From assembly GCA_022482495.1 (NCBI GenBank), contig JAKVPA010000002.1, positions 124,001-188,000 on the forward strand: DNA of 64,000 bases, read 5' to 3'. The stretch is from Sphaerochaeta sp. (lineage in GTDB: Bacteria; Spirochaetota; Spirochaetia; Sphaerochaetales; Sphaerochaetaceae). Both the position numbers and the translations under genes were made by a program. The notes under the pieces were generated by a model. It did no database searches. It was not told the origin of the DNA and was given only the letters and a program-made list of their open reading frames with translations. The first letter of the stretch is position 1, and the number at the start of each line of letters is the position of its first letter. Positions 1-64,000 of the stretch are shown here, piece after piece.

Positions 1-30
1 CTGTTTCAATTGCTCAATGGTTGTTTGCAT
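1..30 (-). CDS. Start of an unidentified protein (runs off the left edge)
   Basis: An ATG at 30 reads leftwards as MQTTIEQLKQ and leaves the window. A GAGG Shine-Dalgarno (SD) sequence lies about 6 bases upstream, and the start is only 8 bases past the nagA stop, so the gene is probably the next member of the nagA operon. Ten residues are too few to name it; an amino-sugar enzyme, transporter or regulator would fit the context. Confidence 0.5.
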   Translation of the reverse strand, partial: MQTTIEQLKQ

Positions 31-38
31 GTGGTACC

Positions 39-1223
39 TCAATCAAATCGATCACGGATCAGAGTCCCGTTGACGAACAGGCCTTTCAGTTGGAACGCCT
101 TGTCCAGGACGGTCACGTCCGCCGTGTAGTCGGGGATCAACATCCCCATGTTGTGAAAACTGTAGATGCGCGCCGGATTGGTGGAGGTCATCTGGACGGC
201 GTTGGAAAGCGGGATCCCCCAGCTGACCACGTTCTTCACCGCTTTCTGCAGCGTCAACGCAGAGCCGAGGAACAATGTCGGGTCTTTCTCACTGACCCAG
301 ACGCCTTGGTCGGAAAGCTCCGCGCGGATGCCGTTTGCGAAGAACGGACCCGCTTTCTGTTTGGTCGGCTTGAGGGAGTCGGTGACCATGACGATGTTGG
401 AGACCGGCTTCTCCCGAAGCAGCAGCTTGACCAGTTCGGGGTGGACGTGCACGCCGTCACAGATGATCTCGCACTGCATCTCCTCGTGGATCAGGACGGT
501 GCCGACGCATCCCGGGTTGCGGTGGTGCAACGGGCTCATGGCGTTGTAGAAGTGGGTGGTGTGCAGGATGCCGCACTGGATGCCTTCCATCATGTTCTCG
601 TAGGTGGCGTCGGTGTGTCCTGCCAGCAGAACGATGTTCTCCCGACGGGCAAGCAATGCCAGTTCACGCATATTCTTCAGTTCTGGGGCTACCGTCATGC
701 AGACGACGTGTCCCTGACCCGCTTTGACCAGTTGCTCGAACAGGTCGGTGTCCACCGCGTGGACTCCTTCGGGGTTCTGCGCGTTGATCCGCTTGGGGCT
801 GATGAACGGGCCTTCCAGGTTGATGCCCATGATCTTGGCCCCTTTCTCGTGGCCCATCGCCTTGACGATGGCCTGTTCGGCCTTCATCATGTCCTCCGGC
901 AGGTTGGTGTAGACGGTGGGCAGGAAGGCGCTGACGCCGTAGTCGGCAAGCCGTTCGCTCATTCCAAGGATCGAGTCGGGGGAGCAGTCCTCCGTCCCGT
1001 ATCCTCCGATGCCATGGATGTGGCTGTCGATCATCCCCGGGATGATGTAGGCATTCTGCACATCAATACGGAGTGTATTCTCCGGGAACTGTTTCTGCTC
1101 CAACCGATTCATGTTGAAGATGTCTCCGATCAGTCCGTTTTCATCTATATAGAGCGCGCAGTTGTCAAGCTCCGCGAAGCCGGTGACGATGGTGCCATTG
1201 GTAAGTACGGTAGGTGTACCCAT
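39..1223 (-). CDS. nagA: N-acetylglucosamine-6-phosphate deacetylase
   Basis: The 394-residue cytoplasmic metal-dependent amidohydrolase removes acetate from GlcNAc-6-phosphate to give glucosamine-6-phosphate for amino-sugar or cell-wall recycling. Visible family signatures are the metal-site motif PGMIDSHIHG near residue 60, NLEGPF near 135, AGHTDA near 200, THFYNAM near 220, and CDGVHVHPE followed by MVTDS further on. The length matches the family. I start at 1223 because GAGGAGG lies 7-8 bases upstream of that ATG; the open frame runs seven codons further without an SD. The gene precedes an unidentified gene at the window edge and follows the MATE gene after 66 bases. Confidence 0.93.
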   Translation of the reverse strand: MGTPTVLTNGTIVTGFAELDNCALYIDENGLIGDIFNMNRLEQKQFPENTLRIDVQNAYIIPGMIDSHIHGIGGYGTEDCSPDSILGMSERLADYGVSAFLPTVYTNLPEDMMKAEQAIVKAMGHEKGAKIMGINLEGPFISPKRINAQNPEGVHAVDTDLFEQLVKAGQGHVVCMTVAPELKNMRELALLARRENIVLLAGHTDATYENMMEGIQCGILHTTHFYNAMSPLHHRNPGCVGTVLIHEEMQCEIICDGVHVHPELVKLLLREKPVSNIVMVTDSLKPTKQKAGPFFANGIRAELSDQGVWVSEKDPTLFLGSALTLQKAVKNVVSWGIPLSNAVQMTSTNPARIYSFHNMGMLIPDYTADVTVLDKAFQLKGLFVNGTLIRDRFD

Positions 1224-1289
1224 GGTATTCCTCCTCATATCCAAAAAATCTCACCCGTAGCGTACCACACCAAAGGGCAAGGTGCAATC

Positions 1290-2639
1290 TCATGCGGTCT
1301 GGGACAGGTCATTCAGCCATTTGCCGCTCTTCACCCGGAAGAATCCGACGAGGCCTTTGGCCACTTCCTCAAGGCTGACCAACAGGTACACCCACCAGAT
1401 GGGCCAGGCAAAGAACACGGAACCCAGGAACGCCATCGGAATGCCGATCAACCAGACGGCGGACAGTTCGTTCAGCATGGAGAAGCGGGTGTCGCCGCCC
1501 GAGCGGAGGATGCCGACGATCAACGTGGTGTCGTAGCTGCGCAGCGGAAAGACCGCCGATGAGACGTACAGGCAGTACCGGGCCGCCTGGGCGACGGCGC
1601 CGTCCACATTGAACATGCCGACGAACAGCGGGGCGCAGAGCGCCTGCAAGCCGCCCATCACCGCTCCGGCGAGTACGGCGATCAGAGAGAAACGACGGCA
1701 GTACACCCTTGCTTCGTCGTACATCTTCTCCCCGATCTTCTGTCCGATCATCACCAGGGCGCTGGAGGCGACGCCGAACATCACGGTGAAGAACATGTTG
1801 GAGACCGATTCGTTGACGTTCACCGCGGCGATGGTATCCATTCCCAGACGGGAATACGCCACCTTGTAGGTGGACATGCCTAGGGCCCAGAAGAATTCGT
1901 TGCAGATCACCGGAATGCAGGTGGGGATCACCTTGGACAGGAATGTACGGGAGAAGCGGAACGCCTCGGCGCTTTGGATGGCGCAGGGGCTTTTGTCCGG
2001 ATAGGTGAAGCGGAACATCAACACCATCTCCAGGATCCTGCTGATCAGCGTGGCGATGGCCGCGCCCTTGACGCCCAATTGGGGGAACGGCCCGATACCG
2101 AAGATCAACAGGTAGTTCAGCACCACGTCGGTGCCGAGCGAAACAAGGGAAGTCTTCAGCGGCAGGTCTGCCCTTCCGGTCGTCCTTAGTCCCACGGCAT
2201 GGATCTGGACGAACGCCAGGCAGAGAAAGCTCGGACCGATGAAAAACAGGTAGGTGCTTCCCATCTCCACCACGACGGGGTCCTGGGTGAAGATGTGCAT
2301 CACCGCTTTGGGGGCCGCCATGGCCAGGATGGTGAAGACCACCGAGCCAATGAAGCAGGTAAGAAGGCCCAGGGCCATTACGTTCTGGATGCCTTTGTGG
2401 TTGCGCGCCCCGTAGAACTGGGCGATGAAGATCGAAGCCCCGGTGCAGGTGCCGAAGTAGAACAGGTTGATCAAAAACGAGATCTGGTTGGCCAGCCCCA
2501 CGGCGGCGATGGCCTCCGACCCCAGTTGCCCGATCATCAACGTATCGACGAACGTCAGGCTGTTGACCAGGAGGTTCTGCAACACCACCGGAATGGCGAT
2601 GGAGGCCATTTTGCGGGAGAAGGTGGAATCAACGGCCAT
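1290..2639 (-). CDS. MATE family efflux transporter
   Basis: The 449-residue inner-membrane protein has about 12 hydrophobic segments and the MATE N-terminal pattern IPVVLQNLLVNSLTFVDTLM followed by the IGQLGSEAIAAVGLANQ stretch. MATE proteins exchange Na+ or H+ for drugs or cationic metabolites; the substrate here cannot be told. The start is the ATG at 2639, which overlaps the end of the YgiQ gene by 11 bases and so suggests translational coupling. The open frame continues 89 codons upstream, but that part is antisense-like and lies inside ygiQ. Confidence 0.9.
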   Translation of the reverse strand: MAVDSTFSRKMASIAIPVVLQNLLVNSLTFVDTLMIGQLGSEAIAAVGLANQISFLINLFYFGTCTGASIFIAQFYGARNHKGIQNVMALGLLTCFIGSVVFTILAMAAPKAVMHIFTQDPVVVEMGSTYLFFIGPSFLCLAFVQIHAVGLRTTGRADLPLKTSLVSLGTDVVLNYLLIFGIGPFPQLGVKGAAIATLISRILEMVLMFRFTYPDKSPCAIQSAEAFRFSRTFLSKVIPTCIPVICNEFFWALGMSTYKVAYSRLGMDTIAAVNVNESVSNMFFTVMFGVASSALVMIGQKIGEKMYDEARVYCRRFSLIAVLAGAVMGGLQALCAPLFVGMFNVDGAVAQAARYCLYVSSAVFPLRSYDTTLIVGILRSGGDTRFSMLNELSAVWLIGIPMAFLGSVFFAWPIWWVYLLVSLEEVAKGLVGFFRVKSGKWLNDLSQTA

Positions 2640-4467
2640 GGGAGAACAGAATCCTTTCCGCGTCCTGCATCCCGCATTGGCGGAGCGCTTCCCTGACCAG
2701 CATGCGGTTTTCCGGACGGTCATACTGCAACAAGGCGCGTTGCAGCGTCCGCTCCCGTCCTTTGGGCACGTAGATCGGGGCGAAGCGTTTGCCGGGCCGT
2801 GGGTCAAGCCCGGTGTAGTACATCGTCGTGGAGACCGTTCCCGGGGTGGGGTAGAACTCCTGTACTTGGTCGGGGACGAAGTGGTGCTGGTGCAGATACA
2901 ACGCAAGCAGGACGGCGTCCTTCAGCGTGCTGCCCGGATGGGCGGCGATGAAGTACGGGATCAGATACTGTTTGCGTCCCTGTCGGTGGTTCTCGTCGGC
3001 GTAGGCGTCGCAGAAGGCTTCGTACTGCTCCACCTGGGGTTTTCCCATGGCGTCCAGCACTTCCGGCAGGATGTGCTCCGGCGCGATCTTCAGTTGTCCG
3101 CTGATGTTGTGCCCGACGATGTGGCTGAGAAAGCGGGCGCGCACCTCAGGGGAGGCGACGCTCATCAGATAGTCGTAGCGGATGCCGCTTCGGATGAACA
3201 CCTTCTTCACCCCAGGAACCGCCTCGATGGCATCCAGGACGTCAAGGTAGTGGGCGTGGCTGTCCTTCAGGTTGGGGCAGGGGTTCGGCCAGAGGCATTC
3301 CTTGGCCGGACAGGGGCCGGCGATGGCCTGCTTGTCGCACGCCCTTCCCTGGAAATTGGCCGTGGGTCCCCCCACGTCGTGGATGTAGCCCTTGAAGCCG
3401 GGATGGGAAGCCATGTGCTTGGCTTCTTCCACCAGAGAAGGGATGCTGCGCGTCTGGATCATCCGGCCTTGGTGGCTGGAGATGGCGCAGAAGCTGCACG
3501 CGCCGTAACATCCCCGGTTGCTGGTCAGGGAGAACTGTACTTCACTGAGGGCGGGGATCCCGCCTGCCTTGTCGTAGTCCGGGTGGGCGTCAAACGTATA
3601 GGGGAGGGAATACAATGCGTCGAACTGTTCGGTGGACAGGGGAAGCGCCGGGGGGTTCTGCACCACGAACCGCTGCATGCATGCCTGGATGATCACCTCA
3701 GGCTTCATCGGATTCTCATGGAGCATCTTCATCTGGAACGCTTCGGCGTACTTCCGTTTGCCTTCTTCCGTAGGGGTGTTGGAATGGGGATCCCGCTGGC
3801 TGACTTCCTCATAGGACGGCAGGGTGATGACGGGTCCCTGGGGAATGGTTGAGCTTGCCCAGACCGTCCCCCGGATGTCATGCATCGATGAAACCGGTTC
3901 TCCCGCGGCAAGACGGCGGGCGATCTCCACCACCTGCAACTCTCCCATGCCGTAGATGAGAAGATCCGCCTTGCTGTCCAGCAGGATGCTTTTCCTCACC
4001 AGGTCGGACCAGTAGTCGTAGTGGGCCATCCGCCTCAGGGACGCCTCAAGGCCTCCGATGATCACCGGGGTGGTTTTGCCGTAGGCTTGTTTGGCCAGCG
4101 AGGTGTAGACGATGGTGGGACGGTCCGGCCGCATGCCGGCCTTTCCTCCCGGGCTGTAGGCGTCGTCGTGCCGGATCTTGTTGTTGGCCGTATAGTGGAG
4201 CACCATGCTGTCGATGTTCCCTCCGCTGATCATCGCGCAGAGCCGTGGTTTCCCGAACCGGAGAAAATCGGTGGTGCTGCGCCAATCAGGCTGGGCGATG
4301 ATCCCGACGCGGTACCCTTGGCTTTCCAGAAGCCGGCCGATCAAGGCGACGGCGAAGGAAGGATGATCAACGTAGGCGTCCGCGCTGATCAACGCGATGT
4401 CGACGCCGTCCCAACCTCGTCGGGCAAGGTCGCTTTCCTGGGTAGGAAGAAACAGGTCTCTCTGCAT
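2629..4467 (-). CDS. YgiQ family radical SAM protein
   Basis: The 612-residue protein carries the radical-SAM cluster motif CYGACSFCAIS (CxxxCxxC) near residue 300, and a B12-binding-like N-terminal part with the GGLEASLRRMAHYDYW segment typical of YgiQ (UPF0313). A second Cys-rich stretch (CPAKECLWPNPCPN) follows. The function of YgiQ is not established; the family binds SAM and a [4Fe-4S] cluster. I choose the ATG at 4467 because the longer frame would start inside a stable hairpin (4487-4518). The downstream MATE gene overlaps its 3' end. Confidence 0.88.
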   Translation of the reverse strand: MQRDLFLPTQESDLARRGWDGVDIALISADAYVDHPSFAVALIGRLLESQGYRVGIIAQPDWRSTTDFLRFGKPRLCAMISGGNIDSMVLHYTANNKIRHDDAYSPGGKAGMRPDRPTIVYTSLAKQAYGKTTPVIIGGLEASLRRMAHYDYWSDLVRKSILLDSKADLLIYGMGELQVVEIARRLAAGEPVSSMHDIRGTVWASSTIPQGPVITLPSYEEVSQRDPHSNTPTEEGKRKYAEAFQMKMLHENPMKPEVIIQACMQRFVVQNPPALPLSTEQFDALYSLPYTFDAHPDYDKAGGIPALSEVQFSLTSNRGCYGACSFCAISSHQGRMIQTRSIPSLVEEAKHMASHPGFKGYIHDVGGPTANFQGRACDKQAIAGPCPAKECLWPNPCPNLKDSHAHYLDVLDAIEAVPGVKKVFIRSGIRYDYLMSVASPEVRARFLSHIVGHNISGQLKIAPEHILPEVLDAMGKPQVEQYEAFCDAYADENHRQGRKQYLIPYFIAAHPGSTLKDAVLLALYLHQHHFVPDQVQEFYPTPGTVSTTMYYTGLDPRPGKRFAPIYVPKGRERTLQRALLQYDRPENRMLVREALRQCGMQDAERILFSHGR

Positions 4468-4486
4468 GGAATCGATGATACTCCAT

Positions 4487-4536
4487 CCCCGAGGGGCGTG
4501 CAACGCCGCTCCTCGGGGGAAAAAGCGGCCTTTTTC
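4487..4536 (-). promoter_or_regulatory. Stem-loops in the ygiQ leader
   Basis: On the minus strand CCCCGAGG (4518-4511) pairs with CCTCGGGG (4494-4487), with an inner GGCG/CGCC pairing, ending 20 bases before the ATG and close to the SD. Just upstream GAAAAA and TTTTTC flank GCGGCC (4519-4536), a second short stem. They may modulate ygiQ expression. There is no long T-run after the main stem, so I do not call it a terminator. Confidence 0.4.
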
Positions 4537-4672
4537 CTCAAGAAGGGAAGAATTCTTTGAAAAAGCGAAATTTCTAACTATCTTTGAATAAAAGAGTTAT
4601 GAAATGACACATGAAATTTTTATCTTTTTTTGTGCAAAGTGGGGAACTGTGGTGTATGATATCATTTCGAAA

Positions 4673-4701
4673 TTGACTTTGGATATTCCGCGTTGTATTC
4701 T
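4673..4701 (+). promoter_or_regulatory. Sigma70-type promoter for the glycoside hydrolase gene
   Basis: TTGACT (4673-4678) and TATTCT (4696-4701) are separated by 17 bases. The predicted transcript begins near 4708, which rules out the TTG at 4693 as a start codon and supports the TTG at 4759. Confidence 0.6.
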
Positions 4702-4758
4702 AGAGAATGTGTTTTCTTCGGCCTGTGGAATACGGTTTTTCGCGGCAAGGAGTGCGAG

Positions 4759-6183
4759 TTGATTAAGGATTTGGTCCCGTTTGTCCACTTCTACGACCAG
4801 GATTTCGTCGACATGTATGACCGCTCTTGGGTATGGATCGATGAGCTCTGGAAGCAGGGAACAACGGCAAACGGTTTTGAAGGAAATTATCTCTCATACC
4901 CGGGACAAACGACGTTCAATCAGTTTTACCACTGTTTCACGACGTTGTTCCTGGTGTATAGCAACCAAAACAACTCACCGTTTCCCCTTTTGGACTACTT
5001 CTACAAGAAGCAGGAAGCCAATGGGGCCATCCGGGGCGAATATTCCGTGGAAGACGGGAAACCGGTTTTCTCCGCGGACAATCCGGAAGGCGTGGCGCCT
5101 CCGCTGTTCTCCTATGTGGAATATCAATTCTATCACAAGATCGGCAATAAGAAGCGCCTGAAGGAAATCGTGCCCATCCTGGAGAAACAGTATGACTGGA
5201 TGGCGACGACGTTCCAGAAACCGAATGGGCTGTACAGTGTGCCCGCTTCCGCCTGCCAGAGCGGCAACATTCATCGTGACCACATGTATTATCCGGTGGA
5301 TTTCAATACCATGGTTGCCATCAACGCGCTGTACCTCTCGGCCATCGGGGATATCCTGAACGACAAGGAGATCTCGTTCCGGTACAAACGGCACTACTTT
5401 GCCTTGAAGACCAGGATCAACACGTTGATGTGGGATCCGGAGACGAAGTTCTACTACGATCTGGACATCAAGGAAGCCCGCCTGCCATACAAGTTCATCG
5501 GCGCCTACTGGACGTTGCTCGGGGAAATCCCCAACGACGAGAAGGCCGGCCATATGGTGGAGTACCTGAAGGATCCGAAAGAATTCGGTACGGAGAACCC
5601 GTTCCCTGGTGTTCCCGTCTCCTCTCCTGATTTCAAAGAGACCGGCGATGGGTTGAACGGTGGGGTGTCCACCGTCAACACCTACATGGTGGTCAAGGGT
5701 CTGCAGAAGTTCCATGAGTTCGTCTTCGGTCGTGAGTGTGCCATCCGGCACATGTACTTCCTGTTGGATACCCTGCATCCCGATGCCGAGACGATGGGGG
5801 ATGTGTGGGAGGCGTACCTTCCCAACAAGGAAGGGGCTTCCCAGACGAAGGACATCCCGGGCTTCCCCAAGAAACGGTTCATGCCGTACGCCGGGCTGGT
5901 CACCATCACGATGATGATCGAGAACATCATTGGTCTGGATATTTCGCTTCCCCGGAAGACGGTGAACTGGGTCATGCCGTCGCTGGAAGCGATGGGGATC
6001 GAAAACCTGTCGCTGAAACGGAACATGATCACCATTCTCTCCAACAAGACGGACCGTGGTTGGGAAATCCGGCTGGAGAGCGAGAAGTTGTACTACTTCA
6101 CCATCGAAATCCTTGACGAGCACAAGAAGAAGACGCTGCCCATTCCTTCCGGCAAGTGCTCGATGTTGATCGACAAACTGTAA
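4759..6183 (+). CDS. MGH1/trehalase-like (alpha/alpha)6-barrel glycoside hydrolase
   Basis: The 474-residue protein resembles the GH63/GH37-type glucosidase and mannosylglycerate-hydrolase-like group, with alternating Trp/Tyr-rich helices, an IHRDHMYYPVDFNTMVAINALYL-like segment and GGVSTVNTYMVVKGL near residue 300. It has no signal peptide, so it probably acts in the cytoplasm on an imported alpha-linked oligosaccharide; the exact substrate is not evident. AAGGAG lies 6 bases before the TTG at 4759, and the promoter just upstream excludes the longer frame. The stop overlaps the next ATG by one base (TAATG). Confidence 0.7.
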   Translation: MIKDLVPFVHFYDQDFVDMYDRSWVWIDELWKQGTTANGFEGNYLSYPGQTTFNQFYHCFTTLFLVYSNQNNSPFPLLDYFYKKQEANGAIRGEYSVEDGKPVFSADNPEGVAPPLFSYVEYQFYHKIGNKKRLKEIVPILEKQYDWMATTFQKPNGLYSVPASACQSGNIHRDHMYYPVDFNTMVAINALYLSAIGDILNDKEISFRYKRHYFALKTRINTLMWDPETKFYYDLDIKEARLPYKFIGAYWTLLGEIPNDEKAGHMVEYLKDPKEFGTENPFPGVPVSSPDFKETGDGLNGGVSTVNTYMVVKGLQKFHEFVFGRECAIRHMYFLLDTLHPDAETMGDVWEAYLPNKEGASQTKDIPGFPKKRFMPYAGLVTITMMIENIIGLDISLPRKTVNWVMPSLEAMGIENLSLKRNMITILSNKTDRGWEIRLESEKLYYFTIEILDEHKKKTLPIPSGKCSMLIDKL

Positions 6184-6953
6184 TGGCCTGGCTTGGGAAG
6201 TTGCTCGGCGGAACCTTGGGGTTCGTATTCGGCGGACCACTGGGGATGGTCGCGGGCATCGCCTTCGGCCATCTGTTCGACAAGGCGGACGAGTTCGAGC
6301 ATACCAGCCGGCCGGCTTCCCGGGTGCAGGGCACCCACGAAACCACCCAGATGATGTTCTTCGTCGGCGCGTTCTCCATGGTGGCGCGTGTCGCCCAGGC
6401 GGACGGCGAGGTGACGATGAGCGAACGGCAGGCCATCGAACGGTTCATCGACGAGCGGCTGGGCATGGGGCCGAGCGAGCATGCCGCGGCGATGCGGGTG
6501 TTCGACGCCGCGCTCTCCGGAGGCGGAACGTTCGACCAGTTCGCCGCCCAGTTCTATGAGAACTTCTCTTCGTCTTCCGGACTGTTGCAGCTGATGATCG
6601 AGTTCTTCTACCAGGTGGCTGCGGCCGATGGGGCGATCAACACCAGCGAAGACGCCCTGATCCGCAGGGTAGCCCAGCTGTTCCATCTTCCTGACTATGT
6701 GGTGGATGCCATCCGCCGCCGTTACGGCGGTGCGAGTGCCGATGAGCACGCCTATTCCGTCCTGAACCTGTCTCCTTCCGCGACGGATGAAGAGGTGAAG
6801 AAGGCGTACCGGAAGATGTGCATCGAGTTCCATCCGGATACGCTCGCCTCCAAAGGAATGGGGGAGGAATTCCAGAAAGCCGCTGAGGAGAAATTCCAGG
6901 AAATCCAGCAGGCGTATGAGACGATCAAGAAGGATCGAGGGATGAAAGCGTAA
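6183..6953 (+). CDS. TerB-like/DnaJ co-chaperone (DjlA type)
   Basis: The 256-residue protein begins with a glycine-rich hydrophobic segment (GGTLGFVFGGPLGMVAGIAFG) that looks like a membrane anchor. A TerB-like helical domain follows at about residues 55-175, with two ADGE/ADGAI acidic turns, and a C-terminal J domain at about 190-255. In the J domain the HPD motif is intact (EFHPDT). This order matches DjlA, a membrane-anchored DnaK co-chaperone. The start overlaps the preceding stop by one base, so the gene is cotranscribed with the glycoside hydrolase. Confidence 0.82.
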   Translation: MAWLGKLLGGTLGFVFGGPLGMVAGIAFGHLFDKADEFEHTSRPASRVQGTHETTQMMFFVGAFSMVARVAQADGEVTMSERQAIERFIDERLGMGPSEHAAAMRVFDAALSGGGTFDQFAAQFYENFSSSSGLLQLMIEFFYQVAAADGAINTSEDALIRRVAQLFHLPDYVVDAIRRRYGGASADEHAYSVLNLSPSATDEEVKKAYRKMCIEFHPDTLASKGMGEEFQKAAEEKFQEIQQAYETIKKDRGMKA

Positions 6954-6955
6954 AA

Positions 6956-6970
6956 TGGAATATTGTTCCA
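6956..6970. promoter_or_regulatory. Palindromic operator, uronate-regulon type (site 1)
   Basis: TGGAATATTGTTCCA is a palindrome (outer ATGGAA/TTCCAT at 6955-6971). It matches the palindrome between eda and kdgK at 12 of 15 positions and lies 3 bases upstream of the -35 box of the downstream dehydrogenase gene. The kdgK site sits in nearly the same place relative to its promoter. Confidence 0.6.
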
Positions 6971-6973
6971 TTC

Positions 6974-7002
6974 TTGCATTTTCCCTGAAACCATGATAGG
7001 TT
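6974..7002 (+). promoter_or_regulatory. Promoter of the KduD-like dehydrogenase gene
   Basis: TTGCAT (6974-6979) and TAGGTT (6997-7002) are 17 bases apart, directly downstream of the palindromic operator. Confidence 0.45.
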
Positions 7003-7029
7003 AATAACAGCAAACCGAAGGAGTTGCAT

Positions 7030-7833
7030 ATGGACTTTACACAGAAGTTTTCATTGAAAGGAAAGATTGCATGGGTCACCGGTGCGTCATACGGCATCGG
7101 GTTTGCCATCGCCACCGCCTTCTCTCAGGCCGGTGCTACGATTGTATTCAACGATCTCAACCAGGAGAAAGTGGATAAAGGGCTTGCTTCCTACAAGGCT
7201 GAGGGTATCGACGCCCACGGGTATGTGTGCAACGTGACGGATGAGGATGACGTGAAGGCTACGGTGGAGAAGATCACCAAGGAAGTCGGCGTCATCGATA
7301 TTCTGGTCAACAACGCAGGCATCATCAAGAGGATCCCGATGCTGGAGATGAGCGCCGCTGATTTCCGCGCCGTGATCGATGTCGATCTCAACGCGCCGTT
7401 CATCGTCAGCAAGGCGGTGCTTCCCGGCATGATCGCCAAGGGGCATGGAAAGATCATCAACATCTGCTCCATGATGAGCGAGCTTGGCCGTGAGACGGTC
7501 AGTGCCTACGCCGCAGCCAAGGGTGGCTTGAAGATGCTGACCCGGAACATCTGTTCCGAGTACGGCGACAAGAACATCCAGTGCAACGGCATCGGACCTG
7601 GTTACATCGCCACTCCGCAGACCGCGCCGCTTCGCGAGCGCCAGCCGGATGGTTCCCGCCATCCGTTTGATGCGTTCATCGTCGCCAAGACCCCGGCCGG
7701 CAGATGGGGCACTCCGGAGGATCTGAAAGGACCCGCCGTGTTCCTGGCCTCTGAGGCTTCCGACTTCGTCAACGGACACATCCTGTACGTCGACGGCGGT
7801 ATTCTCGCCTACATCGGCAAGCAGCCTTCATGA
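7030..7833 (+). CDS. SDR family dehydrogenase, gluconate 5-dehydrogenase/KduD-like
   Basis: The 267-residue Rossmann-fold oxidoreductase has the NAD(P) motif TGASYGIG near residue 17, NNAG near 92, and a catalytic Ser...YAAAKGG site near 150-160. The best family matches by eye are gluconate 5-dehydrogenase and 2-keto-3-deoxygluconate 5-dehydrogenase (KduD). The upstream palindrome shared with kdgK/eda and the uxa operon favours a role in uronate or pectin breakdown, which would make KduD activity attractive; this is inference. AAGGAG lies 6 bases before the ATG at 7030. A strong terminator follows the gene. Confidence 0.75.
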   Translation: MDFTQKFSLKGKIAWVTGASYGIGFAIATAFSQAGATIVFNDLNQEKVDKGLASYKAEGIDAHGYVCNVTDEDDVKATVEKITKEVGVIDILVNNAGIIKRIPMLEMSAADFRAVIDVDLNAPFIVSKAVLPGMIAKGHGKIINICSMMSELGRETVSAYAAAKGGLKMLTRNICSEYGDKNIQCNGIGPGYIATPQTAPLRERQPDGSRHPFDAFIVAKTPAGRWGTPEDLKGPAVFLASEASDFVNGHILYVDGGILAYIGKQPS

Positions 7834-7853
7834 TCGAAGACGCAGAGAAAGCG

Positions 7854-7883
7854 AAAGCGCTGGTTTCGGCCAGCGCTTTTTTT
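7854..7883 (+). terminator. Rho-independent terminator
   Basis: AAAGCGCTGG (7854-7863) pairs perfectly with CCAGCGCTTT (7870-7879) and is followed by more T residues. It ends the dehydrogenase transcript just before the convergent recR gene. Confidence 0.85.
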
Positions 7884-7889
7884 ATTGTC

Positions 7890-8480
7890 TTAGAACTTGA
7901 TCCTTCCCCTGAGTGACCTGGCAAGGGTGATCCGGTCGGCGTACTCCAGGTCCCCTCCGATGGGGATGCCGCTGGCAAGCCGGGAGACGGAAAGGTTCGG
8001 CTTGTCCTTCAGCACCTGCCGGATGTACAGGGCGGTGGTGTCACCTTCCTCGGTGGGGTTGGTGGCGATGATCACCTCCCGGATGATGCCTTCATCGATC
8101 CGTTTGACCAGCTTGGGGAAGTTCAGTTTCTCCGGTCCGATGCCATCCAATGGGCTGATGGCTCCTCCCAGCACGAAGTACAGGCCGTTGTACGCTCCGC
8201 TGTTCTGGATGGTCACCACATCCTGCGGTTGCTCGACGATGCACAGCTGGGTGCGGTCCCGGTTGGGATCGCTGCAGATCGGGCAGGGGTCGGTTTCCGT
8301 ATAGGCGCCACAGATGGAGCAGGGGAACACCTTCTCCTGGATGGTGGCGATCTCATCGGCGAGGATACGGTTGAACTCCTTGTCGCTTTTGATCAGAAAG
8401 TAGGCGATCCGCTGGGCGCTTTTCGGCCCGATGCCAGGAAGCCGGGAGAGCTGTTTGGCCAGGTTCTCCAGATCGGTCAT
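7890..8480 (-). CDS. recR: Recombination mediator protein RecR
   Basis: The 196-residue protein has the full RecR layout: N-terminal helix-hairpin-helix (RLPGIGPKSAQRIA, residues 13-26), a four-cysteine zinc finger (CSIC...CPIC, about 54-69), and a Toprim domain containing ATNPTEEGDTTA near 139. RecR works with RecF/RecO to load RecA at gapped DNA. It is the last gene of dnaX-ybaB-recR, a widely conserved order, and its ATG overlaps the ybaB stop by 4 bases. Confidence 0.96.
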   Translation of the reverse strand: MTDLENLAKQLSRLPGIGPKSAQRIAYFLIKSDKEFNRILADEIATIQEKVFPCSICGAYTETDPCPICSDPNRDRTQLCIVEQPQDVVTIQNSGAYNGLYFVLGGAISPLDGIGPEKLNFPKLVKRIDEGIIREVIIATNPTEEGDTTALYIRQVLKDKPNLSVSRLASGIPIGGDLEYADRITLARSLRGRIKF

Positions 8481-8776
8481 TGGTCCATTCCCATGAACAT
8501 GCTGGATCCTTTCGCCTTGAGAAGATCCTGCACTTTGGTGATGGCGTCGTTGCTCGCCGCTGCGAACAGCACTTCCAGCGTATGGGTGTTGTCCGCCGTC
8601 ATCAGGGACGGGTCGATCTTCACTTCATACACGTTGCCCAGTCCGTTGACCGTCACCTGCACCATGCCCGCTCCGGCCGTGCCGGTGGCGGTGGTGTTCT
8701 TCACCGTATCCTGGAGCTGTTGCATCTTGCTCTGCCACGCTCCCATGTTGTTCAGCAAATCAAATGGATTCGTCAT
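8477..8776 (-). CDS. YbaB/EbfC nucleoid-associated protein
   Basis: The 99-residue YbaB/EbfC-type protein starts with the typical NPFDLLNNMGAWQSKMQQLQ helix and has a central glycine-rich beta region (VTVNGLGNVYEVKIDP). YbaB proteins form dimers that bind DNA; EbfC was described in a spirochaete. It overlaps dnaX by 17 bases and recR by 4, so the three genes are translationally coupled. Confidence 0.93.
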   Translation of the reverse strand: MTNPFDLLNNMGAWQSKMQQLQDTVKNTTATGTAGAGMVQVTVNGLGNVYEVKIDPSLMTADNTHTLEVLFAAASNDAITKVQDLLKAKGSSMFMGMDQ

Positions 8777-10439
8777 GGTTTTCCTCGTAGGAACGTTTGG
8801 TCACCACATCTCCGCGGAACAGGTCCACGATGTGGGAGATGACGGGGTCCCCGTCGGCCGTCATCTGGGGTTTCTTCGCCTCTTCCTTCTGTTTGATGGC
8901 GAAATGGATCGGGCCGGCGTAGCCGGTGACCGCCTTGATGGCTTCCGCCAGCGCCTTCCGGTTGGCCTGTGCCTGGTCGACGGTGAACGCGTCGGCGAAC
9001 TGCAAGGTCAGCCCATCCGCATCAGATATCTCTTTGATCTCCCGCGCCAACGTCGACGCGATGGGGTCGGTCTCCAGCTGTTTCTCCAGCGCGGGGATGT
9101 CAGCCACGGTTGGTTGGTGGGGCTCCATGGGAGCAGGTTGCACCGGCGCCGGGGGCGCCACAGGTTGCGGGGCAGGTGCTTGCACAGGCTCCGGCTGGGG
9201 CTGTGCTGCGGGCGGCGCGCTTTGGATCTTTGTCTGGGGAGGAACGGCAGCGGCGTCATCCGGAGCGGGTACGCTTGGCATCGGCGTCATTTTTCCGCTG
9301 GTCAGGTCGTTCTGCAGTTGGGTGAGCCGCTGGACCAGCACCGTCGATGAGACCAGGTACGGCAGGGACGCCAGCTTGGAAAGGACGATCTCCAGTTCAA
9401 AACGGGGGTTGAGGGAGTAGCGGATGTCCCGGTAGGTGGAAAGCAGCAACTCCACCGCGCCCTGGAGCTGTTCGGTGGTGTAGGCGTTTTGCATCTTCGC
9501 CGGGATGGCGTCGGCCTGCATACCCAGGATGTCCTCGTCGGTGATCCCCTGTTTCAGCAACAGCAGCGTCCGGTAATACTCGGTGAAATCCTTCAGGCAT
9601 TGTTCGACGGAAACACCGCTCTTCAGGAGGTCCTGGACGCTGAGAATGGCCCCTTTGCGGTCGTTTTCCAGAAGGGAAGAGACGATGGCGTTGATCTGGC
9701 TGGTGCCGACCAGCCCCAGTTTGTCCCGGATGCCCTCCATGGTGATGTGGGTTCCGGAGAACGAGGCGACCTGGTCGAACAACGTGTAGGCGTCCCGCAT
9801 CGAGCCGGTGGACTCTTTTGCGATCCAGAAGAGCGCGTCATCATCCGCCTGGATGGACAGATCGTCCGCGGCGCTCTTCAGGCACCGCTTGATCGTCTCC
9901 AGGTCGATCAACTGGAAGTGGAACTGCTGGCAGCGGCTGCGGATCGTCGCCGGAACCTTCTGTGGTTCGGTGGTGGCGAAGATGAACACGATGTACGGTG
10001 GCGGTTCCTCGATGGTCTTCAGAAGCGCGTTGAACGCGCTGATGGAGAGCATGTGGACCTCGTCGATGATGTAGATCTTGTACCGGCTGGACTGCGGCGG
10101 GAACATCACCTCGTCCTTGATCTGCCGGATGTCGTTGACGCTGGTGTTGGACGCGCCGTCGATCTCAATGACGTCCACGCTGTTGCCCGCTGCGATCTCC
10201 TTGCAATGGGTGCAGACGCCGCAGGGGTGGGCCGTCGGGCCGTGGTCGCAGTTCAGCGCTTTGGCAAGGATCCTCGCCGAGGTGGTTTTGCCCACGCCGC
10301 GGGGGCCGGAAAACAGATACGCATGGGCGATGCGCCCTTGTTCGATGGCGTTGGTGATGGTGGATACGACAAACTCCTGCCCGACCAGACTGTCAAAACC
10401 CTGGGGACGTTTTCGTGTCGCGGTTACTTCATATGCCAT
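8760..10439 (-). CDS. dnaX: DNA polymerase III subunit gamma/tau
   Basis: The 559-residue clamp-loader ATPase has Walker A GPRGVGKTT near residue 45, the zinc-binding cysteines CGVCTHC near 75, DEVH near 124, and the SRC box TIRSRCQQ near 165. A Pro/Gln-rich linker at about 390-450 leads into the tau C-terminal part. It loads the beta clamp and bridges polymerase and helicase. I start at 10439, where GGGAGGAGC lies about 8 bases upstream. I saw no A-rich slippery heptamer, so I have no evidence for a frameshifted gamma form. Confidence 0.95.
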   Translation of the reverse strand: MAYEVTATRKRPQGFDSLVGQEFVVSTITNAIEQGRIAHAYLFSGPRGVGKTTSARILAKALNCDHGPTAHPCGVCTHCKEIAAGNSVDVIEIDGASNTSVNDIRQIKDEVMFPPQSSRYKIYIIDEVHMLSISAFNALLKTIEEPPPYIVFIFATTEPQKVPATIRSRCQQFHFQLIDLETIKRCLKSAADDLSIQADDDALFWIAKESTGSMRDAYTLFDQVASFSGTHITMEGIRDKLGLVGTSQINAIVSSLLENDRKGAILSVQDLLKSGVSVEQCLKDFTEYYRTLLLLKQGITDEDILGMQADAIPAKMQNAYTTEQLQGAVELLLSTYRDIRYSLNPRFELEIVLSKLASLPYLVSSTVLVQRLTQLQNDLTSGKMTPMPSVPAPDDAAAVPPQTKIQSAPPAAQPQPEPVQAPAPQPVAPPAPVQPAPMEPHQPTVADIPALEKQLETDPIASTLAREIKEISDADGLTLQFADAFTVDQAQANRKALAEAIKAVTGYAGPIHFAIKQKEEAKKPQMTADGDPVISHIVDLFRGDVVTKRSYEENHDESI

Positions 10440-10510
10440 CGGGTGCTCCTCCCATCGGAGTATACCACGAACCGGAGGATCTCTGGTAGGCTTTGCGGGA
10501 TACAAAAAGA

Positions 10511-10618
<108 letters not shown>

Positions 10619-10627
10619 AGATTAAAA

Positions 10628-10714
10628 CGGAGAGGGGGAGATTCGAACTCCCGGAGCCATTGCTGACTCATACCCCTTCCAAGGGTACACCTTCGACCAC
10701 TCGGACACCTCTCC
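10628..10714 (-). tRNA. tRNA-Ser(GGA)
   Basis: The acceptor GGAGAGG/CCTCTCC, a class II long variable arm and T-loop GTTCGAATC are present. The anticodon loop TTGGAAG reads GGA (UCC/UCU codons). The discriminator base is G, as expected for serine. CCA is not encoded. Confidence 0.92.
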
Positions 10715-10761
10715 AGGTCGATACACTACAAGCGTCACCATCAAACGGGAAACCGAGAAAT

Positions 10762-10849
10762 CGGAGAGAGGGGGATTCGAACCCCCGGTACCGAAAAACG
10801 ATACAATGGATTTCGAGTCCATCTCCTTCGACCACTCGGACATCTCTCC
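10762..10849 (-). tRNA. tRNA-Ser(CGA)
   Basis: The acceptor GGAGAGA/TCTCTCC, the class II variable arm, anticodon loop CTCGAAA (CGA, reading UCG) and discriminator G are present. CCA is not encoded. The D arm is almost identical to that of the neighbouring Ser tRNAs. Confidence 0.92.
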
Positions 10850-10866
10850 AAGGTGACACGCTTCAT

Positions 10867-10940
10867 TGAGGCTGAAAGGATTCGAACCTTCGACAACCAG
10901 TTCCGCAAACTGATGCTCTATCCAGCTGAGCTACAACCTC
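10867..10940 (-). tRNA. tRNA-Arg(GCG)
   Basis: This is a 74-nt class I tRNA. Acceptor GAGGTTG/CAGCCTC has one G-U pair, the D stem is GCTC/GAGC, the anticodon stem is TCAGT/ACTGG and the loop is TTGCGGA, so the anticodon is GCG. A20 (in GGATA), C35 and G36 are the usual arginine identity bases. Discriminator is A and CCA is not encoded. Most bacteria read CGU/CGC with A34 (inosine), so G34 is unusual. Confidence 0.88.
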
Positions 10941-10967
10941 ATTGTAAAAAAACCAAAAACACAAAGA

Positions 10968-11054
10968 CGGAGAAGGGGGGATTCGAACCCCCGGACCCGT
11001 TACCAGGTCAACTCCTTAGCAGGGAGCCCGATTCGACCGCTCTCGCACCTCTCC
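10968..11054 (-). tRNA. tRNA-Ser(GCT)
   Basis: Acceptor GGAGAGG/CTTCTCC, a long variable arm and anticodon loop CTGCTAA (GCT, reading AGC/AGU) are seen, with T-loop GTTCGAATC and discriminator G. CCA is not encoded. Confidence 0.92.
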
Positions 11055-11084
11055 AAGGAATACTATTCGACCAGCGGCAATTAC

Positions 11085-11169
11085 CGGAGAGAGAGGGATT
11101 CGAACCCCCGGAGACTTGCGCCTCGACAGTTTTCAAAACTGCTTCCTTCGACCACTCGGACATCTCTCC
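11085..11169 (-). tRNA. tRNA-Ser(TGA)
   Basis: Acceptor GGAGAGA/TCTCTCC, a class II variable arm and anticodon loop TTTGAAA (TGA, reading UCA and by wobble UCN) are seen. Discriminator is G. It is the first RNA after the promoter at 11233-11261. Confidence 0.92.
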
Positions 11170-11232
11170 AAAATTGGAAATTGCAAAAGAACACAGATAT
11201 CTTTCAGGCCGATTACCACCAGTCGGGTTTCC

Positions 11233-11261
11233 AATATAGTAACCTACCCCCCTTTTGTCAA
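11233..11261 (-). promoter_or_regulatory. Promoter of the tRNA-ffs-dnaX cluster
   Basis: On the minus strand, a perfect TTGACA (11261-11256) and TATATT (11238-11233) are 17 bases apart. Transcription would start about 55 bases before tRNA-Ser(TGA) and could run through the five tRNAs, ffs and dnaX-ybaB-recR. The -35 box overlaps the stop codon of the gene at 11258. Confidence 0.75.
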
Positions 11262-12157
11262 CCACTCACACCACAGCTCTGCCAACCTGCGACCGGTTGG
11301 GAAGCAAGCAGCAAAAGCGTCGGCGCTTCCGTGTTCGCCCAGGAGGAAAGAGAGGTGAGATACCGCCGCTGTTCGTCCGGGGAAAGGCCCTTCAAGGGAT
11401 CATCCAGCACCAGGCTGGGAGGATTGGCCGCGATGGCCTTGGCAAGCAAAACAAACGCCTCTTCCCCGGGGGTGAGCGTCTCCGTGGCCTTGGAAGCCAA
11501 AGCATAACATCCCAGTCGCCGGAGAGCCAGTTCTGCCGCTTCCTTGAGCGGTGAGACCGCCTGGGACACGGTGAAACCTTTGGGGAGCATGTGTTCCGTT
11601 ACTGGCACGCCATGTTGCAGGAACTGCGTGCGAAGGGATTCCCTGGCCTGCTCGGTGGAATACCGGAACAAGGCCTGCTCCCCAGCCATCAGGTGGAACG
11701 AAACCGGATGGGGAATATCCGGTACCTGGAGCGGACCAAGGGAAAGAGGCTGTCCATGGTTCAGGCCTGCCTTGCGGCGAAGCAGCAGATAGGCGTCCTT
11801 GACGTCCATCGCATCGGTGATCATCCCCTCGGTGGCACATTGGATCCGTTCGGTACGCCTCTGGTAGGTCACCGTTTTCCCATGCACCTGGTACAGCCGG
11901 AGCGCCCCGTCGCTGATCAGATCCACGGCGATCTCCCCCAGACCGAGATACAGGCAGAGCGCGGCGGCCGCCTTGCCCTGGATGGTGTCGTGGATGGACA
12001 AGGTCTGGGGATCGAGCTGGTGGCGGGAAATGAAACGCTCCAGTTCAAAGAGGGGAAGCAGCCAATGTCCCTGGCTGCTCCAGACCATGCCACCTTCCTG
12101 CCATGCGGAAAGCGTTATTCCCGAGGGATTGGGATCGCGGAAGGATGGGGTGTTCAT
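11258..12157 (-). CDS. DUF1893-like domain fused to a degenerate ABC-ATPase-like domain
   Basis: The 299-residue protein does not match a protein I know as a whole. Residues about 40-125 resemble DUF1893 (GKAAAALCLYLGLGEIAVDLIS, then ISDGALRLY). Residues about 140-290 look like the second half of an ABC ATPase: LTPGEEAFVLLAKAIAANP in the place of the LSGGQ signature, a Walker-B-like PSLVLDDP, and a D-loop-like LKGLSPDE. I see no Walker A lysine motif, so ATP hydrolysis is doubtful. The start at 12157 overlaps the upstream reductase stop by 4 bases (ATGA). The function is unknown; a regulatory or scaffold role is possible. Confidence 0.6.
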   Translation of the reverse strand: MNTPSFRDPNPSGITLSAWQEGGMVWSSQGHWLLPLFELERFISRHQLDPQTLSIHDTIQGKAAAALCLYLGLGEIAVDLISDGALRLYQVHGKTVTYQRRTERIQCATEGMITDAMDVKDAYLLLRRKAGLNHGQPLSLGPLQVPDIPHPVSFHLMAGEQALFRYSTEQARESLRTQFLQHGVPVTEHMLPKGFTVSQAVSPLKEAAELALRRLGCYALASKATETLTPGEEAFVLLAKAIAANPPSLVLDDPLKGLSPDEQRRYLTSLSSWANTEAPTLLLLASQPVAGWQSCGVSG

Positions 12158-13269
12158 CCTTCGAACGCCTTGGCCGCGTCGGCCAGCGCCGTGGTGATGG
12201 GAAGGTGCTGGGGACAGGCCCGTTCGCACTGACGGCATCTGATGCATGCCGACGGACGTTCTTCCTCTTTGACGTTGTTCCGGAACCTTCGCATCAAGCC
12301 CGGGCTCATTCCGTACTGGGCCAGGTTGTTGTACAGGTTGAATACCAAAGGAATGTCAATCTTCTTCGGACAACCCGCCTTGCAGTACCCGCAGGCGGTG
12401 CAGGTGATGGCGATGGAATCCTTGATGATTTCCCGGGCTTTTTGGAGTGCCTGTTGTTCTTCCGCTCCCAGAAGGGGAAGGTCGGAACAGAGGGAGGTGT
12501 TCTCTTCTACCTGCTCCAGATCGCTCATGCCGGAGAGAATGGCGTGGACGCCGGAAAGCGAGGCGACGAACGCCAACGCCCACTGGACGTTGGACCACTG
12601 GGGATGGACGGCGCGGAGGATCGCCTCGGCCTTTTGGGGAATGGTGGCCAGGCATCCGCCCTTGATCGGCTCCATGATGATCACCTGCTTGCCATGGGAA
12701 CGCGCCGTCTCGTAGCACGCCTCTGCCTGGACGGTGGCATCCTCCCAATCCATGTAGTTGATCTGCAGCTGCACGTATTCCACATCCGGTTGTTCGGTGA
12801 GGATCCGTTCCAACACATCCGCTTTGTCGTGGAACGAGAATCCGATGTGTCTTGCCTTTCCCTCGGTGCGGAGGGAGCGGAGGAAATCAAATCCTCCCAG
12901 GCGTTTGGCTTCCTCGTACCGGGACGCGTTCAACGCGTGGAGCCAGTAGTAATCGAAGAACGAGACGCCGCACCGCTGCAACTGTTCATGGAACAGCCTG
13001 GCGTAGTCTTCCGGGGATTTCACCAGCCAGACGGGCATCTTGTCCGTGATGGTGAACCGATCCCGGGGATGGCGCTTCACCACCGCTTCCCGGAACGCTT
13101 CCTCGCTTTTCCCGTTGTGATAGGGATAGGCCGTGTCAAAATAAGTGTACCCCTGCTGGAGGAACCGGTCGGCCATTCGGGAGAACAGTTCCAGGTCAAT
13201 GCTGGTGGGATCCGAGGAATCCGTACAGGGAAGACGCATCAATCCAAATCCAAGGTTCGTTCGTGCCAT
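12154..13269 (-). CDS. Aldo/keto reductase with C-terminal 4Fe-4S domain
   Basis: The 371-residue protein begins with an AKR barrel (LGFGLMRLP, FDTAYPYHNGKSEE, a catalytic-tyrosine-type segment, WLHALN). It ends with two ferredoxin-like clusters, CTACGYCKAGCPKK near residue 290 and CIRCRQCERACPQ near 345. This AKR-ferredoxin fusion is common in anaerobes; the substrate is unknown. I choose MARTNLGFG at 13269, which matches the normal N-terminus, although the SD is weak. A DUF1893-like gene overlaps its end and a divergent M28 peptidase gene starts 54 bases away. Confidence 0.85.
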   Translation of the reverse strand: MARTNLGFGLMRLPCTDSSDPTSIDLELFSRMADRFLQQGYTYFDTAYPYHNGKSEEAFREAVVKRHPRDRFTITDKMPVWLVKSPEDYARLFHEQLQRCGVSFFDYYWLHALNASRYEEAKRLGGFDFLRSLRTEGKARHIGFSFHDKADVLERILTEQPDVEYVQLQINYMDWEDATVQAEACYETARSHGKQVIIMEPIKGGCLATIPQKAEAILRAVHPQWSNVQWALAFVASLSGVHAILSGMSDLEQVEENTSLCSDLPLLGAEEQQALQKAREIIKDSIAITCTACGYCKAGCPKKIDIPLVFNLYNNLAQYGMSPGLMRRFRNNVKEEERPSACIRCRQCERACPQHLPITTALADAAKAFEG

Positions 13270-13323
13270 GGACACCAGTGTACCACGGTTCACTTTTTCG
13301 GAAAAGAACGGTACGGTAGAGGC

Positions 13324-14736
13324 ATGGCGTTTGATTTGTTCCATCCGATGAAAAAGCGAAAACAGAAGCCTGATCTTGTCCCGGACAGCGATGAGACCGT
13401 CCGGAAGATCAAAGACGTGGAGACGCTCAAGTCAGGCAAGCTCGCACGGCTTGCCATCCAGCTTGCCGGACACCTGGTCGAAACCTTCGGCCCCCGGCCT
13501 TCGTGCGGCCAGGCATGCCAGGACACGGCGGAGGCGTTGGAGAAGGAGTACCAGCCGTTCTGCGACGAAGTCCACGGCGAAGACGAAGAGCTGAAGCCAG
13601 AGGCGATGCATCTGCCTCTTCGGGTGCTTCCCTACCTGTATCCGGTACTGCTGGTCCTGCTCTGGGTCGGCCTTCCCCTGACGGCGACGTTGCTTTCCGT
13701 CGCCTTCGTGCTTTTGTCGTTTTCCCAATCGTTCCGCTATCGTCCCGTACTGGAGCGGTGGGTCAAACCCAAGAAAGGGCGCAACGTATGGGCGTCCATC
13801 AACCCATCCGGACCGGTCAGGCATACCATCATCTTTTCCGGACATCATGACAGCGCGCCGCTGACCCGTTTCTCCAAGGACGACAAGTGGCAGTACGCCA
13901 AGAGCGTGCTGCTCCCCGTCGGACTCTGCCTGCTTCTTGCCATCCAGGCGGTGGTTCAGACGCTCACCGAACTGTTTTCCGGCCGGATTCTCTCACTGAA
14001 TCTTCCTCCCGCCGGGTTGATCATTCTCCTTGCCCTGCTCACCGCCGGTCTTCCGTTGGTCTTTCGCCTGCGGAAATTCTTCACCGGTGAGTTCTCCCCG
14101 GGAGCGGGGGACAACCTGGTCTCCAGTGCGCTTACCGTGGAGCTGGCCCGCTATGTTGACTGGAAGAAACGGTGTGGACAACCACTTTCCGCGACCCGGG
14201 TGGTCTTCGCCTCGTTCGATGGCGAGGAGGATGGCCTGTTGGGCAGCCGCGCCTGGTTTTTCCATCACAAGGATCTCCTGGAAGGGGACGTGGTGATGCT
14301 GAACTTCGACTGCCTGTACTATGCTGACCGCCTGATGTTCCTGGAGAAGGACATCAACGGACTGCAGCCGTTGTCCTCGAAGCTGGCCCGCCGGATGGTG
14401 GGGTTGGCCAAAGAGATGGGATATCCTGCCAAAAGCGGTTCCATTCCGTTCCTTGCCGGAGGTACCGATGCCGCTGAAGGCGCCCGGGCCGGCATCCAGG
14501 CTTGTACGCTGGTCGCCGTAGGCTGGGGGGATCGTTCCCACGCCGAGGTGTACCATACCAGTGAGGATACGGTGGACCACATCGAGGAGAAGGCGGTGGA
14601 GGAAGCGGTTTCGCTGGGCATCAAGCTGGTCGAACTGGTGGATGAGGACCGGCTGTTCTCTGAAGGGGAGGAGAAGAAAAAACCGGAGCCAGAGCCCCAG
14701 ACGACGCCGACGCTCCGCTTCAAGCGTTCGGTGTGA
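13324..14736 (+). CDS. M28 family metallopeptidase with internal membrane segments
   Basis: The 470-residue protein has one hydrophobic stretch at about residues 98-137 and another at about 195-245. The zinc peptidase residues are intact: SGHHDSAP, GAGDNLVS, FDGEEDGLLGS, LNFD and the final SHAEVYHT. M28 enzymes are aminopeptidase-like hydrolases; here the catalytic domain is interrupted by the second membrane part, suggesting a membrane-bound peptidase. The ATG at 13324 has only a weak AGAGG SD. The open frame extends far upstream as antisense to the reductase, which I reject. Confidence 0.8.
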   Translation: MAFDLFHPMKKRKQKPDLVPDSDETVRKIKDVETLKSGKLARLAIQLAGHLVETFGPRPSCGQACQDTAEALEKEYQPFCDEVHGEDEELKPEAMHLPLRVLPYLYPVLLVLLWVGLPLTATLLSVAFVLLSFSQSFRYRPVLERWVKPKKGRNVWASINPSGPVRHTIIFSGHHDSAPLTRFSKDDKWQYAKSVLLPVGLCLLLAIQAVVQTLTELFSGRILSLNLPPAGLIILLALLTAGLPLVFRLRKFFTGEFSPGAGDNLVSSALTVELARYVDWKKRCGQPLSATRVVFASFDGEEDGLLGSRAWFFHHKDLLEGDVVMLNFDCLYYADRLMFLEKDINGLQPLSSKLARRMVGLAKEMGYPAKSGSIPFLAGGTDAAEGARAGIQACTLVAVGWGDRSHAEVYHTSEDTVDHIEEKAVEEAVSLGIKLVELVDEDRLFSEGEEKKKPEPEPQTTPTLRFKRSV

Positions 14737-15322
14737 TCTCCACCGTCGCTTGTCCCCCGGTGGTGTCCGTGATGCGTTCCTGAAGCAATGCGGCCTGCGT
14801 GCGGGCAATGGTGCCGGTGATGGTCACATCGGTGGTGAATGCCGTGTCGGTGACGGTACCGCCGTATTCCTGGAGCAGCTTTTGGGCAAGGTCATACTGG
14901 CCGTAGGAAAGGACGATGCGGAAGGAGGCTTTCTCCACCAGCTCCTCCGTCTGGCACAGGGCGAGCACCGCCTTGGCCGCGTCTCCGTACGCCTGGACCA
15001 AACCTCCGGTTCCCAGGAGGGTTCCTCCGAAATACCGGACGACCAGCACGCAGATATCGGTGATCCCCGAGCCTTTGACCACTTCCAGCACCGGGCGTCC
15101 TGCGGTGTTTTTCGGTTCCCGGTCGTCGCTGGAGGAGAACAGCGTCCCCGCTTTGCCGATCACCGCGGCATGGACTACGTGGGTGGCGTCGGCATACTGG
15201 GTCTTGGTTTCGGCGACCAATCGCTTGGCCTCTTCCAAGGACGGACAGCGCCGCGCGATGGCGATGAACCGGGAACGTTTCACTTCGATGGATGTGGAAG
15301 GTTCATTGGTCAGGATCCGCAT
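14720..15322 (-). CDS. YigZ/IMPACT family protein
   Basis: The 200-residue protein has the IMPACT signature around VLVVRYFGGTLLGTGGLVQAYGDA (about residues 95-117) and DATHVVHAAVIG before it, with a ferredoxin-like C-terminal domain (DUF1949 type). The bacterial role is not settled; family members bind nucleic acid or ribosome-linked factors. I choose the ATG at 15322. Its start overlaps the upstream aldo/keto reductase gene by 20 bases, and its end overlaps the convergent peptidase gene by 17. Confidence 0.88.
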   Translation of the reverse strand: MRILTNEPSTSIEVKRSRFIAIARRCPSLEEAKRLVAETKTQYADATHVVHAAVIGKAGTLFSSSDDREPKNTAGRPVLEVVKGSGITDICVLVVRYFGGTLLGTGGLVQAYGDAAKAVLALCQTEELVEKASFRIVLSYGQYDLAQKLLQEYGGTVTDTAFTTDVTITGTIARTQAALLQERITDTTGGQATVEITPNA

Positions 15323-16199
15323 GGCGCCACCTGTGGTTGAAGAAGTTTTCCTGGTCGGAAGGAATGCACGAGCAGATCGCCCGGGACGCTTCGTCCAGCC
15401 GGGCCATCTCGGAAGGAAGCAGGGAGAGGATGGATGCGGCGAGGTCGGCATCCAGCTGGGCTTTGGTGCGGGCCCCCAGGACCAGTTGGTCGAATCCTTG
15501 GGCAAGGCTCCACGCGATGGCCACCTGGGAAGGGGAGACCCCCTTTTCCTGGGCGATGGTGCGGAGCGTGTCGGTCAACGCGTGGAACGCGTCAGGGTGC
15601 TGATAGCAGTACAGGCGATCCCTGCCGTCCCTCGGCATCTGGTCATGATTTCCGCTGAGAGTCCCCAGCGCCAGCGGACTGTATCCGGAAAGCAGCATGC
15701 CATGGGCGGCACAGTACGCTTTCAGCTGGGGGATGTCCCGGTTCCACAGCAGGTTGCAGGGAACCTGCACCCAGCGGATGGGAAGGTCGGAGAGTTCTTC
15801 CAGTTGGGAAAGAGGCATGTTGGATACCCCGATGGCCCGTACGTTGCTCTGTTGTGCCATCGTCTCCAGGATCTCCCGTTGTCCTTGGATGGGATAGTGG
15901 AGGTACCAGAGATCCAGATAGGTGGTGCACAGTCGTGACAAGGTCGCTTCCAGATGCCGGCCGTTGGTTGTTTTGGACGCGATCCACAGTTCCTCCCGTT
16001 TGAGGGGGAATCGTTTCAGTTGTTGTCCGAGAAGCTGTTCGCTGCGTCCGGCTCCATAGGAAGGAGCCGCGTCGAAGGCGCGGATGCCGCTGCGCACGGC
16101 GTCATGCACCGTCTTGATGGAAGCGGCGCGATCTTGGTCTTCCCAAAATCCGAAGCCGCCTCCGAACTCCCATGTCCCCAGCGCAAGCTCAGTCGCCAT
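15303..16199 (-). CDS. Aldo/keto reductase
   Basis: The 298-residue AKR barrel has LGTWEFGGGFGFW at the N-terminus, AFDAAPSYGAGRSEQLLG for the catalytic Asp/Tyr region, the substrate-side YLHYPI, and GVSNMPLSQ. It lacks the iron-sulfur tail of the other reductase. The substrate is not predictable. The ATG at 16199 overlaps the Nudix gene stop by 11 bases, so Nudix, AKR and yigZ form an operon. Confidence 0.85.
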   Translation of the reverse strand: MATELALGTWEFGGGFGFWEDQDRAASIKTVHDAVRSGIRAFDAAPSYGAGRSEQLLGQQLKRFPLKREELWIASKTTNGRHLEATLSRLCTTYLDLWYLHYPIQGQREILETMAQQSNVRAIGVSNMPLSQLEELSDLPIRWVQVPCNLLWNRDIPQLKAYCAAHGMLLSGYSPLALGTLSGNHDQMPRDGRDRLYCYQHPDAFHALTDTLRTIAQEKGVSPSQVAIAWSLAQGFDQLVLGARTKAQLDADLAASILSLLPSEMARLDEASRAICSCIPSDQENFFNHRWRHADPDQ

Positions 16200-17109
16200 C
16201 GGTGATGACCAGGCGATGGTCCAGCATGGTCTGTCCGTCGAAGATGAACGAGCCGAGGAAGTGCTTGCCTTCCAATGCGGCTGGCAGCCACAACCGGTCG
16301 TCCTCCCACATCCGGTCAAACGGGAACGCTTCTTTCTTGATCCAGAACGGACGGGTCTCGTCGCATTCCTTCAACGTTCCCTGGTAGGAGTTGGCGAAGA
16401 ACACGTAGGCGCGTTCGGCCATGCCGTCCTTGAATTGGAACCGGAGCTCTCCCCGGAGGGAAAGATCACCGATCTCCAGGCCTGTTTCTTCCTTTGTCTC
16501 ACGGATGGCCGCTTCCACCGCCGTCTCCGCTTCCTCGATGTGCCCGCCCGGCGCGTTGATCAACCCGGTGCCAAGGCCCTGTTTTTTTTCGATCATCAGG
16601 ACGTTGTCCTGGTCGAACAGGTAGGTGATGACGCATTTGTCCGTCGGTTCCCAGCTGTCCCAGTCCATCTCGTCCACCGTGTCGGGGATGACGGTGGTTT
16701 TGGGGGTGATCCCTTTTTCCGCCGCTTCCTTTTCCTTGCGCTTCGCCGCTTCTTCCGGGTGCGCCTTGTCCCAGCAGTCCTGGCAGAGGTTGTCGTCATG
16801 GCCGATGATGTGGTTCCAGTCCAGCTTGGCGTGGCATTGGACGCAGTGCAGGCGGAACGGCCAGACACGGCGTCGGAAGATGACGGCGATCAGGACGCAC
16901 AGGCCAAGAACGCCCCAGGCGATGGAGTGGTTCCATTCCCGGGAGATGATGGTCACCATACCGATTTCCATCAACAGCATCAGGGAACAAATCCAGATGG
17001 TGGCGATGCGTTTCTTGTTGGAATTGGGGATCTTCCGCTGGCTGAGGTTGAGGAACAGGATGAGGATCAAGCCCCATGTGTAGTTTGATTCGATGGATTC
17101 AAGGATCAT
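16189..17109 (-). CDS. Nudix hydrolase with N-terminal membrane segments
   Basis: The 306-residue protein has hydrophobic segments near residues 10-22, 38-56 and 64-80, then two CxxC pairs (CVQC and CQDC) that could bind zinc. A complete Nudix domain of the MTH1 type follows: GGHIEEAETAVEAAIRETKEETG, matching Gx5Ex7REUxEExGU. Nudix enzymes cleave nucleoside diphosphate derivatives such as oxidised purine nucleotides. The membrane-zinc N-terminus is an unusual addition and may place the enzyme at the membrane. It heads a three-gene overlapping operon. Confidence 0.85.
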   Translation of the reverse strand: MILESIESNYTWGLILILFLNLSQRKIPNSNKKRIATIWICSLMLLMEIGMVTIISREWNHSIAWGVLGLCVLIAVIFRRRVWPFRLHCVQCHAKLDWNHIIGHDDNLCQDCWDKAHPEEAAKRKEKEAAEKGITPKTTVIPDTVDEMDWDSWEPTDKCVITYLFDQDNVLMIEKKQGLGTGLINAPGGHIEEAETAVEAAIRETKEETGLEIGDLSLRGELRFQFKDGMAERAYVFFANSYQGTLKECDETRPFWIKKEAFPFDRMWEDDRLWLPAALEGKHFLGSFIFDGQTMLDHRLVITDGD

Positions 17110-17231
17110 ACCCGTAGCCTAGTGTGCCATTCCCCGTCCCGTCAAGCACTTGGCGGACGGCAAGAAATTCATTGCTTGACTCCTTGATTTGGGGTAAGCT
17201 GAAGGAAGAACAGCAAAGGGGGAAACGCAGG

Positions 17232-17891
17232 ATGGAATCCATCGCAAGCTACATTGATCATACGATCCTCAGCGAGGACGCCACACAGGAACGTGTCGAA
17301 CGCGTGTGTCTGGAGGCGATCACCTATCGGTTCGCTTCCGTCTGTGTGAACGGTTGCTGGGTGCCGTTGTGTGCGCGGCTGCTTTCCGGCAGTGGAGTGA
17401 AGGTGTGCTGTGTGGTGGGGTTCCCGCTGGGCGCCATGTCCACCAAAGCCAAAGTATTTGAAGCCAAACAGGCGATTACGGATGGCGCGGATGAAATTGA
17501 CATGGTGATGAACATCGGCTGGCTGAAAGGCCATGACGATGGCTTGGTCCAGGACGAGGTGGCCGCGGTGAAGATGGCCTGCCGGGGGCGGACGCTGAAG
17601 GTGATCATCGAGGCCTGCCTGCTTACCGAAGAAGAGAAAGTCAGAGCGTGCCGGCTTGCCAAGAGCGCCGGCGCTGATTTTGTGAAGACCTCCACCGGCT
17701 TTTCAAAGGGCGGGGCGACGGTCGCCGACGTCAAGCTGATGCGAAAGACCGTTGGACCGGAATGCGGCGTCAAGGCCGCCGGAGGCATCCACACCTACGC
17801 CGAGGCGATGGCGATGATTGAGGCGGGAGCCAACCGGATCGGCGCCTCCTCCGGGGTGGAGATCGTCAAGGAGCAGCATGCCGCGCATTGA
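17232..17891 (+). CDS. deoC: Deoxyribose-phosphate aldolase
   Basis: The 219-residue class I aldolase cleaves deoxyribose-5-phosphate to glyceraldehyde-3-phosphate and acetaldehyde. Seen: [10 protein letters not shown] near residue 8, [14 protein letters not shown] near 60, [14 protein letters not shown] near 84, DFVKTSTGF with the Schiff-base Lys near 150, and GVKAAGGI near 180. The ATG at 17232 follows a weak GGGGGA/GCAGG SD. TTGCTT (17173-17178), 16 bases, TAAGCT is a possible weak promoter. The downstream kinase-like gene overlaps its end by 14 bases, linking both to nucleoside salvage. Confidence 0.94.
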
Positions 17892-19020
17892 GGAACGTCC
17901 CCAAGGGGCCGATTTCCTCAAAAGCCTTGGGTTTCCGACGGTGGACGTCCATGAGACGTTCTCCCATTTTGATTTCACCACGCCCGGGCGGCGGGTGCTG
18001 GTCATCGGCCCGATGGGCAGCGGAAAATCTGAGTACGCCGCCCGTCTGTGGCGGGACGCCGAGGTGGCACGCCGTAAAAGCGGGGCGGTCAAGGTGTTGA
18101 CCTCCACCGGTTCGCTTGACCGGCGCAATATCTTTTATCTCAGGAGTGATCTTGATTCCGCGCGGTTCCCTGATTATCCGGCGGACGCGCTGGCGTACCG
18201 CGGCGGGTATGTCCGCTGCGGAGACCATATGGCGCACATCCACGATTCGTTCGATCTGGAGCGGGTCATCGCTTCCCACCCGGAGGTGGGGACGTACATC
18301 ATCGACGAAGCGTCGTTCTTTGATGAGCGGATCGCCTACGTGGTGCGGGGCGCCAGCCTGTCCACCGGAGCGATGTTCATCTTCCCCACGTTGATCCTCA
18401 ACTTCCGCAGGGACATCTTCAACGCCACCGCCCGTCTGATGCTGGACATCGCCACGGATGTCATTCCGCTTTCCGCCTATTGCGAGCATCCCGATTGCAT
18501 GCGGGATGGCTTCTACACCTACCGCTACTACACGGTGGACGGCAGGGAATGCCCCGCCCTGTATTTCGATCCCTTGATCGTTGTCGGCGGGGATGTGGAG
18601 AAACAGAGCGCCACCGAGCCGAACTACGCCGCCCGCTGTGACAAGCATCACTATCTTCCTGGCAAGGAATATACCTTCCTTACGCTGAAGCCGCTGGGCT
18701 TGGACGCTTCCAAAGGAAATCTGAAGCCGCTGGAGAAGGAACTTGCCGCCCTGCAGGGGGACAAAACGCGTTCCATCCTGTACGCTTCTTTGGAAAAACA
18801 GTACGGGAAGCTTCCGGACGGCCAGGTGTATCTGGATGCGGTGCGGCCCCAGCACATCGCCGAGAAGGCGCTGGCCTACCTGTTTTGCGAGCAGAACCTC
18901 ATCGCCGAAGATCTGATGCGGCGCATCGTCACCGACCTTTCCCTGGACACCACCTATCTTTCCAAGACCCTCTCGGACAACCGCAGACCGGTCTCGTTTG
19001 AGCAGATGATGCTGCTGTAG
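17878..19020 (+). CDS. Thymidine-kinase-like P-loop protein with long C-terminal extension
   Basis: The 380-residue protein has Walker [15 protein letters not shown] near residue 45 and a DEASFF Walker B/lasso-like motif near 145, the layout of type II thymidine kinases (GPMxSGK, DEAQFF). A zinc-ribbon remnant follows (CEHPDC, then [12 protein letters not shown]). Typical enzymes have about 190-220 residues; here about 120 extra residues follow, and the insert between motifs is longer. Deoxynucleoside kinase activity is plausible given translational coupling with deoC (14-base overlap; AAGGAG before the start), but substrate specificity is uncertain. A hairpin terminator follows. Confidence 0.7.
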
Positions 19021-19063
19021 ACGGAAAAAGTCAAAAACTCCACTACAAAAGAACGATGGAACC

Positions 19064-19097
19064 CCTCACTATTAGGAAAGTGAGGCAAGGGTTTTTG
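19064..19097 (+). terminator. Probable terminator
   Basis: CCTCACT (19064-19070) pairs with AGTGAGG (19079-19085), and GGGTTTTTG follows a short bulge. It would end the deoC-kinase transcript and overlaps the 3' end of the convergent gene. Confidence 0.55.
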
Positions 19098-19944
19098 TCA
19101 GTGTGTCCGGATTGAGGTTTTCCAACAGGCAGGGAACGTCGATGTGTCGTTTTTCCAGTTCCGCATTGAACAGGTGCCAGTCCATGACGCCGGTTCCCGC
19201 CGTCAGGTCCCCGATCTTCGTTCCTTGTTCGGAGAGGATGAAGTCTTTCACGTGGATCGCTTTGATCCTGGGCCCGAAGGCATCCAGCGCTTCGGCGAAA
19301 TACCGCTGTTGCGCTTCCCGGGACGGATGACGATGGAACGAGCCGTCCGATTCGGGAATTCCGGTGTATCCGACCAGATTGACCGGGTCGAACACCACGC
19401 CAAGGTGCGGAGTCGGGTAGCGGTCCAGCAGGTCGACCATCCGCTGGATGGAGCAGATGGTGTGGGCGTGGTTGACCGGCTCGATGCCGACGATGGCGTC
19501 ATACCGCTCCGCTTGTTCCAGCAGGAACTCCAGGCTGGCGTGGAACCGGTCCAGGATTTCGGGTTCATAGGTGTCCGGGCTGTACGAACAGTCAGGATGG
19601 ACGGATCCGGTTTCCGTGGCGACCAGGCGGCAGCCGAACTCCTTGGTGAAGCGGAGGTTGGTGGCGAAGTCAGCCAGCATCCGCTTGCGGACCTCGGCAT
19701 CGGGATGGACGGGGTTGATGTACGAGCCGATGACGGCGATGGAAACCCCTTCCTTGGCCAGGTCGTCGTGGATGGCCTGGACATACTCCGGGGTGTACGC
19801 CGACGGGTCCTTTGCCGTGGCGATGACTTTTTTCATCGCCAGCTGGATGGTGACGGGATGTTGGAAAGAAGCGGCTCTTTGGGCCAGTTCTTGTACGGTA
19901 GTGAATTTGCCCAGATCGTGGGCGCGGAATCCGATGTGCATCAT
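19072..19944 (-). CDS. Sugar phosphate isomerase/epimerase family TIM-barrel protein
   Basis: The 290-residue AP-endonuclease-2/xylose-isomerase-like barrel has metal-site segments LVATETGSVHPD, IVGIEPVNHAHTICS, LGVVFDPVNLV, IKAIHVKDF and PCLLENLNPD. Members isomerise or epimerise sugars and inositols; the substrate is not identifiable. Two adjacent ATGs (19944, 19941) follow a GCAGG that is a weak SD; I use the first. It is divergent from the GH28 gene with 46 bases between the starts, which suggests a shared control region and a role in using the released sugar. Confidence 0.75.
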   Translation of the reverse strand: MMHIGFRAHDLGKFTTVQELAQRAASFQHPVTIQLAMKKVIATAKDPSAYTPEYVQAIHDDLAKEGVSIAVIGSYINPVHPDAEVRKRMLADFATNLRFTKEFGCRLVATETGSVHPDCSYSPDTYEPEILDRFHASLEFLLEQAERYDAIVGIEPVNHAHTICSIQRMVDLLDRYPTPHLGVVFDPVNLVGYTGIPESDGSFHRHPSREAQQRYFAEALDAFGPRIKAIHVKDFILSEQGTKIGDLTAGTGVMDWHLFNAELEKRHIDVPCLLENLNPDTLTKTLASLS

Positions 19945-19990
19945 GGCCTGCAGTGTAGCGCGATGTACCAGGTTTCTCAAGGAGCATGTG

Positions 19991-21346
19991 ATGCGAACGT
20001 ATGATGTGAAACGGGATTTCCAAGCCTTCGGAGACGGGGCGCATGATGATTCAGCGGCCCTGTCCGCCGCGCTTTCGGCGCTGTCTTCCGGAGATACGTT
20101 GTCCATTCCCGCCGGGGTCTACCTTACCGGGCCGCTTACCGTGGATACCGACCGGATCACCATCGTGCTTGAAGCGCACAGCTCCCTCCGCTTTCTCGAT
20201 GACCCCACCCGGTATGAGCCGGTCAAGACCCGGTGGGAAGGGGTCCGTTGTTGGGCGATGCATCCCTGCTTGTGGATCACCGAAAGCAAAGATGTGGTGA
20301 TCAAAGGGGAGGGGACGTTGGATGGCAACGGCGCATGGTGGTGGACCCAGGCGGGGGAGAAGAAACACCAGCAGGGACCAGTGACGGATTTGGAGCGGAA
20401 ATTCGCCGCGTTGAACCCTGGGTTTCTCACCCAGCCGGGGGGTGGCGGCGGTCGGTCAAGCCAGTTCCTCCGACCCCCGCTTCTGCAGATCCACCACAGC
20501 CAAAATGTGACTATCCAGGGGATCACACTGCGCAACAGTCCGTTCTGGACGCTCCATCCCGTCTTTTCCCAGAAGATCACCATCCGGGATCTGACCATCG
20601 AGAATCCCAATGACGCCCCGAACACCGATGGCATCGACATCGACTCCTGCCAGCAGGTGACGGTCACCGGTTGCACGGTGACGGTGGGGGATGACGGCAT
20701 TGCCGTGAAGAGCGGCATCGGCGAGGATGCCTTGGCCGTCGGCATACCGACGACGGATGTGGATGTCAGGGATTGCGTGGTGCGTTTCGCCCATGGAGGT
20801 GCCGTGATCGGCAGTGAGACCGGCGGAGGCATCCATCATATCTCGTTCGCCAACTGCCGCTTCGATGGCACGGACCGGGGGGTGCGCGTCAAAACCCGCA
20901 GGGGGCGTGCCGGAGACATCTCCGATCTTTCCTTCACTGACATCACCGTCCATGGGGCGCTCTGCCCGCTGACCATCAACATGTACTACATGTGCGGCGC
21001 CACCGATCATTCGCTGTTTTCCTTGGATGCCCAGCCGGTGGGGGTGACTACCCCGCACATCCACGATGTGACCATCAAACGGCTCCAATCCGATGGCATC
21101 CGCTCGATGGCGGCGTTCATCGTCGGACTTCCAGAGCGACCGGTGGAACGTCTGGTGCTGGAGGAGTGCTCGTTCGCGTTGGCGGATGATGGCTTGGAGC
21201 CGGTGGCGCAGAGCGAGATGTACCAGGGGCTTCCGGACAATCCGTCACGAGGAATACGGCTACGGAACGTCAGTGTCCGGCTCTCTGCTGTCAGCGGTTG
21301 CCCGGTGGAGAAGGAAACCGGGGTGACGGAACTCAAAACAACGTAA
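19991..21346 (+). CDS. Glycoside hydrolase family 28 (polygalacturonase-like)
   Basis: The 451-residue right-handed beta-helix protein has all GH28 active-site blocks: PNTDGIDIDS, VGDDGIAVKSG (the DD pair), AHGGAVIGSE, and RVKTRRGRAG (RxK). No signal peptide is seen, so it should hydrolyse imported galacturonate oligomers inside the cell, probably as an exo-acting enzyme. AAGGAG lies 6 bases before the ATG at 19991. It sits next to eda and kdgK, which consume the product. Related specificities such as rhamnogalacturonan or xylogalacturonan cannot be excluded. Confidence 0.87.
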   Translation: MRTYDVKRDFQAFGDGAHDDSAALSAALSALSSGDTLSIPAGVYLTGPLTVDTDRITIVLEAHSSLRFLDDPTRYEPVKTRWEGVRCWAMHPCLWITESKDVVIKGEGTLDGNGAWWWTQAGEKKHQQGPVTDLERKFAALNPGFLTQPGGGGGRSSQFLRPPLLQIHHSQNVTIQGITLRNSPFWTLHPVFSQKITIRDLTIENPNDAPNTDGIDIDSCQQVTVTGCTVTVGDDGIAVKSGIGEDALAVGIPTTDVDVRDCVVRFAHGGAVIGSETGGGIHHISFANCRFDGTDRGVRVKTRRGRAGDISDLSFTDITVHGALCPLTINMYYMCGATDHSLFSLDAQPVGVTTPHIHDVTIKRLQSDGIRSMAAFIVGLPERPVERLVLEECSFALADDGLEPVAQSEMYQGLPDNPSRGIRLRNVSVRLSAVSGCPVEKETGVTELKTT

Positions 21347-21380
21347 GAAAACAAAACGTGCCGGACAGTTGCCCGGCACG
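21347..21380 (-). terminator. Rho-independent terminator of the aldolase gene
   Basis: CGTGCCGG (21357-21364) and CCGGCACG (21373-21380) form an 8-bp stem. On the minus strand TTTTGTTTTC follows directly, so it ends the eda transcript. Confidence 0.8.
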
Positions 21381-21407
21381 CTCAACACGAAAAGAAGGAA
21401 TGGTTGG

Positions 21408-22370
21408 TTACGCTCGAACCAGATGGATGGCGAACCCGTTGACCTCTTCCTTGAAGTAGACCACCTTGGTCCCTTTGGCGTCGGAGACGATTGACTCGGA
21501 GATCGGGGTGAAGCCGAACTGCTTCAGGTATCCGATGGTACGGTCCACGTCAAAGCAGCTGTAGGCAATGTGGCCATGGGTGCCGTAGAACGGTTTGTTC
21601 ATCACTTCGATGGTGGTGTCCATGAACGAGGAGCCCGCTCCCCGCTTGGTGCAGACCATGCCGAGGTGCTCGAACGCCGTGATGGATTTCTCCATGGCCG
21701 CGGCATCCGGGTTGTTCAACCCGATGTGGGTGAAGTGCAGTCCCTGCAGCGCCAGTTCCGCTTCCTTGCAGATCGTGGTGATCTCATCCCACTTGTCGCC
21801 GTTGATCAGATCAGACTTGACCATCCAGGATCCTCCGACGGAAAGCACGTTGGGCGCTTTGGCGTAGGATGCGATATTCTCCAGGTTGATGCCTCCGGTG
21901 GGCATGAATTTCAGCGAGGGGAACGGACCGGCCAGGTTCTTCAGCATGTCAACGCCGCCATTTGCTTCGGCGGGGAAGAACTTCAGGACGGAAAGACCCA
22001 TCTTCACCCCTTTGGTGATCTCGCTCGGCGTGCTGACGCCCGGGCAGACCGGGATGTGGTGTTCCAGACACCAGGAAACCAGCTCTTCATCGAAGCCCGG
22101 CGCGACGATGAACGACGCTCCCGCCTTCACCGCTTTCTCGGCGTTCTCGATGGAAAGGACGGTTCCCGCCCCAAGCAGCATGTCGGGGTATGCCTGGTGC
22201 ATTGCCTTGATGGCCGCTTCCGCCGCGCTAGTGCGGAAGGTGACCTCCGCGGCGGGGATGCCGCCGTCGATCAACGCTTTGGCCAGCTTGGTGGCTTTCG
22301 ACGCGTCGTCCAGTTTGACGACGGGGATGATACCGATGTCATGGACACGTTTGTAGAAATCTTCAAACAT
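21408..22370 (-). CDS. eda: KDPG/KDPGal aldolase fused to a VOC (glyoxalase-like) domain
   Basis: Residues 1 to about 205 are a class I aldolase: AAEVTFRTSAAEAAI (catalytic Glu), LLGAGTVLS, PGVSTPSEI, LKFFPAE with the Schiff-base Lys, and PTGGINLENI. It cleaves 2-keto-3-deoxy-6-phosphogluconate to pyruvate and glyceraldehyde-3-phosphate. Residues about 213-320 are a VOC-fold domain (HFTHIGLNNPD, GTHGHIAYSCFDVDRTIGYL, NGFAIHLV). Stand-alone Eda has about 210 residues, so this is a clear fusion. AAGGAG lies 6 bases before the ATG. It is divergent from kdgK across a palindromic operator. The VOC domain's role is unknown. Confidence 0.88.
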   Translation of the reverse strand: MFEDFYKRVHDIGIIPVVKLDDASKATKLAKALIDGGIPAAEVTFRTSAAEAAIKAMHQAYPDMLLGAGTVLSIENAEKAVKAGASFIVAPGFDEELVSWCLEHHIPVCPGVSTPSEITKGVKMGLSVLKFFPAEANGGVDMLKNLAGPFPSLKFMPTGGINLENIASYAKAPNVLSVGGSWMVKSDLINGDKWDEITTICKEAELALQGLHFTHIGLNNPDAAAMEKSITAFEHLGMVCTKRGAGSSFMDTTIEVMNKPFYGTHGHIAYSCFDVDRTIGYLKQFGFTPISESIVSDAKGTKVVYFKEEVNGFAIHLVRA

Positions 22371-22394
22371 GGTGCGCTCCTTATTGCATATTAA

Positions 22395-22409
22395 TGAAAC
22401 ATTGTTTCA
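22395..22409. promoter_or_regulatory. Palindromic operator, uronate-regulon type (site 2)
   Basis: TGAAACATTGTTTCA is a near-perfect palindrome between the divergent eda and kdgK genes. It lies 4 bases upstream of the kdgK -35 box and within the likely eda promoter region. It is nearly identical to site 3 upstream of the uxa operon and close to site 1. Confidence 0.7.
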
Positions 22410-22413
22410 AATA

Positions 22414-22442
22414 TTGACATCCCAAAGGATACACCCTATGAT
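22414..22442 (+). promoter_or_regulatory. kdgK promoter
   Basis: TTGACA (22414-22419) and TATGAT (22437-22442) are separated by 17 bases, an almost consensus sigma70 promoter. Confidence 0.8.
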
Positions 22443-22486
22443 GGGGAATTGCAAGCGTTTCATACAAAACAAATTGGAGGAATTCC

Positions 22487-23524
22487 ATGGGAAAAGAATT
22501 TGTCACCTTCGGTGAAATCATGTTGCGTCTGAAGTCGCCTCGTCATGAGCGTTTCTTCCAGTCCCCCAGCCTTGAGGCCACCTTTGGCGGCGGAGAAGCC
22601 AACGTTGCCGTCTCCCTTGCCATTTTGGGGAAAAAGGCCCGGTTCGTCACCTCCGTGCCTGACAACGCCATCGGAGAGGCATGCATCCGCGAGGTGCGCA
22701 AATACGGTGTGGATGTGGACAGCATCAACCGGATCAAAGGTTCCCGGCTTGGCATCTATTACTTGGAGACCGGCGCCAACCAGCGTGCCAGTTCCGTGGT
22801 GTACGATCGTGCCGGTAGCGCTTTCGCCACCAGCAAGGCTTCCGACTATCCGTTTGATGCCATCATGGCCGATGCCGCCTGGTTCCATGTGACCGGCATC
22901 ACGCCGGCGGTCAGCCAGGAAGCGGCCGACGCCGCGTTGGCCGCCATGCAGGCTGCCAAGAAGCACGGCGCCACGGTGTCCATTGACCTGAACTACCGCA
23001 AGAAGTTGTGGAACTACGGCAAGAAGGCTCCGGAAGTGATGCGGGAGCTCACCAAGTACGCCGATGTGGTCATCGCCAACGAAGAGGATATCCAGAAGTG
23101 TCTGGACATCCAGGCCAAGGTGGATGTGACCAGCGGAAAGCTTGACCCCAAGGCGTATGAGGCGTTGACGGCGGAAGTGAAGAAGCAGTTCCCCAACGTC
23201 AACGTGGTTGCGGTGACGCTCCGCGAGAGCCACAGCGCCGACCACAACGGATGGAGCGCCGCATTGTCCGGCAAGACGGGGTACTACGTCTCCCGCCACT
23301 ATGAGATCGAGGACATCATCGACCGTGTCGGAGGCGGGGACTCTTTTGCCGCCGGGATCATCTACGGACTTTCCGAGTATCCCCAGGACGAGCAGTATGC
23401 CCTGAACTTCGCCGTCGCCGCTTCCTGCCTGAAGCACAGCATCGACGGAGACCTCAACCTGGCCACCAAGAGCGAGATCGAAGCGCTGGCCAAGGGCGAT
23501 GGATCGGGCAGAGTGCAGCGCTGA
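22487..23524 (+). CDS. kdgK: 2-dehydro-3-deoxygluconokinase (PfkB family)
   Basis: The 345-residue ribokinase-fold enzyme phosphorylates KDG to KDPG, the substrate of the adjacent aldolase. Seen: TFGEIMLRL at the start, [16 protein letters not shown] near residue 35, [11 protein letters not shown] near 165, and the C-terminal catalytic motif [12 protein letters not shown] near 285. GGAGG lies 7 bases before the ATG. It is monocistronic between a strong promoter and a terminator. A paralogue is encoded at 24887-25984. Confidence 0.92.
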
Positions 23525-23546
23525 TCATTCTTCCGTTTCCCACAAT

Positions 23547-23580
23547 GGCCTTCCCCTGCGGAAGGCCTTTTGTCGTTTTA
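23547..23580 (+). terminator. kdgK terminator
   Basis: GGCCTTCC (23547-23554) pairs with GGAAGGCC (23560-23567), followed by TTTTGTCGTTTTA. Confidence 0.88.
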
Positions 23581-23615
23581 TGGGAAAGGATCGTCAACCC
23601 TTTCCAAAGCTTTCC

Positions 23616-23643
23616 TTGACAGCCCCTTTCCGTATGGTACTCT
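23616..23643 (+). promoter_or_regulatory. Promoter of the galactonate dehydratase gene
   Basis: A perfect TTGACA (23616-23621) and TACTCT (23638-23643) are 16 bases apart. The inverted pair CCGTATG/CATACGG spans about 23630-23665 around the start site and could be an operator. Confidence 0.6.
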
Positions 23644-23707
23644 GAAACCAATACCAATCATACGGCGCCTTCTGTGTGCCTGATTGCTGAAAGCGGGAGC
23701 GTGCAAC

Positions 23708-24856
23708 ATGCAAATTACCAAGCTGAATCTGTATACCGTCCCTCCACGATGGCTCTTTTTGGAAATGGAAACGGATGAAGGGATCACCGGGTGGGGTGAG
23801 CCGGTTGTGGAAGGAAGGGCCTCGGTGGTAAAAGCCGCGGTGGAGGATTTCGGCACGTTGCTTGTGGGAAAAGATCCCCGACGGATCGAAGATCTGTGGC
23901 AAATGATGTACCGTACCGGCTTCTATCGTGGGGGGCCGGAAGTGATGAGCGCGATTGCGGGCATCGACCAGGCGTTGTGGGACATCAAGGGGAAAGCTCT
24001 TGGCGTTCCGGTGTATGAACTGCTCGGCGGGTTGTGCAGGGACCGTTTGCGGGTGTACAGCTGGGTTGGCGGAGACCGCCCGGGAGACCTTGAGGAAGGG
24101 GTGAAACGGCTGTGGGAGAGCGGGTGCACCGCGGTGAAGATGAATGCTACCGAAGAGATGCATTACATCGACCAGTACACAAAGATCGACGCGGTATGCC
24201 AGCGCGTCCAGACAATCAGGGATGCAATGGGATCGAAGATGGACATCGCGGTGGATTTCCATGGAAGGGTGCACAAGTCGATGGCGAAGGTATTGGCCCA
24301 TGCGTTGGAACCCTACCATCTGATGTTCATTGAAGAACCGGTGCTTCCCCAGAACAATGAAGCGCTTCGTGAGATCGCGCATCATACCTCGACGCCGATC
24401 GCAACCGGCGAGCGGATGTTCAGCCGATGGGATTTCAAACCATTGTTTGAGGCGGGGTACGTCGATATCATCCAACCGGATCTTTCCCATGCGGGAGGGA
24501 TCTCGGAAGTGAAGAAGATCGCGGCAATGGCGGAGGCCTACGACATATCCGTGGCTCCCCATTGCCCCCTTGGTCCGATCGCGCTTGCCGCGTGTGTGCA
24601 ACTGGATGCGTGTACCCCGAATGTCGCGATCCAGGAGCAAAGTCTCGGCATCCATTACAACAAAGGAACAGATCTGCTCGATTATCTGAAGGATCCTGAG
24701 GTGTTCCGTTTCAAAGACGGGTATATCCAGATCCCGACCGCTCCCGGATTGGGAATTGAAGTGAACAAGGAGAAAGTCCTGGCCGCAGCCGCCAAAGGCC
24801 ACTCCTGGAAGAATCCAATCTGGAGAAATTACGACGGAACCATCGCGGAATGGTGA
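23708..24856 (+). CDS. dgoD: D-galactonate dehydratase (enolase superfamily)
   Basis: The 382-residue mandelate-racemase/enolase-superfamily protein closely follows the layout of E. coli DgoD: PPRWLFLEMETDEGITGWGE, RTGFYRGGPEVMSAIAGIDQ, YSWVGGDRP, DFHGRVHKSMAKVL, FIEEPVLPQN, GERMFSRWDFK, QPDLSHAGGI and APHCPLGPIALAA. It removes water from D-galactonate to give 2-keto-3-deoxygalactonate. The ATG at 23708 follows GGGAGC by 9 bases. It is convergent with a PfkB kinase that may phosphorylate its product. A perfect 10-bp inverted repeat (24844-24853/24866-24875) spans its stop. Confidence 0.88.
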   Translation: MQITKLNLYTVPPRWLFLEMETDEGITGWGEPVVEGRASVVKAAVEDFGTLLVGKDPRRIEDLWQMMYRTGFYRGGPEVMSAIAGIDQALWDIKGKALGVPVYELLGGLCRDRLRVYSWVGGDRPGDLEEGVKRLWESGCTAVKMNATEEMHYIDQYTKIDAVCQRVQTIRDAMGSKMDIAVDFHGRVHKSMAKVLAHALEPYHLMFIEEPVLPQNNEALREIAHHTSTPIATGERMFSRWDFKPLFEAGYVDIIQPDLSHAGGISEVKKIAAMAEAYDISVAPHCPLGPIALAACVQLDACTPNVAIQEQSLGIHYNKGTDLLDYLKDPEVFRFKDGYIQIPTAPGLGIEVNKEKVLAAAAKGHSWKNPIWRNYDGTIAEW

Positions 24857-24875
24857 GGTACTCATCCATTCCGCG
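24844..24875. terminator. Convergent-gene hairpin without T-run
   Basis: CGCGGAATGG (24844-24853) pairs with CCATTCCGCG (24866-24875), spanning the stop of dgoD. There is no poly-T on either side, so it may be a weak bidirectional terminator or an mRNA 3'-end stabiliser. Confidence 0.4.
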
Positions 24876-24886
24876 CCGTCTCTGCG

Positions 24887-25984
24887 TCATCGTTGGATTC
24901 GTGCGTTGGCCCCATGGGCCAGGGCTTCCACCTGCGCCCGGGTCGCCATGGTGGTGTCACCGGGGTAGGTGGTGAGCAACGCACCATGGGCCCACCCAAG
25001 CCGTAATGCCTCTTCGGGATCCTTTCCTTCCAACAGGCCGTAGATCAACCCGGCGGCAAAGCCATCACCACCACCGACACGATCATACACGTCAAGGTGG
25101 CAGGTGGGGGCCTGGTATCCCTTCCCATCCATATACAATACGGCGCTCCAGTCATGGGAGTTGGTGGAATGCACCTCCCTGAGGGTGGTTGCCACCGCCT
25201 TGATGTTGGGGAAGCGTTTCGAGACGGTATCCATCATGGCAAAAAAGACGGAGGGGTCGGAGTTCCCCGATTTCTCCATTTTGGGACCTTCCAGTCCCAG
25301 ACCGAGCTGCAGATCTTCTTCATTGCCAAGAAGTACGTCCACATTCTCGACGATTCGGGATAGACATTGCTGGGCTGTCCGTTGGGCGTCTTCTCCGGAT
25401 TGCGCGATGGAAGCCCAGAGTTTCTTGCGGTAGTTGAGATCAAAGGAAACCACCGCTTCATGGGAATGGGCTTCCTGCATCGCTTTGATCACCAGATCGG
25501 GCGTTGCAGGGGAGAGCGCACTGAAAATACCCCCGCTGTGGAACCATCGTATCTTGTGAGAGAAGATTTCATCCCATGCGAAACTTTCCTTGGTGAGAAG
25601 GGCGGCGGCTTCATTGCTCCGGTTGTAGAAAACGACGGGTGCTCGGACTCCTTGCCCGCGATCGCTGTACACGTGGGCCATGTTGGGGCCCCGGACGCCA
25701 TCATGAGGGAACCTGGTATAAAACGGGATGACCCCCATTTTCCTCACTTCGCTTTCGATTTTCCATCCAAGGGGATAGTCAACCATCGCCGAAATGATTG
25801 CCGTCCGTTCCCCGAACGCGCGGGCAAGGTTCGCCGCGACATTGTATTCTCCGCCTGAGACGTGCATCTGTACCGTATCGGCATATTCGATTGGGGTGAT
25901 GCCGGAATCCAATCGGATCACCAAAGCCCCTAACGCGGCGAAATCAATTCCATCAGACGTTTTTTTTGGTATCTGCAAAAGCAT
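24887..25984 (-). CDS. PfkB family kinase, 2-keto-3-deoxygluconate/galactonate kinase-like
   Basis: The 365-residue kinase is a paralogue of KdgK in this window. It shares [24 protein letters not shown] and DRVGGGDGFAAG with an intact catalytic Asp, and ends ARIQR where KdgK ends GRVQR. It phosphorylates a 2-keto-3-deoxy sugar acid; KDGal from DgoD or KDG are the best guesses. The ATG at 25984 has AGGAGG about 9 bases upstream. It lies 13 bases after the 6-phosphogluconate dehydrogenase stop and probably shares its transcript. Confidence 0.8.
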   Translation of the reverse strand: MLLQIPKKTSDGIDFAALGALVIRLDSGITPIEYADTVQMHVSGGEYNVAANLARAFGERTAIISAMVDYPLGWKIESEVRKMGVIPFYTRFPHDGVRGPNMAHVYSDRGQGVRAPVVFYNRSNEAAALLTKESFAWDEIFSHKIRWFHSGGIFSALSPATPDLVIKAMQEAHSHEAVVSFDLNYRKKLWASIAQSGEDAQRTAQQCLSRIVENVDVLLGNEEDLQLGLGLEGPKMEKSGNSDPSVFFAMMDTVSKRFPNIKAVATTLREVHSTNSHDWSAVLYMDGKGYQAPTCHLDVYDRVGGGDGFAAGLIYGLLEGKDPEEALRLGWAHGALLTTYPGDTTMATRAQVEALAHGANARIQR

Positions 25985-25997
25985 ATCAGGTTTCCTC

Positions 25998-27443
25998 CTA
26001 TGCGTTGTATGTGGTTGACGCGGTGGTTCCCCCATGACCGGTCCAGTTGGTATGGAAAAACGATCCACGCTCCGTATCGGTCCGTTCATAGGTATGCGCT
26101 CCAAAATAATCCCGTTGCGCCTGGATGAGATTGGCGGGAAGCCACGCGCTCCGATATCCATCAAACCATGACAGGGCTGCGGAAAGCGCCGGGGTGGGGA
26201 TGCCCGCCAGAAGAGTCGTGGAAAGTACCTTTCTCAGTCCTTGTACTCCTCGGTGCAGAGAGTCCTGGAATGCCGGTGCCAATATGAGGTTTTCCAGATC
26301 GGGATGCGTATGGTATGCATCGCTGATCTTGTCGAGGAACGAAGAACGGATGATGCATCCACCCCTCCATAACAGTGCGATATTCCCCAAATCCAAATTC
26401 CAGTCGTTTGTCGTTCCCGCTTTTCTGAGCAACTCAAATCCTTGGGTATACGAAATGATCTTCGCCGCATACAACCCGTCATGCAAATCAGCAAGGAACA
26501 CCTGTCTGTCCCCTTGGAATGAAAAGATGTCCTGGGGATATACCTGGCTTGCCTGAATACGGGCCTCTTTCTGGTCGCTCAGGGAACGGGCGAACACCGC
26601 TTCGGTGATCAACGTCAAAGGGACACCACGGTCAAGCGCGTCCTCACTGGTCCATTTCCCCGTTCCTTTTTGTCCTGCTGTATCGAGGATTTTCTCCACC
26701 AACGGGCTCCCGTCCGCATCCTTGAATCCCAGAATGTCTGCGGTGATCTCCATCAAGTATGAGTTCAGGTTGCCGTTGTTCCAGATGCGGAAGCAAGACT
26801 CCATGTCATGGTAATCCATTTGAAGATAGCGTTTCATGATGGCATAGATCTCACTGATCAACTCCATATCACCGTATTCAATGCCATTATGGACCATTTT
26901 TACATAATGTCCGGCTCCGCCTGGCCCGATCCAGTCGCAACAGGGTTTTCCGGATGCTTTGGCGGCGATTGCCTGGAGGATTGGCTTGACGGTCTTCCAT
27001 GCCCCGATGCTCCCTCCCGGCATGATGGACGGACCCCAGAGGGCTCCTTCCTCACCACCGGAAACACCGGTTCCAATGTACTGCAACCCTTTTGCCTCTA
27101 CCGTTTTCACCCTTCGTTCCGTATCCTTGTAATAGGAATTCCCCCCGTCGATGATGATGTCTCCGGGAGAGAGGATCGGCAGAAGTCGGTTGATCATCTG
27201 ATCTACCGGATCCCCCGCCTTGACCATGAGAAAGACGATGCGGGGTGATTGCAAAACAGAGACCAGTTCCTGGAGGCTGTGGGTTCCAATGAATGATTTT
27301 CCTTTCCCTCGCTCCTGGAGAAATTCATCCACACGGGATGTCGTTCTGTTGTATACGGCGACGGTATATCCGTTTCGTGCCAAATTGAGCGCCAGATTCT
27401 CGCCCATGACCGCAAGCCCGATGAATCCGATGGATGCTTTCAT
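25998..27443 (-). CDS. gnd: 6-phosphogluconate dehydrogenase (decarboxylating)
   Basis: The 481-residue enzyme has the N-terminal Rossmann motif GFIGLAVMGENLALNLARNGY, the IDGGNSYYKDTERR block, GVSGGEEGALWGPSIMPGG, and KMVHNGIEYGDMELI with the catalytic Lys/His/Asn region. The C-terminal part (NWNLDLGNIALLWRGGCIIRS) is also typical. It oxidises 6-phosphogluconate to ribulose-5-phosphate, CO2 and NAD(P)H. Its place between a KDG-type kinase and an RpiR regulator suggests a dedicated sugar-acid route, not only the general pentose phosphate pathway. Confidence 0.93.
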   Translation of the reverse strand: MKASIGFIGLAVMGENLALNLARNGYTVAVYNRTTSRVDEFLQERGKGKSFIGTHSLQELVSVLQSPRIVFLMVKAGDPVDQMINRLLPILSPGDIIIDGGNSYYKDTERRVKTVEAKGLQYIGTGVSGGEEGALWGPSIMPGGSIGAWKTVKPILQAIAAKASGKPCCDWIGPGGAGHYVKMVHNGIEYGDMELISEIYAIMKRYLQMDYHDMESCFRIWNNGNLNSYLMEITADILGFKDADGSPLVEKILDTAGQKGTGKWTSEDALDRGVPLTLITEAVFARSLSDQKEARIQASQVYPQDIFSFQGDRQVFLADLHDGLYAAKIISYTQGFELLRKAGTTNDWNLDLGNIALLWRGGCIIRSSFLDKISDAYHTHPDLENLILAPAFQDSLHRGVQGLRKVLSTTLLAGIPTPALSAALSWFDGYRSAWLPANLIQAQRDYFGAHTYERTDTERGSFFHTNWTGHGGTTASTTYNA

Positions 27444-27457
27444 GTATCCCCCTTTGC

Positions 27458-28300
27458 TTATGACCGCCGTTTGGCGATCGCTTCCCGCATATTGTCCAAA
27501 CTGTCCAATCCTTTCTTTCCAAGACGCTGCATCATCTCAATGTAGATGACATTGATGTAGGTGGCTGCCGCGATGTTTGCGGTAAACGCTTCCGCAACCA
27601 CTTCGCTGTGCACCGGAGAAAGGCAGAATACCTTGTCCGCCATCTGGGCAAGCGGGGATTTTGCATAACTGGTGAACACGACCACGGGACAATGATGGCA
27701 CTTCACCTCTTGGGCGAGGGAAAGGATGTCATAGTTGGTTCCCATGTGGCTGAACAGGAGCGCCACATCCTTTGAAGTGCTTTGGGAGGCGAGCATCAGT
27801 TGCATGTGGAAGTCTTCGGCGAAGCCACAGTTCAATCCGGAACGGATGAATTTATGGAATGCGGCGCGCGCCGCGATGTTCGATCCTCCCAAACCAAAGA
27901 GATAGGCAGTCCTGCACGAGGCCAGGATGGCTGCCAGTTGTTGTACCTCTTTGCGGTTCACAAGCTTCTGGGTTTCCTGCAGAACTTTCATCGTATGGTT
28001 GAACACAAGATCCACCACGTCCTCCTTGTCGGAAACCTCGACTTCAAAGATCTGTTTGGATCCGTTGATTGATTCCTTCGCCAATGCGATCCTGAATTGT
28101 TGGTATCCGGAAAACCCCAGCTTTCTGACGAATCTGACAAGCGTGGCTTCACTGATGCCGATGCGGGAGGCCAGTTCCTCAATGCTTGGATTGACGGAAT
28201 CTTCCGGATGCGCAAGGACAAAATCAGCGATTTTCTTTTCTTTGATGCTCAGTTCGTTGTAATTCTGTTTAATGGCGAATGTCGCGCTGATGATTTCCAT
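27458..28300 (-). CDS. RpiR/MurR family transcriptional regulator with SIS domain
   Basis: The 280-residue protein has an N-terminal RpiR-type helix-turn-helix (IEELASRIGISEATLVRFVRKLGFSGYQQFR, about residues 38-70). A C-terminal SIS sugar-phosphate-binding domain follows (LFGLGGSNIAARAAFHKFIRSG, then HMGTNYDILSLAQ). It is 14 bases upstream of gnd and divergent from an ABC importer, so it probably controls both, sensing a sugar phosphate such as 6-phosphogluconate or KDP-gluconate; the ligand is inferred. Confidence 0.87.
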   Translation of the reverse strand: MEIISATFAIKQNYNELSIKEKKIADFVLAHPEDSVNPSIEELASRIGISEATLVRFVRKLGFSGYQQFRIALAKESINGSKQIFEVEVSDKEDVVDLVFNHTMKVLQETQKLVNRKEVQQLAAILASCRTAYLFGLGGSNIAARAAFHKFIRSGLNCGFAEDFHMQLMLASQSTSKDVALLFSHMGTNYDILSLAQEVKCHHCPVVVFTSYAKSPLAQMADKVFCLSPVHSEVVAEAFTANIAAATYINVIYIEMMQRLGKKGLDSLDNMREAIAKRRS

Positions 28301-28323
28301 GAGAACCTCTGGTCTTACTATAG

Positions 28324-28340
28324 ATGAAATTAATATTCAT
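28324..28340. promoter_or_regulatory. Palindrome between rpiR and the ABC importer
   Basis: ATGAA (28324-28328) and TTCAT (28336-28340) flank a 7-base AT-rich centre (TGAAATTAATATTCA core). It lies between divergent genes, as RpiR operators often do, about 28 bases upstream of the importer -35 box. Confidence 0.45.
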
Positions 28341-28367
28341 GTAAAGAAATTTTTATTTACTTTTTTG

Positions 28368-28396
28368 TTTACAGATTCCAAAACAGGTTTCATACT
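28368..28396 (+). promoter_or_regulatory. Promoter of the first ABC importer operon
   Basis: TTTACA (28368-28373) and CATACT (28391-28396) are 17 bases apart. Confidence 0.5.
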
Positions 28397-28419
28397 TACA
28401 CATACAAAAGGAGCGCGTT

Positions 28420-29706
28420 ATGACGAAAAAGGTTTTAATTGGATTCCTTATCCTCTGTATGTGTGGGTCTCTGATGCTCTTTGCCCAAGGAGGACAAGAA
28501 GCAAAAAGTGATACGCAAAAACCGCAGGAGATTCGGGTGATGTTGGCGAACCATCCCTATGGGGATCTCCTGAAGAAGCGAATCCCTGAGTTTGAGGCGA
28601 AGACGGGGATCAAGGTGAAGGTGGAACAGTTGCAGGAAGCCCAGCTGACCCAGCAACTTACCACGGAATTTGCGACAGGATCCTCATCGGTTGACGTGTT
28701 CATGACCCGACCGTTGCAGGAAGGGCTGCTGTTCATGAAGAACGGGTGGTATACGCCGCTTGATTCGTATGATTTCTCCGATTATCCCCAGAGTACGGTG
28801 GATATCGGGAAAAAGACCGGTGTTTCCTATATCGTCCCGTTGGTGACGGAATGGGAAGTGTTGTATTACCGGAAAGATCTGCTTGAGAAGGCAGGGATTG
28901 CGGTTCCAAAGAACTTTGAGGAACTGGAAGCCGCCGCGGCCAAGCTGAACAAAGATGGGGTCGCCGGATTCGCGTCGCGCGGAAAGGGGAATGCCGGAGT
29001 CACCCAGATGTCCAGCTACGTGTACAATTTCGGAGGCCGGTATCTGGAAAACGGACATGCCGTATTTGACAGCCCGGAAGCGGTTGCGGCCATCCGCTAC
29101 TACGGACGGTTGAACGGGACGTATGGACCGCAGGGCATCACCAGCATGTCGTGGGAAAACATCATGCCGGTCTTCCAGGCGGGAAAAATCGCCATGTGGA
29201 CCGACGCCTCCGTGTTCTATGGCCAGGTGGTCGACCCGGCGAAGACGGTGATCCCCAAAGAAAACGTCGGTGTTGCCGCATTCCCCACCGGTCCGAAACG
29301 GAACAACCCGTTCATTGTGGTTTCCTGGGGCATGGCCATTGCCAGCAAAACGAAAAATCTGGATGCAGCCAAACAGTTCCTGGAGTGGGCGACCAGCCAG
29401 GCGCTTGCCAAGGAAGGCATGATGAGCGACATCACCATGGCCCGCAACTCCGTGTGGAAAGACAAAGACGTGCTTGCCGTGATGAATCCCGGGTTGGTGG
29501 AGTCCCAGGCGACTGCGGCTGCCAACGGATATCCGTATGACCGGCCCTACATGAGTTCTGTGGGCGCGGCGCGGGATCTCATCGGAGAAGTGATCATCGA
29601 GTCGATCAATTCGAAAGGTGAGTCCTCCAAGATTCCCGCGATGGCTGCGGAAAAAGCGAAAGCGGTGAATGAGTTATTGAAGACGGATGGGGAATACCAA
29701 CCGTAA
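28420..29706 (+). CDS. ABC sugar transporter substrate-binding protein (family 1)
   Basis: The 428-residue exported protein has a signal peptide (about residues 1-23, KKVLIGFLILCMCGSLMLFA) without a clear lipobox. It then has the extracellular solute-binding family 1 pattern: IPEFEAKTGIKVKVEQL, VDVFMTRP, PLVTEWEVLYYRKDLLEKAG, FQAGKIAMWTDASVF. It captures a carbohydrate, possibly a gluconate- or galactonate-containing sugar given the neighbours. AAAAGGAG lies 6 bases before the ATG. Two permease genes follow. Confidence 0.9.
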   Translation: MTKKVLIGFLILCMCGSLMLFAQGGQEAKSDTQKPQEIRVMLANHPYGDLLKKRIPEFEAKTGIKVKVEQLQEAQLTQQLTTEFATGSSSVDVFMTRPLQEGLLFMKNGWYTPLDSYDFSDYPQSTVDIGKKTGVSYIVPLVTEWEVLYYRKDLLEKAGIAVPKNFEELEAAAAKLNKDGVAGFASRGKGNAGVTQMSSYVYNFGGRYLENGHAVFDSPEAVAAIRYYGRLNGTYGPQGITSMSWENIMPVFQAGKIAMWTDASVFYGQVVDPAKTVIPKENVGVAAFPTGPKRNNPFIVVSWGMAIASKTKNLDAAKQFLEWATSQALAKEGMMSDITMARNSVWKDKDVLAVMNPGLVESQATAAANGYPYDRPYMSSVGAARDLIGEVIIESINSKGESSKIPAMAAEKAKAVNELLKTDGEYQP

Positions 29707-29718
29707 CACACGAAGGTT

Positions 29719-29747
29719 CTCCGGGCATGGGTCCTCCATGCCTGGAG
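29719..29747 (+). promoter_or_regulatory. Intercistronic stem-loop after the binding-protein gene
   Basis: CTCCGGGCATGG (29719-29730) pairs with CCATGCCTGGAG (29736-29747) with one mismatch, followed by TTGTTTTG. Such stems after binding-protein genes stabilise the upstream mRNA or partly terminate transcription, giving more binding protein than permease. Confidence 0.55.
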
Positions 29748-29772
29748 TTGTTTTGCAGGAAAGAGGCGGCGC

Positions 29773-30651
29773 ATGATCAAGCAAGGATTCTTTGAACGGA
29801 ACATCAAGTATTTGTTTCCACTGCCTGCGGTGATATTTGTCGTGGTGCTGATGGTGTTTCCTGTCTGTTATACATTTTTCTTAAGTTTTACGGACTGGAC
29901 GCTCACCAGTGGAAAGCCGTTGCAATTCATCGGATTGCAGAGCTATGTGTCCGTGCTCAAGGAACCAAGATTCCATGCGGCCCTGGGAAGAACATTTGCG
30001 TTTACCTTTGGTGCGGTGATCGTTGAAATGGTTTTGGGAACAGCGGTCGCCCTGTTGTTGAATCGGGAATTTACCGGAAAAGGAATCGTGAAGACGCTGT
30101 TGTTGTTGCCGTTGGTATCGACACCGGTCGCCATCGGTATTGTCTGGAATCTGTTCTATGATCCTACCATCGGGATCCTGAATTATATGCTCAGCAAACT
30201 TGGGTTGCCGCAGTCCGGATGGGTGACCGACGCGGCCACGGTGATGCCTTCCTTGATCTTGGTGGATATCTGGCAGTGGACGCCGATGATCACCATCATT
30301 GTCATGGCAGGGCTCGCCGGTCTTTCCACGGAGCCCTATGAGTCAGCCTATGTGGATGGGGCGAATTCCCGGCAGATTCTGTTCAGGATCACCTTGCCGA
30401 TGCTGATGCCGACCATCCTCACCGCGGTGATCCTTCGTTCCATTGATGCGTTGAAAACGTACGACATCATTTACGCCATGACGGGTGGGGGGCCCGGATA
30501 TGCGTCGGAAAACCTGAATATTCTGGCGTTCAAATACAGTTTTGAATATTTCCGCATGGGGAGAAGCGCCGTGATGCTGGTCATCCTGTTCGTAATCGTC
30601 CTGTTTTTCAGCCTGGGTGTCATGAAACTCAGGAAAGCGTTTGAGCTGTAG
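29773..30651 (+). CDS. ABC sugar transporter permease (MalF/UgpA type)
   Basis: The 292-residue inner-membrane protein has six predicted transmembrane segments and the cytoplasmic EAA-type loop ESAYVDGANSRQILFRITLP near residue 195, which contacts the ATPase. It pairs with the next gene. The SD GAGGCGG lies just before the ATG. Confidence 0.9.
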   Translation: MIKQGFFERNIKYLFPLPAVIFVVVLMVFPVCYTFFLSFTDWTLTSGKPLQFIGLQSYVSVLKEPRFHAALGRTFAFTFGAVIVEMVLGTAVALLLNREFTGKGIVKTLLLLPLVSTPVAIGIVWNLFYDPTIGILNYMLSKLGLPQSGWVTDAATVMPSLILVDIWQWTPMITIIVMAGLAGLSTEPYESAYVDGANSRQILFRITLPMLMPTILTAVILRSIDALKTYDIIYAMTGGGPGYASENLNILAFKYSFEYFRMGRSAVMLVILFVIVLFFSLGVMKLRKAFEL

Positions 30652-30660
30652 GAGAGGAAT

Positions 30661-31479
30661 ATGAGAAAAGAACGTACCGCGTTTCGTATCGTATTCCCCA
30701 TTCTGCTGGCATGTATCATCATCCCCATCCTGTTTCCGTTTGTCTGGATGGTGATGAGTTCGATAAAGACGCAAGTCGACATCATCGCTTGGCCGCCGAG
30801 ATTCGTGTTTCGTCCCACCGCCCAGAACTATGAACGGGTGTTCGTTGAACAGGACTTCATGAAATACCTGAAGAATTCCGTCATCGTTGCGGTGGTTGCG
30901 GTGTCCCTTTCGTTGGTGCTGGGGTTGCCTGCTGCTTATTCCATTGCGCGGTTCAAGCAAAAGAAGCTTTCCGTCTTCATTCTTGTCGCCCGCCTGCTTC
31001 CCGGAATCTCATTTCTGATGCCGTGGTACATCGTCTTCTCCCGGCTCCGGTTGATGGATTCCTATGTGGCGTTGATCCTCTCCCATATGTTGATCGCCCT
31101 GCCGTTGGTGGTGTGGGTGATGAGTCCGTATTTTGATTCCGTCCCGTTGGAGCTTGAGGAAGCCGCAATGGTTGATGGACAGACCCGGCAACATACCTTC
31201 ATTTCCATTGTGCTTCCGCTTTCGACGCCGGGAATCGTGACGGCGACGACATTGAGTTTTATCTTCAGTTGGAACAACTTCATGTTCAGCCAGGTGCTCA
31301 GCCAGCAGAAGACCCGGACGCTTCCTATCGCCGTGTACAACTTCCTTTCCTATGTGGAGGTCGATTGGGGTGCCGTGATGGCCGCGGCAGTCGCCATCAT
31401 GGCTCCCGCCATCGTGTTGACCATGGTATTCCAGAAATACGTGGTGAAAGGATTGACCGCCGGAGCGGTGAAAGGATAA
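30661..31479 (+). CDS. ABC sugar transporter permease (MalG/UgpE type)
   Basis: The 272-residue protein has six membrane segments and the EAA loop EEAAMVDGQTRQHTFISIVLP near residue 165. It starts 9 bases after the previous stop with AGGAG upstream. No ATPase gene follows, so the importer must share an MsmK/UgpC-type ATPase encoded elsewhere. Confidence 0.9.
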   Translation: MRKERTAFRIVFPILLACIIIPILFPFVWMVMSSIKTQVDIIAWPPRFVFRPTAQNYERVFVEQDFMKYLKNSVIVAVVAVSLSLVLGLPAAYSIARFKQKKLSVFILVARLLPGISFLMPWYIVFSRLRLMDSYVALILSHMLIALPLVVWVMSPYFDSVPLELEEAAMVDGQTRQHTFISIVLPLSTPGIVTATTLSFIFSWNNFMFSQVLSQQKTRTLPIAVYNFLSYVEVDWGAVMAAAVAIMAPAIVLTMVFQKYVVKGLTAGAVKG

Positions 31480-32067
31480 TCCCCGGTACGTATGACCTCT
31501 CCACGTGCCAAGTGCTGTGGCTGGCCGGAGGCGGATGGTGTTCGAACCCTTCGCATGAAAAGTCGCGCCGTGATGGCAAAATGCATCTGGCGACAGGTGG
31601 ATGCTTATCGGGAGAATTTGGTGAGATTCACCGATTCCAAGACCTTCCCTTGGAAAAGATTCCTCATGCTTGCATCCCTATCAGAAAGGGGGGCGCTTTG
31701 CAACCTCAAACGGAGGAACCAAAATACAAGGGAGCACACGGTTTTTCGCATCTATGGGTGCATCATGTTGGTTGATGGTTTGCATGTCCGCTCCTCCTGA
31801 TGTGGGATTTCCCAAAAAGTATGTACATTTTTCTTCCAAAGGCCAAAAGAAAAGGGCCGTGTGCCGATAGGGGATTCGTCTGAATTCTCTTGTGTGATGC
31901 GTGAAGAGGGAAGGAAAAGTGGCCTTGTTGAGAGGGCAAAAACCTTTGAATCATGTCGATAATTTTCATGAAAAGCTGTCGTTACGCTCTTTTGATGTGA
32001 AATGTTTGGCTTTACAATAGAGGCGCAGACGGGCAGTAGCCCCTGCATAATGTCTGAGGAGGCTCAC
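31480..32067. other. Gene-free interval of about 590 bases
   Basis: Several short open frames exist here (for example 31492-31800 plus and 31752-32048 minus), but none has a convincing SD or recognisable domain. The last part holds a possible -10 TACAAT (32013-32018) with a weak -35 for the next operon. I see no RNA gene or terminator; a decayed gene remnant is possible. Confidence 0.5.
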
Positions 32068-33303
32068 ATGAAAAAAACATTGGTTTTGTTGATGGTGCTC
32101 TGCATGTGCTTCACTGTCTTCGCCCAAGGCTCCAAGGAAGCTTCCGCTCCTGCAGCCCAGAAGGTGACGTTGACGATGGGTTCGTGGAGAACCGATGATG
32201 TCGAGCAGATGAACAACCTGCTTGCCGAGTACAAGAAGGTCGCCCCGAACGTGGAGATCAAATTCCAGCCGACCAATCCCCCTGATTACAACGCGACGCT
32301 GCGTCTCCAGCTGGATTCCAAGACCGGCCCGGATCTGATGTACGCCCGCTCCTACGCCACCGGCCAGGAACTGTTCAACGCAGGCTATTTCGCCGACTGC
32401 ACCGACATTCCAGGCCTGATGACCAATTTCTCCGCGTCCAATCTGGCACCGTGGCAGATGCCCGATGGCAGGATGTTCGCCGTCCCGTTCGCAGCGGTCA
32501 GCCATGCGGTGTACTACAACAAGGACATCTTCGCCAAGTACGGTCTTTCCATTCCGACCACATGGGAGGATTTCCTCTCTGTCTGTGATACGTTGCAGAA
32601 AGCCGGCGTCACGCCGCTTGCCAACGGCGTCGCCGATGAATGGGATATTTTGGAATGCTTCTTCCTTGGCATGCTTCCCAACTACGTGGGTGGCGCGTCG
32701 GAACGGGTGAAGTACGAGAGCGGTGAGAAGAAACTCAACGACGAGAACTTCGTCGCAGCCTATCAGGCGATGGCCGATGTGGCCAAGTACTGCCCGAAGG
32801 GCTTCGAGTCCGTCACGTACAATGACAGCCAGGTGTTGTTCAACACGCAGAAGGCCGCCATGTTCGTCGATGGTTCCTGGACGGCCGGCGTGTACAAGGA
32901 CGCCACGTTCCAGTGGGGCGTGTTTGCCATTCCTGCCCCCAAGGGGAGAAAGACGGCCATCTGCTTCCATCCGGACATGGCCATCACGATGAACACCGCC
33001 ACCACGCATCCCGCAGAAGCCAAGGCGTTCCTCGCGTGGCTCTGCACCAAGGAAGGCGCCACCACGGCAAGCAAGAACCTGCCGGTCGGCTACTTCCCGA
33101 TGATCAACTTTGAGATCACGCTGGATGATCCTCACGCCAACGAGTTCCTGGCGTTGAACGCCGGCAAGGAAACGGATGCCCGTTTCGTCTGGCCCGCATT
33201 GATGGATCTGTATTCGCCGATGAACCAGGCGGTCATCAAAGTGATGCGCGGGGAGATCACGGCGCAGCAGGCCGCTGACAGCGTCGCCGCGCTGAAGAAG
33301 TAA
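32068..33303 (+). CDS. ABC sugar transporter substrate-binding protein (family 1), second importer
   Basis: The 411-residue exported protein has a signal peptide (KKTLVLLMVLCMCFTVFA) ending before QGSKEA. Family 1 features follow: EYKKVAPNVEIKFQP, GPDLMYARSYATGQELF, VPFAAVSHAVYYNKDIFAKYG, MFVDGSWTAGVYK. GAGGAGG lies 6 bases before the ATG at 32068; the upstream part of the frame is leader. It belongs with the two permeases that follow. The specific sugar is unknown. Confidence 0.9.
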   Translation: MKKTLVLLMVLCMCFTVFAQGSKEASAPAAQKVTLTMGSWRTDDVEQMNNLLAEYKKVAPNVEIKFQPTNPPDYNATLRLQLDSKTGPDLMYARSYATGQELFNAGYFADCTDIPGLMTNFSASNLAPWQMPDGRMFAVPFAAVSHAVYYNKDIFAKYGLSIPTTWEDFLSVCDTLQKAGVTPLANGVADEWDILECFFLGMLPNYVGGASERVKYESGEKKLNDENFVAAYQAMADVAKYCPKGFESVTYNDSQVLFNTQKAAMFVDGSWTAGVYKDATFQWGVFAIPAPKGRKTAICFHPDMAITMNTATTHPAEAKAFLAWLCTKEGATTASKNLPVGYFPMINFEITLDDPHANEFLALNAGKETDARFVWPALMDLYSPMNQAVIKVMRGEITAQQAADSVAALKK

Positions 33304-33312
33304 CAAAGGGAA

Positions 33313-33337
33313 GATGGCCGCCGTTCTGGCGGCCATC
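33313..33337 (+). promoter_or_regulatory. Intercistronic stem-loop after the second binding-protein gene
   Basis: GATGGCCGCC (33313-33322) pairs perfectly with GGCGGCCATC (33328-33337). No T-run follows, so it is more likely an mRNA stabiliser than a terminator. Confidence 0.6.
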
Positions 33338-33365
33338 CCGCTTGTCTTTCTCCAAGGAAGCGTTG

Positions 33366-34283
33366 ATGAAGCAAGTACGGAATTCCATTACGCCAAAGGG
33401 AAGGTACTGGATTCTCTATCTCCTTCCCGCGTTGCTGTTCTATGTGGTGTTCATGGCCTGGCCCCTGTTGGATTCCCTGCGGCTGGCGTTCTTTACCGGC
33501 AATACGCCGGCGACGCGCAGTTTCGTGGGATGGGGCAATTTCCGGACGTTGTTCACCGATGAGACCCATCGTGTCCGCTATTGGGGCGCCTTCGGAAACA
33601 CCTGGTATTTCTTTTTCATCAACATGCTGGCCCAGAACTGTCTGGGCATGCTGTTCGCTGTTATTTTGACCAATCCGACAATGAAGGGAAGAAGTTTCTA
33701 CCAGACGGTGATCTTCATCCCCACCACGTTCGCCGTACTGGTCACCGGATACCTGTGGAAACTGCTGCTCAACCCGGTGTGGTGCGGGGATGTGCTGACC
33801 AAAATGCACCTGGGATTTCTGGTCCGTCCCTGGTTGGGAGACCAGTCCACGGCGCTTACCTGCGTCGCCTTGATCTCCTGCTGGCAGTGGATGGGCATCC
33901 CGACGATGATGTTCGTCGCCGCCCTGCGGAACATTCCGGATGATTGCCTGGAAGCGGCGCAGATCGAGGGGGCCAACGCCTGGCAGACCTTCTGGTACGT
34001 CAAGTATCCGATGATCCTGCCGGTCGTCGGGATGATCACCATTTTGACGTTCGTCAACAACTTCAACGCCTTTGACGTGGTCTTCGCCACGGAGAACGTC
34101 AACGGCGCCCCGTCGTACGCCACCGATCTAATCGGCACGTTGTTCTACCGTGTCGGTATCGCCGGCCAGCATCCCATCGGCATCCCTGATGCCGGCATGG
34201 GGGCGGCCATCGCCACCATCACGTTCTTTGTATTGATGGCCGGTGTGATCCCGGTACTCCGGTACACCCAGAAGGAGGCGTGA
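33366..34283 (+). CDS. ABC sugar transporter permease (MalF/UgpA type), second importer
   Basis: The 305-residue protein has six hydrophobic segments (PALLFYVVFMAWPLLDSL first) and the EAA loop LEAAQIEGANAWQTFWYVKYP near residue 198. The start at 33366 follows AAGGA by 7 bases; the frame extends eight codons upstream without an SD. One base separates its stop from the next ATG. Confidence 0.9.
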   Translation: MKQVRNSITPKGRYWILYLLPALLFYVVFMAWPLLDSLRLAFFTGNTPATRSFVGWGNFRTLFTDETHRVRYWGAFGNTWYFFFINMLAQNCLGMLFAVILTNPTMKGRSFYQTVIFIPTTFAVLVTGYLWKLLLNPVWCGDVLTKMHLGFLVRPWLGDQSTALTCVALISCWQWMGIPTMMFVAALRNIPDDCLEAAQIEGANAWQTFWYVKYPMILPVVGMITILTFVNNFNAFDVVFATENVNGAPSYATDLIGTLFYRVGIAGQHPIGIPDAGMGAAIATITFFVLMAGVIPVLRYTQKEA

Positions 34284-34284
34284 G

Positions 34285-35118
34285 ATGGAACGACAAACCC
34301 GTACGTCACGCCACATCGGCTCCCATGTCGTAATGATCCTGTGGTGTTTCGTCGTCCTCTTTCCCCTGTGGGTGTTGATCGTCAACTCGTTCAAGACGCG
34401 GCTGACCATCTACACCAATCCATTCTGGATTCCCAAACAGTGGAACTTCGGGAATTACCGCTCCGTGCTTCGGGACGGGGATTTCCTGACCTATTTCAAG
34501 AACAGCCTGATCGTCGTGGTCCTCTCGCTGTTTCTGGTGCTGGTCATCTCGTCGCTGGCCTCGTTCGCCCTTTCCAACTGGCGGGGGAGGACATCCCGAG
34601 GCCTGTACCTGTTCTTCATCGCCGGCATGATGCTTCCCATCAAGATCGCGTCCATCAAGCTGCTCGAGCTGGTCCGTGCCCTGGGACTGCTCAACACCAT
34701 CTGGTCCCTGGTGCCGATCTACATCGCCATGGGGCTTCCCATCGGGGTGTTCGTGCTGACGGAGTTCTTCCGGGAAGTGCCCCACGAGCTGACCGAGGCT
34801 GCCATCATTGACGGCGCCTCGTACCTCAGGGTGTTCGGCATCATTCTGCTCCCGTTGATCCGTCCGGCCCTGGCCACCGTTGCCATCTACAATCTGATCC
34901 CCTTCTGGAACGACCTGTGGTTCCCGTTGATCTTCATCAACGACGAATCGCAGAAAACCCTGCTGTTGGGCGTCACCCGCCTGTTCGGCCAGTACCAGAC
35001 GGACTGGTCCAAGGTGCTTGCCGTCCTGACGCTCTCCGCCATTCCGGTACTGCTCTTGTACCTTTCGATGAGCAAGCAGTTCATCAAAGGCGTGACGGCC
35101 GGCGCGGTGAAGGGATAG
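34285..35118 (+). CDS. ABC sugar transporter permease (MalG/UgpE type), second importer
   Basis: The 277-residue protein has six membrane segments and the EAA loop TEAAIIDGASYLRVFGIILLP near residue 172. GAAGGAGG lies 8 bases upstream inside the preceding gene. No ATPase gene is nearby. Confidence 0.9.
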   Translation: MERQTRTSRHIGSHVVMILWCFVVLFPLWVLIVNSFKTRLTIYTNPFWIPKQWNFGNYRSVLRDGDFLTYFKNSLIVVVLSLFLVLVISSLASFALSNWRGRTSRGLYLFFIAGMMLPIKIASIKLLELVRALGLLNTIWSLVPIYIAMGLPIGVFVLTEFFREVPHELTEAAIIDGASYLRVFGIILLPLIRPALATVAIYNLIPFWNDLWFPLIFINDESQKTLLLGVTRLFGQYQTDWSKVLAVLTLSAIPVLLLYLSMSKQFIKGVTAGAVKG

Positions 35119-35154
35119 GTTCCTGACCAGCGGGGAATATGGTATGCTGGACCC

Positions 35155-36132
35155 ATGAGTCTCACAGACACCTTAACCCAGATTTCCCAGCGTGGCGTGA
35201 TCGCCACGCTCAATCCGTATGATCTGGTCGCCGTCAAGGCGAACGGAATCATCTACTACTGCTTTTTCGTCACGGACACCGACACCATCCTGGCCTATCC
35301 AGGAGAGGCGGGATACGCCACGTTCCTGAAAAGCTTCGCCGACAGCAGGGATGAAGGCACCCCGCTGAAGGAGTTCAACCGGAAGATCGAGCAGGATGTC
35401 CTGGTGATCTGTCCGGGGGAAAAGGAACCGGTGATGGAAAAGCGTCCGCTTCATGATCCCCATCCGCCGAAAGACCCTTCGGCGGTGGAGAATCTCCTTT
35501 CCGTCCTGCTCTCCGGCGTGGACGCGTTCGCCCGGTGGAAGGACAAGGAAGGGTGGATGAAGGATGCCGGGGTGGGGGGCGCTCCGGAGGATGTGGCGCC
35601 GCTCGTCGGGGAAGACGGGTCGGTTTCCCCGCTGTTCGTCAAGGACATCGACATCTCGTTCACCCACGATGTGGCGACGATCACCGATTTCCAAAGGCTG
35701 GCAACGCTCCGGCGGAACCGCCAGAAAGAAACGACGGTGCTGTACGCCGCGGTGTTCGTCTGTCCGATTCCCCTGGGGGATTCCTATCCGTTCGTCCAGG
35801 TGTTGTTTGACAAGACACGCCACACGCCGGTGGATGCCATGATGATCTCCGACTACGCCAAGGAACATGTCACGTTCGTCGAGCATTTTCTCTCATACTG
35901 CCAGCAGAAGGGAGTGCCGGCAGCGATGCACGCCATGGATGAGCGCTCCTACTATCTGTACAAGGATGTGTGTCAGGCCCTGGGGATGATGATCACCCTG
36001 CCGGACCGGACGGATACGGAGATGGATGAGGTGTGCGAAGGATACGTCCAGGCCGCCGCGGCGCTGGTGTCGCAAGACATGGAGGAACACCACCATCATG
36101 ACCATGACCACCATGATCATGAGAGCGAGTGA
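35155..36132 (+). CDS. Uncharacterised protein with His/Asp-rich C-terminal tail
   Basis: I do not recognise the 325-residue protein. It is soluble, with no signal peptide or membrane segment. Its N-terminal half (FFVTDTDTILAYPGEAG) and C-terminal half look like two alpha/beta domains separated by a Pro-rich linker. The last 20 residues are nearly all His, Asp and Glu (EEHHHHDHDHHDHESE), a likely metal-binding tail. It follows the permease gene by 36 bases. Its stop abuts the stop of the convergent iclR gene with no base between. Confidence 0.6.
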   Translation: MSLTDTLTQISQRGVIATLNPYDLVAVKANGIIYYCFFVTDTDTILAYPGEAGYATFLKSFADSRDEGTPLKEFNRKIEQDVLVICPGEKEPVMEKRPLHDPHPPKDPSAVENLLSVLLSGVDAFARWKDKEGWMKDAGVGGAPEDVAPLVGEDGSVSPLFVKDIDISFTHDVATITDFQRLATLRRNRQKETTVLYAAVFVCPIPLGDSYPFVQVLFDKTRHTPVDAMMISDYAKEHVTFVEHFLSYCQQKGVPAAMHAMDERSYYLYKDVCQALGMMITLPDRTDTEMDEVCEGYVQAAAALVSQDMEEHHHHDHDHHDHESE

Positions 36133-36909
36133 TCAGGCGGGATTCGGCGCTTCGTAGCCAAGCAGTTTGGACAGGTGGCCGCACTCCGTGGTGATCGCCT
36201 TGGTGATGCGGTCCTGTTCGGCGCGGTTGAACCGGAACAGAGGCCAGGTGACGCTCATAGCCGCCACCGTCTTGCCGGTGTAATCCTTCACCGGGGAAGC
36301 GATGCACAGTGTCCCGATCTCATGCTCCTCCTCATCCGTCGCCCAGCCACGCTGGCGCACCAGTTCCAGTTCTTTTCTCAGGGATTCGGCATCCCTGATG
36401 GTGTGGGGCGTGTACGGTTTGAGAATGGTTGAGGAGAGGTAGCGTTGCAACTCTTCCTCCGTCATGCTGGCCAGAAACACCTTGCCGATGCCGGTGCAGT
36501 ACAGCGGGATGGATTTGCCCACCCGGCTGTACATCCGGATCGTATAGGATGATTCTTTTTTCAGCACATAGACGGCGTGGTTGCCTTCCAGAATTCCCAT
36601 GTGGACTGTCTCCCCCAGGCTGTCGCAGAGTTTCTGCGCCACCGGGTTTGCCAGTCCGATCAGATCAATGTGCTCCAGGCCATGGGAACCGACGGAGAAC
36701 ATCTTCAGCGTCAAGGAATATTGGTCGGCAGGGTCACGATACACGTAGCCCAGGCCGATCAACGTATTGAGGAACCGGAGAAGCGTCGCCTTGGGAAGCT
36801 TGGTCTGCTTGGACAACTGCTCCAAATTGATGCTTGTGCAATGTGCCAATGATTCCAGGATCGCGATGGTCCGAACCACTCCGCTGGTTTGTGTCTTTTC
36901 CGGTTCCAT
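36133..36909 (-). CDS. IclR family transcriptional regulator (KdgR-like)
   Basis: The 258-residue protein has an N-terminal winged helix (VVRTIAILESLAHCTSINLEQLSKQTKLPKATLLRFLNTL, about residues 11-50). The C-terminal IclR effector domain (GETVHMGILEGNHAVYVLKKES, then SIPLYCTGIGKVFLA) follows. IclR proteins such as KdgR control KDG and uronate metabolism. It is the last gene of the uxa operon (9 bases after uxaC, GAGGGG SD), so it probably regulates its own operon via the palindromes at 6956, 22395 and 42310. Confidence 0.88.
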   Translation of the reverse strand: MEPEKTQTSGVVRTIAILESLAHCTSINLEQLSKQTKLPKATLLRFLNTLIGLGYVYRDPADQYSLTLKMFSVGSHGLEHIDLIGLANPVAQKLCDSLGETVHMGILEGNHAVYVLKKESSYTIRMYSRVGKSIPLYCTGIGKVFLASMTEEELQRYLSSTILKPYTPHTIRDAESLRKELELVRQRGWATDEEEHEIGTLCIASPVKDYTGKTVAAMSVTWPLFRFNRAEQDRITKAITTECGHLSKLLGYEAPNPA

Positions 36910-36918
36910 ACGATCCCC

Positions 36919-38322
36919 TCAGCCTTCGAAGTACTGCTTCGCGTTGGTGAAGCTGATGTCCTGGACCATCGAACCCAAGGAATCGATGTCGTTGGGAAGC
37001 TCTCCGTTCTCCACCCATGTCCCGATGACGTTGCACAGGATCCTGCGGAAGTACTCGTGGCGCGGGTAGGAAAGGAACGAACGGCTGTCCGTCAGCATGC
37101 CGATGAAGGTGGGGAGCAACCCGACGTTGGCCAGCGTCTTCAGCTGGAACTCCATGCCGTCGCGATGATCGCAGAACCACCACGCCGAGCCGAGCTGCAT
37201 CTTGCCGTGGATGCCTCCTCCCTGGTAGCAACCCATCAGGGTGGCCAGCGGGTAGAAGTCCTTCGGGTTCAGGCTGTACAGGATCGTCTTGGGCACTTCG
37301 TCGGTGATGGACAGGTTCTTCAGGAACGCGCAGAGGTTGGCGGAAAGCTCAACGTCATGCACGGCATCGAACCCGGTGTCCGGCCCCAGCTTGTCGAACA
37401 TCACCTGGTTGCAGTCTCGGATCGAGGAGAAGTGCAGCTGCATGGCGATGTTCCGCTTGGCGTACGCCTTGGCCATCGTCGTCAGGACGAACGTCTTGTA
37501 GGCGTCGATTTCTTCTTCGGAGAGGATGCCACCGTTCATCTTCTTCTGGAAGATGGCGTTGACCTGCTCCACCGGCAGGAAGGTGTGCGGCGCGCTGATC
37601 AACGCATGGTCGCTGGCTTTGCATCCCATTTGGACGAAGAAGTCCAGCCGCTTGATCAATGCGGCGGTGACATCCTCGGCGCTGTTGATCTCCATGCCCG
37701 CCGCCTTTGCAAGCGTGGCGATGTAGTCGGCGAATGTCGCCTTCTCGATCTGGATGGCCTTGTCCGGGCGGTAGGAAGGAATGACCTTGGCGGGACAGTT
37801 CCCTTCGTTTTTGATCAACTGGTGGAAGTGCAGGTCATCGGCGGGATCATCCGTCGTCCCGACGGCGTACACCTTGAACTTCTTCATGATGCCAAAGACG
37901 GACAGCGTCGGATCGGTCTTGAACTTCTCGTTCGCCTCGTCGTAGATCGCCTTGGCGTTCTTGCGGTTCAGTACCTGGTTGATGCCGAAGTATCGCTGCA
38001 ACTCCAGATGGGTCCAGTGGTAGACCGGGTTTCCAATGGAATGTTCCATCGTCTCCGCCCATGCCAGGAACTTGTCGTACGGATCGGCGTCGCCGGTGAT
38101 CAACTTCTCATCGAAACCGTATGCCCGCATCAATCTCCACTTGTAGTGGTCTCCGCCAAGCCACGCGTCGGTGATGGTGGTGAACCGCTTGTCCTCGGCG
38201 ATCTGCCGGGGGATCAAATGGCAGTGGTAATCGAAAATCGGCATATCCTTCGCGTACGTGTTGAAAAGGGTTTCCGCCGTATCGTTGTACAGCATGAAAT
38301 GCTCATCCATGAATTGTCTCAT
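36919..38322 (-). CDS. uxaC: Glucuronate/galacturonate isomerase
   Basis: The 467-residue uronate isomerase of the amidohydrolase superfamily converts D-galacturonate to tagaturonate (or glucuronate to fructuronate). Seen: FDYHCHLIPRQIAEDK near residue 30 (metal-binding HCH), GGDHYKWRLMRAYG, GTTDDPADDL, SYRPDKA, QLHFSSIRDCN and AWWFCDHRDGM. Length is normal. Its ATG overlaps the uxaA stop by 4 bases. Confidence 0.95.
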   Translation of the reverse strand: MRQFMDEHFMLYNDTAETLFNTYAKDMPIFDYHCHLIPRQIAEDKRFTTITDAWLGGDHYKWRLMRAYGFDEKLITGDADPYDKFLAWAETMEHSIGNPVYHWTHLELQRYFGINQVLNRKNAKAIYDEANEKFKTDPTLSVFGIMKKFKVYAVGTTDDPADDLHFHQLIKNEGNCPAKVIPSYRPDKAIQIEKATFADYIATLAKAAGMEINSAEDVTAALIKRLDFFVQMGCKASDHALISAPHTFLPVEQVNAIFQKKMNGGILSEEEIDAYKTFVLTTMAKAYAKRNIAMQLHFSSIRDCNQVMFDKLGPDTGFDAVHDVELSANLCAFLKNLSITDEVPKTILYSLNPKDFYPLATLMGCYQGGGIHGKMQLGSAWWFCDHRDGMEFQLKTLANVGLLPTFIGMLTDSRSFLSYPRHEYFRRILCNVIGTWVENGELPNDIDSLGSMVQDISFTNAKQYFEG

Positions 38323-39827
38323 AGTATTACTCCATCTTTGAACAGTGAGATTTCCGCGTATCCGTTCTGTTCGTTTTTCGTGCGATACGTGCCGTCAGCG
38401 CACTGCCTGACCAGGTCGATCAGATCATCCGTCACCTTCTGGGAATCCTCTTCCAGCACCCGGCCGGCGTTGAAGTCGATCCAATTGGGCTTGTGCTCGG
38501 CAAGCGGGGTGTTGCTGGAGATCTTCAGCGTCGGAACGACGGAACCCAGCGGGGTTCCACGCCCGGTGGTGAACAGGATCATGTGGCAGCCTGCCGCCGA
38601 CAGGGCGGTGGTCGACACGATGTCGTTCCCCGGTCCGGAGAGCAGGTTCAGCCCCGGTGTCACCACACGGGCGCCATAGGGAAGGACATCCTTCACCACG
38701 GCATGCCCGCCTTTCTGCACGCATCCCAGGCTCTTATCCTCCAGCGAACTGATGCCACCGGCCTTGTTGCCCGGCGACGGGTTCTCATAGACCACCTGTC
38801 CGTGTTTGACGAAGTATTCCTTGAACGCGTTGATCAAATCGACCGTCTTGTCGAACACCGCCGGTGAATCGGCGCGGTTCATCAGAATCTGCTCGGCTCC
38901 GAACATCTCCGGCACCTCGGTGAGAATCGCCGTGCCGCCCATGGCGGTCAAGGCGTCGCAGAAGCGGCCGACCAGCGGGTTGGCGGTGATGCCGGAAAGC
39001 CCGTCACTGCCGCCGCACTTCAGGCCGACGACCAGGCGGGACATCGGGACCGGTGTCCGTTTGTCTCCTTTCATCGTCTCGGCCAGCTCGGTCATCAGCT
39101 TCTGCGCAGAGGCGATCTCATCCTCCACGTCCTGGCAGACCAGGAACTTGACCCGGTTGGGATCCACCGGACCGACCAGCTCGCGGAACGACGCCGGGGT
39201 GTTGTTCTCGCACCCCAGGGAAAGCACCAAGACGCCACCGGCATTGGGATGGTGGACCAGATCGGCCAGGATTTTCCGGGTCGCCTCATGGTCGTCGCCC
39301 AGCTGGGAGCATCCGAACGGATGGCTCCAGATGTGGGCTTCCACCCCAAGGTGCTGGTCCGCCCAGGCTACCAGCCGTTCTCCGATGCGGTTGACGCATC
39401 CCACCGTCGGGACGATCCACAGTTCGTTGCGGATGCCGATCCTGCCATCGGAGCGTTGATACGCCTGGATGGTGGGAACGTGCCCTTCGTACCTTTTCTT
39501 CAGTTCGTCAGCCTTGGCCTTGAACGCATCCGCCTGCTTCTCATCGTACCGGTAGGTACCGGACTCCTCCAGCAAGGTGTGCAGGTTGTCCGCATGGACG
39601 TGCCCGCCTTTCTGGATGTCCGTTTTCATCGCTCCGATGGGGTATCCGTACTTGATGACCGGTTCCCCTGCCTTGATCGCTTCCAGCGCGATCTTGTGCC
39701 CCGCCGGAATATCCTCAAGCGCGGTCACCGTAATCCCGTCCACCGTCAAGGTCTCACCCTTGGCGACGGGCTGGATGGCAACGGCGACGCTGTCGTGCGG
39801 CGTAATCCTGAGCAGTTTGTTCTTCAT
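38319..39827 (-). CDS. uxaA: Altronate dehydratase
   Basis: The 502-residue enzyme has an N-terminal SAF domain (about residues 1-95, with HVHADNLHTL) and the UxaA core with conserved Cys-rich blocks (PTVGCVNRIGERLV, SHPFGCSQLGDDH, LSLGCENN, GLKCGGSDGLSGITANPLVG). It dehydrates D-altronate to KDG, the substrate of KdgK. I choose the ATG at 39827, preceded by AGGGGGG. It lies 10 bases after uxaB. Confidence 0.94.
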   Translation of the reverse strand: MKNKLLRITPHDSVAVAIQPVAKGETLTVDGITVTALEDIPAGHKIALEAIKAGEPVIKYGYPIGAMKTDIQKGGHVHADNLHTLLEESGTYRYDEKQADAFKAKADELKKRYEGHVPTIQAYQRSDGRIGIRNELWIVPTVGCVNRIGERLVAWADQHLGVEAHIWSHPFGCSQLGDDHEATRKILADLVHHPNAGGVLVLSLGCENNTPASFRELVGPVDPNRVKFLVCQDVEDEIASAQKLMTELAETMKGDKRTPVPMSRLVVGLKCGGSDGLSGITANPLVGRFCDALTAMGGTAILTEVPEMFGAEQILMNRADSPAVFDKTVDLINAFKEYFVKHGQVVYENPSPGNKAGGISSLEDKSLGCVQKGGHAVVKDVLPYGARVVTPGLNLLSGPGNDIVSTTALSAAGCHMILFTTGRGTPLGSVVPTLKISSNTPLAEHKPNWIDFNAGRVLEEDSQKVTDDLIDLVRQCADGTYRTKNEQNGYAEISLFKDGVIL

Positions 39828-39837
39828 GAACCCCCCT

Positions 39838-41319
39838 TTACTTGACCAGCTGCTGCACGGCCTGCTGCATGCCATGCTTCTGGATGGACGCCAGAGCGGA
39901 GGCTACGGCATCCTCCAGACCGGAAAGCTTGGTCAGATCCTCGCCCCAGAATTCGGTATGAGCCAACGTCTCATGGGCGAGCTTCTTGGGATCGTTGGTC
40001 TTGCCGTGCAGATCCTGGAAGAAGGAGAGCGCGCTCTCATCGTCCTGGATGGCATACGGCTTGCCGTCCCTGAGGCCCGTCATCTGCCGGTCGTGGATGT
40101 CCTTTCCGTTGTAGAAGGTGATCAAGGCGGCGATGCCGAAGGAGAGCACCACAGGGGCCTTGCCGGTCTTCTGGATGTATCCTTTGACGGATGGAAGATC
40201 CCGGGTCTTGAACTTGCTGGTGGAGTTCAGCGTGATGGAGAGCAGCATGTGATAGATGTACGGGTTGTCGAAACGCTCCAGCACATCCTCGGCGTACTTG
40301 GTCAGCATCGCCTTGTCGCCATCCATCGACGGAATGATCTCCTCGAACAGACCCTTGCGGATGAATTTGATCATCACCGGATCCTCGATGCAGTCCCGGA
40401 CACAGTCGAATCCATACAGGAAGCCTGCCGGAACGAACATCGTGTGGGTGCCGTTGAGGATGCGCACCTTGCGGGTGCGGTAGAAGCTCATGTCGTCCGT
40501 CCAGACGACGTTCAGCCCCGCCTTGTCGAACGGAAGCTCGTCCTCGTGGCTGTGCGGCGCCTTGTGGCACTCGATGACCCACAGGTGGAAGATCTCCGCA
40601 GAATCAAGCAGGTTGTCCGTGTAGCCCAGTTCCTGGCAGATCTTCTCCGCCTCGGCCTTGGGATAGCCCGGAACGATCCGGTCGACCAGACTGTTGCAGA
40701 AATCACAGGCATTCTCCAGCCAGTCGGTGAAGCCCTGTTCCAGCTTCCATTCGGAGGCGTACTGCAGGACGATCCGCTTCAGGTTGTCACCATTCTTCTC
40801 GATCAGCTCGCACGGAATCAGGATCACGCCTTTCTTCGGATCCCCATGGAAGAACTGGTAGCGATGATACAGGAACTGGCAGACCTTGGCCGGATAGGAG
40901 AGCGGCGGCTGGTCGGACAGGGAGCAGCCGGAGGTGTAGGAGATTCCCGCCTCGGTGGTGTTGGAGACGATGAACCTCAGCTCCGGGCTTTCCGCGTAGC
41001 CGATGTATTTCCGGTACTCTTCCTCAACGTACGGGTTGAGGCATTCCTTCACGCTGGTGATCAGGCGGTATTCCACCACCGGTTTGCCGTTCTGCACGCC
41101 ACGAAGCACCGTGGTGTACAGCCCTTTCTGCTGGTTGATCATCCCACCCATGCCCCGTTCCAACGGCTGGACCAGCACGATGTTGCCATTGAAATCGGTT
41201 TTCTCGTTGAGATTGTCGAACTGCCAATCAACGAACGCGCGGAGGAAGTTGCCTTCCCCGAACTGGAGGACACGCACCGGTCTGTCTACCGGTTGCTTGA
41301 CATCAAGAATGCTTTTCAT
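39838..41319 (-). CDS. uxaB: Tagaturonate reductase (altronate oxidoreductase)
   Basis: The 493-residue mannitol-dehydrogenase-family enzyme reduces tagaturonate to altronate with NADH. Seen: VLQFGEGNFLRAFVDWQFD at the Rossmann start, SNTTEAGISY, KKGVILIPCELIEKNGD, and RVLNGTHT-like RILNGTHTMFVPAG with the catalytic Lys/His region. The pattern is closer to UxaB than to UxuB. The ATG overlaps the transporter stop by 4 bases. Confidence 0.92.
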   Translation of the reverse strand: MKSILDVKQPVDRPVRVLQFGEGNFLRAFVDWQFDNLNEKTDFNGNIVLVQPLERGMGGMINQQKGLYTTVLRGVQNGKPVVEYRLITSVKECLNPYVEEEYRKYIGYAESPELRFIVSNTTEAGISYTSGCSLSDQPPLSYPAKVCQFLYHRYQFFHGDPKKGVILIPCELIEKNGDNLKRIVLQYASEWKLEQGFTDWLENACDFCNSLVDRIVPGYPKAEAEKICQELGYTDNLLDSAEIFHLWVIECHKAPHSHEDELPFDKAGLNVVWTDDMSFYRTRKVRILNGTHTMFVPAGFLYGFDCVRDCIEDPVMIKFIRKGLFEEIIPSMDGDKAMLTKYAEDVLERFDNPYIYHMLLSITLNSTSKFKTRDLPSVKGYIQKTGKAPVVLSFGIAALITFYNGKDIHDRQMTGLRDGKPYAIQDDESALSFFQDLHGKTNDPKKLAHETLAHTEFWGEDLTKLSGLEDAVASALASIQKHGMQQAVQQLVK

Positions 41320-42317
41320 TTCGCAGACTCCTTTGTATAGTATACGTCTTTCTTCTCTTTTTTACCAAATAAAAGGGAAGCCATGATCGCACAGATTGTT
41401 TGCTGGGAAACAATTCCCAGGATGACGGGAAGCGCCGTCATCGGCGGGAAAAACTCAATGGCGAGCACCAGGGCGGCGCTGATGTTCCGCAGCGACGAAG
41501 CGAACGTCACCGAAATGGCGTCCTCGTGGGAGAAGTGGAACAGCCGGCAGAAACGGTAGGCGATGGGGAAGCCCACCGCGGCGAGGCCGGCGCACAGCAG
41601 GGCGATGGGGATGTACTTCCATGTTGCGTACTGGATCAACTCTTCGGCAATCTGGGAGGTGTTGATCATGACGACCAGCAGCAACCCGACCTTGGAGAAC
41701 GGCTTGAGACACGGGGCGACGGTCTTCGTCACCTTGCCGTGGGTTGCCTGGTGGATCGCTACTCCGATGATCGACGGGATGACCACCATCTTCACCAGGG
41801 AAAGCATCATGCCGGTGGTGTCCATCTGGACGGACTGCCCGGTGAAGATGTGCATGGTCAGCGGCACCAGCAACGGGGCGAACAGCGTGTCCACCAGAAG
41901 GATGGTCAGCGACACGGCCATGTTGCCGCCATAGATGGAGCTCCATACCGTCCCTACCACCGCCGATGGCGTCGCCTTGAGCAGCATGTACCCGGTACGC
42001 AGATCCTTGTCCGATGGAAAGCAGATGGCGCTGCTGGCCCATGCGATGAACGGAAGCAGCAGATTGGCGCAGATCAGGAACACCAGCAGGAACGACGGTC
42101 GCTTCAGCGTCTTGCCGATGTCATTGACGCTGATGGACAGCGCGCCGGTCAGGGTAAGGAACCCGAACAGCCAGTTGACGCTTGGTTTCATCCATGCGAC
42201 GTGACGTCCCAGCAGAAGCCCCAGCAGGACGCCACAAGGAGTGATGACCGGCATCAACCGTTCCAGGATATGGTCCGCCTGCTTCAGGTGTTGGACGGTG
42301 TTCTGAAAATGAAACAT
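41316..42317 (-). CDS. BASS/BART superfamily transporter, probable sugar-acid importer
   Basis: The 333-residue membrane protein has about ten hydrophobic segments and bile-acid:sodium-symporter-like motifs (LKATPSAVVGTVWSSIYGGNMAVS, TFASSLRNISAALVLA). KDG permease KdgT belongs to the same broad superfamily, and the first position in the uxa operon suggests uptake of galacturonate or a keto-deoxy acid. The start is uncertain: ATGs occur at 42329 and 42317, but the promoter -10 box overlaps the first, so 42317 (nearly leaderless) or 42254 are likelier. Confidence 0.75.
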   Translation of the reverse strand: MFHFQNTVQHLKQADHILERLMPVITPCGVLLGLLLGRHVAWMKPSVNWLFGFLTLTGALSISVNDIGKTLKRPSFLLVFLICANLLLPFIAWASSAICFPSDKDLRTGYMLLKATPSAVVGTVWSSIYGGNMAVSLTILLVDTLFAPLLVPLTMHIFTGQSVQMDTTGMMLSLVKMVVIPSIIGVAIHQATHGKVTKTVAPCLKPFSKVGLLLVVMINTSQIAEELIQYATWKYIPIALLCAGLAAVGFPIAYRFCRLFHFSHEDAISVTFASSLRNISAALVLAIEFFPPMTALPVILGIVSQQTICAIMASLLFGKKEKKDVYYTKESAK

Positions 42318-42324
42318 AGTTTCA
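42310..42324. promoter_or_regulatory. Palindromic operator, uronate-regulon type (site 3)
   Basis: TGAAACATAGTTTCA differs from site 2 by one central base. It lies just downstream of the -10 box of the uxa operon promoter, across the predicted start site. A bound repressor there would block transcription. Confidence 0.7.
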
Positions 42325-42353
42325 ATCATATGCTCGCCATTTTGACCTGTCAA
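42325..42353 (-). promoter_or_regulatory. Promoter of the transporter-uxaB-uxaA-uxaC-iclR operon
   Basis: On the minus strand, a perfect TTGACA (42353-42348) and TATGAT (42330-42325) are separated by 17 bases. The same box sequences and spacing occur at kdgK. Confidence 0.75.
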
Positions 42354-42417
42354 GGCGGGATTTCCCGTGGTATGATGGAAAAACAGGCATCTTTTTGTAC
42401 GAAGGAGAATAGGGAAG

Positions 42418-45400
42418 GTGCATAAGCGGATCGGCTTTGTATTGGCATCCATCCATACCGGATCATCCAAGGGATTCTGGTCTGACCTCGCCGTCCTGTC
42501 CAAGGAACACGGCGACGCCTTGTTCGTGTTTCCCGGAGGCCGGCTGGAATGCCAGGATGAATTTGAGTTCCTGCGCAACGAAATCTATGATCTTGCCAAC
42601 GCGAAGAACCTGGATGGGCTGGTCAGCTGGGGATCCTCGCTTGGGGGCAGCATCAGCATCTCCCAGGTGGAGAAGTTCCATGACCGGTTCCAGGACCTTC
42701 CGTTCGTCACCTATTCCCTGAAGCGTCCCGGGCACCCCAACATCGGCTTTGACGCCTACGGGGGGATGCAGGCGCTGGTCACCCATATGATCCTCCACCA
42801 TGGCGCCAAACGGTTGGCGTTCCTCCGGGGACCGGGCAACCACGAGGGAGCCCGGCTACGGTACAAGGCGTACGTGGATGCCCTTTCCCAGTGCCATATT
42901 CCGTTTGACGCCAACCTGGTCTCCGATCCGGTGGCGTGGGAGGATGGGGCGAAGGCGCTTTCCCAGTTGGTCGACGAGCGTCATCTGAAACCGGGAAAGG
43001 ATTTCGACACGCTCCTCTGCTCCAGCGACATGATGATGTTCTCCGCCGGTAAGGTGCTGGAAGGAATGGGGATCTCCATTCCTGGAGACCTTCGGTTGGC
43101 CGGATTCAACGACAGTGAGGAAAGCCTGCTGCTGGAGTGCCCCTGCACTACGGTGCGCATGCCGGTGGAGGAGATGGCCTCGCTTTCCTATTATCAATTG
43201 CTTGATTTGATCGACAACCCACGGGGGAGCGACAACGACACGTTGCTGCCCGCTCCGCTGGTCATCCGCCGCTCCTGCGGCTGTCCGGATTCCCTGGGAG
43301 GGGAGGAGATCGCCCGGGCGAAGTTCTCCGGCAACCGGGAGGCGTTCGTCTCCTGGCTGGAGGAACGGTTCCCCGGATACCCGGTCCGGGAGGTGGTCGC
43401 CTCCGGCGATCCCCGGATGCTGGAGAGGACGCTCCGCGCCTACTTGCAGCATGGCGGGGATACGCTGTTGGCTGATGAGGCCATCGGCTGGTATGAACGG
43501 TACATCAGTGGTTCGGAGCAGGGGATTGCACTCCCTGTTGCTCCGTCAGAGGGATTTCGTCGACCGGGAAAGCGCCTACGCCACGCGGATGCAGTCACGG
43601 AGGATCAACTCGCTGAAGAGCGCGCTCCTCTGCTCGCGCAGCATCGTCTCCATCGCGTCCATCTGCACCACCCATCTTCCCGATGTGGGCATCACCGCCT
43701 GCTACCTGGTGCTGCACCAGGATGCCGGGAACCGTCTGGTGGGCGGGTTTGATGAGCACGGTCCGGTCGGACCCGCCGACCTGTCGGAAACAACGTTGCT
43801 TCCCGAATCGGTTTCCGCGTCCTTGACGGAAGGTGTGTACGTGGTGGAGCCGTTGTTCATGGAAAACCAGTCGCTGGGGTACGTCGTGCTGAAGACGGAG
43901 GAGTTCTCCGGCACGTTGATCGAAGACCTGCGCACCTCGCTCTCATCGGCCGTCAAAGGGACGATGTTGCTTGATGCCGCCAACAAGGCGCGGGAGGCCG
44001 CGGAGAAGGCCCAGCGGACCCGCAGCGAGTTCTTCGCCAACATCTCAAACGGTCTGCGGGACCCGTTGGAGACCATCGCCACGCTGTCCCAGGACAGCCC
44101 TCGTTGGGGTGAGATCAAATCCCAGCTTTCCAAAGCGAACCACCTCCTGGATCTCTCGCTCAGCCAGACTGGCGCGTTGGAGCTGGTGGAACACATCACC
44201 ACGCTCCGCCCGGGTCTTCCGGCGGTGAAGGTGGACAGCCGTCTGTTCTCCGAGGTGCTGGAAGCCATCAAGGAAGTGATGGAAGGGGATGGGGAGACCT
44301 GCGCGGAGACGTTCCAGACGACGGTCGAAGGACTCCGTCTGACACTGACCAGCTCCCAGCCGAGGTGGATGGCGTCGATGAACCGCCAGGATCCCGGATT
44401 CAGCCTGGCCGAGCGGATCATGCTGATGGAAGGAGGAACGTTCACCCTGGTGGACAACCGTGTCCAGATGGTGTTCCCCTGGCCGAATCTGCAGAATTCG
44501 GAGACCGTCGGGCGCAAGGACGCCCGGATCTGCTTCGTCGGGGAAGACCCCGCAGCGGTTCCCGCCCTGTTTACTTCTTCGCCGTTCCTGGATGCCAAGA
44601 TGGTGATCAAAGATCTGAAAATGCTGGACGGCTACGGCGCCGTGGCGCTGGACGCCCAGAGTGGTTCGTTCACCATGCAGATGCTCGTCCATGCGATGGA
44701 GACGGATGAGGCCGCCCGAAAGATGCCGATCCTCTGCCTGAACTGCCCGCAGGGCTACGATACGCTTGTCGAGGCGCTGAAGTCCCGCTTCCGCAGTGTC
44801 CTGGGTGGGGCGATCTTCGTCGATGGACCGGTCATTCCTCCGGGGTTGGAGAAACTGGGGATTCCCTCCGATTTCCTGATGCTTCCTTCATTGGATGCTT
44901 TCGCCACCTATGCCAAGGAACGGGCTCCGGCGTTGTTCCTGACCACCAATGTGGACGCCAGCAGGCTCTCTTCCATCCGAAGCGTCTCCCAGACCCCGAT
45001 TTTGGTGATCTCGGAGAAATTCGACAAGGACGCGGTGGAGAAGCTTGCCGCCATCCCCAACCTGGTGATCGCCAACACCTGCGTCTGCGACGTCGGCTCG
45101 TTCATCACCCGGATCATCTCGATCATCGGAGGGGAGGCGATCCTGCCTCCGCTCACCGGGGTGCTGGTCAAACGGGCCATCGCCTATCTGGACAAGAATG
45201 CCACCAGCCAGATCTCACGCTGGCAGCTTGCCGAGGCGATCAACGTCAGTGAGGATTACCTGACCAGGATCTTCCGCAAGGAGCTGGGGATCTCGCCGTG
45301 GGATTATCTGAACCGGTATCGGATCTTCCTGGCGACCAAACTGCTCCGGCAGACATCGCTTACCATCAACGAGGTGGCCAGCGAGAGCGGATTCCAGGAT

Positions 45401-45490
45401 CAGGCTTATTTCTGCAGAGTGTTCAAGAAGACGATGGGAGTCAATCCGGGGAAAATCAGGCGGGGGAAAGGCAGTTCAGAAAGTCGGTAA
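42418..45490 (+). pseudogene. Frameshifted hybrid regulator: LacI-type sensor, degenerate kinase-like domain, AraC HTH
   Basis: Two overlapping frames (from the GTG at 42418 to beyond 43520, and from about 43520 to 45490) make one protein of about 1020 residues if one G of the GGGG run at 43521-43524 is removed. Residues about 1-300 are a LacI/PBP1 sugar-sensor domain without a DNA-binding head. Coiled-coil and kinase-like parts follow; at RSEFFANISNGLRDPLETI the usual phosphoacceptor His of SHEIRTPL is Asn. The C-terminus is an AraC/XylS HTH (WQLAEAINVSEDYLTRIFRK, INEVASESGFQDQAYFCRVF). It probably controlled the downstream importer. The shift may be a real mutation or a sequencing error. 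Confidence 0.75.
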
Positions 45491-45557
45491 AGTACAATTG
45501 TCTCTCTGCATTTTTACGCGAAACGGCTCCTATACTGAAAAGGCAAGGGAGACTGGT

Positions 45558-46553
45558 ATGGGCAAACGGAAAGACAATGCCGCGCAGTTGGATTCGATGG
45601 CAGCCTCGCTGAACAGTGAGGAACGAGCGGCATACCTCGCGTATAAAAAGCATCATCTGACGCGGGAGATCAAGCGGCATCGAAGCATCTATGCGATCAT
45701 GCTGATTCCGCTGGCCTATTACATCCTGTTCAAGTACGTGCCGATCTGGAACGGCCAGATCGCGTTCCGTGATTACATGGCCCTGGATGGCGTGCTGGGG
45801 TCCAAATGGGTTGGATTGGCCAACTTCAAGGATTTCATCCATTCGTTCTACTTTGGTGAGTTGATCCGCAACACGATGATGTACAGCGTGGGAAAACTGG
45901 TGTTCAGCCTGCCGTTGTCCATCATCCTTGCCATCGCGCTGTATGAGTGTGTCCATCCCAAATTGGGGAAAGTGGTGCAGACGCTGGCCTACCTGCCGCA
46001 CTTCCTCTCCTGGGTCATCATGTACGGCATTCTGCTCTCCCTGCTCGCTCCGGGAGACGGCGTGGTCAACGATTTGATCAAAATGGCCGGGGGGAAGCCG
46101 ATCGACTTTCTGACCAGCACCAAGGCGTTCCCTTGGATCGTCATCTTATCCGACGCGTGGAAGGAGATGGGCTGGTCGGCCATCATCTTCATCGCCGCGT
46201 TGATGGGCATCGATCCGTCGCTGTTTGAGGCGGCGATGGTGGAAGGAGCCAACAGCTGGCAACGTGTGCATTACATCACCCTTCCATCGATCCGCCCGGT
46301 GATCGTCGTCGTATTGCTTCTCCGGCTTGGCACCATTTTGGATGCCGGTTTCAACCAGATCTTCATGTTGTACAGCACGCCGGTCCTCAGCGTCGCAGAC
46401 ATCATCGACACCTGGGTGTACCGCCAAGGCCTGCTGGAGTTCCAGTTTGGCCTCGCCACCGCCGTCGGTCTGTTCAAAGGGGTCATCGGACTTCTTCTGA
46501 TCGTCGTCAGCAACAAGCTGACCAAGAAACTCAGCGGGTCGTCGCTGTATTGA
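45558..46553 (+). CDS. ABC polysaccharide transporter permease (LplB family)
   Basis: The 331-residue membrane protein starts with about 40 charged residues, then YAIMLIPLAYYILFKYVPIWNGQIAFRDY, characteristic of LplB/rhamnogalacturonan-type permeases. The EAA loop is FEAAMVEGANSWQRVHYITLP. The ATG at 45558 follows AAGGGAGACTGG; TATACT at 45531-45536 is a possible -10. It is the first gene of the third importer. Confidence 0.9.
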   Translation: MGKRKDNAAQLDSMAASLNSEERAAYLAYKKHHLTREIKRHRSIYAIMLIPLAYYILFKYVPIWNGQIAFRDYMALDGVLGSKWVGLANFKDFIHSFYFGELIRNTMMYSVGKLVFSLPLSIILAIALYECVHPKLGKVVQTLAYLPHFLSWVIMYGILLSLLAPGDGVVNDLIKMAGGKPIDFLTSTKAFPWIVILSDAWKEMGWSAIIFIAALMGIDPSLFEAAMVEGANSWQRVHYITLPSIRPVIVVVLLLRLGTILDAGFNQIFMLYSTPVLSVADIIDTWVYRQGLLEFQFGLATAVGLFKGVIGLLLIVVSNKLTKKLSGSSLY

Positions 46554-46563
46554 GAGGTGAGGC

Positions 46564-47499
46564 ATGGATACCAAGCAGAAAAAAGAAAAACGCACCTCTC
46601 TGAAACCGAAGCTCAATGCGGTGGCCGTCAAGCCCACCGCCGCCGACCATACGTTCAACATCGTCGTCGACGTGTTCCTCTGGCTTCTTTTGTTCATCAT
46701 CGCCATCCCGCTTTGGAGCACCATCACGCTGTCGTTCCGTCCGAACGACTACATTGGTTCCAACCTGCAGGGGATGTTCCTTCCCTTCTGGAAGTGGTCC
46801 TCGGCGGCATACAAGGCGCTTCTGGGCAACCGGGGCTTCCTGCTTGCCTTCTGGAACAGCATCAAGATTCTGATCTTCGGTGTGGCGACGGCATTGCTGC
46901 TTACCATTCCGCTTGCCTACAGTCTTTCCATTCCGACGCTTCCTGGACGGAAGTTCTTCAACTGGTTGATCATCATCCCGTACGTATTCAACGTCGGCAT
47001 GATCCCGACCTACCTGTTGGTCACCGGCATCGGACTGCAGGACCACCTCTCGTCCGTCTACCTGCCGGTCGCCGTCTCGACGTACAACTGCTTGATCATG
47101 CGCTCGTTCTTCGAGGGGATTCCCAATGAGTTGAAGGAATCGGCCCGGATCGATGGCGCCTCGGAGCTCCAGGTGATGATCCGCATCATCCTGCCGCTGT
47201 CCAAGGCCATCATCCTGACCGTCGGCCTGTTCTACGGCGTCTCGTTCTGGAACGACTTCTTCCGCGCCATGCTGTATCTGAACAACAACGACCTGCAGCC
47301 GCTTCCCATTCTGCTCAGGAACATCTTGATCGGCAGCGGCATGAACGAATACGTGGAGGTCAGCGCCTTCGGCGAGGCCCCGATCTCCGCCATCAAGGCG
47401 GCGTCGGTGTTCATGAGCGCCATCCCGATGGTTCTCGCCTATCCGTTCATCCAGAAGTATTTCACCAAGGGCACGTTGCTTGGCTCCGTCAAGGGCTGA
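46564..47499 (+). CDS. ABC polysaccharide transporter permease (YtcP family)
   Basis: The 311-residue partner permease has six membrane segments; IPLWSTITLSFRPNDYIGSN and the EAA loop KESARIDGASELQVMIRIILP are typical of YtcP. It starts 10 bases after the LplB-type gene with GAGGTGAGGC upstream. Confidence 0.9.
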   Translation: MDTKQKKEKRTSLKPKLNAVAVKPTAADHTFNIVVDVFLWLLLFIIAIPLWSTITLSFRPNDYIGSNLQGMFLPFWKWSSAAYKALLGNRGFLLAFWNSIKILIFGVATALLLTIPLAYSLSIPTLPGRKFFNWLIIIPYVFNVGMIPTYLLVTGIGLQDHLSSVYLPVAVSTYNCLIMRSFFEGIPNELKESARIDGASELQVMIRIILPLSKAIILTVGLFYGVSFWNDFFRAMLYLNNNDLQPLPILLRNILIGSGMNEYVEVSAFGEAPISAIKAASVFMSAIPMVLAYPFIQKYFTKGTLLGSVKG

Positions 47500-47543
47500 G
47501 CATGATGATATCGAATTGAGGTAATCAGAAAGAGGAGGATTAC

Positions 47544-49121
47544 ATGAAGAAAACATTGTTGGTTCTGTTGATCCTGACCTGCTTGGTCGGCGCGCTGTTT
47601 GCGCAGGCGACCAGTGAGCAGGCCGCCCCGGCAGCTCCTGCCAAGGAAGAGCCGGTGACGATTGATCTGTGGTATGGCGCGGCGATCACCGAAGCGGGAC
47701 CCCCACCTGATGATTGGGTAGGCTATCAGATCATCAAGGACAAGCTGAACATCAATCTGAAGCTGACGGCGCTTCCCTCTGCGGAAAACGACCAGGATGT
47801 GAAGATTCAGGCTGCCGGCGCGGCGAACAACCTGCCGGATCTGTTCATGGTGCGCCGTGACACGTTGATGCGTCTGGTCAAGCAGGGCTTGGTCGCCCCG
47901 GTGGATGACATGTATGCCAAGATGCCGGTCCGCACCGCAAAGCACTACGATGCCTCCAGCATCCAGAACACCACCGTCAACGGCCATTCCTATGGCTTTG
48001 CCGACCCGGGCTCCATCGCCAAGAACGAAGGTCTTTTGATCCGCAAGGACTGGCTGGACAAGCTTGGTCTGGCTGTTCCCAAGACGCTGGATGACCTGTA
48101 CAACGTCATGGTTGCGTTCACCAAGAACGACCCTGACGGGAACGGAAAGAACGACACCTACGGCTATGGCGCCTTCCAGGAGATCAACAACTACGAAGAG
48201 TGGCCTGGCCGTCGTCTTGAGCCGATCCTTGGCGCCTTCGGCGTGGAAGGAACCTGGGACATGACCAAAGCCAACGCTGGCCTGAACATCCTCAAGCCGG
48301 AGTTCTACGACGCCATGGTCTTCATCAAGAAGATCCAGGACGCTGGTGTGATCGATCCCAACTGGCTGGCCTACAAGAAGGATGACTTCCGCGCTGCGTG
48401 GAAGCAGGGCCGGTTCGGCATCATGCGGGAACAGAACGCCGCGTACGCCGCGACTTCCAACTACGCACCGTTTGACAAGAACTTCCCCAACGGCGAATGG
48501 ATCGTCATTGATCCGCCGGTAGGGCCTACGGGCAAGGCTTCCATCGGTCCGTACACAGTGAACTACCGCATCTACGCGGTCAGCGCCAAGGCGGCGAAAG
48601 CCGGCAAGTTGGACAAGATCGCCCAGTTGCTGGAGTGGATGGCTTCCGATGAGGGCTACTATCTGCTCGGATGGGGTGTCGAAGGCGTGAACTACACCAA
48701 AGACGCCAATGGTATTCCTGTCGCTGACGGAGTGGACAAAGATCTGGCGTTCTCCGGTCCGAAAGGCCAGACGGTCACCCAGTTGCGCAACATGGTGTTC
48801 TACAATGGTGACATCGAGCTTGGCAGCCGGTACCCGACCTACCAGACGGCGACCAGCGGCAAGACGATGAGCGCGTTGACGGTATTGCGTGACATGCAGA
48901 GCCGCAAGTGGACGCCGGCCATCGGTTCCGACATGCTGCCCATTCCCAACGCAGACCTGAAGCGCTTCTACGAACAGGGGCTCGCTGAGTTCATCACCGG
49001 CAAGCGCGAGCTTACCAAGGCGAACTGGGATGCGTGGATCGCTGAGTTCAAGAAGCAGGGCGGCCAGGCGTGGAATGACGCCGGTGTGCAGTACGCCCAG
49101 GACAACGATCTGTTGGTGTGA
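47544..49121 (+). CDS. Extracellular solute-binding protein (LipO-like, oligosaccharide)
   Basis: The 525-residue exported protein has a signal peptide (KKTLLVLLILTCLVGALFA). The large size and segments such as LWYGAAITEAGPPPDDW, DLFMVRRDTLMRLVKQG and TKNDPDGNGKNDTYGYG match LipO-type proteins that serve LplB/YtcP permeases. In Bacillus this type imports rhamnogalacturonan fragments, which fits the GH105 gene next door. AGGAGG lies 7 bases before the ATG. A strong terminator follows. Confidence 0.9.
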   Translation: MKKTLLVLLILTCLVGALFAQATSEQAAPAAPAKEEPVTIDLWYGAAITEAGPPPDDWVGYQIIKDKLNINLKLTALPSAENDQDVKIQAAGAANNLPDLFMVRRDTLMRLVKQGLVAPVDDMYAKMPVRTAKHYDASSIQNTTVNGHSYGFADPGSIAKNEGLLIRKDWLDKLGLAVPKTLDDLYNVMVAFTKNDPDGNGKNDTYGYGAFQEINNYEEWPGRRLEPILGAFGVEGTWDMTKANAGLNILKPEFYDAMVFIKKIQDAGVIDPNWLAYKKDDFRAAWKQGRFGIMREQNAAYAATSNYAPFDKNFPNGEWIVIDPPVGPTGKASIGPYTVNYRIYAVSAKAAKAGKLDKIAQLLEWMASDEGYYLLGWGVEGVNYTKDANGIPVADGVDKDLAFSGPKGQTVTQLRNMVFYNGDIELGSRYPTYQTATSGKTMSALTVLRDMQSRKWTPAIGSDMLPIPNADLKRFYEQGLAEFITGKRELTKANWDAWIAEFKKQGGQAWNDAGVQYAQDNDLLV

Positions 49122-49131
49122 TAATCTATCT

Positions 49132-49167
49132 ATCCGGCCATCCGTAATGATGGCCGGATCCTTTTTT
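49132..49167 (+). terminator. Rho-independent terminator between the importer and GH105 genes
   Basis: ATCCGGCCATC (49132-49142) pairs perfectly with GATGGCCGGAT (49149-49159), followed by CCTTTTTTC. It ends the importer transcript or attenuates read-through into the hydrolase gene, 14 bases ahead of the GH105 start. Confidence 0.88.
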
Positions 49168-49180
49168 CAGGAAGAAATCA

Positions 49181-50245
49181 ATGCACGAACCGCTTTCCCT
49201 CCAGATGGCCCGCCACGTCCAGGAAATCTATCGTCCTGGCATGATGAAGTGGCATTACGAACATGGATTGGTCATTATGGCCAGCCTTGCGGCAGACCCT
49301 GCTCTGTTTTCATGGGCGTACCAGCTGTATGACCCGATGATCGCCCAGGATGGCACGATCGCCACGTATCGGGAAGGTGAGTTCAATTTGGATCAGATCA
49401 ATGCCGGGCGGAACCTGTTCACGTTCTACGAGAAAACGGGAGAACAACGGTTCATCGCCGCCTCGCGCATCCTGCGTGACCAGCTTGCCCACCAGCCCCG
49501 GACAAAGAGCGGTGTGTTCTGGCACAAGGAAATTTATCCGTGGCAGATCTGGCTGGACGGCCAGTACATGGAAGGTCCGTTCTACGCCCAGTACAGCCAA
49601 TTCACCAATGATACCCAGGGAATGGATGATGTTGTCACCCAGTTGGTCACCACGTTCCATACGCTCCGCGACCCCAAGACGGGATTGTTGTATCATGCCT
49701 ACGACGAATCCCGCGGGATGCGCTGGTCCGACCCGAAGACCGGCCTTTCCCCCCATTTCTGGGGACGCGCCATGGGATGGTATGGGATGGCCGTCCTGGA
49801 TGTGCTGGATTACCTTCCCAAGGATCATCCGGGACGAAGCGCCCTGGGGGATATCATCCGTTCCTACATCAGTGCCATCCGGAAGGTGCAGGATCCAGAG
49901 AGCGGAATGTGGTACCAGGTGCTGGACCAAGGGAAGAGGGAAGGCAACTATCTGGAGACCAGCGCCACCAGCATGTTCGTCACCATTCTGCTTAAAGCCC
50001 GGAGACTGGGCATCACCACCGACCCCACCGACAAGGATGCCGCGCTGAAAGCCTTCAACGGCATGAAACAGCGCTACCTGGCAAACGACCTGCGCCTGGG
50101 GGGCATCTGCTCCGTGGCAGGACTCGGCGGCAACCCATGCCGTGACGGCTCCTTCTCCTACTACATCAGCGAACCCATCGCCACCGATGACTTCAAAGGC
50201 GTCGGCCCCTTCATCCTTGCCTGCCTGGAAGTGGAGAGGGCGTAG
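49181..50245 (+). CDS. Glycoside hydrolase family 88/105, unsaturated rhamnogalacturonyl hydrolase-like
   Basis: The 354-residue protein is a cytoplasmic (alpha/alpha)6 barrel of the YteR/YesR type. The WLDGQYMEGPFYAQYSQ block carries the catalytic Asp. HAYDESRGMRWSDP, FWGRAMGWYGMAVLDVLDYLP and GNYLETSATSMFV are also diagnostic. It hydrates the C4-C5 double bond of unsaturated galacturonyl units made by pectate or rhamnogalacturonan lyases. AGGAAG precedes the ATG by 7 bases. Confidence 0.92.
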   Translation: MHEPLSLQMARHVQEIYRPGMMKWHYEHGLVIMASLAADPALFSWAYQLYDPMIAQDGTIATYREGEFNLDQINAGRNLFTFYEKTGEQRFIAASRILRDQLAHQPRTKSGVFWHKEIYPWQIWLDGQYMEGPFYAQYSQFTNDTQGMDDVVTQLVTTFHTLRDPKTGLLYHAYDESRGMRWSDPKTGLSPHFWGRAMGWYGMAVLDVLDYLPKDHPGRSALGDIIRSYISAIRKVQDPESGMWYQVLDQGKREGNYLETSATSMFVTILLKARRLGITTDPTDKDAALKAFNGMKQRYLANDLRLGGICSVAGLGGNPCRDGSFSYYISEPIATDDFKGVGPFILACLEVERA

Positions 50246-50361
50246 GGGTGTTTTTTCCCATTCTCTCCATAAAGATCAAGTTTTCATTGGAATTATTCAG
50301 AGACCTTTCATAAATCCTCTTTTTTTGTTTCTTCTCAGGAAAAAGAAGCATATACTTTCCG

Positions 50362-51783
50362 GGTTATTCGCTGTTTATGGTGGGTAAGATTCAATTGGGT
50401 ATTCATGAATAGAGGGTAATTTGCTATGTTTAAAGCAAGGAGCAAAGCAGATGATCGACCCGCATATTCAGAAACTTTTCAGCCTCGGATTGGGCCTTGA
50501 GGAACCTTGGCGCATCACATCACTGGAGATGGTTCCGTCCGATAAGCAGCCAACGCTGTTGGAACTCCACATACGGATCGATTTCAAGGAAGGGTCGAGT
50601 TTCCAGTATCCAGGATTCGACCAGAGCTGCAAGGTCCACGATACCCGAGAAAGAACCTGGAGGCATCTCAATTTCTTCCAGTACCGTTGCTACATCACCG
50701 CAAAAGTCCCCAGAATCATCACGCCCGACGGCAAGGTGAGGACCGTTTCGGTGCCCTGGGCAAGAAGCGGCAGCGGCTTCACCTTGATGATGGAGGGGGT
50801 GATACTCACCCTGGTGAAGCACATGCCGGTCAGGACGGTTGCCCGGGAGATCGGGGAGCACGACACCAAGCTGTGGCGCCTGATCGACTACCATGTGGAG
50901 GAGGCCCTCAAGGACCAGGACTTCTCGGATGTCAGTGCGATAGGGGTGGATGAGTACAGCCACAAGGGCCACAACTACATAACGGTCTTTCTTTCCCATC
51001 CCGATGTCGCCACCGATGAGGCCGGAAGGTGCAGGCAGGCGGGGAAAGCGAGGGTACTCTTTGTGACGGAAGGAAAAGACAAGGATGCCGTGAAACGTTT
51101 TCTTGAGCGTTTCAAGGAGAAGGACGGAAAACCCGGGCAGGTGAAGGTTGCCACCAGCGACATGATCCACGGCTACCGCAGCGCCCTGGGGGAGAGCTTT
51201 CCCGAGGCCGTCGTCACCGTGGACAAGTTCCATGTGGTCAAGAATTGTTCGGATGCGGTGGACAATACCAGGAAACGGGAAATGCGCAGCAAGAACGCCG
51301 CAAAGACAAAGGACCTGAAAAAGACGCGGTACATCTGGCTGAAGAACCCCGACAACCTCACCGACAGGCAGCGGGAGCGGCTCGGCCAACTGCTCCAGGT
51401 CGAATATCTGGATACGGTCCAGGCCTACAGCTGCCGTCTTGAGCTGCAGGATTTCTATGAGACCCACAAGGCCTATGACGAGGACATGGTGTCTGACTTT
51501 GAGCGGCTGGCCATCAGATTCGCCAACTCGGCGGTCATGGAAATCCGCAAGTTTGCACAGTGCCTGACAAGGAATGCGGTGGAGATTCTTAACTACTTCC
51601 AGACCCTGAGGACCAATGCAATCCTGGAGGGGTTCAACTCGAAGATAAGCATCATCAAGAGCCGTGCGAGAGGCTTCAGGAACATGAGGAACTTCATGAA
51701 CATGATCTACTTCGTCTGTGGAGAATTGTCTCTCCCCCTGCAGCCAATCATGTAGAGCTACCCACTATAAACAGCGAAAGGCC
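50362..51783 (+). mobile_element. ISL3 family insertion sequence
   Basis: The inverted repeats match at TTCGCTGTTTAT-G/A-GTGGGTA (left 50367-50386, right complement 51778-51759), with weaker pairing outward to a GG at each tip. One transposase lies between. I could not find a convincing 8-bp target duplication, so the outer ends are approximate. The right end truncates an AT-rich gene. Confidence 0.75.
50451..51755 (+). CDS. ISL3 family transposase
   Basis: The 434-residue DDE transposase has an N-terminal part lacking the usual Cys pairs of the ISL3 zinc finger. The catalytic regions are SAIGVDEYSHKGHNY (Asp), ATSDMIHGYRSAL (Asp) and NAILEGFNSKISIIKSRARGF (Glu). The start at 50451 has AAGGAG 8 bases upstream. 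The enzyme appears intact. Confidence 0.9.
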   Translation: MIDPHIQKLFSLGLGLEEPWRITSLEMVPSDKQPTLLELHIRIDFKEGSSFQYPGFDQSCKVHDTRERTWRHLNFFQYRCYITAKVPRIITPDGKVRTVSVPWARSGSGFTLMMEGVILTLVKHMPVRTVAREIGEHDTKLWRLIDYHVEEALKDQDFSDVSAIGVDEYSHKGHNYITVFLSHPDVATDEAGRCRQAGKARVLFVTEGKDKDAVKRFLERFKEKDGKPGQVKVATSDMIHGYRSALGESFPEAVVTVDKFHVVKNCSDAVDNTRKREMRSKNAAKTKDLKKTRYIWLKNPDNLTDRQRERLGQLLQVEYLDTVQAYSCRLELQDFYETHKAYDEDMVSDFERLAIRFANSAVMEIRKFAQCLTRNAVEILNYFQTLRTNAILEGFNSKISIIKSRARGFRNMRNFMNMIYFVCGELSLPLQPIM

Positions 51784-51784
51784 T

Positions 51785-51979
51785 GTAAAATCTGCTGTTT
51801 CACTTATGCCTAATGCAATTTATGAGTTGCCCTATGATGGAGCAAAAGAGATGTTGTTGGTTGATAATGTTGATAACAAAGATTTCCTGACAAGATTGTT
51901 TGTCGCTATGTATGATGAACTTCCTGCACAAAAAAGAAGAAGTCATAAAATCGGAAGTTGTGGAGGTAATTATCAATGA
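51785..51979 (+). pseudogene. 3' remnant of an AT-rich gene cut by the ISL3 element
   Basis: An open frame enters directly from the IS end and reads VKSAVSLMPNAIYELPYDG, ending in CGGNYQ at 51979; an internal ATG is at 51806 without an SD. I do not recognise it. The base composition is much more AT-rich than the flanks, like the following methyltransferase gene, whose ATG overlaps this stop by 4 bases, so the two were once an operon. Confidence 0.55.
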
Positions 51980-52478
51980 GAAATATTTACGATAATAGTG
52001 AATTTTTTGCCGCATATGCGGAAATGGGAAGAAGCAAAGATGGTCTGAAAGCTGCTGGAGAGTGGCATCAGTTGCAACCGTTATTCCCTAAATTACAGGG
52101 AAAAAAAGTTTTGGATTTAGGATGTGGTTACGGTTGGCATTGCAAATATGCCGCACAAATGGGAGCTACTGAAATTCTTGGTATTGATAGTAGTCAAAAA
52201 ATGATTGCAAAAGCAGTAGCTGATAACTCTGATGACAAAATCAAGTATAAAGTTTGCGGTGTTGAAGAATACATTTATCCTGAAAATACTTATGACCTAG
52301 TTGTTTCTAACCTGGTACTGCACTATATCGAAAATTTAGCTAATGTTTATCAAAAGGTGTATTGCACATTAAAAGTAGGTGGGTATTTCCTATTCAATAT
52401 TGAACATCCGACTTTCACCGCAGGTGTTAATGAGGATTGGATTTATGATGAAAATGGGAAACCTGATATGATGTGACC

Positions 52479-52752
52479 GTTGTCAAGCAGAATCTTTGTT
52501 TTCTTTTTCCTCCAGTTTTATCGCTACATGAAAAGGATTGATAGACAGCAAATCAGTTGTTCGGCACTTGACCATTCTGATATACGTGGATTGGTTACCA
52601 CAGGCCAATGGTCCGCCTACAGCCCTTTCTGTCTAATAACGTGAATCACCACAGGGGTGTCAACATAGGTTTCTCGAAGATGGCAGGATCGTTGCCCGAT
52701 TTGCCTGTCTATCAATCCCTCTCATCCCACGGTTCCTTCTTTTCCCTGGTGT
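52479..52752 (-). ncRNA. Probable guide (seek/bridge) RNA region of the IS1111-like element
   Basis: This noncoding stretch downstream of the transposase has a 20-bp inverted repeat with one bulged base (52535-52554 with 52698-52718) that encloses about 143 nt, plus an inner GACCATT/AATGGTC stem. IS1111 and IS110 elements are known to make a short RNA from such regions that directs target choice. CTGATATA (52577-52584) and TGTCTAA (52630-52636) match the rejoined target across and beside the insertion point. Exact RNA ends are unknown. Confidence 0.5.
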
Positions 52753-53868
52753 TCAGTCAAATCTGTTGTTCATCATGCCCCAGATGAAGCAGGATAGTTC
52801 CCTTGCCACGGCAACCGTCGCCTTGTTCTTGATTACGCCGCGGTTGGTGAGGTTGTTGTACACCCGGTGCAGCCTCCGGTTCGCCTTGTCCGCATAGGCG
52901 ATGACATCCGCCTCGTTCCCTTCCTGCCTTGCTTTCAGCCTCTTTGACTTCTGTCCATACAGGCTGCTTCGTAGTGTTGAGTTCGCCCCTTCTATGAGCA
53001 GCAACCTCAATCGGGTGTTTCCGGCTTTTGTGATACCTCCCCGTTTTTCCCGCTGTCCGCTTGAGTCCTCCCTAGGCACCAAGCCCAGATAGGCGGAGAA
53101 CTGCTGGGCGTTGGCGAACCGGGAGAAATCCCCGATCTCTGAGACCAGCGACAACGCCGTATGGGTCTCGATGCCCCGGAAGCAGCGAAGTTTTGCCACC
53201 TTATCCCGATACGCCTCAAGTTGGGAGAGCTGCTCTATCCTCTGGTTGTACCGGTCGACCTTCTCCTGCTGGTCATATACCTCCTGCAGGTACTCATTGA
53301 AGGTCTCCTGGTCCACCGGGTCGGTAAACTGCTGCCGTTTCAGCCAAGTGTAGTGAATCTGGGTCCAGTAATTCTTTCCTTCCGAAAAATCCCTGCCACA
53401 ACGCAAGAGAAACGAGAGCAAATTCTGCTTCGATTTCTTCAGGGCCTGCAGACGGGTGTTGCGAAGCCTGGTGTAGTTCTTGACCGCCTCATCCTCGGAT
53501 GTGGGAACGTGTACCGCACTGTAGGTGCCGAACGCAAGGTGCTTCGACAGCTCCATCGCATCAAGCCGATCATTCTTCACATGATTCCCGGATGCCTTCG
53601 GCAGCGTTGTGGGCGCCATGATCACGCATCCGATGCCCGCTTTTTCCAGGTCGCGGTACAGGCCGTAGCCTGTCGGACCCGCCTCATAGCCGCACAGGAC
53701 CTCAACGTTCGGTTGCGATTCCTGTAGTTTCCTAACATATTTAATGACCAGATTGCTGTTGCTTGCTATCCTGGTCTGGCCGAAGGCCTGCTTCGTTGCA
53801 AACGAATAGGAGCAGAGTGAGTAGGAATCCTTGTGGACATCGATGCCAATGTTGATTACAGTATTCAT
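52753..53868 (-). CDS. IS110/IS1111 family transposase (DEDD recombinase)
   Basis: The 371-residue enzyme has an N-terminal RuvC-like DEDD domain: NIGIDVHKDSY (Asp), CGYEAGPTGYG (Glu), and VKNDRLDAMELSK (Asp, Asp). A central coiled region follows, then the C-terminal transposase-20 domain with SSGQREKRGGITKAGN holding the conserved serine. GGAGG lies 5 bases before the ATG at 53868. The gene seems intact. Confidence 0.93.
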   Translation of the reverse strand: MNTVINIGIDVHKDSYSLCSYSFATKQAFGQTRIASNSNLVIKYVRKLQESQPNVEVLCGYEAGPTGYGLYRDLEKAGIGCVIMAPTTLPKASGNHVKNDRLDAMELSKHLAFGTYSAVHVPTSEDEAVKNYTRLRNTRLQALKKSKQNLLSFLLRCGRDFSEGKNYWTQIHYTWLKRQQFTDPVDQETFNEYLQEVYDQQEKVDRYNQRIEQLSQLEAYRDKVAKLRCFRGIETHTALSLVSEIGDFSRFANAQQFSAYLGLVPREDSSGQREKRGGITKAGNTRLRLLLIEGANSTLRSSLYGQKSKRLKARQEGNEADVIAYADKANRRLHRVYNNLTNRGVIKNKATVAVARELSCFIWGMMNNRFD

Positions 53869-54324
53869 GTGGTGACCTCCATTTGCATGCGGTAGCCGCA
53901 TACGGTTTAGTTGATATTCCCAGTATGCAAGGTGAATCCACGATTTGCAAACTGGGAGGTCACTTCATATTGTCTAAATATTGGCCAATCGACAATTACT
54001 ATTACACAGGCGAAAGAGAAACCAATTTTCTTGGTCAACGAGTAATTAAACAGCACCACACATTAACGCAGATATTGAATCCACTTATAAAATGTGGTTT
54101 TCAAATTGAGGCTATTGAGGAAGCAATGCCTCCGGCAGATATGATGGGTATGCCGGGAATGTGTAATGAAATGCGTAGACCTATGATGTTGTTGGTTAAG
54201 GTTAAAAAGGTTTAATAAACAACTTCCAGTTTGTCTGAAACTAAACTGTAACTTTTAGTTTTTAGGGCTCCCGAAAAGGGAGCCTGAAAATTCATAATTT
54301 CTTATCAGGGAACCATCTTCGTAC

Positions 54325-54353
54325 TTGTTGTCGGGGAGGTGTCATGCTATAAT
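54325..54353 (+). promoter_or_regulatory. Transposase promoter
   Basis: TTGTTG (54325-54330) and a perfect TATAAT (54348-54353) are 17 bases apart, 27 bases before the IS1634 transposase ATG. Confidence 0.65.
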
Positions 54354-54380
54354 GGGTATACCTAAATAGGAAGACCTTAG

Positions 54381-55925
54381 ATGACACAGAAACCGCAGTT
54401 CATCCAGTCCTTCGAAAGGCCCGCCGGCACCGAGATCAAGCTCATCAACGGCCACTACTACCTTTATGAGCGCAAGAGCGTCTACGACCCACTGACAAAG
54501 CGCAAGAAGAAGAAATCAGGTGCTCTTCTGGGCACCATCACCGAGGAGGGGTTCATCCCCAAGAAGGAGAAGGTCGCCCAGCAGGAATTGAGGGAGATCC
54601 AGTGCGTGGAGTACGGGGCCTGCAGCTACCTGTACCAAGCCAACGGGGCCATGACGGAGAGCCTGAAGCGGTTCTTCCCCGACACCTGGAAGACGATTTT
54701 CACCCTTGCTGCGCTCAAGTGCATCGGCGAGACATCGCTGAAGCGGGTGCAGGCCTGCTACGAAACCAGCTATCTTTCCGTATTGTTCCCACGCCTCGGG
54801 CTGTCTGCCCCCTCGCTCACCCGTGAGCTGAGGGAGCTGGGCAAAAACCGCGACGGGATATGCTCCTACATGAGGAACGGCCTTTCCGACTACAGCGGCT
54901 TCATCCTCATCGACGGGCACCGGATCATCAGCGAGTCGAGGAACCTGCCCCTCGCGCAGCTGGGCTACGACAGCAGGATGCGCTACGAGCCGCAGGTCAA
55001 CCTGCTCTACCTGTTCGGCAGGAAGGACGGGATGAGGCTGCCGCTGTACTACAAGCAGTTCGCAGGCAGCGTCCCCGACTGCCTGGCGCTGCCCGACATC
55101 GGGGCGGAAGCGGGAATCCGGGGATCGGGCATCACCGTGATAGCGGACAAGGGCTTTGGATCCGACGACGACTTCGCCGCGATCACAGGATCGGGGATGC
55201 ATTACATCATCCCTCTGAAGAGGAACACCGCCGAGGCGCAGATCCCGGCGAATGCCTCGTTGTACGCCAATGCGTTCAATTTCCGCCAGCGCAGCGTGTT
55301 CTGGACCTCCAGCACCAAGGAGGGGTGCAAGGTCGTTGTCTACTACGACATGCTGCTTGCCATGTATGAGACGAGCGACCTCATCTGCCGTCTCGAAAAG
55401 AAGAACAATGCCGCAGCGGCAGCCCTGGAAAAGGAGGAGGCACGGCGCAGAAAGGGCAAGAGCAAGCTCACCGACGAGCAGATTGCCGCGATGCAGAGCA
55501 TCGACGTCACCCGCAATGTGCAGCAGCGCAGCGAGATCGGCACCCTCATACTCAAGACCGACCGCCTGGACCTCGACGAGTCCCAGATCTACGCCTTGTA
55601 CAAGACAAGACAGGAAATCGAGCAGAACTTCAAGTGCTACGACGACACCCTGGACCTGGACGCCAGCTTCATGCAGGACCAGGATGCCTTCGAGGGGTGG
55701 CTGTTCGTCAACCATCTGGCCCTTCAGATGCTGTACGGCATCCTTGACTATATTGCCCAGGCGAACCTGACTGGCAGGTATTCCTTCAAGGATGTCGTCA
55801 GGACCCTGGAAGGCATCCGGGCGAACAAGATCAACGGACAGTGGCGATTGTCGCAGTTCACCAAGAATACCAGGAAGCTGTGCACCGACCTGGACATCAA
55901 GATTGACAGTCCCCTAGTCAGTTAG
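54381..55925 (+). CDS. IS1634 family transposase
   Basis: The 514-residue DDE transposase of the IS4/IS1634 group has catalytic segments ILIDGHRIISES (Asp), ITVIADKGFGSDDDF (Asp) and YKTRQEIEQNFKCYDD (Glu, YREK-like). A Lys/Glu-rich insert sits between the second Asp and the Glu. The ATG has GGAAGACC upstream, a weak SD. The gene is intact. Confidence 0.88.
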   Translation: MTQKPQFIQSFERPAGTEIKLINGHYYLYERKSVYDPLTKRKKKKSGALLGTITEEGFIPKKEKVAQQELREIQCVEYGACSYLYQANGAMTESLKRFFPDTWKTIFTLAALKCIGETSLKRVQACYETSYLSVLFPRLGLSAPSLTRELRELGKNRDGICSYMRNGLSDYSGFILIDGHRIISESRNLPLAQLGYDSRMRYEPQVNLLYLFGRKDGMRLPLYYKQFAGSVPDCLALPDIGAEAGIRGSGITVIADKGFGSDDDFAAITGSGMHYIIPLKRNTAEAQIPANASLYANAFNFRQRSVFWTSSTKEGCKVVVYYDMLLAMYETSDLICRLEKKNNAAAAALEKEEARRRKGKSKLTDEQIAAMQSIDVTRNVQQRSEIGTLILKTDRLDLDESQIYALYKTRQEIEQNFKCYDDTLDLDASFMQDQDAFEGWLFVNHLALQMLYGILDYIAQANLTGRYSFKDVVRTLEGIRANKINGQWRLSQFTKNTRKLCTDLDIKIDSPLVS

Positions 55926-56100
55926 GGATACCTAAACTTTGAAAGTTACAGATTAGAAGAATTTTCATGGAAAAAATGATGGATTGCGGGTGATTTTCTT
56001 TGCTTTGTTCTTGGTTTTTTAAGACTACACGATGTTTGTTTTGTCTTTCACTGCTCCTCTTCCTCAGTTTCTGGTATGATGGGATGAGACGGAGGATGGT

Positions 56101-56931
56101 ATGGAACGGTTGATGGAGAAGCTGGAGGAGACGAAGAAGTTCATCGTCTCACGGATCGGGAATGAGCCGGTGGAGATCGGCATCGTGCTGGGCAGCGGTT
56201 TGGGTGGTCTTGGCGATGAGATCGCTGATGCGGTGATCATCCCGTACAAGGATATCCCCAATTTCCCCGTTTCCACGGCACCAGGACACAAGAGCCGCCT
56301 GATCATCGGGAAGCTGGAAGGCAAACGGGTCCTCTGCATGCAGGGACGGTTCCACTACTACGAAGGGTACGGGATGGACCAGATCGTCTATCCCATCCAG
56401 ACAATGTACATGCTTGGCATACGGAACCTGCTCTTGACCAATGCGGCGGGATGCGTCAACACGGCATGGAAACCGGGCAATCTGATGCTGATCACTGACC
56501 ACATCAAGCTGATCCCGGAAAGCCCGATGCGCGGCCCCAACTGTGATGAGCTGGGACAGCGGTTCTTCGATATGGGCAATACGTACGACAAAGCCCTCCG
56601 GGCCTATGCAAAACAGTGTGCGGATCAGTTGGGTGTTGATCTCAAGGAAGGTATTTACCAGCTGTTCACCGGACCGCAGTATGAGACTCCGGCGGAAGTC
56701 CGCTTCGCCCGGATGTGCGGTGCCGACGCGGTGGGCATGTCCACCGTCCCGGAAGCCATCGCGGCAAGCCATATGCGGATGCGGACAATGGGTATCTCCT
56801 GCCTTACCAACATGGCGGCGGGAATCCTCGACCAGCCATTGACAACGGAAGAAGTGCTGGAAACGGGGGAGAAGGTCAAGCACACCTTCACCGCGCTGGT
56901 GAGGAGCATCGTCAAGGGGTGGCCGCGGTGA
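56101..56931 (+). CDS. Purine nucleoside phosphorylase
   Basis: The 276-residue trimeric-type PNP splits purine nucleosides with phosphate. Seen: GIVLGSGLGGLGDEI near residue 27, APGHKSRLIIG near 60, MQGRFHYYEGYGM near 80, LLLTNAAGCVN near 105, GPQYETPAEVR near 190, GADAVGMSTVPE near 208 and LTNMAAG near 232. GGAGG lies 6 bases before the ATG, and TATGAT about 20 bases upstream may be a -10. It heads a tight operon with the cupin and SDR genes. Confidence 0.93.
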   Translation: MERLMEKLEETKKFIVSRIGNEPVEIGIVLGSGLGGLGDEIADAVIIPYKDIPNFPVSTAPGHKSRLIIGKLEGKRVLCMQGRFHYYEGYGMDQIVYPIQTMYMLGIRNLLLTNAAGCVNTAWKPGNLMLITDHIKLIPESPMRGPNCDELGQRFFDMGNTYDKALRAYAKQCADQLGVDLKEGIYQLFTGPQYETPAEVRFARMCGADAVGMSTVPEAIAASHMRMRTMGISCLTNMAAGILDQPLTTEEVLETGEKVKHTFTALVRSIVKGWPR

Positions 56932-57380
56932 AAGCGGAAGCGTTGATCCACTCCTTGGGCTTGGTTCCGCTGGAAGGGGAAGGCGGATACTACCGGAAGA
57001 TCTACACGCTCCGTAGCGGCGCGGAAATCCTGGGAGGCACCATCTACTACCTGGTGGACAAGGACAGTTTCTCCCATCTCCATTGGCTCCCTACCGATGA
57101 AGTATGGTACTTCCTGGAAGGCTCTCCGCTTCGGCAACTGGTGCTGTTCCCCGACGGCCGGCACACGTACACGCTGTTGGGGCTCGCCTCGGATGGACGA
57201 AAGCCGGTGACCATCGTGCCCGGTGGCTGCTGGCAGGGAACGAAGCTTGAGGAGTCTGATGGATACGCCCTGTGCGCCACGACAATGGTCCCGCCGTATG
57301 ACGCCACCCGGTATCGTCAGGGGACCCGGGATCTCCTGATCTCCTATCCCGACTGTCCCGGAATCGAGGAATATCTGTGA
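56928..57380 (+). CDS. Cupin, DUF985 family
   Basis: The 150-residue single-domain cupin resembles DUF985/YML079-like proteins: GLVPLEGEGGYYRKIY, GTIYYLVDKDSFSHLHWLPTDEVWYFLEG and TIVPGGCWQGTKLEE. The family has a sugar-epimerase-like barrel but no agreed activity. The GTG start overlaps the PNP stop by 4 bases (GTGA), with AAGGGG upstream. Confidence 0.85.
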   Translation: MKAEALIHSLGLVPLEGEGGYYRKIYTLRSGAEILGGTIYYLVDKDSFSHLHWLPTDEVWYFLEGSPLRQLVLFPDGRHTYTLLGLASDGRKPVTIVPGGCWQGTKLEESDGYALCATTMVPPYDATRYRQGTRDLLISYPDCPGIEEYL

Positions 57381-58069
57381 TGCGGAACGTCGTCATCACC
57401 GGAGCGGACAGCACCCTGGGTCTGGCAACCACCCGGCTGTTTCTCTCCCATGGATATCATGTGTACGGGTGCTACGCCCATGAAGGAGCCCGTGCTGCGA
57501 CGCTGCGGAGTGTTTCCGGGGTGACGCCATTGTGTGTTGATGTCACTTCAGAGGATGGTCTGGAAGCGCTCTCCGCGGTTGGTTCGGTGGATGTCCTGGT
57601 CAACAACAGCGGGGTCTTTGAGAGTTACACGGAGAAAGAGATTCCCCTTTCCGCATGGGACAAGGTGTTTGACGTGAACATCCGGGGGTTGCACCGGGTG
57701 GTGCAGCGCCTCCTTCCCGTCTTTGCTCCGTCTGGCGCCATCGTCAACATCGCGTCCATCAACGCGTTGCATCCCGGGTTCGGGAAAACGGTCAGTTATG
57801 ACGCCTCCAAAGGCGCGGTTGTCGCCTATACGCAAAGTTTGGCGGCGGAAATCGCCCCCATCCGGGTCAATGCCGTTGCCCCTGGCCTGCTGGATGCGCC
57901 ATACTTGCATGCAGAAGGGAACACCGTCAGGGAACAGTTCGAGTCCCGGGCGTTGCTGGGCAGGATGGTCAAACCGGAGGAAGTGGCCCAGACGGTGCTG
58001 TTCGAAGCGGAGAACACGGCGATGACCGGTCAGGTGATCGTCGTCGATTGCGGATACCTGATGGGGTGA
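57380..58069 (+). CDS. SDR family oxidoreductase
   Basis: The 229-residue short-chain dehydrogenase has the cofactor motif TGADSTLG near residue 7, NNSG near 75, and the catalytic Ser with YDASKGAVVAYT near 137-148; the substrate is unknown. It is smaller than the KduD-like protein and only distantly similar. The ATG shares one base with the cupin stop; a GTG three bases earlier would add one residue. Confidence 0.85.
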   Translation: MRNVVITGADSTLGLATTRLFLSHGYHVYGCYAHEGARAATLRSVSGVTPLCVDVTSEDGLEALSAVGSVDVLVNNSGVFESYTEKEIPLSAWDKVFDVNIRGLHRVVQRLLPVFAPSGAIVNIASINALHPGFGKTVSYDASKGAVVAYTQSLAAEIAPIRVNAVAPGLLDAPYLHAEGNTVREQFESRALLGRMVKPEEVAQTVLFEAENTAMTGQVIVVDCGYLMG

Positions 58070-58073
58070 GCGT

Positions 58074-58769
58074 ATGAAGATCCTGTGCATCAGTGACGAA
58101 ACGGATCCGTTGATCTACTCAAAGAACATCGCCAAACGGTACGGCGACGTCGATCTGGTCATCAGCGCGGGGGATCTCCCGCTGAAGTACTATGAGTTCA
58201 TCATCTCCACGTTGAACAAAGACCTGTATTTCGTCTTCGGCAACCACAACCTGGAGGCGATGGGCCAGTTCACCAAGGAAGGGCAGGTGACGGGACTGAG
58301 TTACGACAACGGTCCGCAACGGGTGCAGGTGATGCCGGACTACGGCGGAACCTACCTTGATGGGCGGGTCATCTACGACAAGCGCCACAATCTGATCATT
58401 GCGGGACTGGGGGGAAGCATCCGGTACAACAAAGGGAAGAACCAGTTCACCGAACGGGAGATGCGCTCGCGCATCATGAAGATGGCTCCCCACCTGCTGT
58501 GGAACAAACTGGTCCATGGACGCTATCTGGATATCCTGGTGACCCACGCGCCCCCGCTGGGCATCAACGATGACATTGACCGTTGCCATACCGGATTCGC
58601 CGCGTTTTTGCTGTTCATGCGCAGGTACAAGCCGAAGTACCTCCTGCACGGCCACGTCCATCTGCTTGATTTGAATCACGAACGTGTGGTGCAATACGGA
58701 CAAACCAAGGTCATCAACATCTATCAAAACTTCGTGTTGGATGACCCGGAATTGGGAAAAAGGAAATGA
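58074..58769 (+). CDS. Metallophosphoesterase
   Basis: The 231-residue calcineurin-like phosphoesterase has metal-binding residues in LVISAGDLPLKY, FVFGNHNLE, ILVTHAPPLG and LLHGHVHL. The usual first DxH is changed to CISDETD at the N-terminus. Substrates may be nucleotides, phosphoesters or nucleic acids. Its stop overlaps the ParB-like gene start by 4 bases, so the two proteins probably act together. Confidence 0.85.
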   Translation: MKILCISDETDPLIYSKNIAKRYGDVDLVISAGDLPLKYYEFIISTLNKDLYFVFGNHNLEAMGQFTKEGQVTGLSYDNGPQRVQVMPDYGGTYLDGRVIYDKRHNLIIAGLGGSIRYNKGKNQFTEREMRSRIMKMAPHLLWNKLVHGRYLDILVTHAPPLGINDDIDRCHTGFAAFLLFMRRYKPKYLLHGHVHLLDLNHERVVQYGQTKVINIYQNFVLDDPELGKRK

Positions 58770-59674
58770 TTACAGAAGCTTTCAACCAAGCCAACGATGA
58801 TTTCGAGCGCGCCAAGCGCAGGGGAAGGATGCAGGCGTTGATGTCCGGCCTTTCCTGGAAGAACACCGACTTGCTCTCCTTGTACGACGTCACCAAGTTG
58901 ATCAAACCCAAAGGGGAGACGTATCGCGGCATGCAGACCATTCCGGTGAAGAACATCATCGGCTCGGAAGGCCGATACCATGATTTTTCCCTGGCGTTTT
59001 ATCCCAAGAAGGAGATGCTTCGCGCCCGTTGGCGCAGCATCGACGAAGCGCAGAAGGAGAATGTCATCCTCCCTCCGATCTCCGTGTACAAGCTGGGGGA
59101 TTATTACTTCGTCCGGGACGGGAATCATCGCGTTTCCGTGGCGAAGACCCAGGGGGTGGAGTTCATCGACGCCGAGGTGGTCGAGCTGGACAGCGAGATC
59201 AAGCTGGAACCAGGCATGACGATGAAGGAACTGAACCAGCGGGTCTGCGAGTACGAGCGCCAGCGGTTCATCGAGCAGTACCATCCCGAGGCGTACCTGC
59301 CGATGGATGAGATCAAATCAAACACCGCCGGTTTCTATCCGGAGATGATCAACCATATTCTGGTCCACAAGTACTACATCAACCAAGGGATCAAGGAGGA
59401 GATCAGCTTCGCCGACGCGGCGAAGAGCTGGTACGCCAACGTCTACAAGCCGATCGTCGAAGAAATCCGCCGCGACCACCTGCTTTCCTCGTTCCCTGGC
59501 ATGACCGAAGCGGACATGTACATGTGGATCGTCCGGCACTGGGACAATATGAAACATGAAAAAGGCAATGACGTGACCATTGCCGCCGCGGCGGCCGATT
59601 ACAAGAAGCGATACAGCAAGAGCCCACTGGTCTCCTTCCTGTTACGGATCAAGCGATTTTTCTCCAAGGAGTGA
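58766..59674 (+). CDS. ParB/Srx-like domain protein
   Basis: The 302-residue protein contains a ParB-N/sulfiredoxin-like segment at about residues 55-135, with ILPPISVYKLGDYYFVRDGNHRVSVAKTQG carrying the GNHR box. ParB-type GxxR motifs bind nucleotides. The rest is helical and basic at the C-terminus. I see no HTH, so chromosome segregation is unlikely; the function is unknown. It is coupled to the metallophosphoesterase gene. Confidence 0.7.
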   Translation: MITEAFNQANDDFERAKRRGRMQALMSGLSWKNTDLLSLYDVTKLIKPKGETYRGMQTIPVKNIIGSEGRYHDFSLAFYPKKEMLRARWRSIDEAQKENVILPPISVYKLGDYYFVRDGNHRVSVAKTQGVEFIDAEVVELDSEIKLEPGMTMKELNQRVCEYERQRFIEQYHPEAYLPMDEIKSNTAGFYPEMINHILVHKYYINQGIKEEISFADAAKSWYANVYKPIVEEIRRDHLLSSFPGMTEADMYMWIVRHWDNMKHEKGNDVTIAAAAADYKKRYSKSPLVSFLLRIKRFFSKE

Positions 59675-59677
59675 TCG

Positions 59678-60268
59678 TTATTCCTGGATGTAGGCGGCCA
59701 AGTCGTCGGCATAGACGGACATGACGTTGCCCAACTGTTCGCTGGGGCGGATCATGTTCTCTTTGCCGGCCAGATGTACGATGCCGGCGGCCGGCTGGTT
59801 CTGGTCGTCGATCTCCGCATGGACGCCGAACGGGATGTGGAGCAACCCTTGGCACTGCGCCCAGTGGATCATGTCATCCAGCGCATGGGAGCCCTCGTTG
59901 GTCGAATGGGGGCAGCTGGTGAAGCAGGCGAAGAACTTGCCGTTCAGCTCCCTGCTCTCCGAAAGCGGGAAGGTTTCGTCCAGGAATGCCTTCATCTCCG
60001 CCGTCACGTTCCCGAAGCGGGTCGGGGAGCCAAGGATGATCATGTCGCTCTTCAGAAGGAGCTCGATGGTCGCCACCGGCAATGCGAGAATATCTTCGTA
60101 GAATTCGTTGGTGGTATCCTGTTTTTCCGCCCAGATGTGGAGATCCGGGTCCTCGACGCGGTACAACCGGGCGTCGACGTTGCGCTCACGCATCAGGTCC
60201 CTGAGGTAGGAACCGAGAATGTAACAATTTCCGGTAACGCTGTGGATGATGATGGAACATCGCTTCAT
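59678..60268 (-). CDS. Flavodoxin family NAD(P)H-dependent oxidoreductase
   Basis: The 196-residue flavodoxin-like protein has an N-terminal phosphate loop SVTGNCYILG and the WrbA-type segment MIILGSPTRFGNVTAEMKAFLDE. FFACFTSCPHS follows. It likely binds FMN and reduces quinones or acts in redox protection. It is monocistronic, with a promoter at 60299-60327, and its stop lies 3 bases from the convergent ParB-like gene stop. Confidence 0.82.
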   Translation of the reverse strand: MKRCSIIIHSVTGNCYILGSYLRDLMRERNVDARLYRVEDPDLHIWAEKQDTTNEFYEDILALPVATIELLLKSDMIILGSPTRFGNVTAEMKAFLDETFPLSESRELNGKFFACFTSCPHSTNEGSHALDDMIHWAQCQGLLHIPFGVHAEIDDQNQPAAGIVHLAGKENMIRPSEQLGNVMSVYADDLAAYIQE

Positions 60269-60298
60269 GGCATCCCTCCCGAAGGATTCGTTTCTTTC

Positions 60299-60327
60299 AG
60301 TATACTCTTGAAATGGGGGAAAGGCAA
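60299..60327 (-). promoter_or_regulatory. Flavodoxin gene promoter
   Basis: On the minus strand, TTGCCT (60327-60322) and TATACT (60304-60299) are 17 bases apart. Confidence 0.55.
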
Positions 60328-60340
60328 AACCAAAAACGGT

Positions 60341-61120
60341 TCAGCACCAGGCGTTGTACAGCCCGTCGTGCCGGTCCACGTACACCTTGGTGCCGTACAG
60401 ATCGGAAAGCCGTTCTGCGGTGAGCATCTCCGTTTTGGAACCATCGGCGACGATGCGGCCGTGGCGCATCAACACCACCCGGTCGATCTCCGGGATGATC
60501 TCGGACAGTTCATGGGTGACGAGGATCAACGTCCGGCCTTCCTGGGCGAACGTGCGGATGATCTCCCGATAGTGGGCGCGGGCGGGAAAATCCAGGGCGC
60601 CGGCCGCTTCGTCCAGCAGCAGAACGGAGGGATCATGGACGCAGGCGCGGGCCAACAGGACCCGGCGCGCCTCTCCGCTGGAAAGACGGTTCATCTGCTT
60701 GTCCTTCAGTTCCAGACTGCCGGTTCTCCGCATCGCTTCCAGCGCTTTTTGTTGCTCTTCTTCGGTGACATGATGGTGAAAATCCAGCCCTATGGAGCTG
60801 AAGAACCCGGAGACGACGATATCGAACGCGCTGTCGGTGGAGTTGCACATCCACTGCAACGCCTGGGAGACGATGCCAAGGCGCTTGCGCAGTTCACTGA
60901 CCTGCCAGTGGTCGTTTCCAAACAGGATCCGTTTTCCCAGGGGATTGTACAGCGGGTGGATCTCTTCGCTGATCACCTGGACCAGCGTGCTTTTTCCGGC
61001 TCCGTTCGGCCCGATGACGGCGACCCGTTCCCCTTCGTGAACGGAAAAAGAGACGTCATCAAGGATAGGTACGCCCTCGCGGCGTACCGTCGCGTGCTCG
61101 ATGCGGATGACCTCACTCAC
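60341..61120 (-). CDS. ABC transporter ATP-binding protein
   Basis: The 259-residue ATPase has Walker A GPNGAGKST near residue 38, a degenerate signature RLSSGEARR near 150, Walker B VLLLDEA near 170 and the H-loop VTHE near 200. It resembles stand-alone YlmA/ModF-type ATPases. No permease gene is adjacent. Its ATG overlaps the upstream GntR stop by 4 bases, so the regulator probably controls it. Confidence 0.88.
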   Translation of the reverse strand: MSEVIRIEHATVRREGVPILDDVSFSVHEGERVAVIGPNGAGKSTLVQVISEEIHPLYNPLGKRILFGNDHWQVSELRKRLGIVSQALQWMCNSTDSAFDIVVSGFFSSIGLDFHHHVTEEEQQKALEAMRRTGSLELKDKQMNRLSSGEARRVLLARACVHDPSVLLLDEAAGALDFPARAHYREIIRTFAQEGRTLILVTHELSEIIPEIDRVVLMRHGRIVADGSKTEMLTAERLSDLYGTKVYVDRHDGLYNAWC

Positions 61121-61839
61121 GCCAGCGCTTCCGCCTCGTCAGGGAATTTCGCCAGGACTTTGTTCTGGATGGTGCTGATCGTGACCAAGGTGAGAGCGAC
61201 GGCCAGATCGGTCTGCCCGTTTTCCAACGCTTCCAGCAGATAGATGCAGTTCTTCGTCTGCTTCTCAATCTCCGCAGGGGTGAACGAAACCTGTTTGATG
61301 GCGTTGATCACCAGCGGCATCATGTTCTCGTAGATGGCCAGGAGGATCTGGTTGTTGTTGGCTTTGACCAACGTAAAGAAGTATTTCCGTTCTTCGGAAA
61401 GCGTCTGCAGCGGATTGTCCGAATGTTTTTCCATCCGTGCGACACAATCCCTCAGTTCCGCCGTCACCATCTTCCGGTTCTCGCACCGGGAAAACTCACG
61501 GGCGGCGCTGGTGATGACGCTGGTGCACACCTGCATCAGGTTCTTCATCATCTTGCGGTTGAAGGTGTACTGGGTGAGAAGACTGGCGGAGAGGGAACCG
61601 ACGAACTGGTCAAGGTTGTTGGAACAAACCTGGGCTTTTCTTCCTTGGTTGATCTGGATCAACCCTTTGGCTTCCAGAAGCTTCAGCGCCTCTCGGATGG
61701 GACGGGAGGATGTCTGGAACTGGTTGGCCAATTCTTGTTGGGAAGGGAGGAAAGATCCCCGTGGCAGTTTGCCTTCAAGGATCAGCTTTTCCAACGTTTT
61801 TGCGATCTTCGCGGTTTTCGTTTCATTTGCCAGTTCCAT
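61117..61839 (-). CDS. GntR/FadR family transcriptional regulator
   Basis: The 240-residue protein has an N-terminal winged helix (LPSQQELANQFQTSSRPIREALKLLEAKGLI, about residues 32-62) and a C-terminal helical FadR-type FCD-like domain. It resembles the regulator at 62008-62742 along the whole length, including the ENGQTDLAVALTLV tail. AGAAGG lies 5 bases before the ATG at 61839. A strong promoter and CATAAGTTATG palindromes precede it. Confidence 0.87.
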   Translation of the reverse strand: MELANETKTAKIAKTLEKLILEGKLPRGSFLPSQQELANQFQTSSRPIREALKLLEAKGLIQINQGRKAQVCSNNLDQFVGSLSASLLTQYTFNRKMMKNLMQVCTSVITSAAREFSRCENRKMVTAELRDCVARMEKHSDNPLQTLSEERKYFFTLVKANNNQILLAIYENMMPLVINAIKQVSFTPAEIEKQTKNCIYLLEALENGQTDLAVALTLVTISTIQNKVLAKFPDEAEALA

Positions 61840-61885
61840 ATGCACCTTCTATTCTGTCATAAGTAATAGGTTTCCAACTGAATGT

Positions 61886-61914
61886 ATCATACCTACATTT
61901 CATAAGTTATGCAA
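61886..61914 (-). promoter_or_regulatory. Promoter of the GntR-ABC ATPase operon, with palindromic motifs
   Basis: On the minus strand, TTGCAT (61914-61909) and TATGAT (61891-61886) are 17 bases apart. The palindrome CATAAGTTATG (61901-61911) overlaps the -35 region, and a related CATAAGTAATAG lies near 61859-61870. Confidence 0.65.
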
Positions 61915-62007
61915 GACCTTGAATTTTATCAAGATAAATGATGTCATCAGTGAGAAGTATGAATGAGGAATTTGACACTTCAGAAGAACATTTGACAATC
62001 CAGAACG

Positions 62008-62742
62008 TCAGAAGTCCAGTTTTTCCACCTTGTCCTTGATGTTGGTCAAGTTGACCAGCGTGAGCGCTACGGCAAGATCGGTCTGTCCGTTCTCCTCCGC
62101 CTCAACCAGGTAGTTGTATTCGTTGACCTTCTTCTTCTGTTCGGCGAACGTTTCCGCTGTACGGTCGATGACGTTGTACAGCTGGGGCGCCAGGTTCTCG
62201 TAGATGGAGTTGAGGATCACATTGTCGTTGGAGCGGATCAACGTGGTGTGGAACTCGAAGTCCAGTTGCTTGAACTGCTTCAGCGCTTCGGGATCCTTGC
62301 CGTTCTCCAGCTGGGGAAGAAGCTGCTCCATCTTGGACGCGCAGCGGGCGAGGGAACGGACGACCAGCATGCGGTTCGGCTCCCGGGACAGCTCCCTGGC
62401 TGCGGAGACCTCGATGGTGGTGCGCACCTGAAGCAGGTCGCTGATCAACTTCTTGTCCGGGGCCTGTTTGCTGATCATCGACATGGACAGGGACTCGACG
62501 AACTGGTCGAGGCTGTTGCTCTTGACGATTGCTTTCTTTCCCTGGCTGACTTGGATCAACCCTTTGGCTTCCAGATTCTTGAACGCTTCCCGCACGGAAC
62601 GGCTGGAGGCGGAGAACTGCAACGCCAGTTCGTGCTGGCTGGGAAGCGCTTCTCCCGCCTTGTACTTCTTGGCGAGGATCATCTCCTCCAGTTTGTTGGC
62701 GATTGCGGTGGATTTTGTCTCTGTGGTCAAAGGTGTGATCAT
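62008..62742 (-). CDS. GntR/FadR family transcriptional regulator, paralogue
   Basis: The 244-residue regulator has the winged helix ALPSQHELALQFSASSRSVREAFKNLEAKG and an FCD-type effector domain (LDFEFHTTLIRSNDNVILNSIYENL). It is a close paralogue of the downstream gene, so a tandem duplication is likely. AGAGGCAAC lies upstream of the ATG. CATAAG/CTTATG-type repeats at 62926-62955 are 185-215 bases upstream. Confidence 0.87.
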   Translation of the reverse strand: MITPLTTETKSTAIANKLEEMILAKKYKAGEALPSQHELALQFSASSRSVREAFKNLEAKGLIQVSQGKKAIVKSNSLDQFVESLSMSMISKQAPDKKLISDLLQVRTTIEVSAARELSREPNRMLVVRSLARCASKMEQLLPQLENGKDPEALKQFKQLDFEFHTTLIRSNDNVILNSIYENLAPQLYNVIDRTAETFAEQKKKVNEYNYLVEAEENGQTDLAVALTLVNLTNIKDKVEKLDF

Positions 62743-63096
62743 ACGTTGCCTCTTTTTGCTTCTACTTCAGGGTAATCCTACCACGGAACCGATGGTTTGT
62801 GCAGTCTCCCTGTAGGAGAAAATGTACGAAGTTTTCTGCATTTTTCTGCGGGATTTGCGGTTTACGGCAAAAACATTGGCAGAAGGGGTATTTTCTGGTA
62901 AAAAGTTCGGAACAAGTGGAAAGTGTCATAAGATAAAGAATCATAACTTATTTATGGAATGGGAAATAGAAACAATAAAAACAAAACAAATTCGTGTCTT
63001 TTGGTAAAATGCCAATTCCATTGACATATGTTTGGGAGTACAGTATATTCGAGACAGCCAGCCGGATTGGCGTTGGTGTGGAGGCGGAACGACGAT
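62743..63096. other. Intergenic control region between divergent GntR and exported-protein genes
   Basis: No gene is seen in these 354 bases. They hold direct and inverted copies of CATAA/TTATG at 62926-62955 (CATAAG, then CATAACTTAT, then TTATGG), a plus-strand promoter at 63021-63049, and an AT-rich tract. The spread of repeats suggests a GntR binding region. Confidence 0.5.
63021..63049 (+). promoter_or_regulatory. Promoter of the exported-protein operon
   Basis: A perfect TTGACA (63021-63026) and TATATT (63044-63049) are 17 bases apart. The transcript start lies near 63056, downstream of the ATG-less upstream part of the frame, which supports the start at 63097. Confidence 0.75.
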
Positions 63097-63666
63097 ATGA
63101 AGAAAGGGCTTTGCATCATCATGATCCTTCTCGTCGTCTTGGCGTCTCCGCTCTTCGCGGACAAGACGTTCACCACCGACGTGAACATGTCCGTCAGCGG
63201 CTATCTGCTCCATGGGTTCCTGGATCCTTCATCTGACACGCTCCGGGATACCACGGCGGTGGACAACGCGCTGGGCAAGGATGGCGTGGATCTGTACTAT
63301 ACCATCCGGACCAACCAACCGGCGGGGATGCTGGTCTATGCGGAGATCACGCCGTTCCAACGGCAGACGGATGAAGCGTCCGGGCAGGTCACCATCGCCA
63401 TTGCGTCGGTGACCGTCAACGGCAAGGAAATCGCGCCAACCTCCGCTTCGGAAATCGGTGCGGAAGGGCAGAGTTCCGTGGTGACGAACGGGACGTTGGT
63501 CACCGCGACGAAAAGCGTCTACCCGTTGATCGACTTCGACAGCGTGTACGGTACCACGGAATACACCTATGTGATCCATATTACCGCCGACCAGCAACAG
63601 GTTGCGGAAGCGCCTCCGGGGCAATACCTGTCTTCCGTGACGATGTCCCTTACCTATAAGGATTAA
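63097..63666 (+). CDS. Exported protein, possibly pilin/spore-coat-U-like fold
   Basis: The 189-residue protein has a signal peptide (KKGLCIIMILLVVLASPLFA) and a mature part rich in Thr/Ser/Val beta strands. It ends in GQYLSSVTMSLTYKD, the G-Y-x-x-x-V-T-h-x-h-x-Y pattern seen at the C-terminus of fimbrial and coat-U-like subunits. I do not recognise a specific family. The ATG at 63097 has GGAGGCGG about 11 bases upstream. The next gene starts 2 bases after its stop. Confidence 0.6.
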   Translation: MKKGLCIIMILLVVLASPLFADKTFTTDVNMSVSGYLLHGFLDPSSDTLRDTTAVDNALGKDGVDLYYTIRTNQPAGMLVYAEITPFQRQTDEASGQVTIAIASVTVNGKEIAPTSASEIGAEGQSSVVTNGTLVTATKSVYPLIDFDSVYGTTEYTYVIHITADQQQVAEAPPGQYLSSVTMSLTYKD

Positions 63667-63668
63667 GT

Positions 63669-64000
63669 ATGAGAAAAACGCTCTCTGTATGGATCCTGCT
63701 TCTCTGTGGCGCGGCAGTGTTTGCCGCCAAGGTGTCGCTTCCCAGCGCGGTGACGGCGACGTTGTCCGGTGATATCCTGGAAAGTGACATTACCGTCTCC
63801 GTATATGATGAGAATGGATCCCTGCAACAGGGGAACGTGGTGGATATCGAGTTTACCTTTCCCCAGACGGACGGTCCCTGGGAAGTGAAGCATACCGTTT
63901 CCTTCGGCTATTCCAGCAATCTGGACGAGGCGAAGCAGGGCATGTTGAGTTTTGATCTTTCGCCGCTTCGTAAGGACGCCGACCATGTGGTGGATACCTC
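63669..64000 (+). CDS. Exported protein (partial, runs off the right edge)
   Basis: The frame from ATG 63669 stays open to the window end (about 110 residues). It has a signal peptide (RKTLSVWILLLCGAAVFA) followed by beta-rich sequence (LPSAVTATLSGD, DITVSVYDENGS, FDLSPLRKDAD). AAGGA lies about 8 bases upstream, inside the preceding gene's end. It probably forms part of the same surface or periplasmic system. No family is recognised. Confidence 0.6.
   Translation, partial: MRKTLSVWILLLCGAAVFAAKVSLPSAVTATLSGDILESDITVSVYDENGSLQQGNVVDIEFTFPQTDGPWEVKHTVSFGYSSNLDEAKQGMLSFDLSPLRKDADHVVDT

Follow-up and report, generated by a model that had tools for sequence, protein, structure and literature searches.

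A split gene for a LacI-type, histidine-kinase-like and AraC-type regulator in Sphaerochaeta: very probably an assembly indel error in an intact spirochaete gene

In the 64 kb stretch of Sphaerochaeta DNA analysed here (the window), the gene for a large regulator is divided between two reading frames. We conclude that the regulator is very probably encoded by one intact gene in the living organism and that the break, at ~43500–43525, is an indel error of the assembly. The cut is attributed to a sequence error because breaks of the same kind divide essential genes elsewhere on this contig, genes which are intact in relatives. In its intact form the regulator is widespread among spirochaetes and is usually encoded beside hexuronate and pectin genes.

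The two halves of the gene lie on the forward strand in different frames, the sensor in frame 0 and the output part in frame +1, and the change occurs near a GGGG run (43521–43524). ORF A (42418–43752; 444 residues, GTG start) is read in frame 0 and is out of frame past ~43525. The open stretch in frame +1 spans 43211–45490 (759 codons); its homologous part begins at ~43523 and the ORF is listed from the ATG at 43451. Third-codon-position GC moves from frame 0 to frame +1 at ~43500–43540, a codon-score scan placed the frame switch at 43526, with the old frame remaining open for ~224 nt beyond the shift, and in the homologue alignment frame 0 was followed up to the connector helix and frame +1 from ~43523. 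The preliminary description had joined the halves by skipping one G of the GGGG run. The frame break itself is borne out by the GC, alignment and codon-score results; its exact site can be resolved only to ~43500–43525, within which the run is a plausible position and one of several possible ones. The joined linker of the window copy would have ~30 residues, compared with 32 in two congeners and 36–37 in most other members of the alignment, and owing to this deficit of ~2 residues relative to the congeners the GGGG run is not the sole possible shift site.

An imperfect inverted repeat detected by folding (43514–43545) encloses the G run and is possibly an indel hotspot. The best 36 nt hairpin over the break has an energy of -18.6 kcal/mol, the 5% point of 150 random 120 nt stretches being -18.2. 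An in-frame TTG (43526) sits in the loop of this repeat. Large ORF overlaps in the window were also considered as signs of many frameshifts; this was rejected after nine ORFs had been tested, the overlapping neighbours belonging to different families and the starts being over-long.

Homologues were gathered at 99 loci, 19 from one set of relatives and a further 80 from named genomes, the best 80 among 205 relatives identified; six of the loci were duplicates. The preliminary description had allowed that the homologues might naturally be two separate genes. The comparison gave the opposite result: both halves formed a single ORF in all loci that held both (94/94), and the remaining five of the 99 end at contig ends. 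The stronger statement that no homologue is ever split holds for these 94 loci of the first set but fails for two homologues found later, in genomes G338 and G359, which are split at long tracts (see below).

The alignment comprised 86 homologues and the window copy (87 rows), seven truncated loci and the six duplicates having been left out. At columns conserved at 97% or more, the window copy agreed in 25/25 cases in the first half and 47/48 in the second; at columns conserved at 90% or more, the figures were 41/43 and 71/73. The GC3 values of the halves are 0.78 and 0.81. Both halves are thus well conserved, as had been judged from the sequence, and the lack of decay in the window copy means that the break is either recent or not real. 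The source genome (G000) has one copy of the regulator gene; of 13 further matches of the second half in this genome, 12 concern the AraC-type end and one is weak and partial. Across a sample of the phylum, a match at E 1e-20 was obtained in 23 of 296 genomes, G000 included.

Further frame breaks were sought in a sample of the same genome of 398,122 bases, composed of 238 kb of the contig of the window (C2) and 160 kb of a second contig (C1). Outside the window, the stricter version of a coding-frame-switch scan, with a simulated sensitivity of 112/200, yielded 14 candidates, of which C2 has 13 and C1 one, and the 64 kb window itself holds only one; this uneven distribution counts against the error reading. 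The first version of the scan had given 20 candidates outside the window, some apparently arising from antisense coding, and a self-trained version gave 12. In relatives the scan gave one candidate in 400 kb, a weak control with simulated sensitivities of 14/150 and 29/150. For ribonucleotide reductase, topoisomerase IV A, phosphoglycerate mutase, phosphoglucose isomerase (PGI), a carbon–nitrogen hydrolase, a TraB-type protein and a DUF6062 protein, Pfam placed a single domain on both sides of the frame change; in a GH3 enzyme the two sides carry successive domains. In the other six scan candidates a family match was confined to one side or lacking altogether.

Four of the split genes were compared with those of relatives. 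PGI, ribonucleotide reductase and iPGM are split on C2, and no second copy of any of them exceeds the family cut-off in G000; for the topoisomerase IV A gene, likewise split on C2, there is an intact paralogue elsewhere on this contig. Each of the four is one open frame in 5/5 relatives searched, and the halves tile the intact genes of the relatives. At the C2 loci L118, L119, L121, L123, L124, L125 and L129, core genes including that for HSP90 are split, mostly by +1.

A neutral set of 444 query ORFs was taken from a single-contig relative (G024; 600 kb). With these queries a frame break was found in 10 of the 102 covered genes of C2 (window included), compared with 0/73 in the congeners G001 and G002 (Fisher p 0.0056). 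The coverage of C2 was 40,048 residues, corresponding to ~1 break per 12 kb of coding DNA, and the result concerns C2, as the C1 sample contained no covered genes. A smaller neutral set from G024, later enlarged, had given 5/38 broken genes in G000 versus 0/37 in the congeners. A comparison based on mutual ORFs (13/80 breaks in G000 and 5/71 in G001 and G002) was set aside, its queries having included antisense ORFs and split ORFs of G000 itself. The direction of the shift was +1, as in the window, in 12/14 of the scan candidates and 7/10 of the homology-based breaks.

At ~1 break per 12 kb, simple arithmetic gives a 3 kb gene a chance of ~1 in 4 of being hit. A bacterium would not be expected to withstand the joint loss of these core genes, and we therefore infer that most of the breaks on C2 must be errors. 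The comparison bears directly on indel errors in the core genes, and an error of this kind in the regulator gene would follow by analogy with them. Gene-splitting indels are described for long-read assemblies, in which they are reduced by frameshift-aware correction, in excerpts of two articles (PMC8103633; PMC12007338). The putative indel errors of G000 are like these in splitting genes.

The preliminary description had proposed four causes of the break, among which sequencing or assembly error is strongly favoured by the breaks in core genes on C2. The strongest competitor is a real, recent loss-of-function mutation, either the gain of one base or a small deletion within the fast-evolving linker, which would leave this lineage with a fragment of the sensor and a separate, orphaned output fragment. 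As the regulator gene is non-essential, it could alone be truly broken, and a run of only four Gs is a weak homopolymer target for an error. The short linker could likewise reflect a real small deletion, which would also explain the frame; linker lengths across the family range from 25 to 40 residues between the anchors used. Inverted repeats are a known kind of indel hotspot, and one spans the site. A mutation of this kind would nevertheless have to coincide with a contig on which many core genes are broken alike, with 0/73 genes broken in congeners, and with a window copy showing no sign of decay, and we regard it as unlikely. Phase variation, in which slippage at GGGG would turn the regulator on and off, is suggested by the poly-G and poly-C tracts that break homologues in another spirochaete genus (G13 in G338 and C14 in G359); these later-found split homologues also weigh against the error reading. 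Phase-variation tracts are, however, usually far longer than four Gs, no run of seven or more Gs or Cs occurs within the 64 kb window and G000 has only two positions matching ten Gs versus 237–1304 in that genus, so that phase variation of the window gene is very improbable.

Two explanations would make the split functional, and to each we give next to no weight. Programmed +1 ribosomal frameshifting could join the halves during translation: the old frame stays open past the site, the second frame is well kept and a 101 nt stretch across the site folds somewhat better than shuffled sequences (z -1.74, 10/200 shuffles being as stable). The 100 nt and 60 nt of RNA that follow the site, however, are less stable when folded than the majority of shuffled sequences (z +1.37 and +1.15), no stop and no obvious pausing codon or element was seen at the break on inspection of the sequence, and no shift is needed in 94/94 homologue loci. 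The gene could instead yield two proteins, the sensor alone and an output half translated from an internal start such as TTG 43526, seven nucleotides upstream of which a GGAG (43515–43518) was noted by inspection; the second half is moreover predicted to fold well alone (pLDDT 91). Such an organization would sever the sensor from the output and is found in 0/94 loci, and purine stretches preceding a start codon are readily met by chance. An assembly error in an intact gene is thus the explanation retained.

The long tracts mentioned above occur in the spirochaete genus g72. In G338 (L227/L244) a G13 tract splits the regulator homologue in the linker between sensor and output that is also affected in the window copy, and in G359 (L246/L255) the split falls at a C14 tract close to residue 777, in the receiver-like region; G398 (L242) has C8 at about the place of the C14 tract and one open frame. 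Positions matching ten Gs number 237 in G338, 304 in G398, 550 in G359 and 1304 in G427, compared with 0–2 in G000, G001 and G002, a tract of n bases being counted n-9 times. Of the tracts of G338 and G398, 24 were examined: long open frames contained some of them but not others, and the longest flanking frames agreed in 11. These tracts may have the look of contingency tracts, which the GGGG of the window does not. Together they may represent an exceptionally rich collection of contingency loci, or else a poly-G sequencing artefact. That the window break is an error and the regulator family is nevertheless truly phase-variable in g72 is a tentative proposal, which we consider somewhat doubtful; if it were true, the use of pectin in this genus would be switched cell by cell at the master regulator. 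No description of this tract-rich genus was found among the literature matches listed.

The preliminary description had recognized a LacI-type sensor, a histidine-kinase-like region and an AraC HTH, and this assignment is upheld, the outer parts by Pfam (Peripla_BP_3 and HTH_18) and the kinase-like fold by predicted structure. The intact protein would be a cytoplasmic single chain composed of a LacI-type sensor, a connector, a GAF-like domain, a DHp-CA unit devoid of catalytic residues, a receiver-like part and an AraC domain. The LacI-type ligand-binding domain occupies residues 126–287 of ORF A (Peripla_BP_3; E 5e-22) and is accompanied by a helical connector; Pfam gave no match to a LacI HTH, the protein beginning at the LacI-type core domain. 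A model of the homologue L041 (S. halotolerans, 1059 residues, mean pLDDT 88.7) matches CelR and LacI-family core structures. In the model of the second half of the window protein (mean pLDDT 91), a GAF-like domain (43577–43981; model residues 19–153) is followed by a long helix and a DHp-like helical hairpin (43910–44167; residues 130–215), a degenerate HATPase-like (CA) domain (44180–44488; residues 220–322) and two receiver-like alpha/beta segments (44525–45127; residues 335–434 and 451–535) assigned by the order of their elements. The AraC-type DNA-binding domain (45149–45472; HTH_18, E 4.3e-23) ends the chain. All of these parts are encoded on the forward strand. With pTM values of 0.57–0.58, the relative placement of the domains is uncertain.

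The best structure matches of the second half were to DHp-CA (Z 12.6), GAF (Z 11.8) and AraC DNA-binding (Z 11.7) domains. Long helices alone can reach Z 13, and the DHp assignment therefore draws in addition on the CA part and on the residues surrounding the H-box. No receiver appeared in the list of matches for the second half, a list whose gaps prove nothing. Pfam found no kinase domain in the window protein; when it was applied to 18 members of the family, weak HisKA matches were obtained in 5/18 (best E 1.5e-4) and HTH_18 in 18/18. The highest 19-residue Kyte–Doolittle mean is 1.83 in the window protein and 1.33–1.55 in three relatives, and on hydropathy no membrane segment was found. No family-specific model was found in Pfam or NCBIfam (for the second half, among the best 25 of 46 NCBIfam matches), and the literature matches listed contained no description of the regulator family.

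The presumed phosphoacceptor histidine is replaced by Asn in the window protein (SNGLRDPL, 44045–44068), as had been read correctly before. As a change specific to the window copy this substitution was rejected, since 85 of the 87 aligned rows have no His at the site: the residues are E in 46 rows, S in 19, D in 11, N in seven, H in two, A in one and G in one. L093 and L095 (ALEHELYDPL) are the only two rows with His. At what we take to be the N-box and G1 motifs of the alignment, the expected residues are absent as conserved features of the family. The inferred receiver Asp site, in segments placed by element order only, has D in 37/87 rows and in the window copy; receivers lacking this Asp are described in an excerpt of PMC4395418. 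From the phosphoacceptor site and the N-box and G1 motifs, the whole family, beyond the window copy, appears to be kinase-dead. Two farther relatives, L230 (957–4703) and L232 (518–4414), combine a LacI-type sensor with canonical HisKA, HATPase and receiver domains. These spirochaete proteins are apparently active by their motifs, and at the end of L232 a SpoIIE-type phosphatase domain takes the place of AraC. Since such relatives pair a sensor of this type with kinase motifs that are intact, the way in which a switch of this kind loses its chemistry could be tested.

In the HTCS proteins of Bacteroides the output is an AraC DNA-binding domain. According to excerpts of PMC11253607, these proteins carry a sensor, a histidine-kinase-like DHp-CA unit and a receiver in one chain and control the use of polysaccharides. 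The spirochaete regulator similarly has kinase-like, receiver-like (by element order) and AraC parts in one chain, as seen in the single ORFs of relatives; it differs in having a LacI-type sensor rather than a membrane sensor and no membrane segment, and in lacking the phosphoacceptor His in 85/87 rows and the N-box and G1 signatures. It shares the C-terminal AraC-type double HTH with AraC/XylS regulators and the LacI-type core domain with LacI/GalR repressors, but not the N-terminal HTH of the latter. Escherichia coli XylR is built from a LacI-like sensor and an AraC HTH, and the regulator resembles it in joining a LacI-type ligand domain to an AraC-type output in one cytoplasmic chain, whereas ~600 residues of GAF, kinase-like and receiver-like structure lie between its sensor and output; apo XylR (4fe4) ranked 38th when structures were searched with the output half. 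DivL, which has a kinase fold without the usual phosphoacceptor His, matches the model of the second half with a Z of 12.0 and an r.m.s.d. of 3.0 over 169 aligned residues. Catalytically dead histidine kinases such as DivL and ChrS signal via separate partners. The regulator likewise has a kinase fold without this His, but its output domain is on the same chain. The ChrS pseudokinase is described in an excerpt of PMC9491836.

The earlier placement of the regulator directly upstream of a pectin-type importer was confirmed: on the forward strand it is followed by two ABC importer permeases (45558–46553 and 46564–47499), a binding protein (47544–49121) and a GH88-family hydrolase (49181–50245), which complete a block at 45558–50245. 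A divergent hexuronate cluster on the reverse strand (36133–42317) contains genes for an IclR-type regulator (36133–36909), UxaC (36919–38322), altronate dehydratase (38319–39872), a mannitol-dehydrogenase-type reductase that is likely to be UxaB (39838–41319) and an SBF-type transporter (41316–42317). At least one gene of this neighbourhood is present in 74 of the 80 loci from the best 80 of 205 relatives. An LplB-like permease is found within 2.5 kb downstream in 53 of the 69 loci whose flank is long enough; on the upstream side, 41 of 61 loci have divergent uxa or SBF genes no farther than 1.5 kb away, and 34 of 53 have both.

This conserved neighbourhood supports a role as regulator of hexuronate and pectin use, in which the ligand, the target promoters and the sign of regulation are putative. 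From its place, the regulator would sense an intracellular breakdown product of pectin or hexuronate and would control the adjoining importer and hydrolase genes as well as the divergent uxa genes. The lost motifs suggest that the kinase-like part would relay the signal as a dimeric conformational change and not by phosphotransfer.

Recognition of the break as a probable error keeps an assembly artefact from being taken for phase variation or recoding. Frame breaks on C2 should not be interpreted without reads, and annotation should allow for indel errors. What is left is a family with a hybrid two-component architecture which has shed its phosphotransfer motifs and probably works as a one-component regulator, linked across the spirochaetes to pectin and hexuronate genes.
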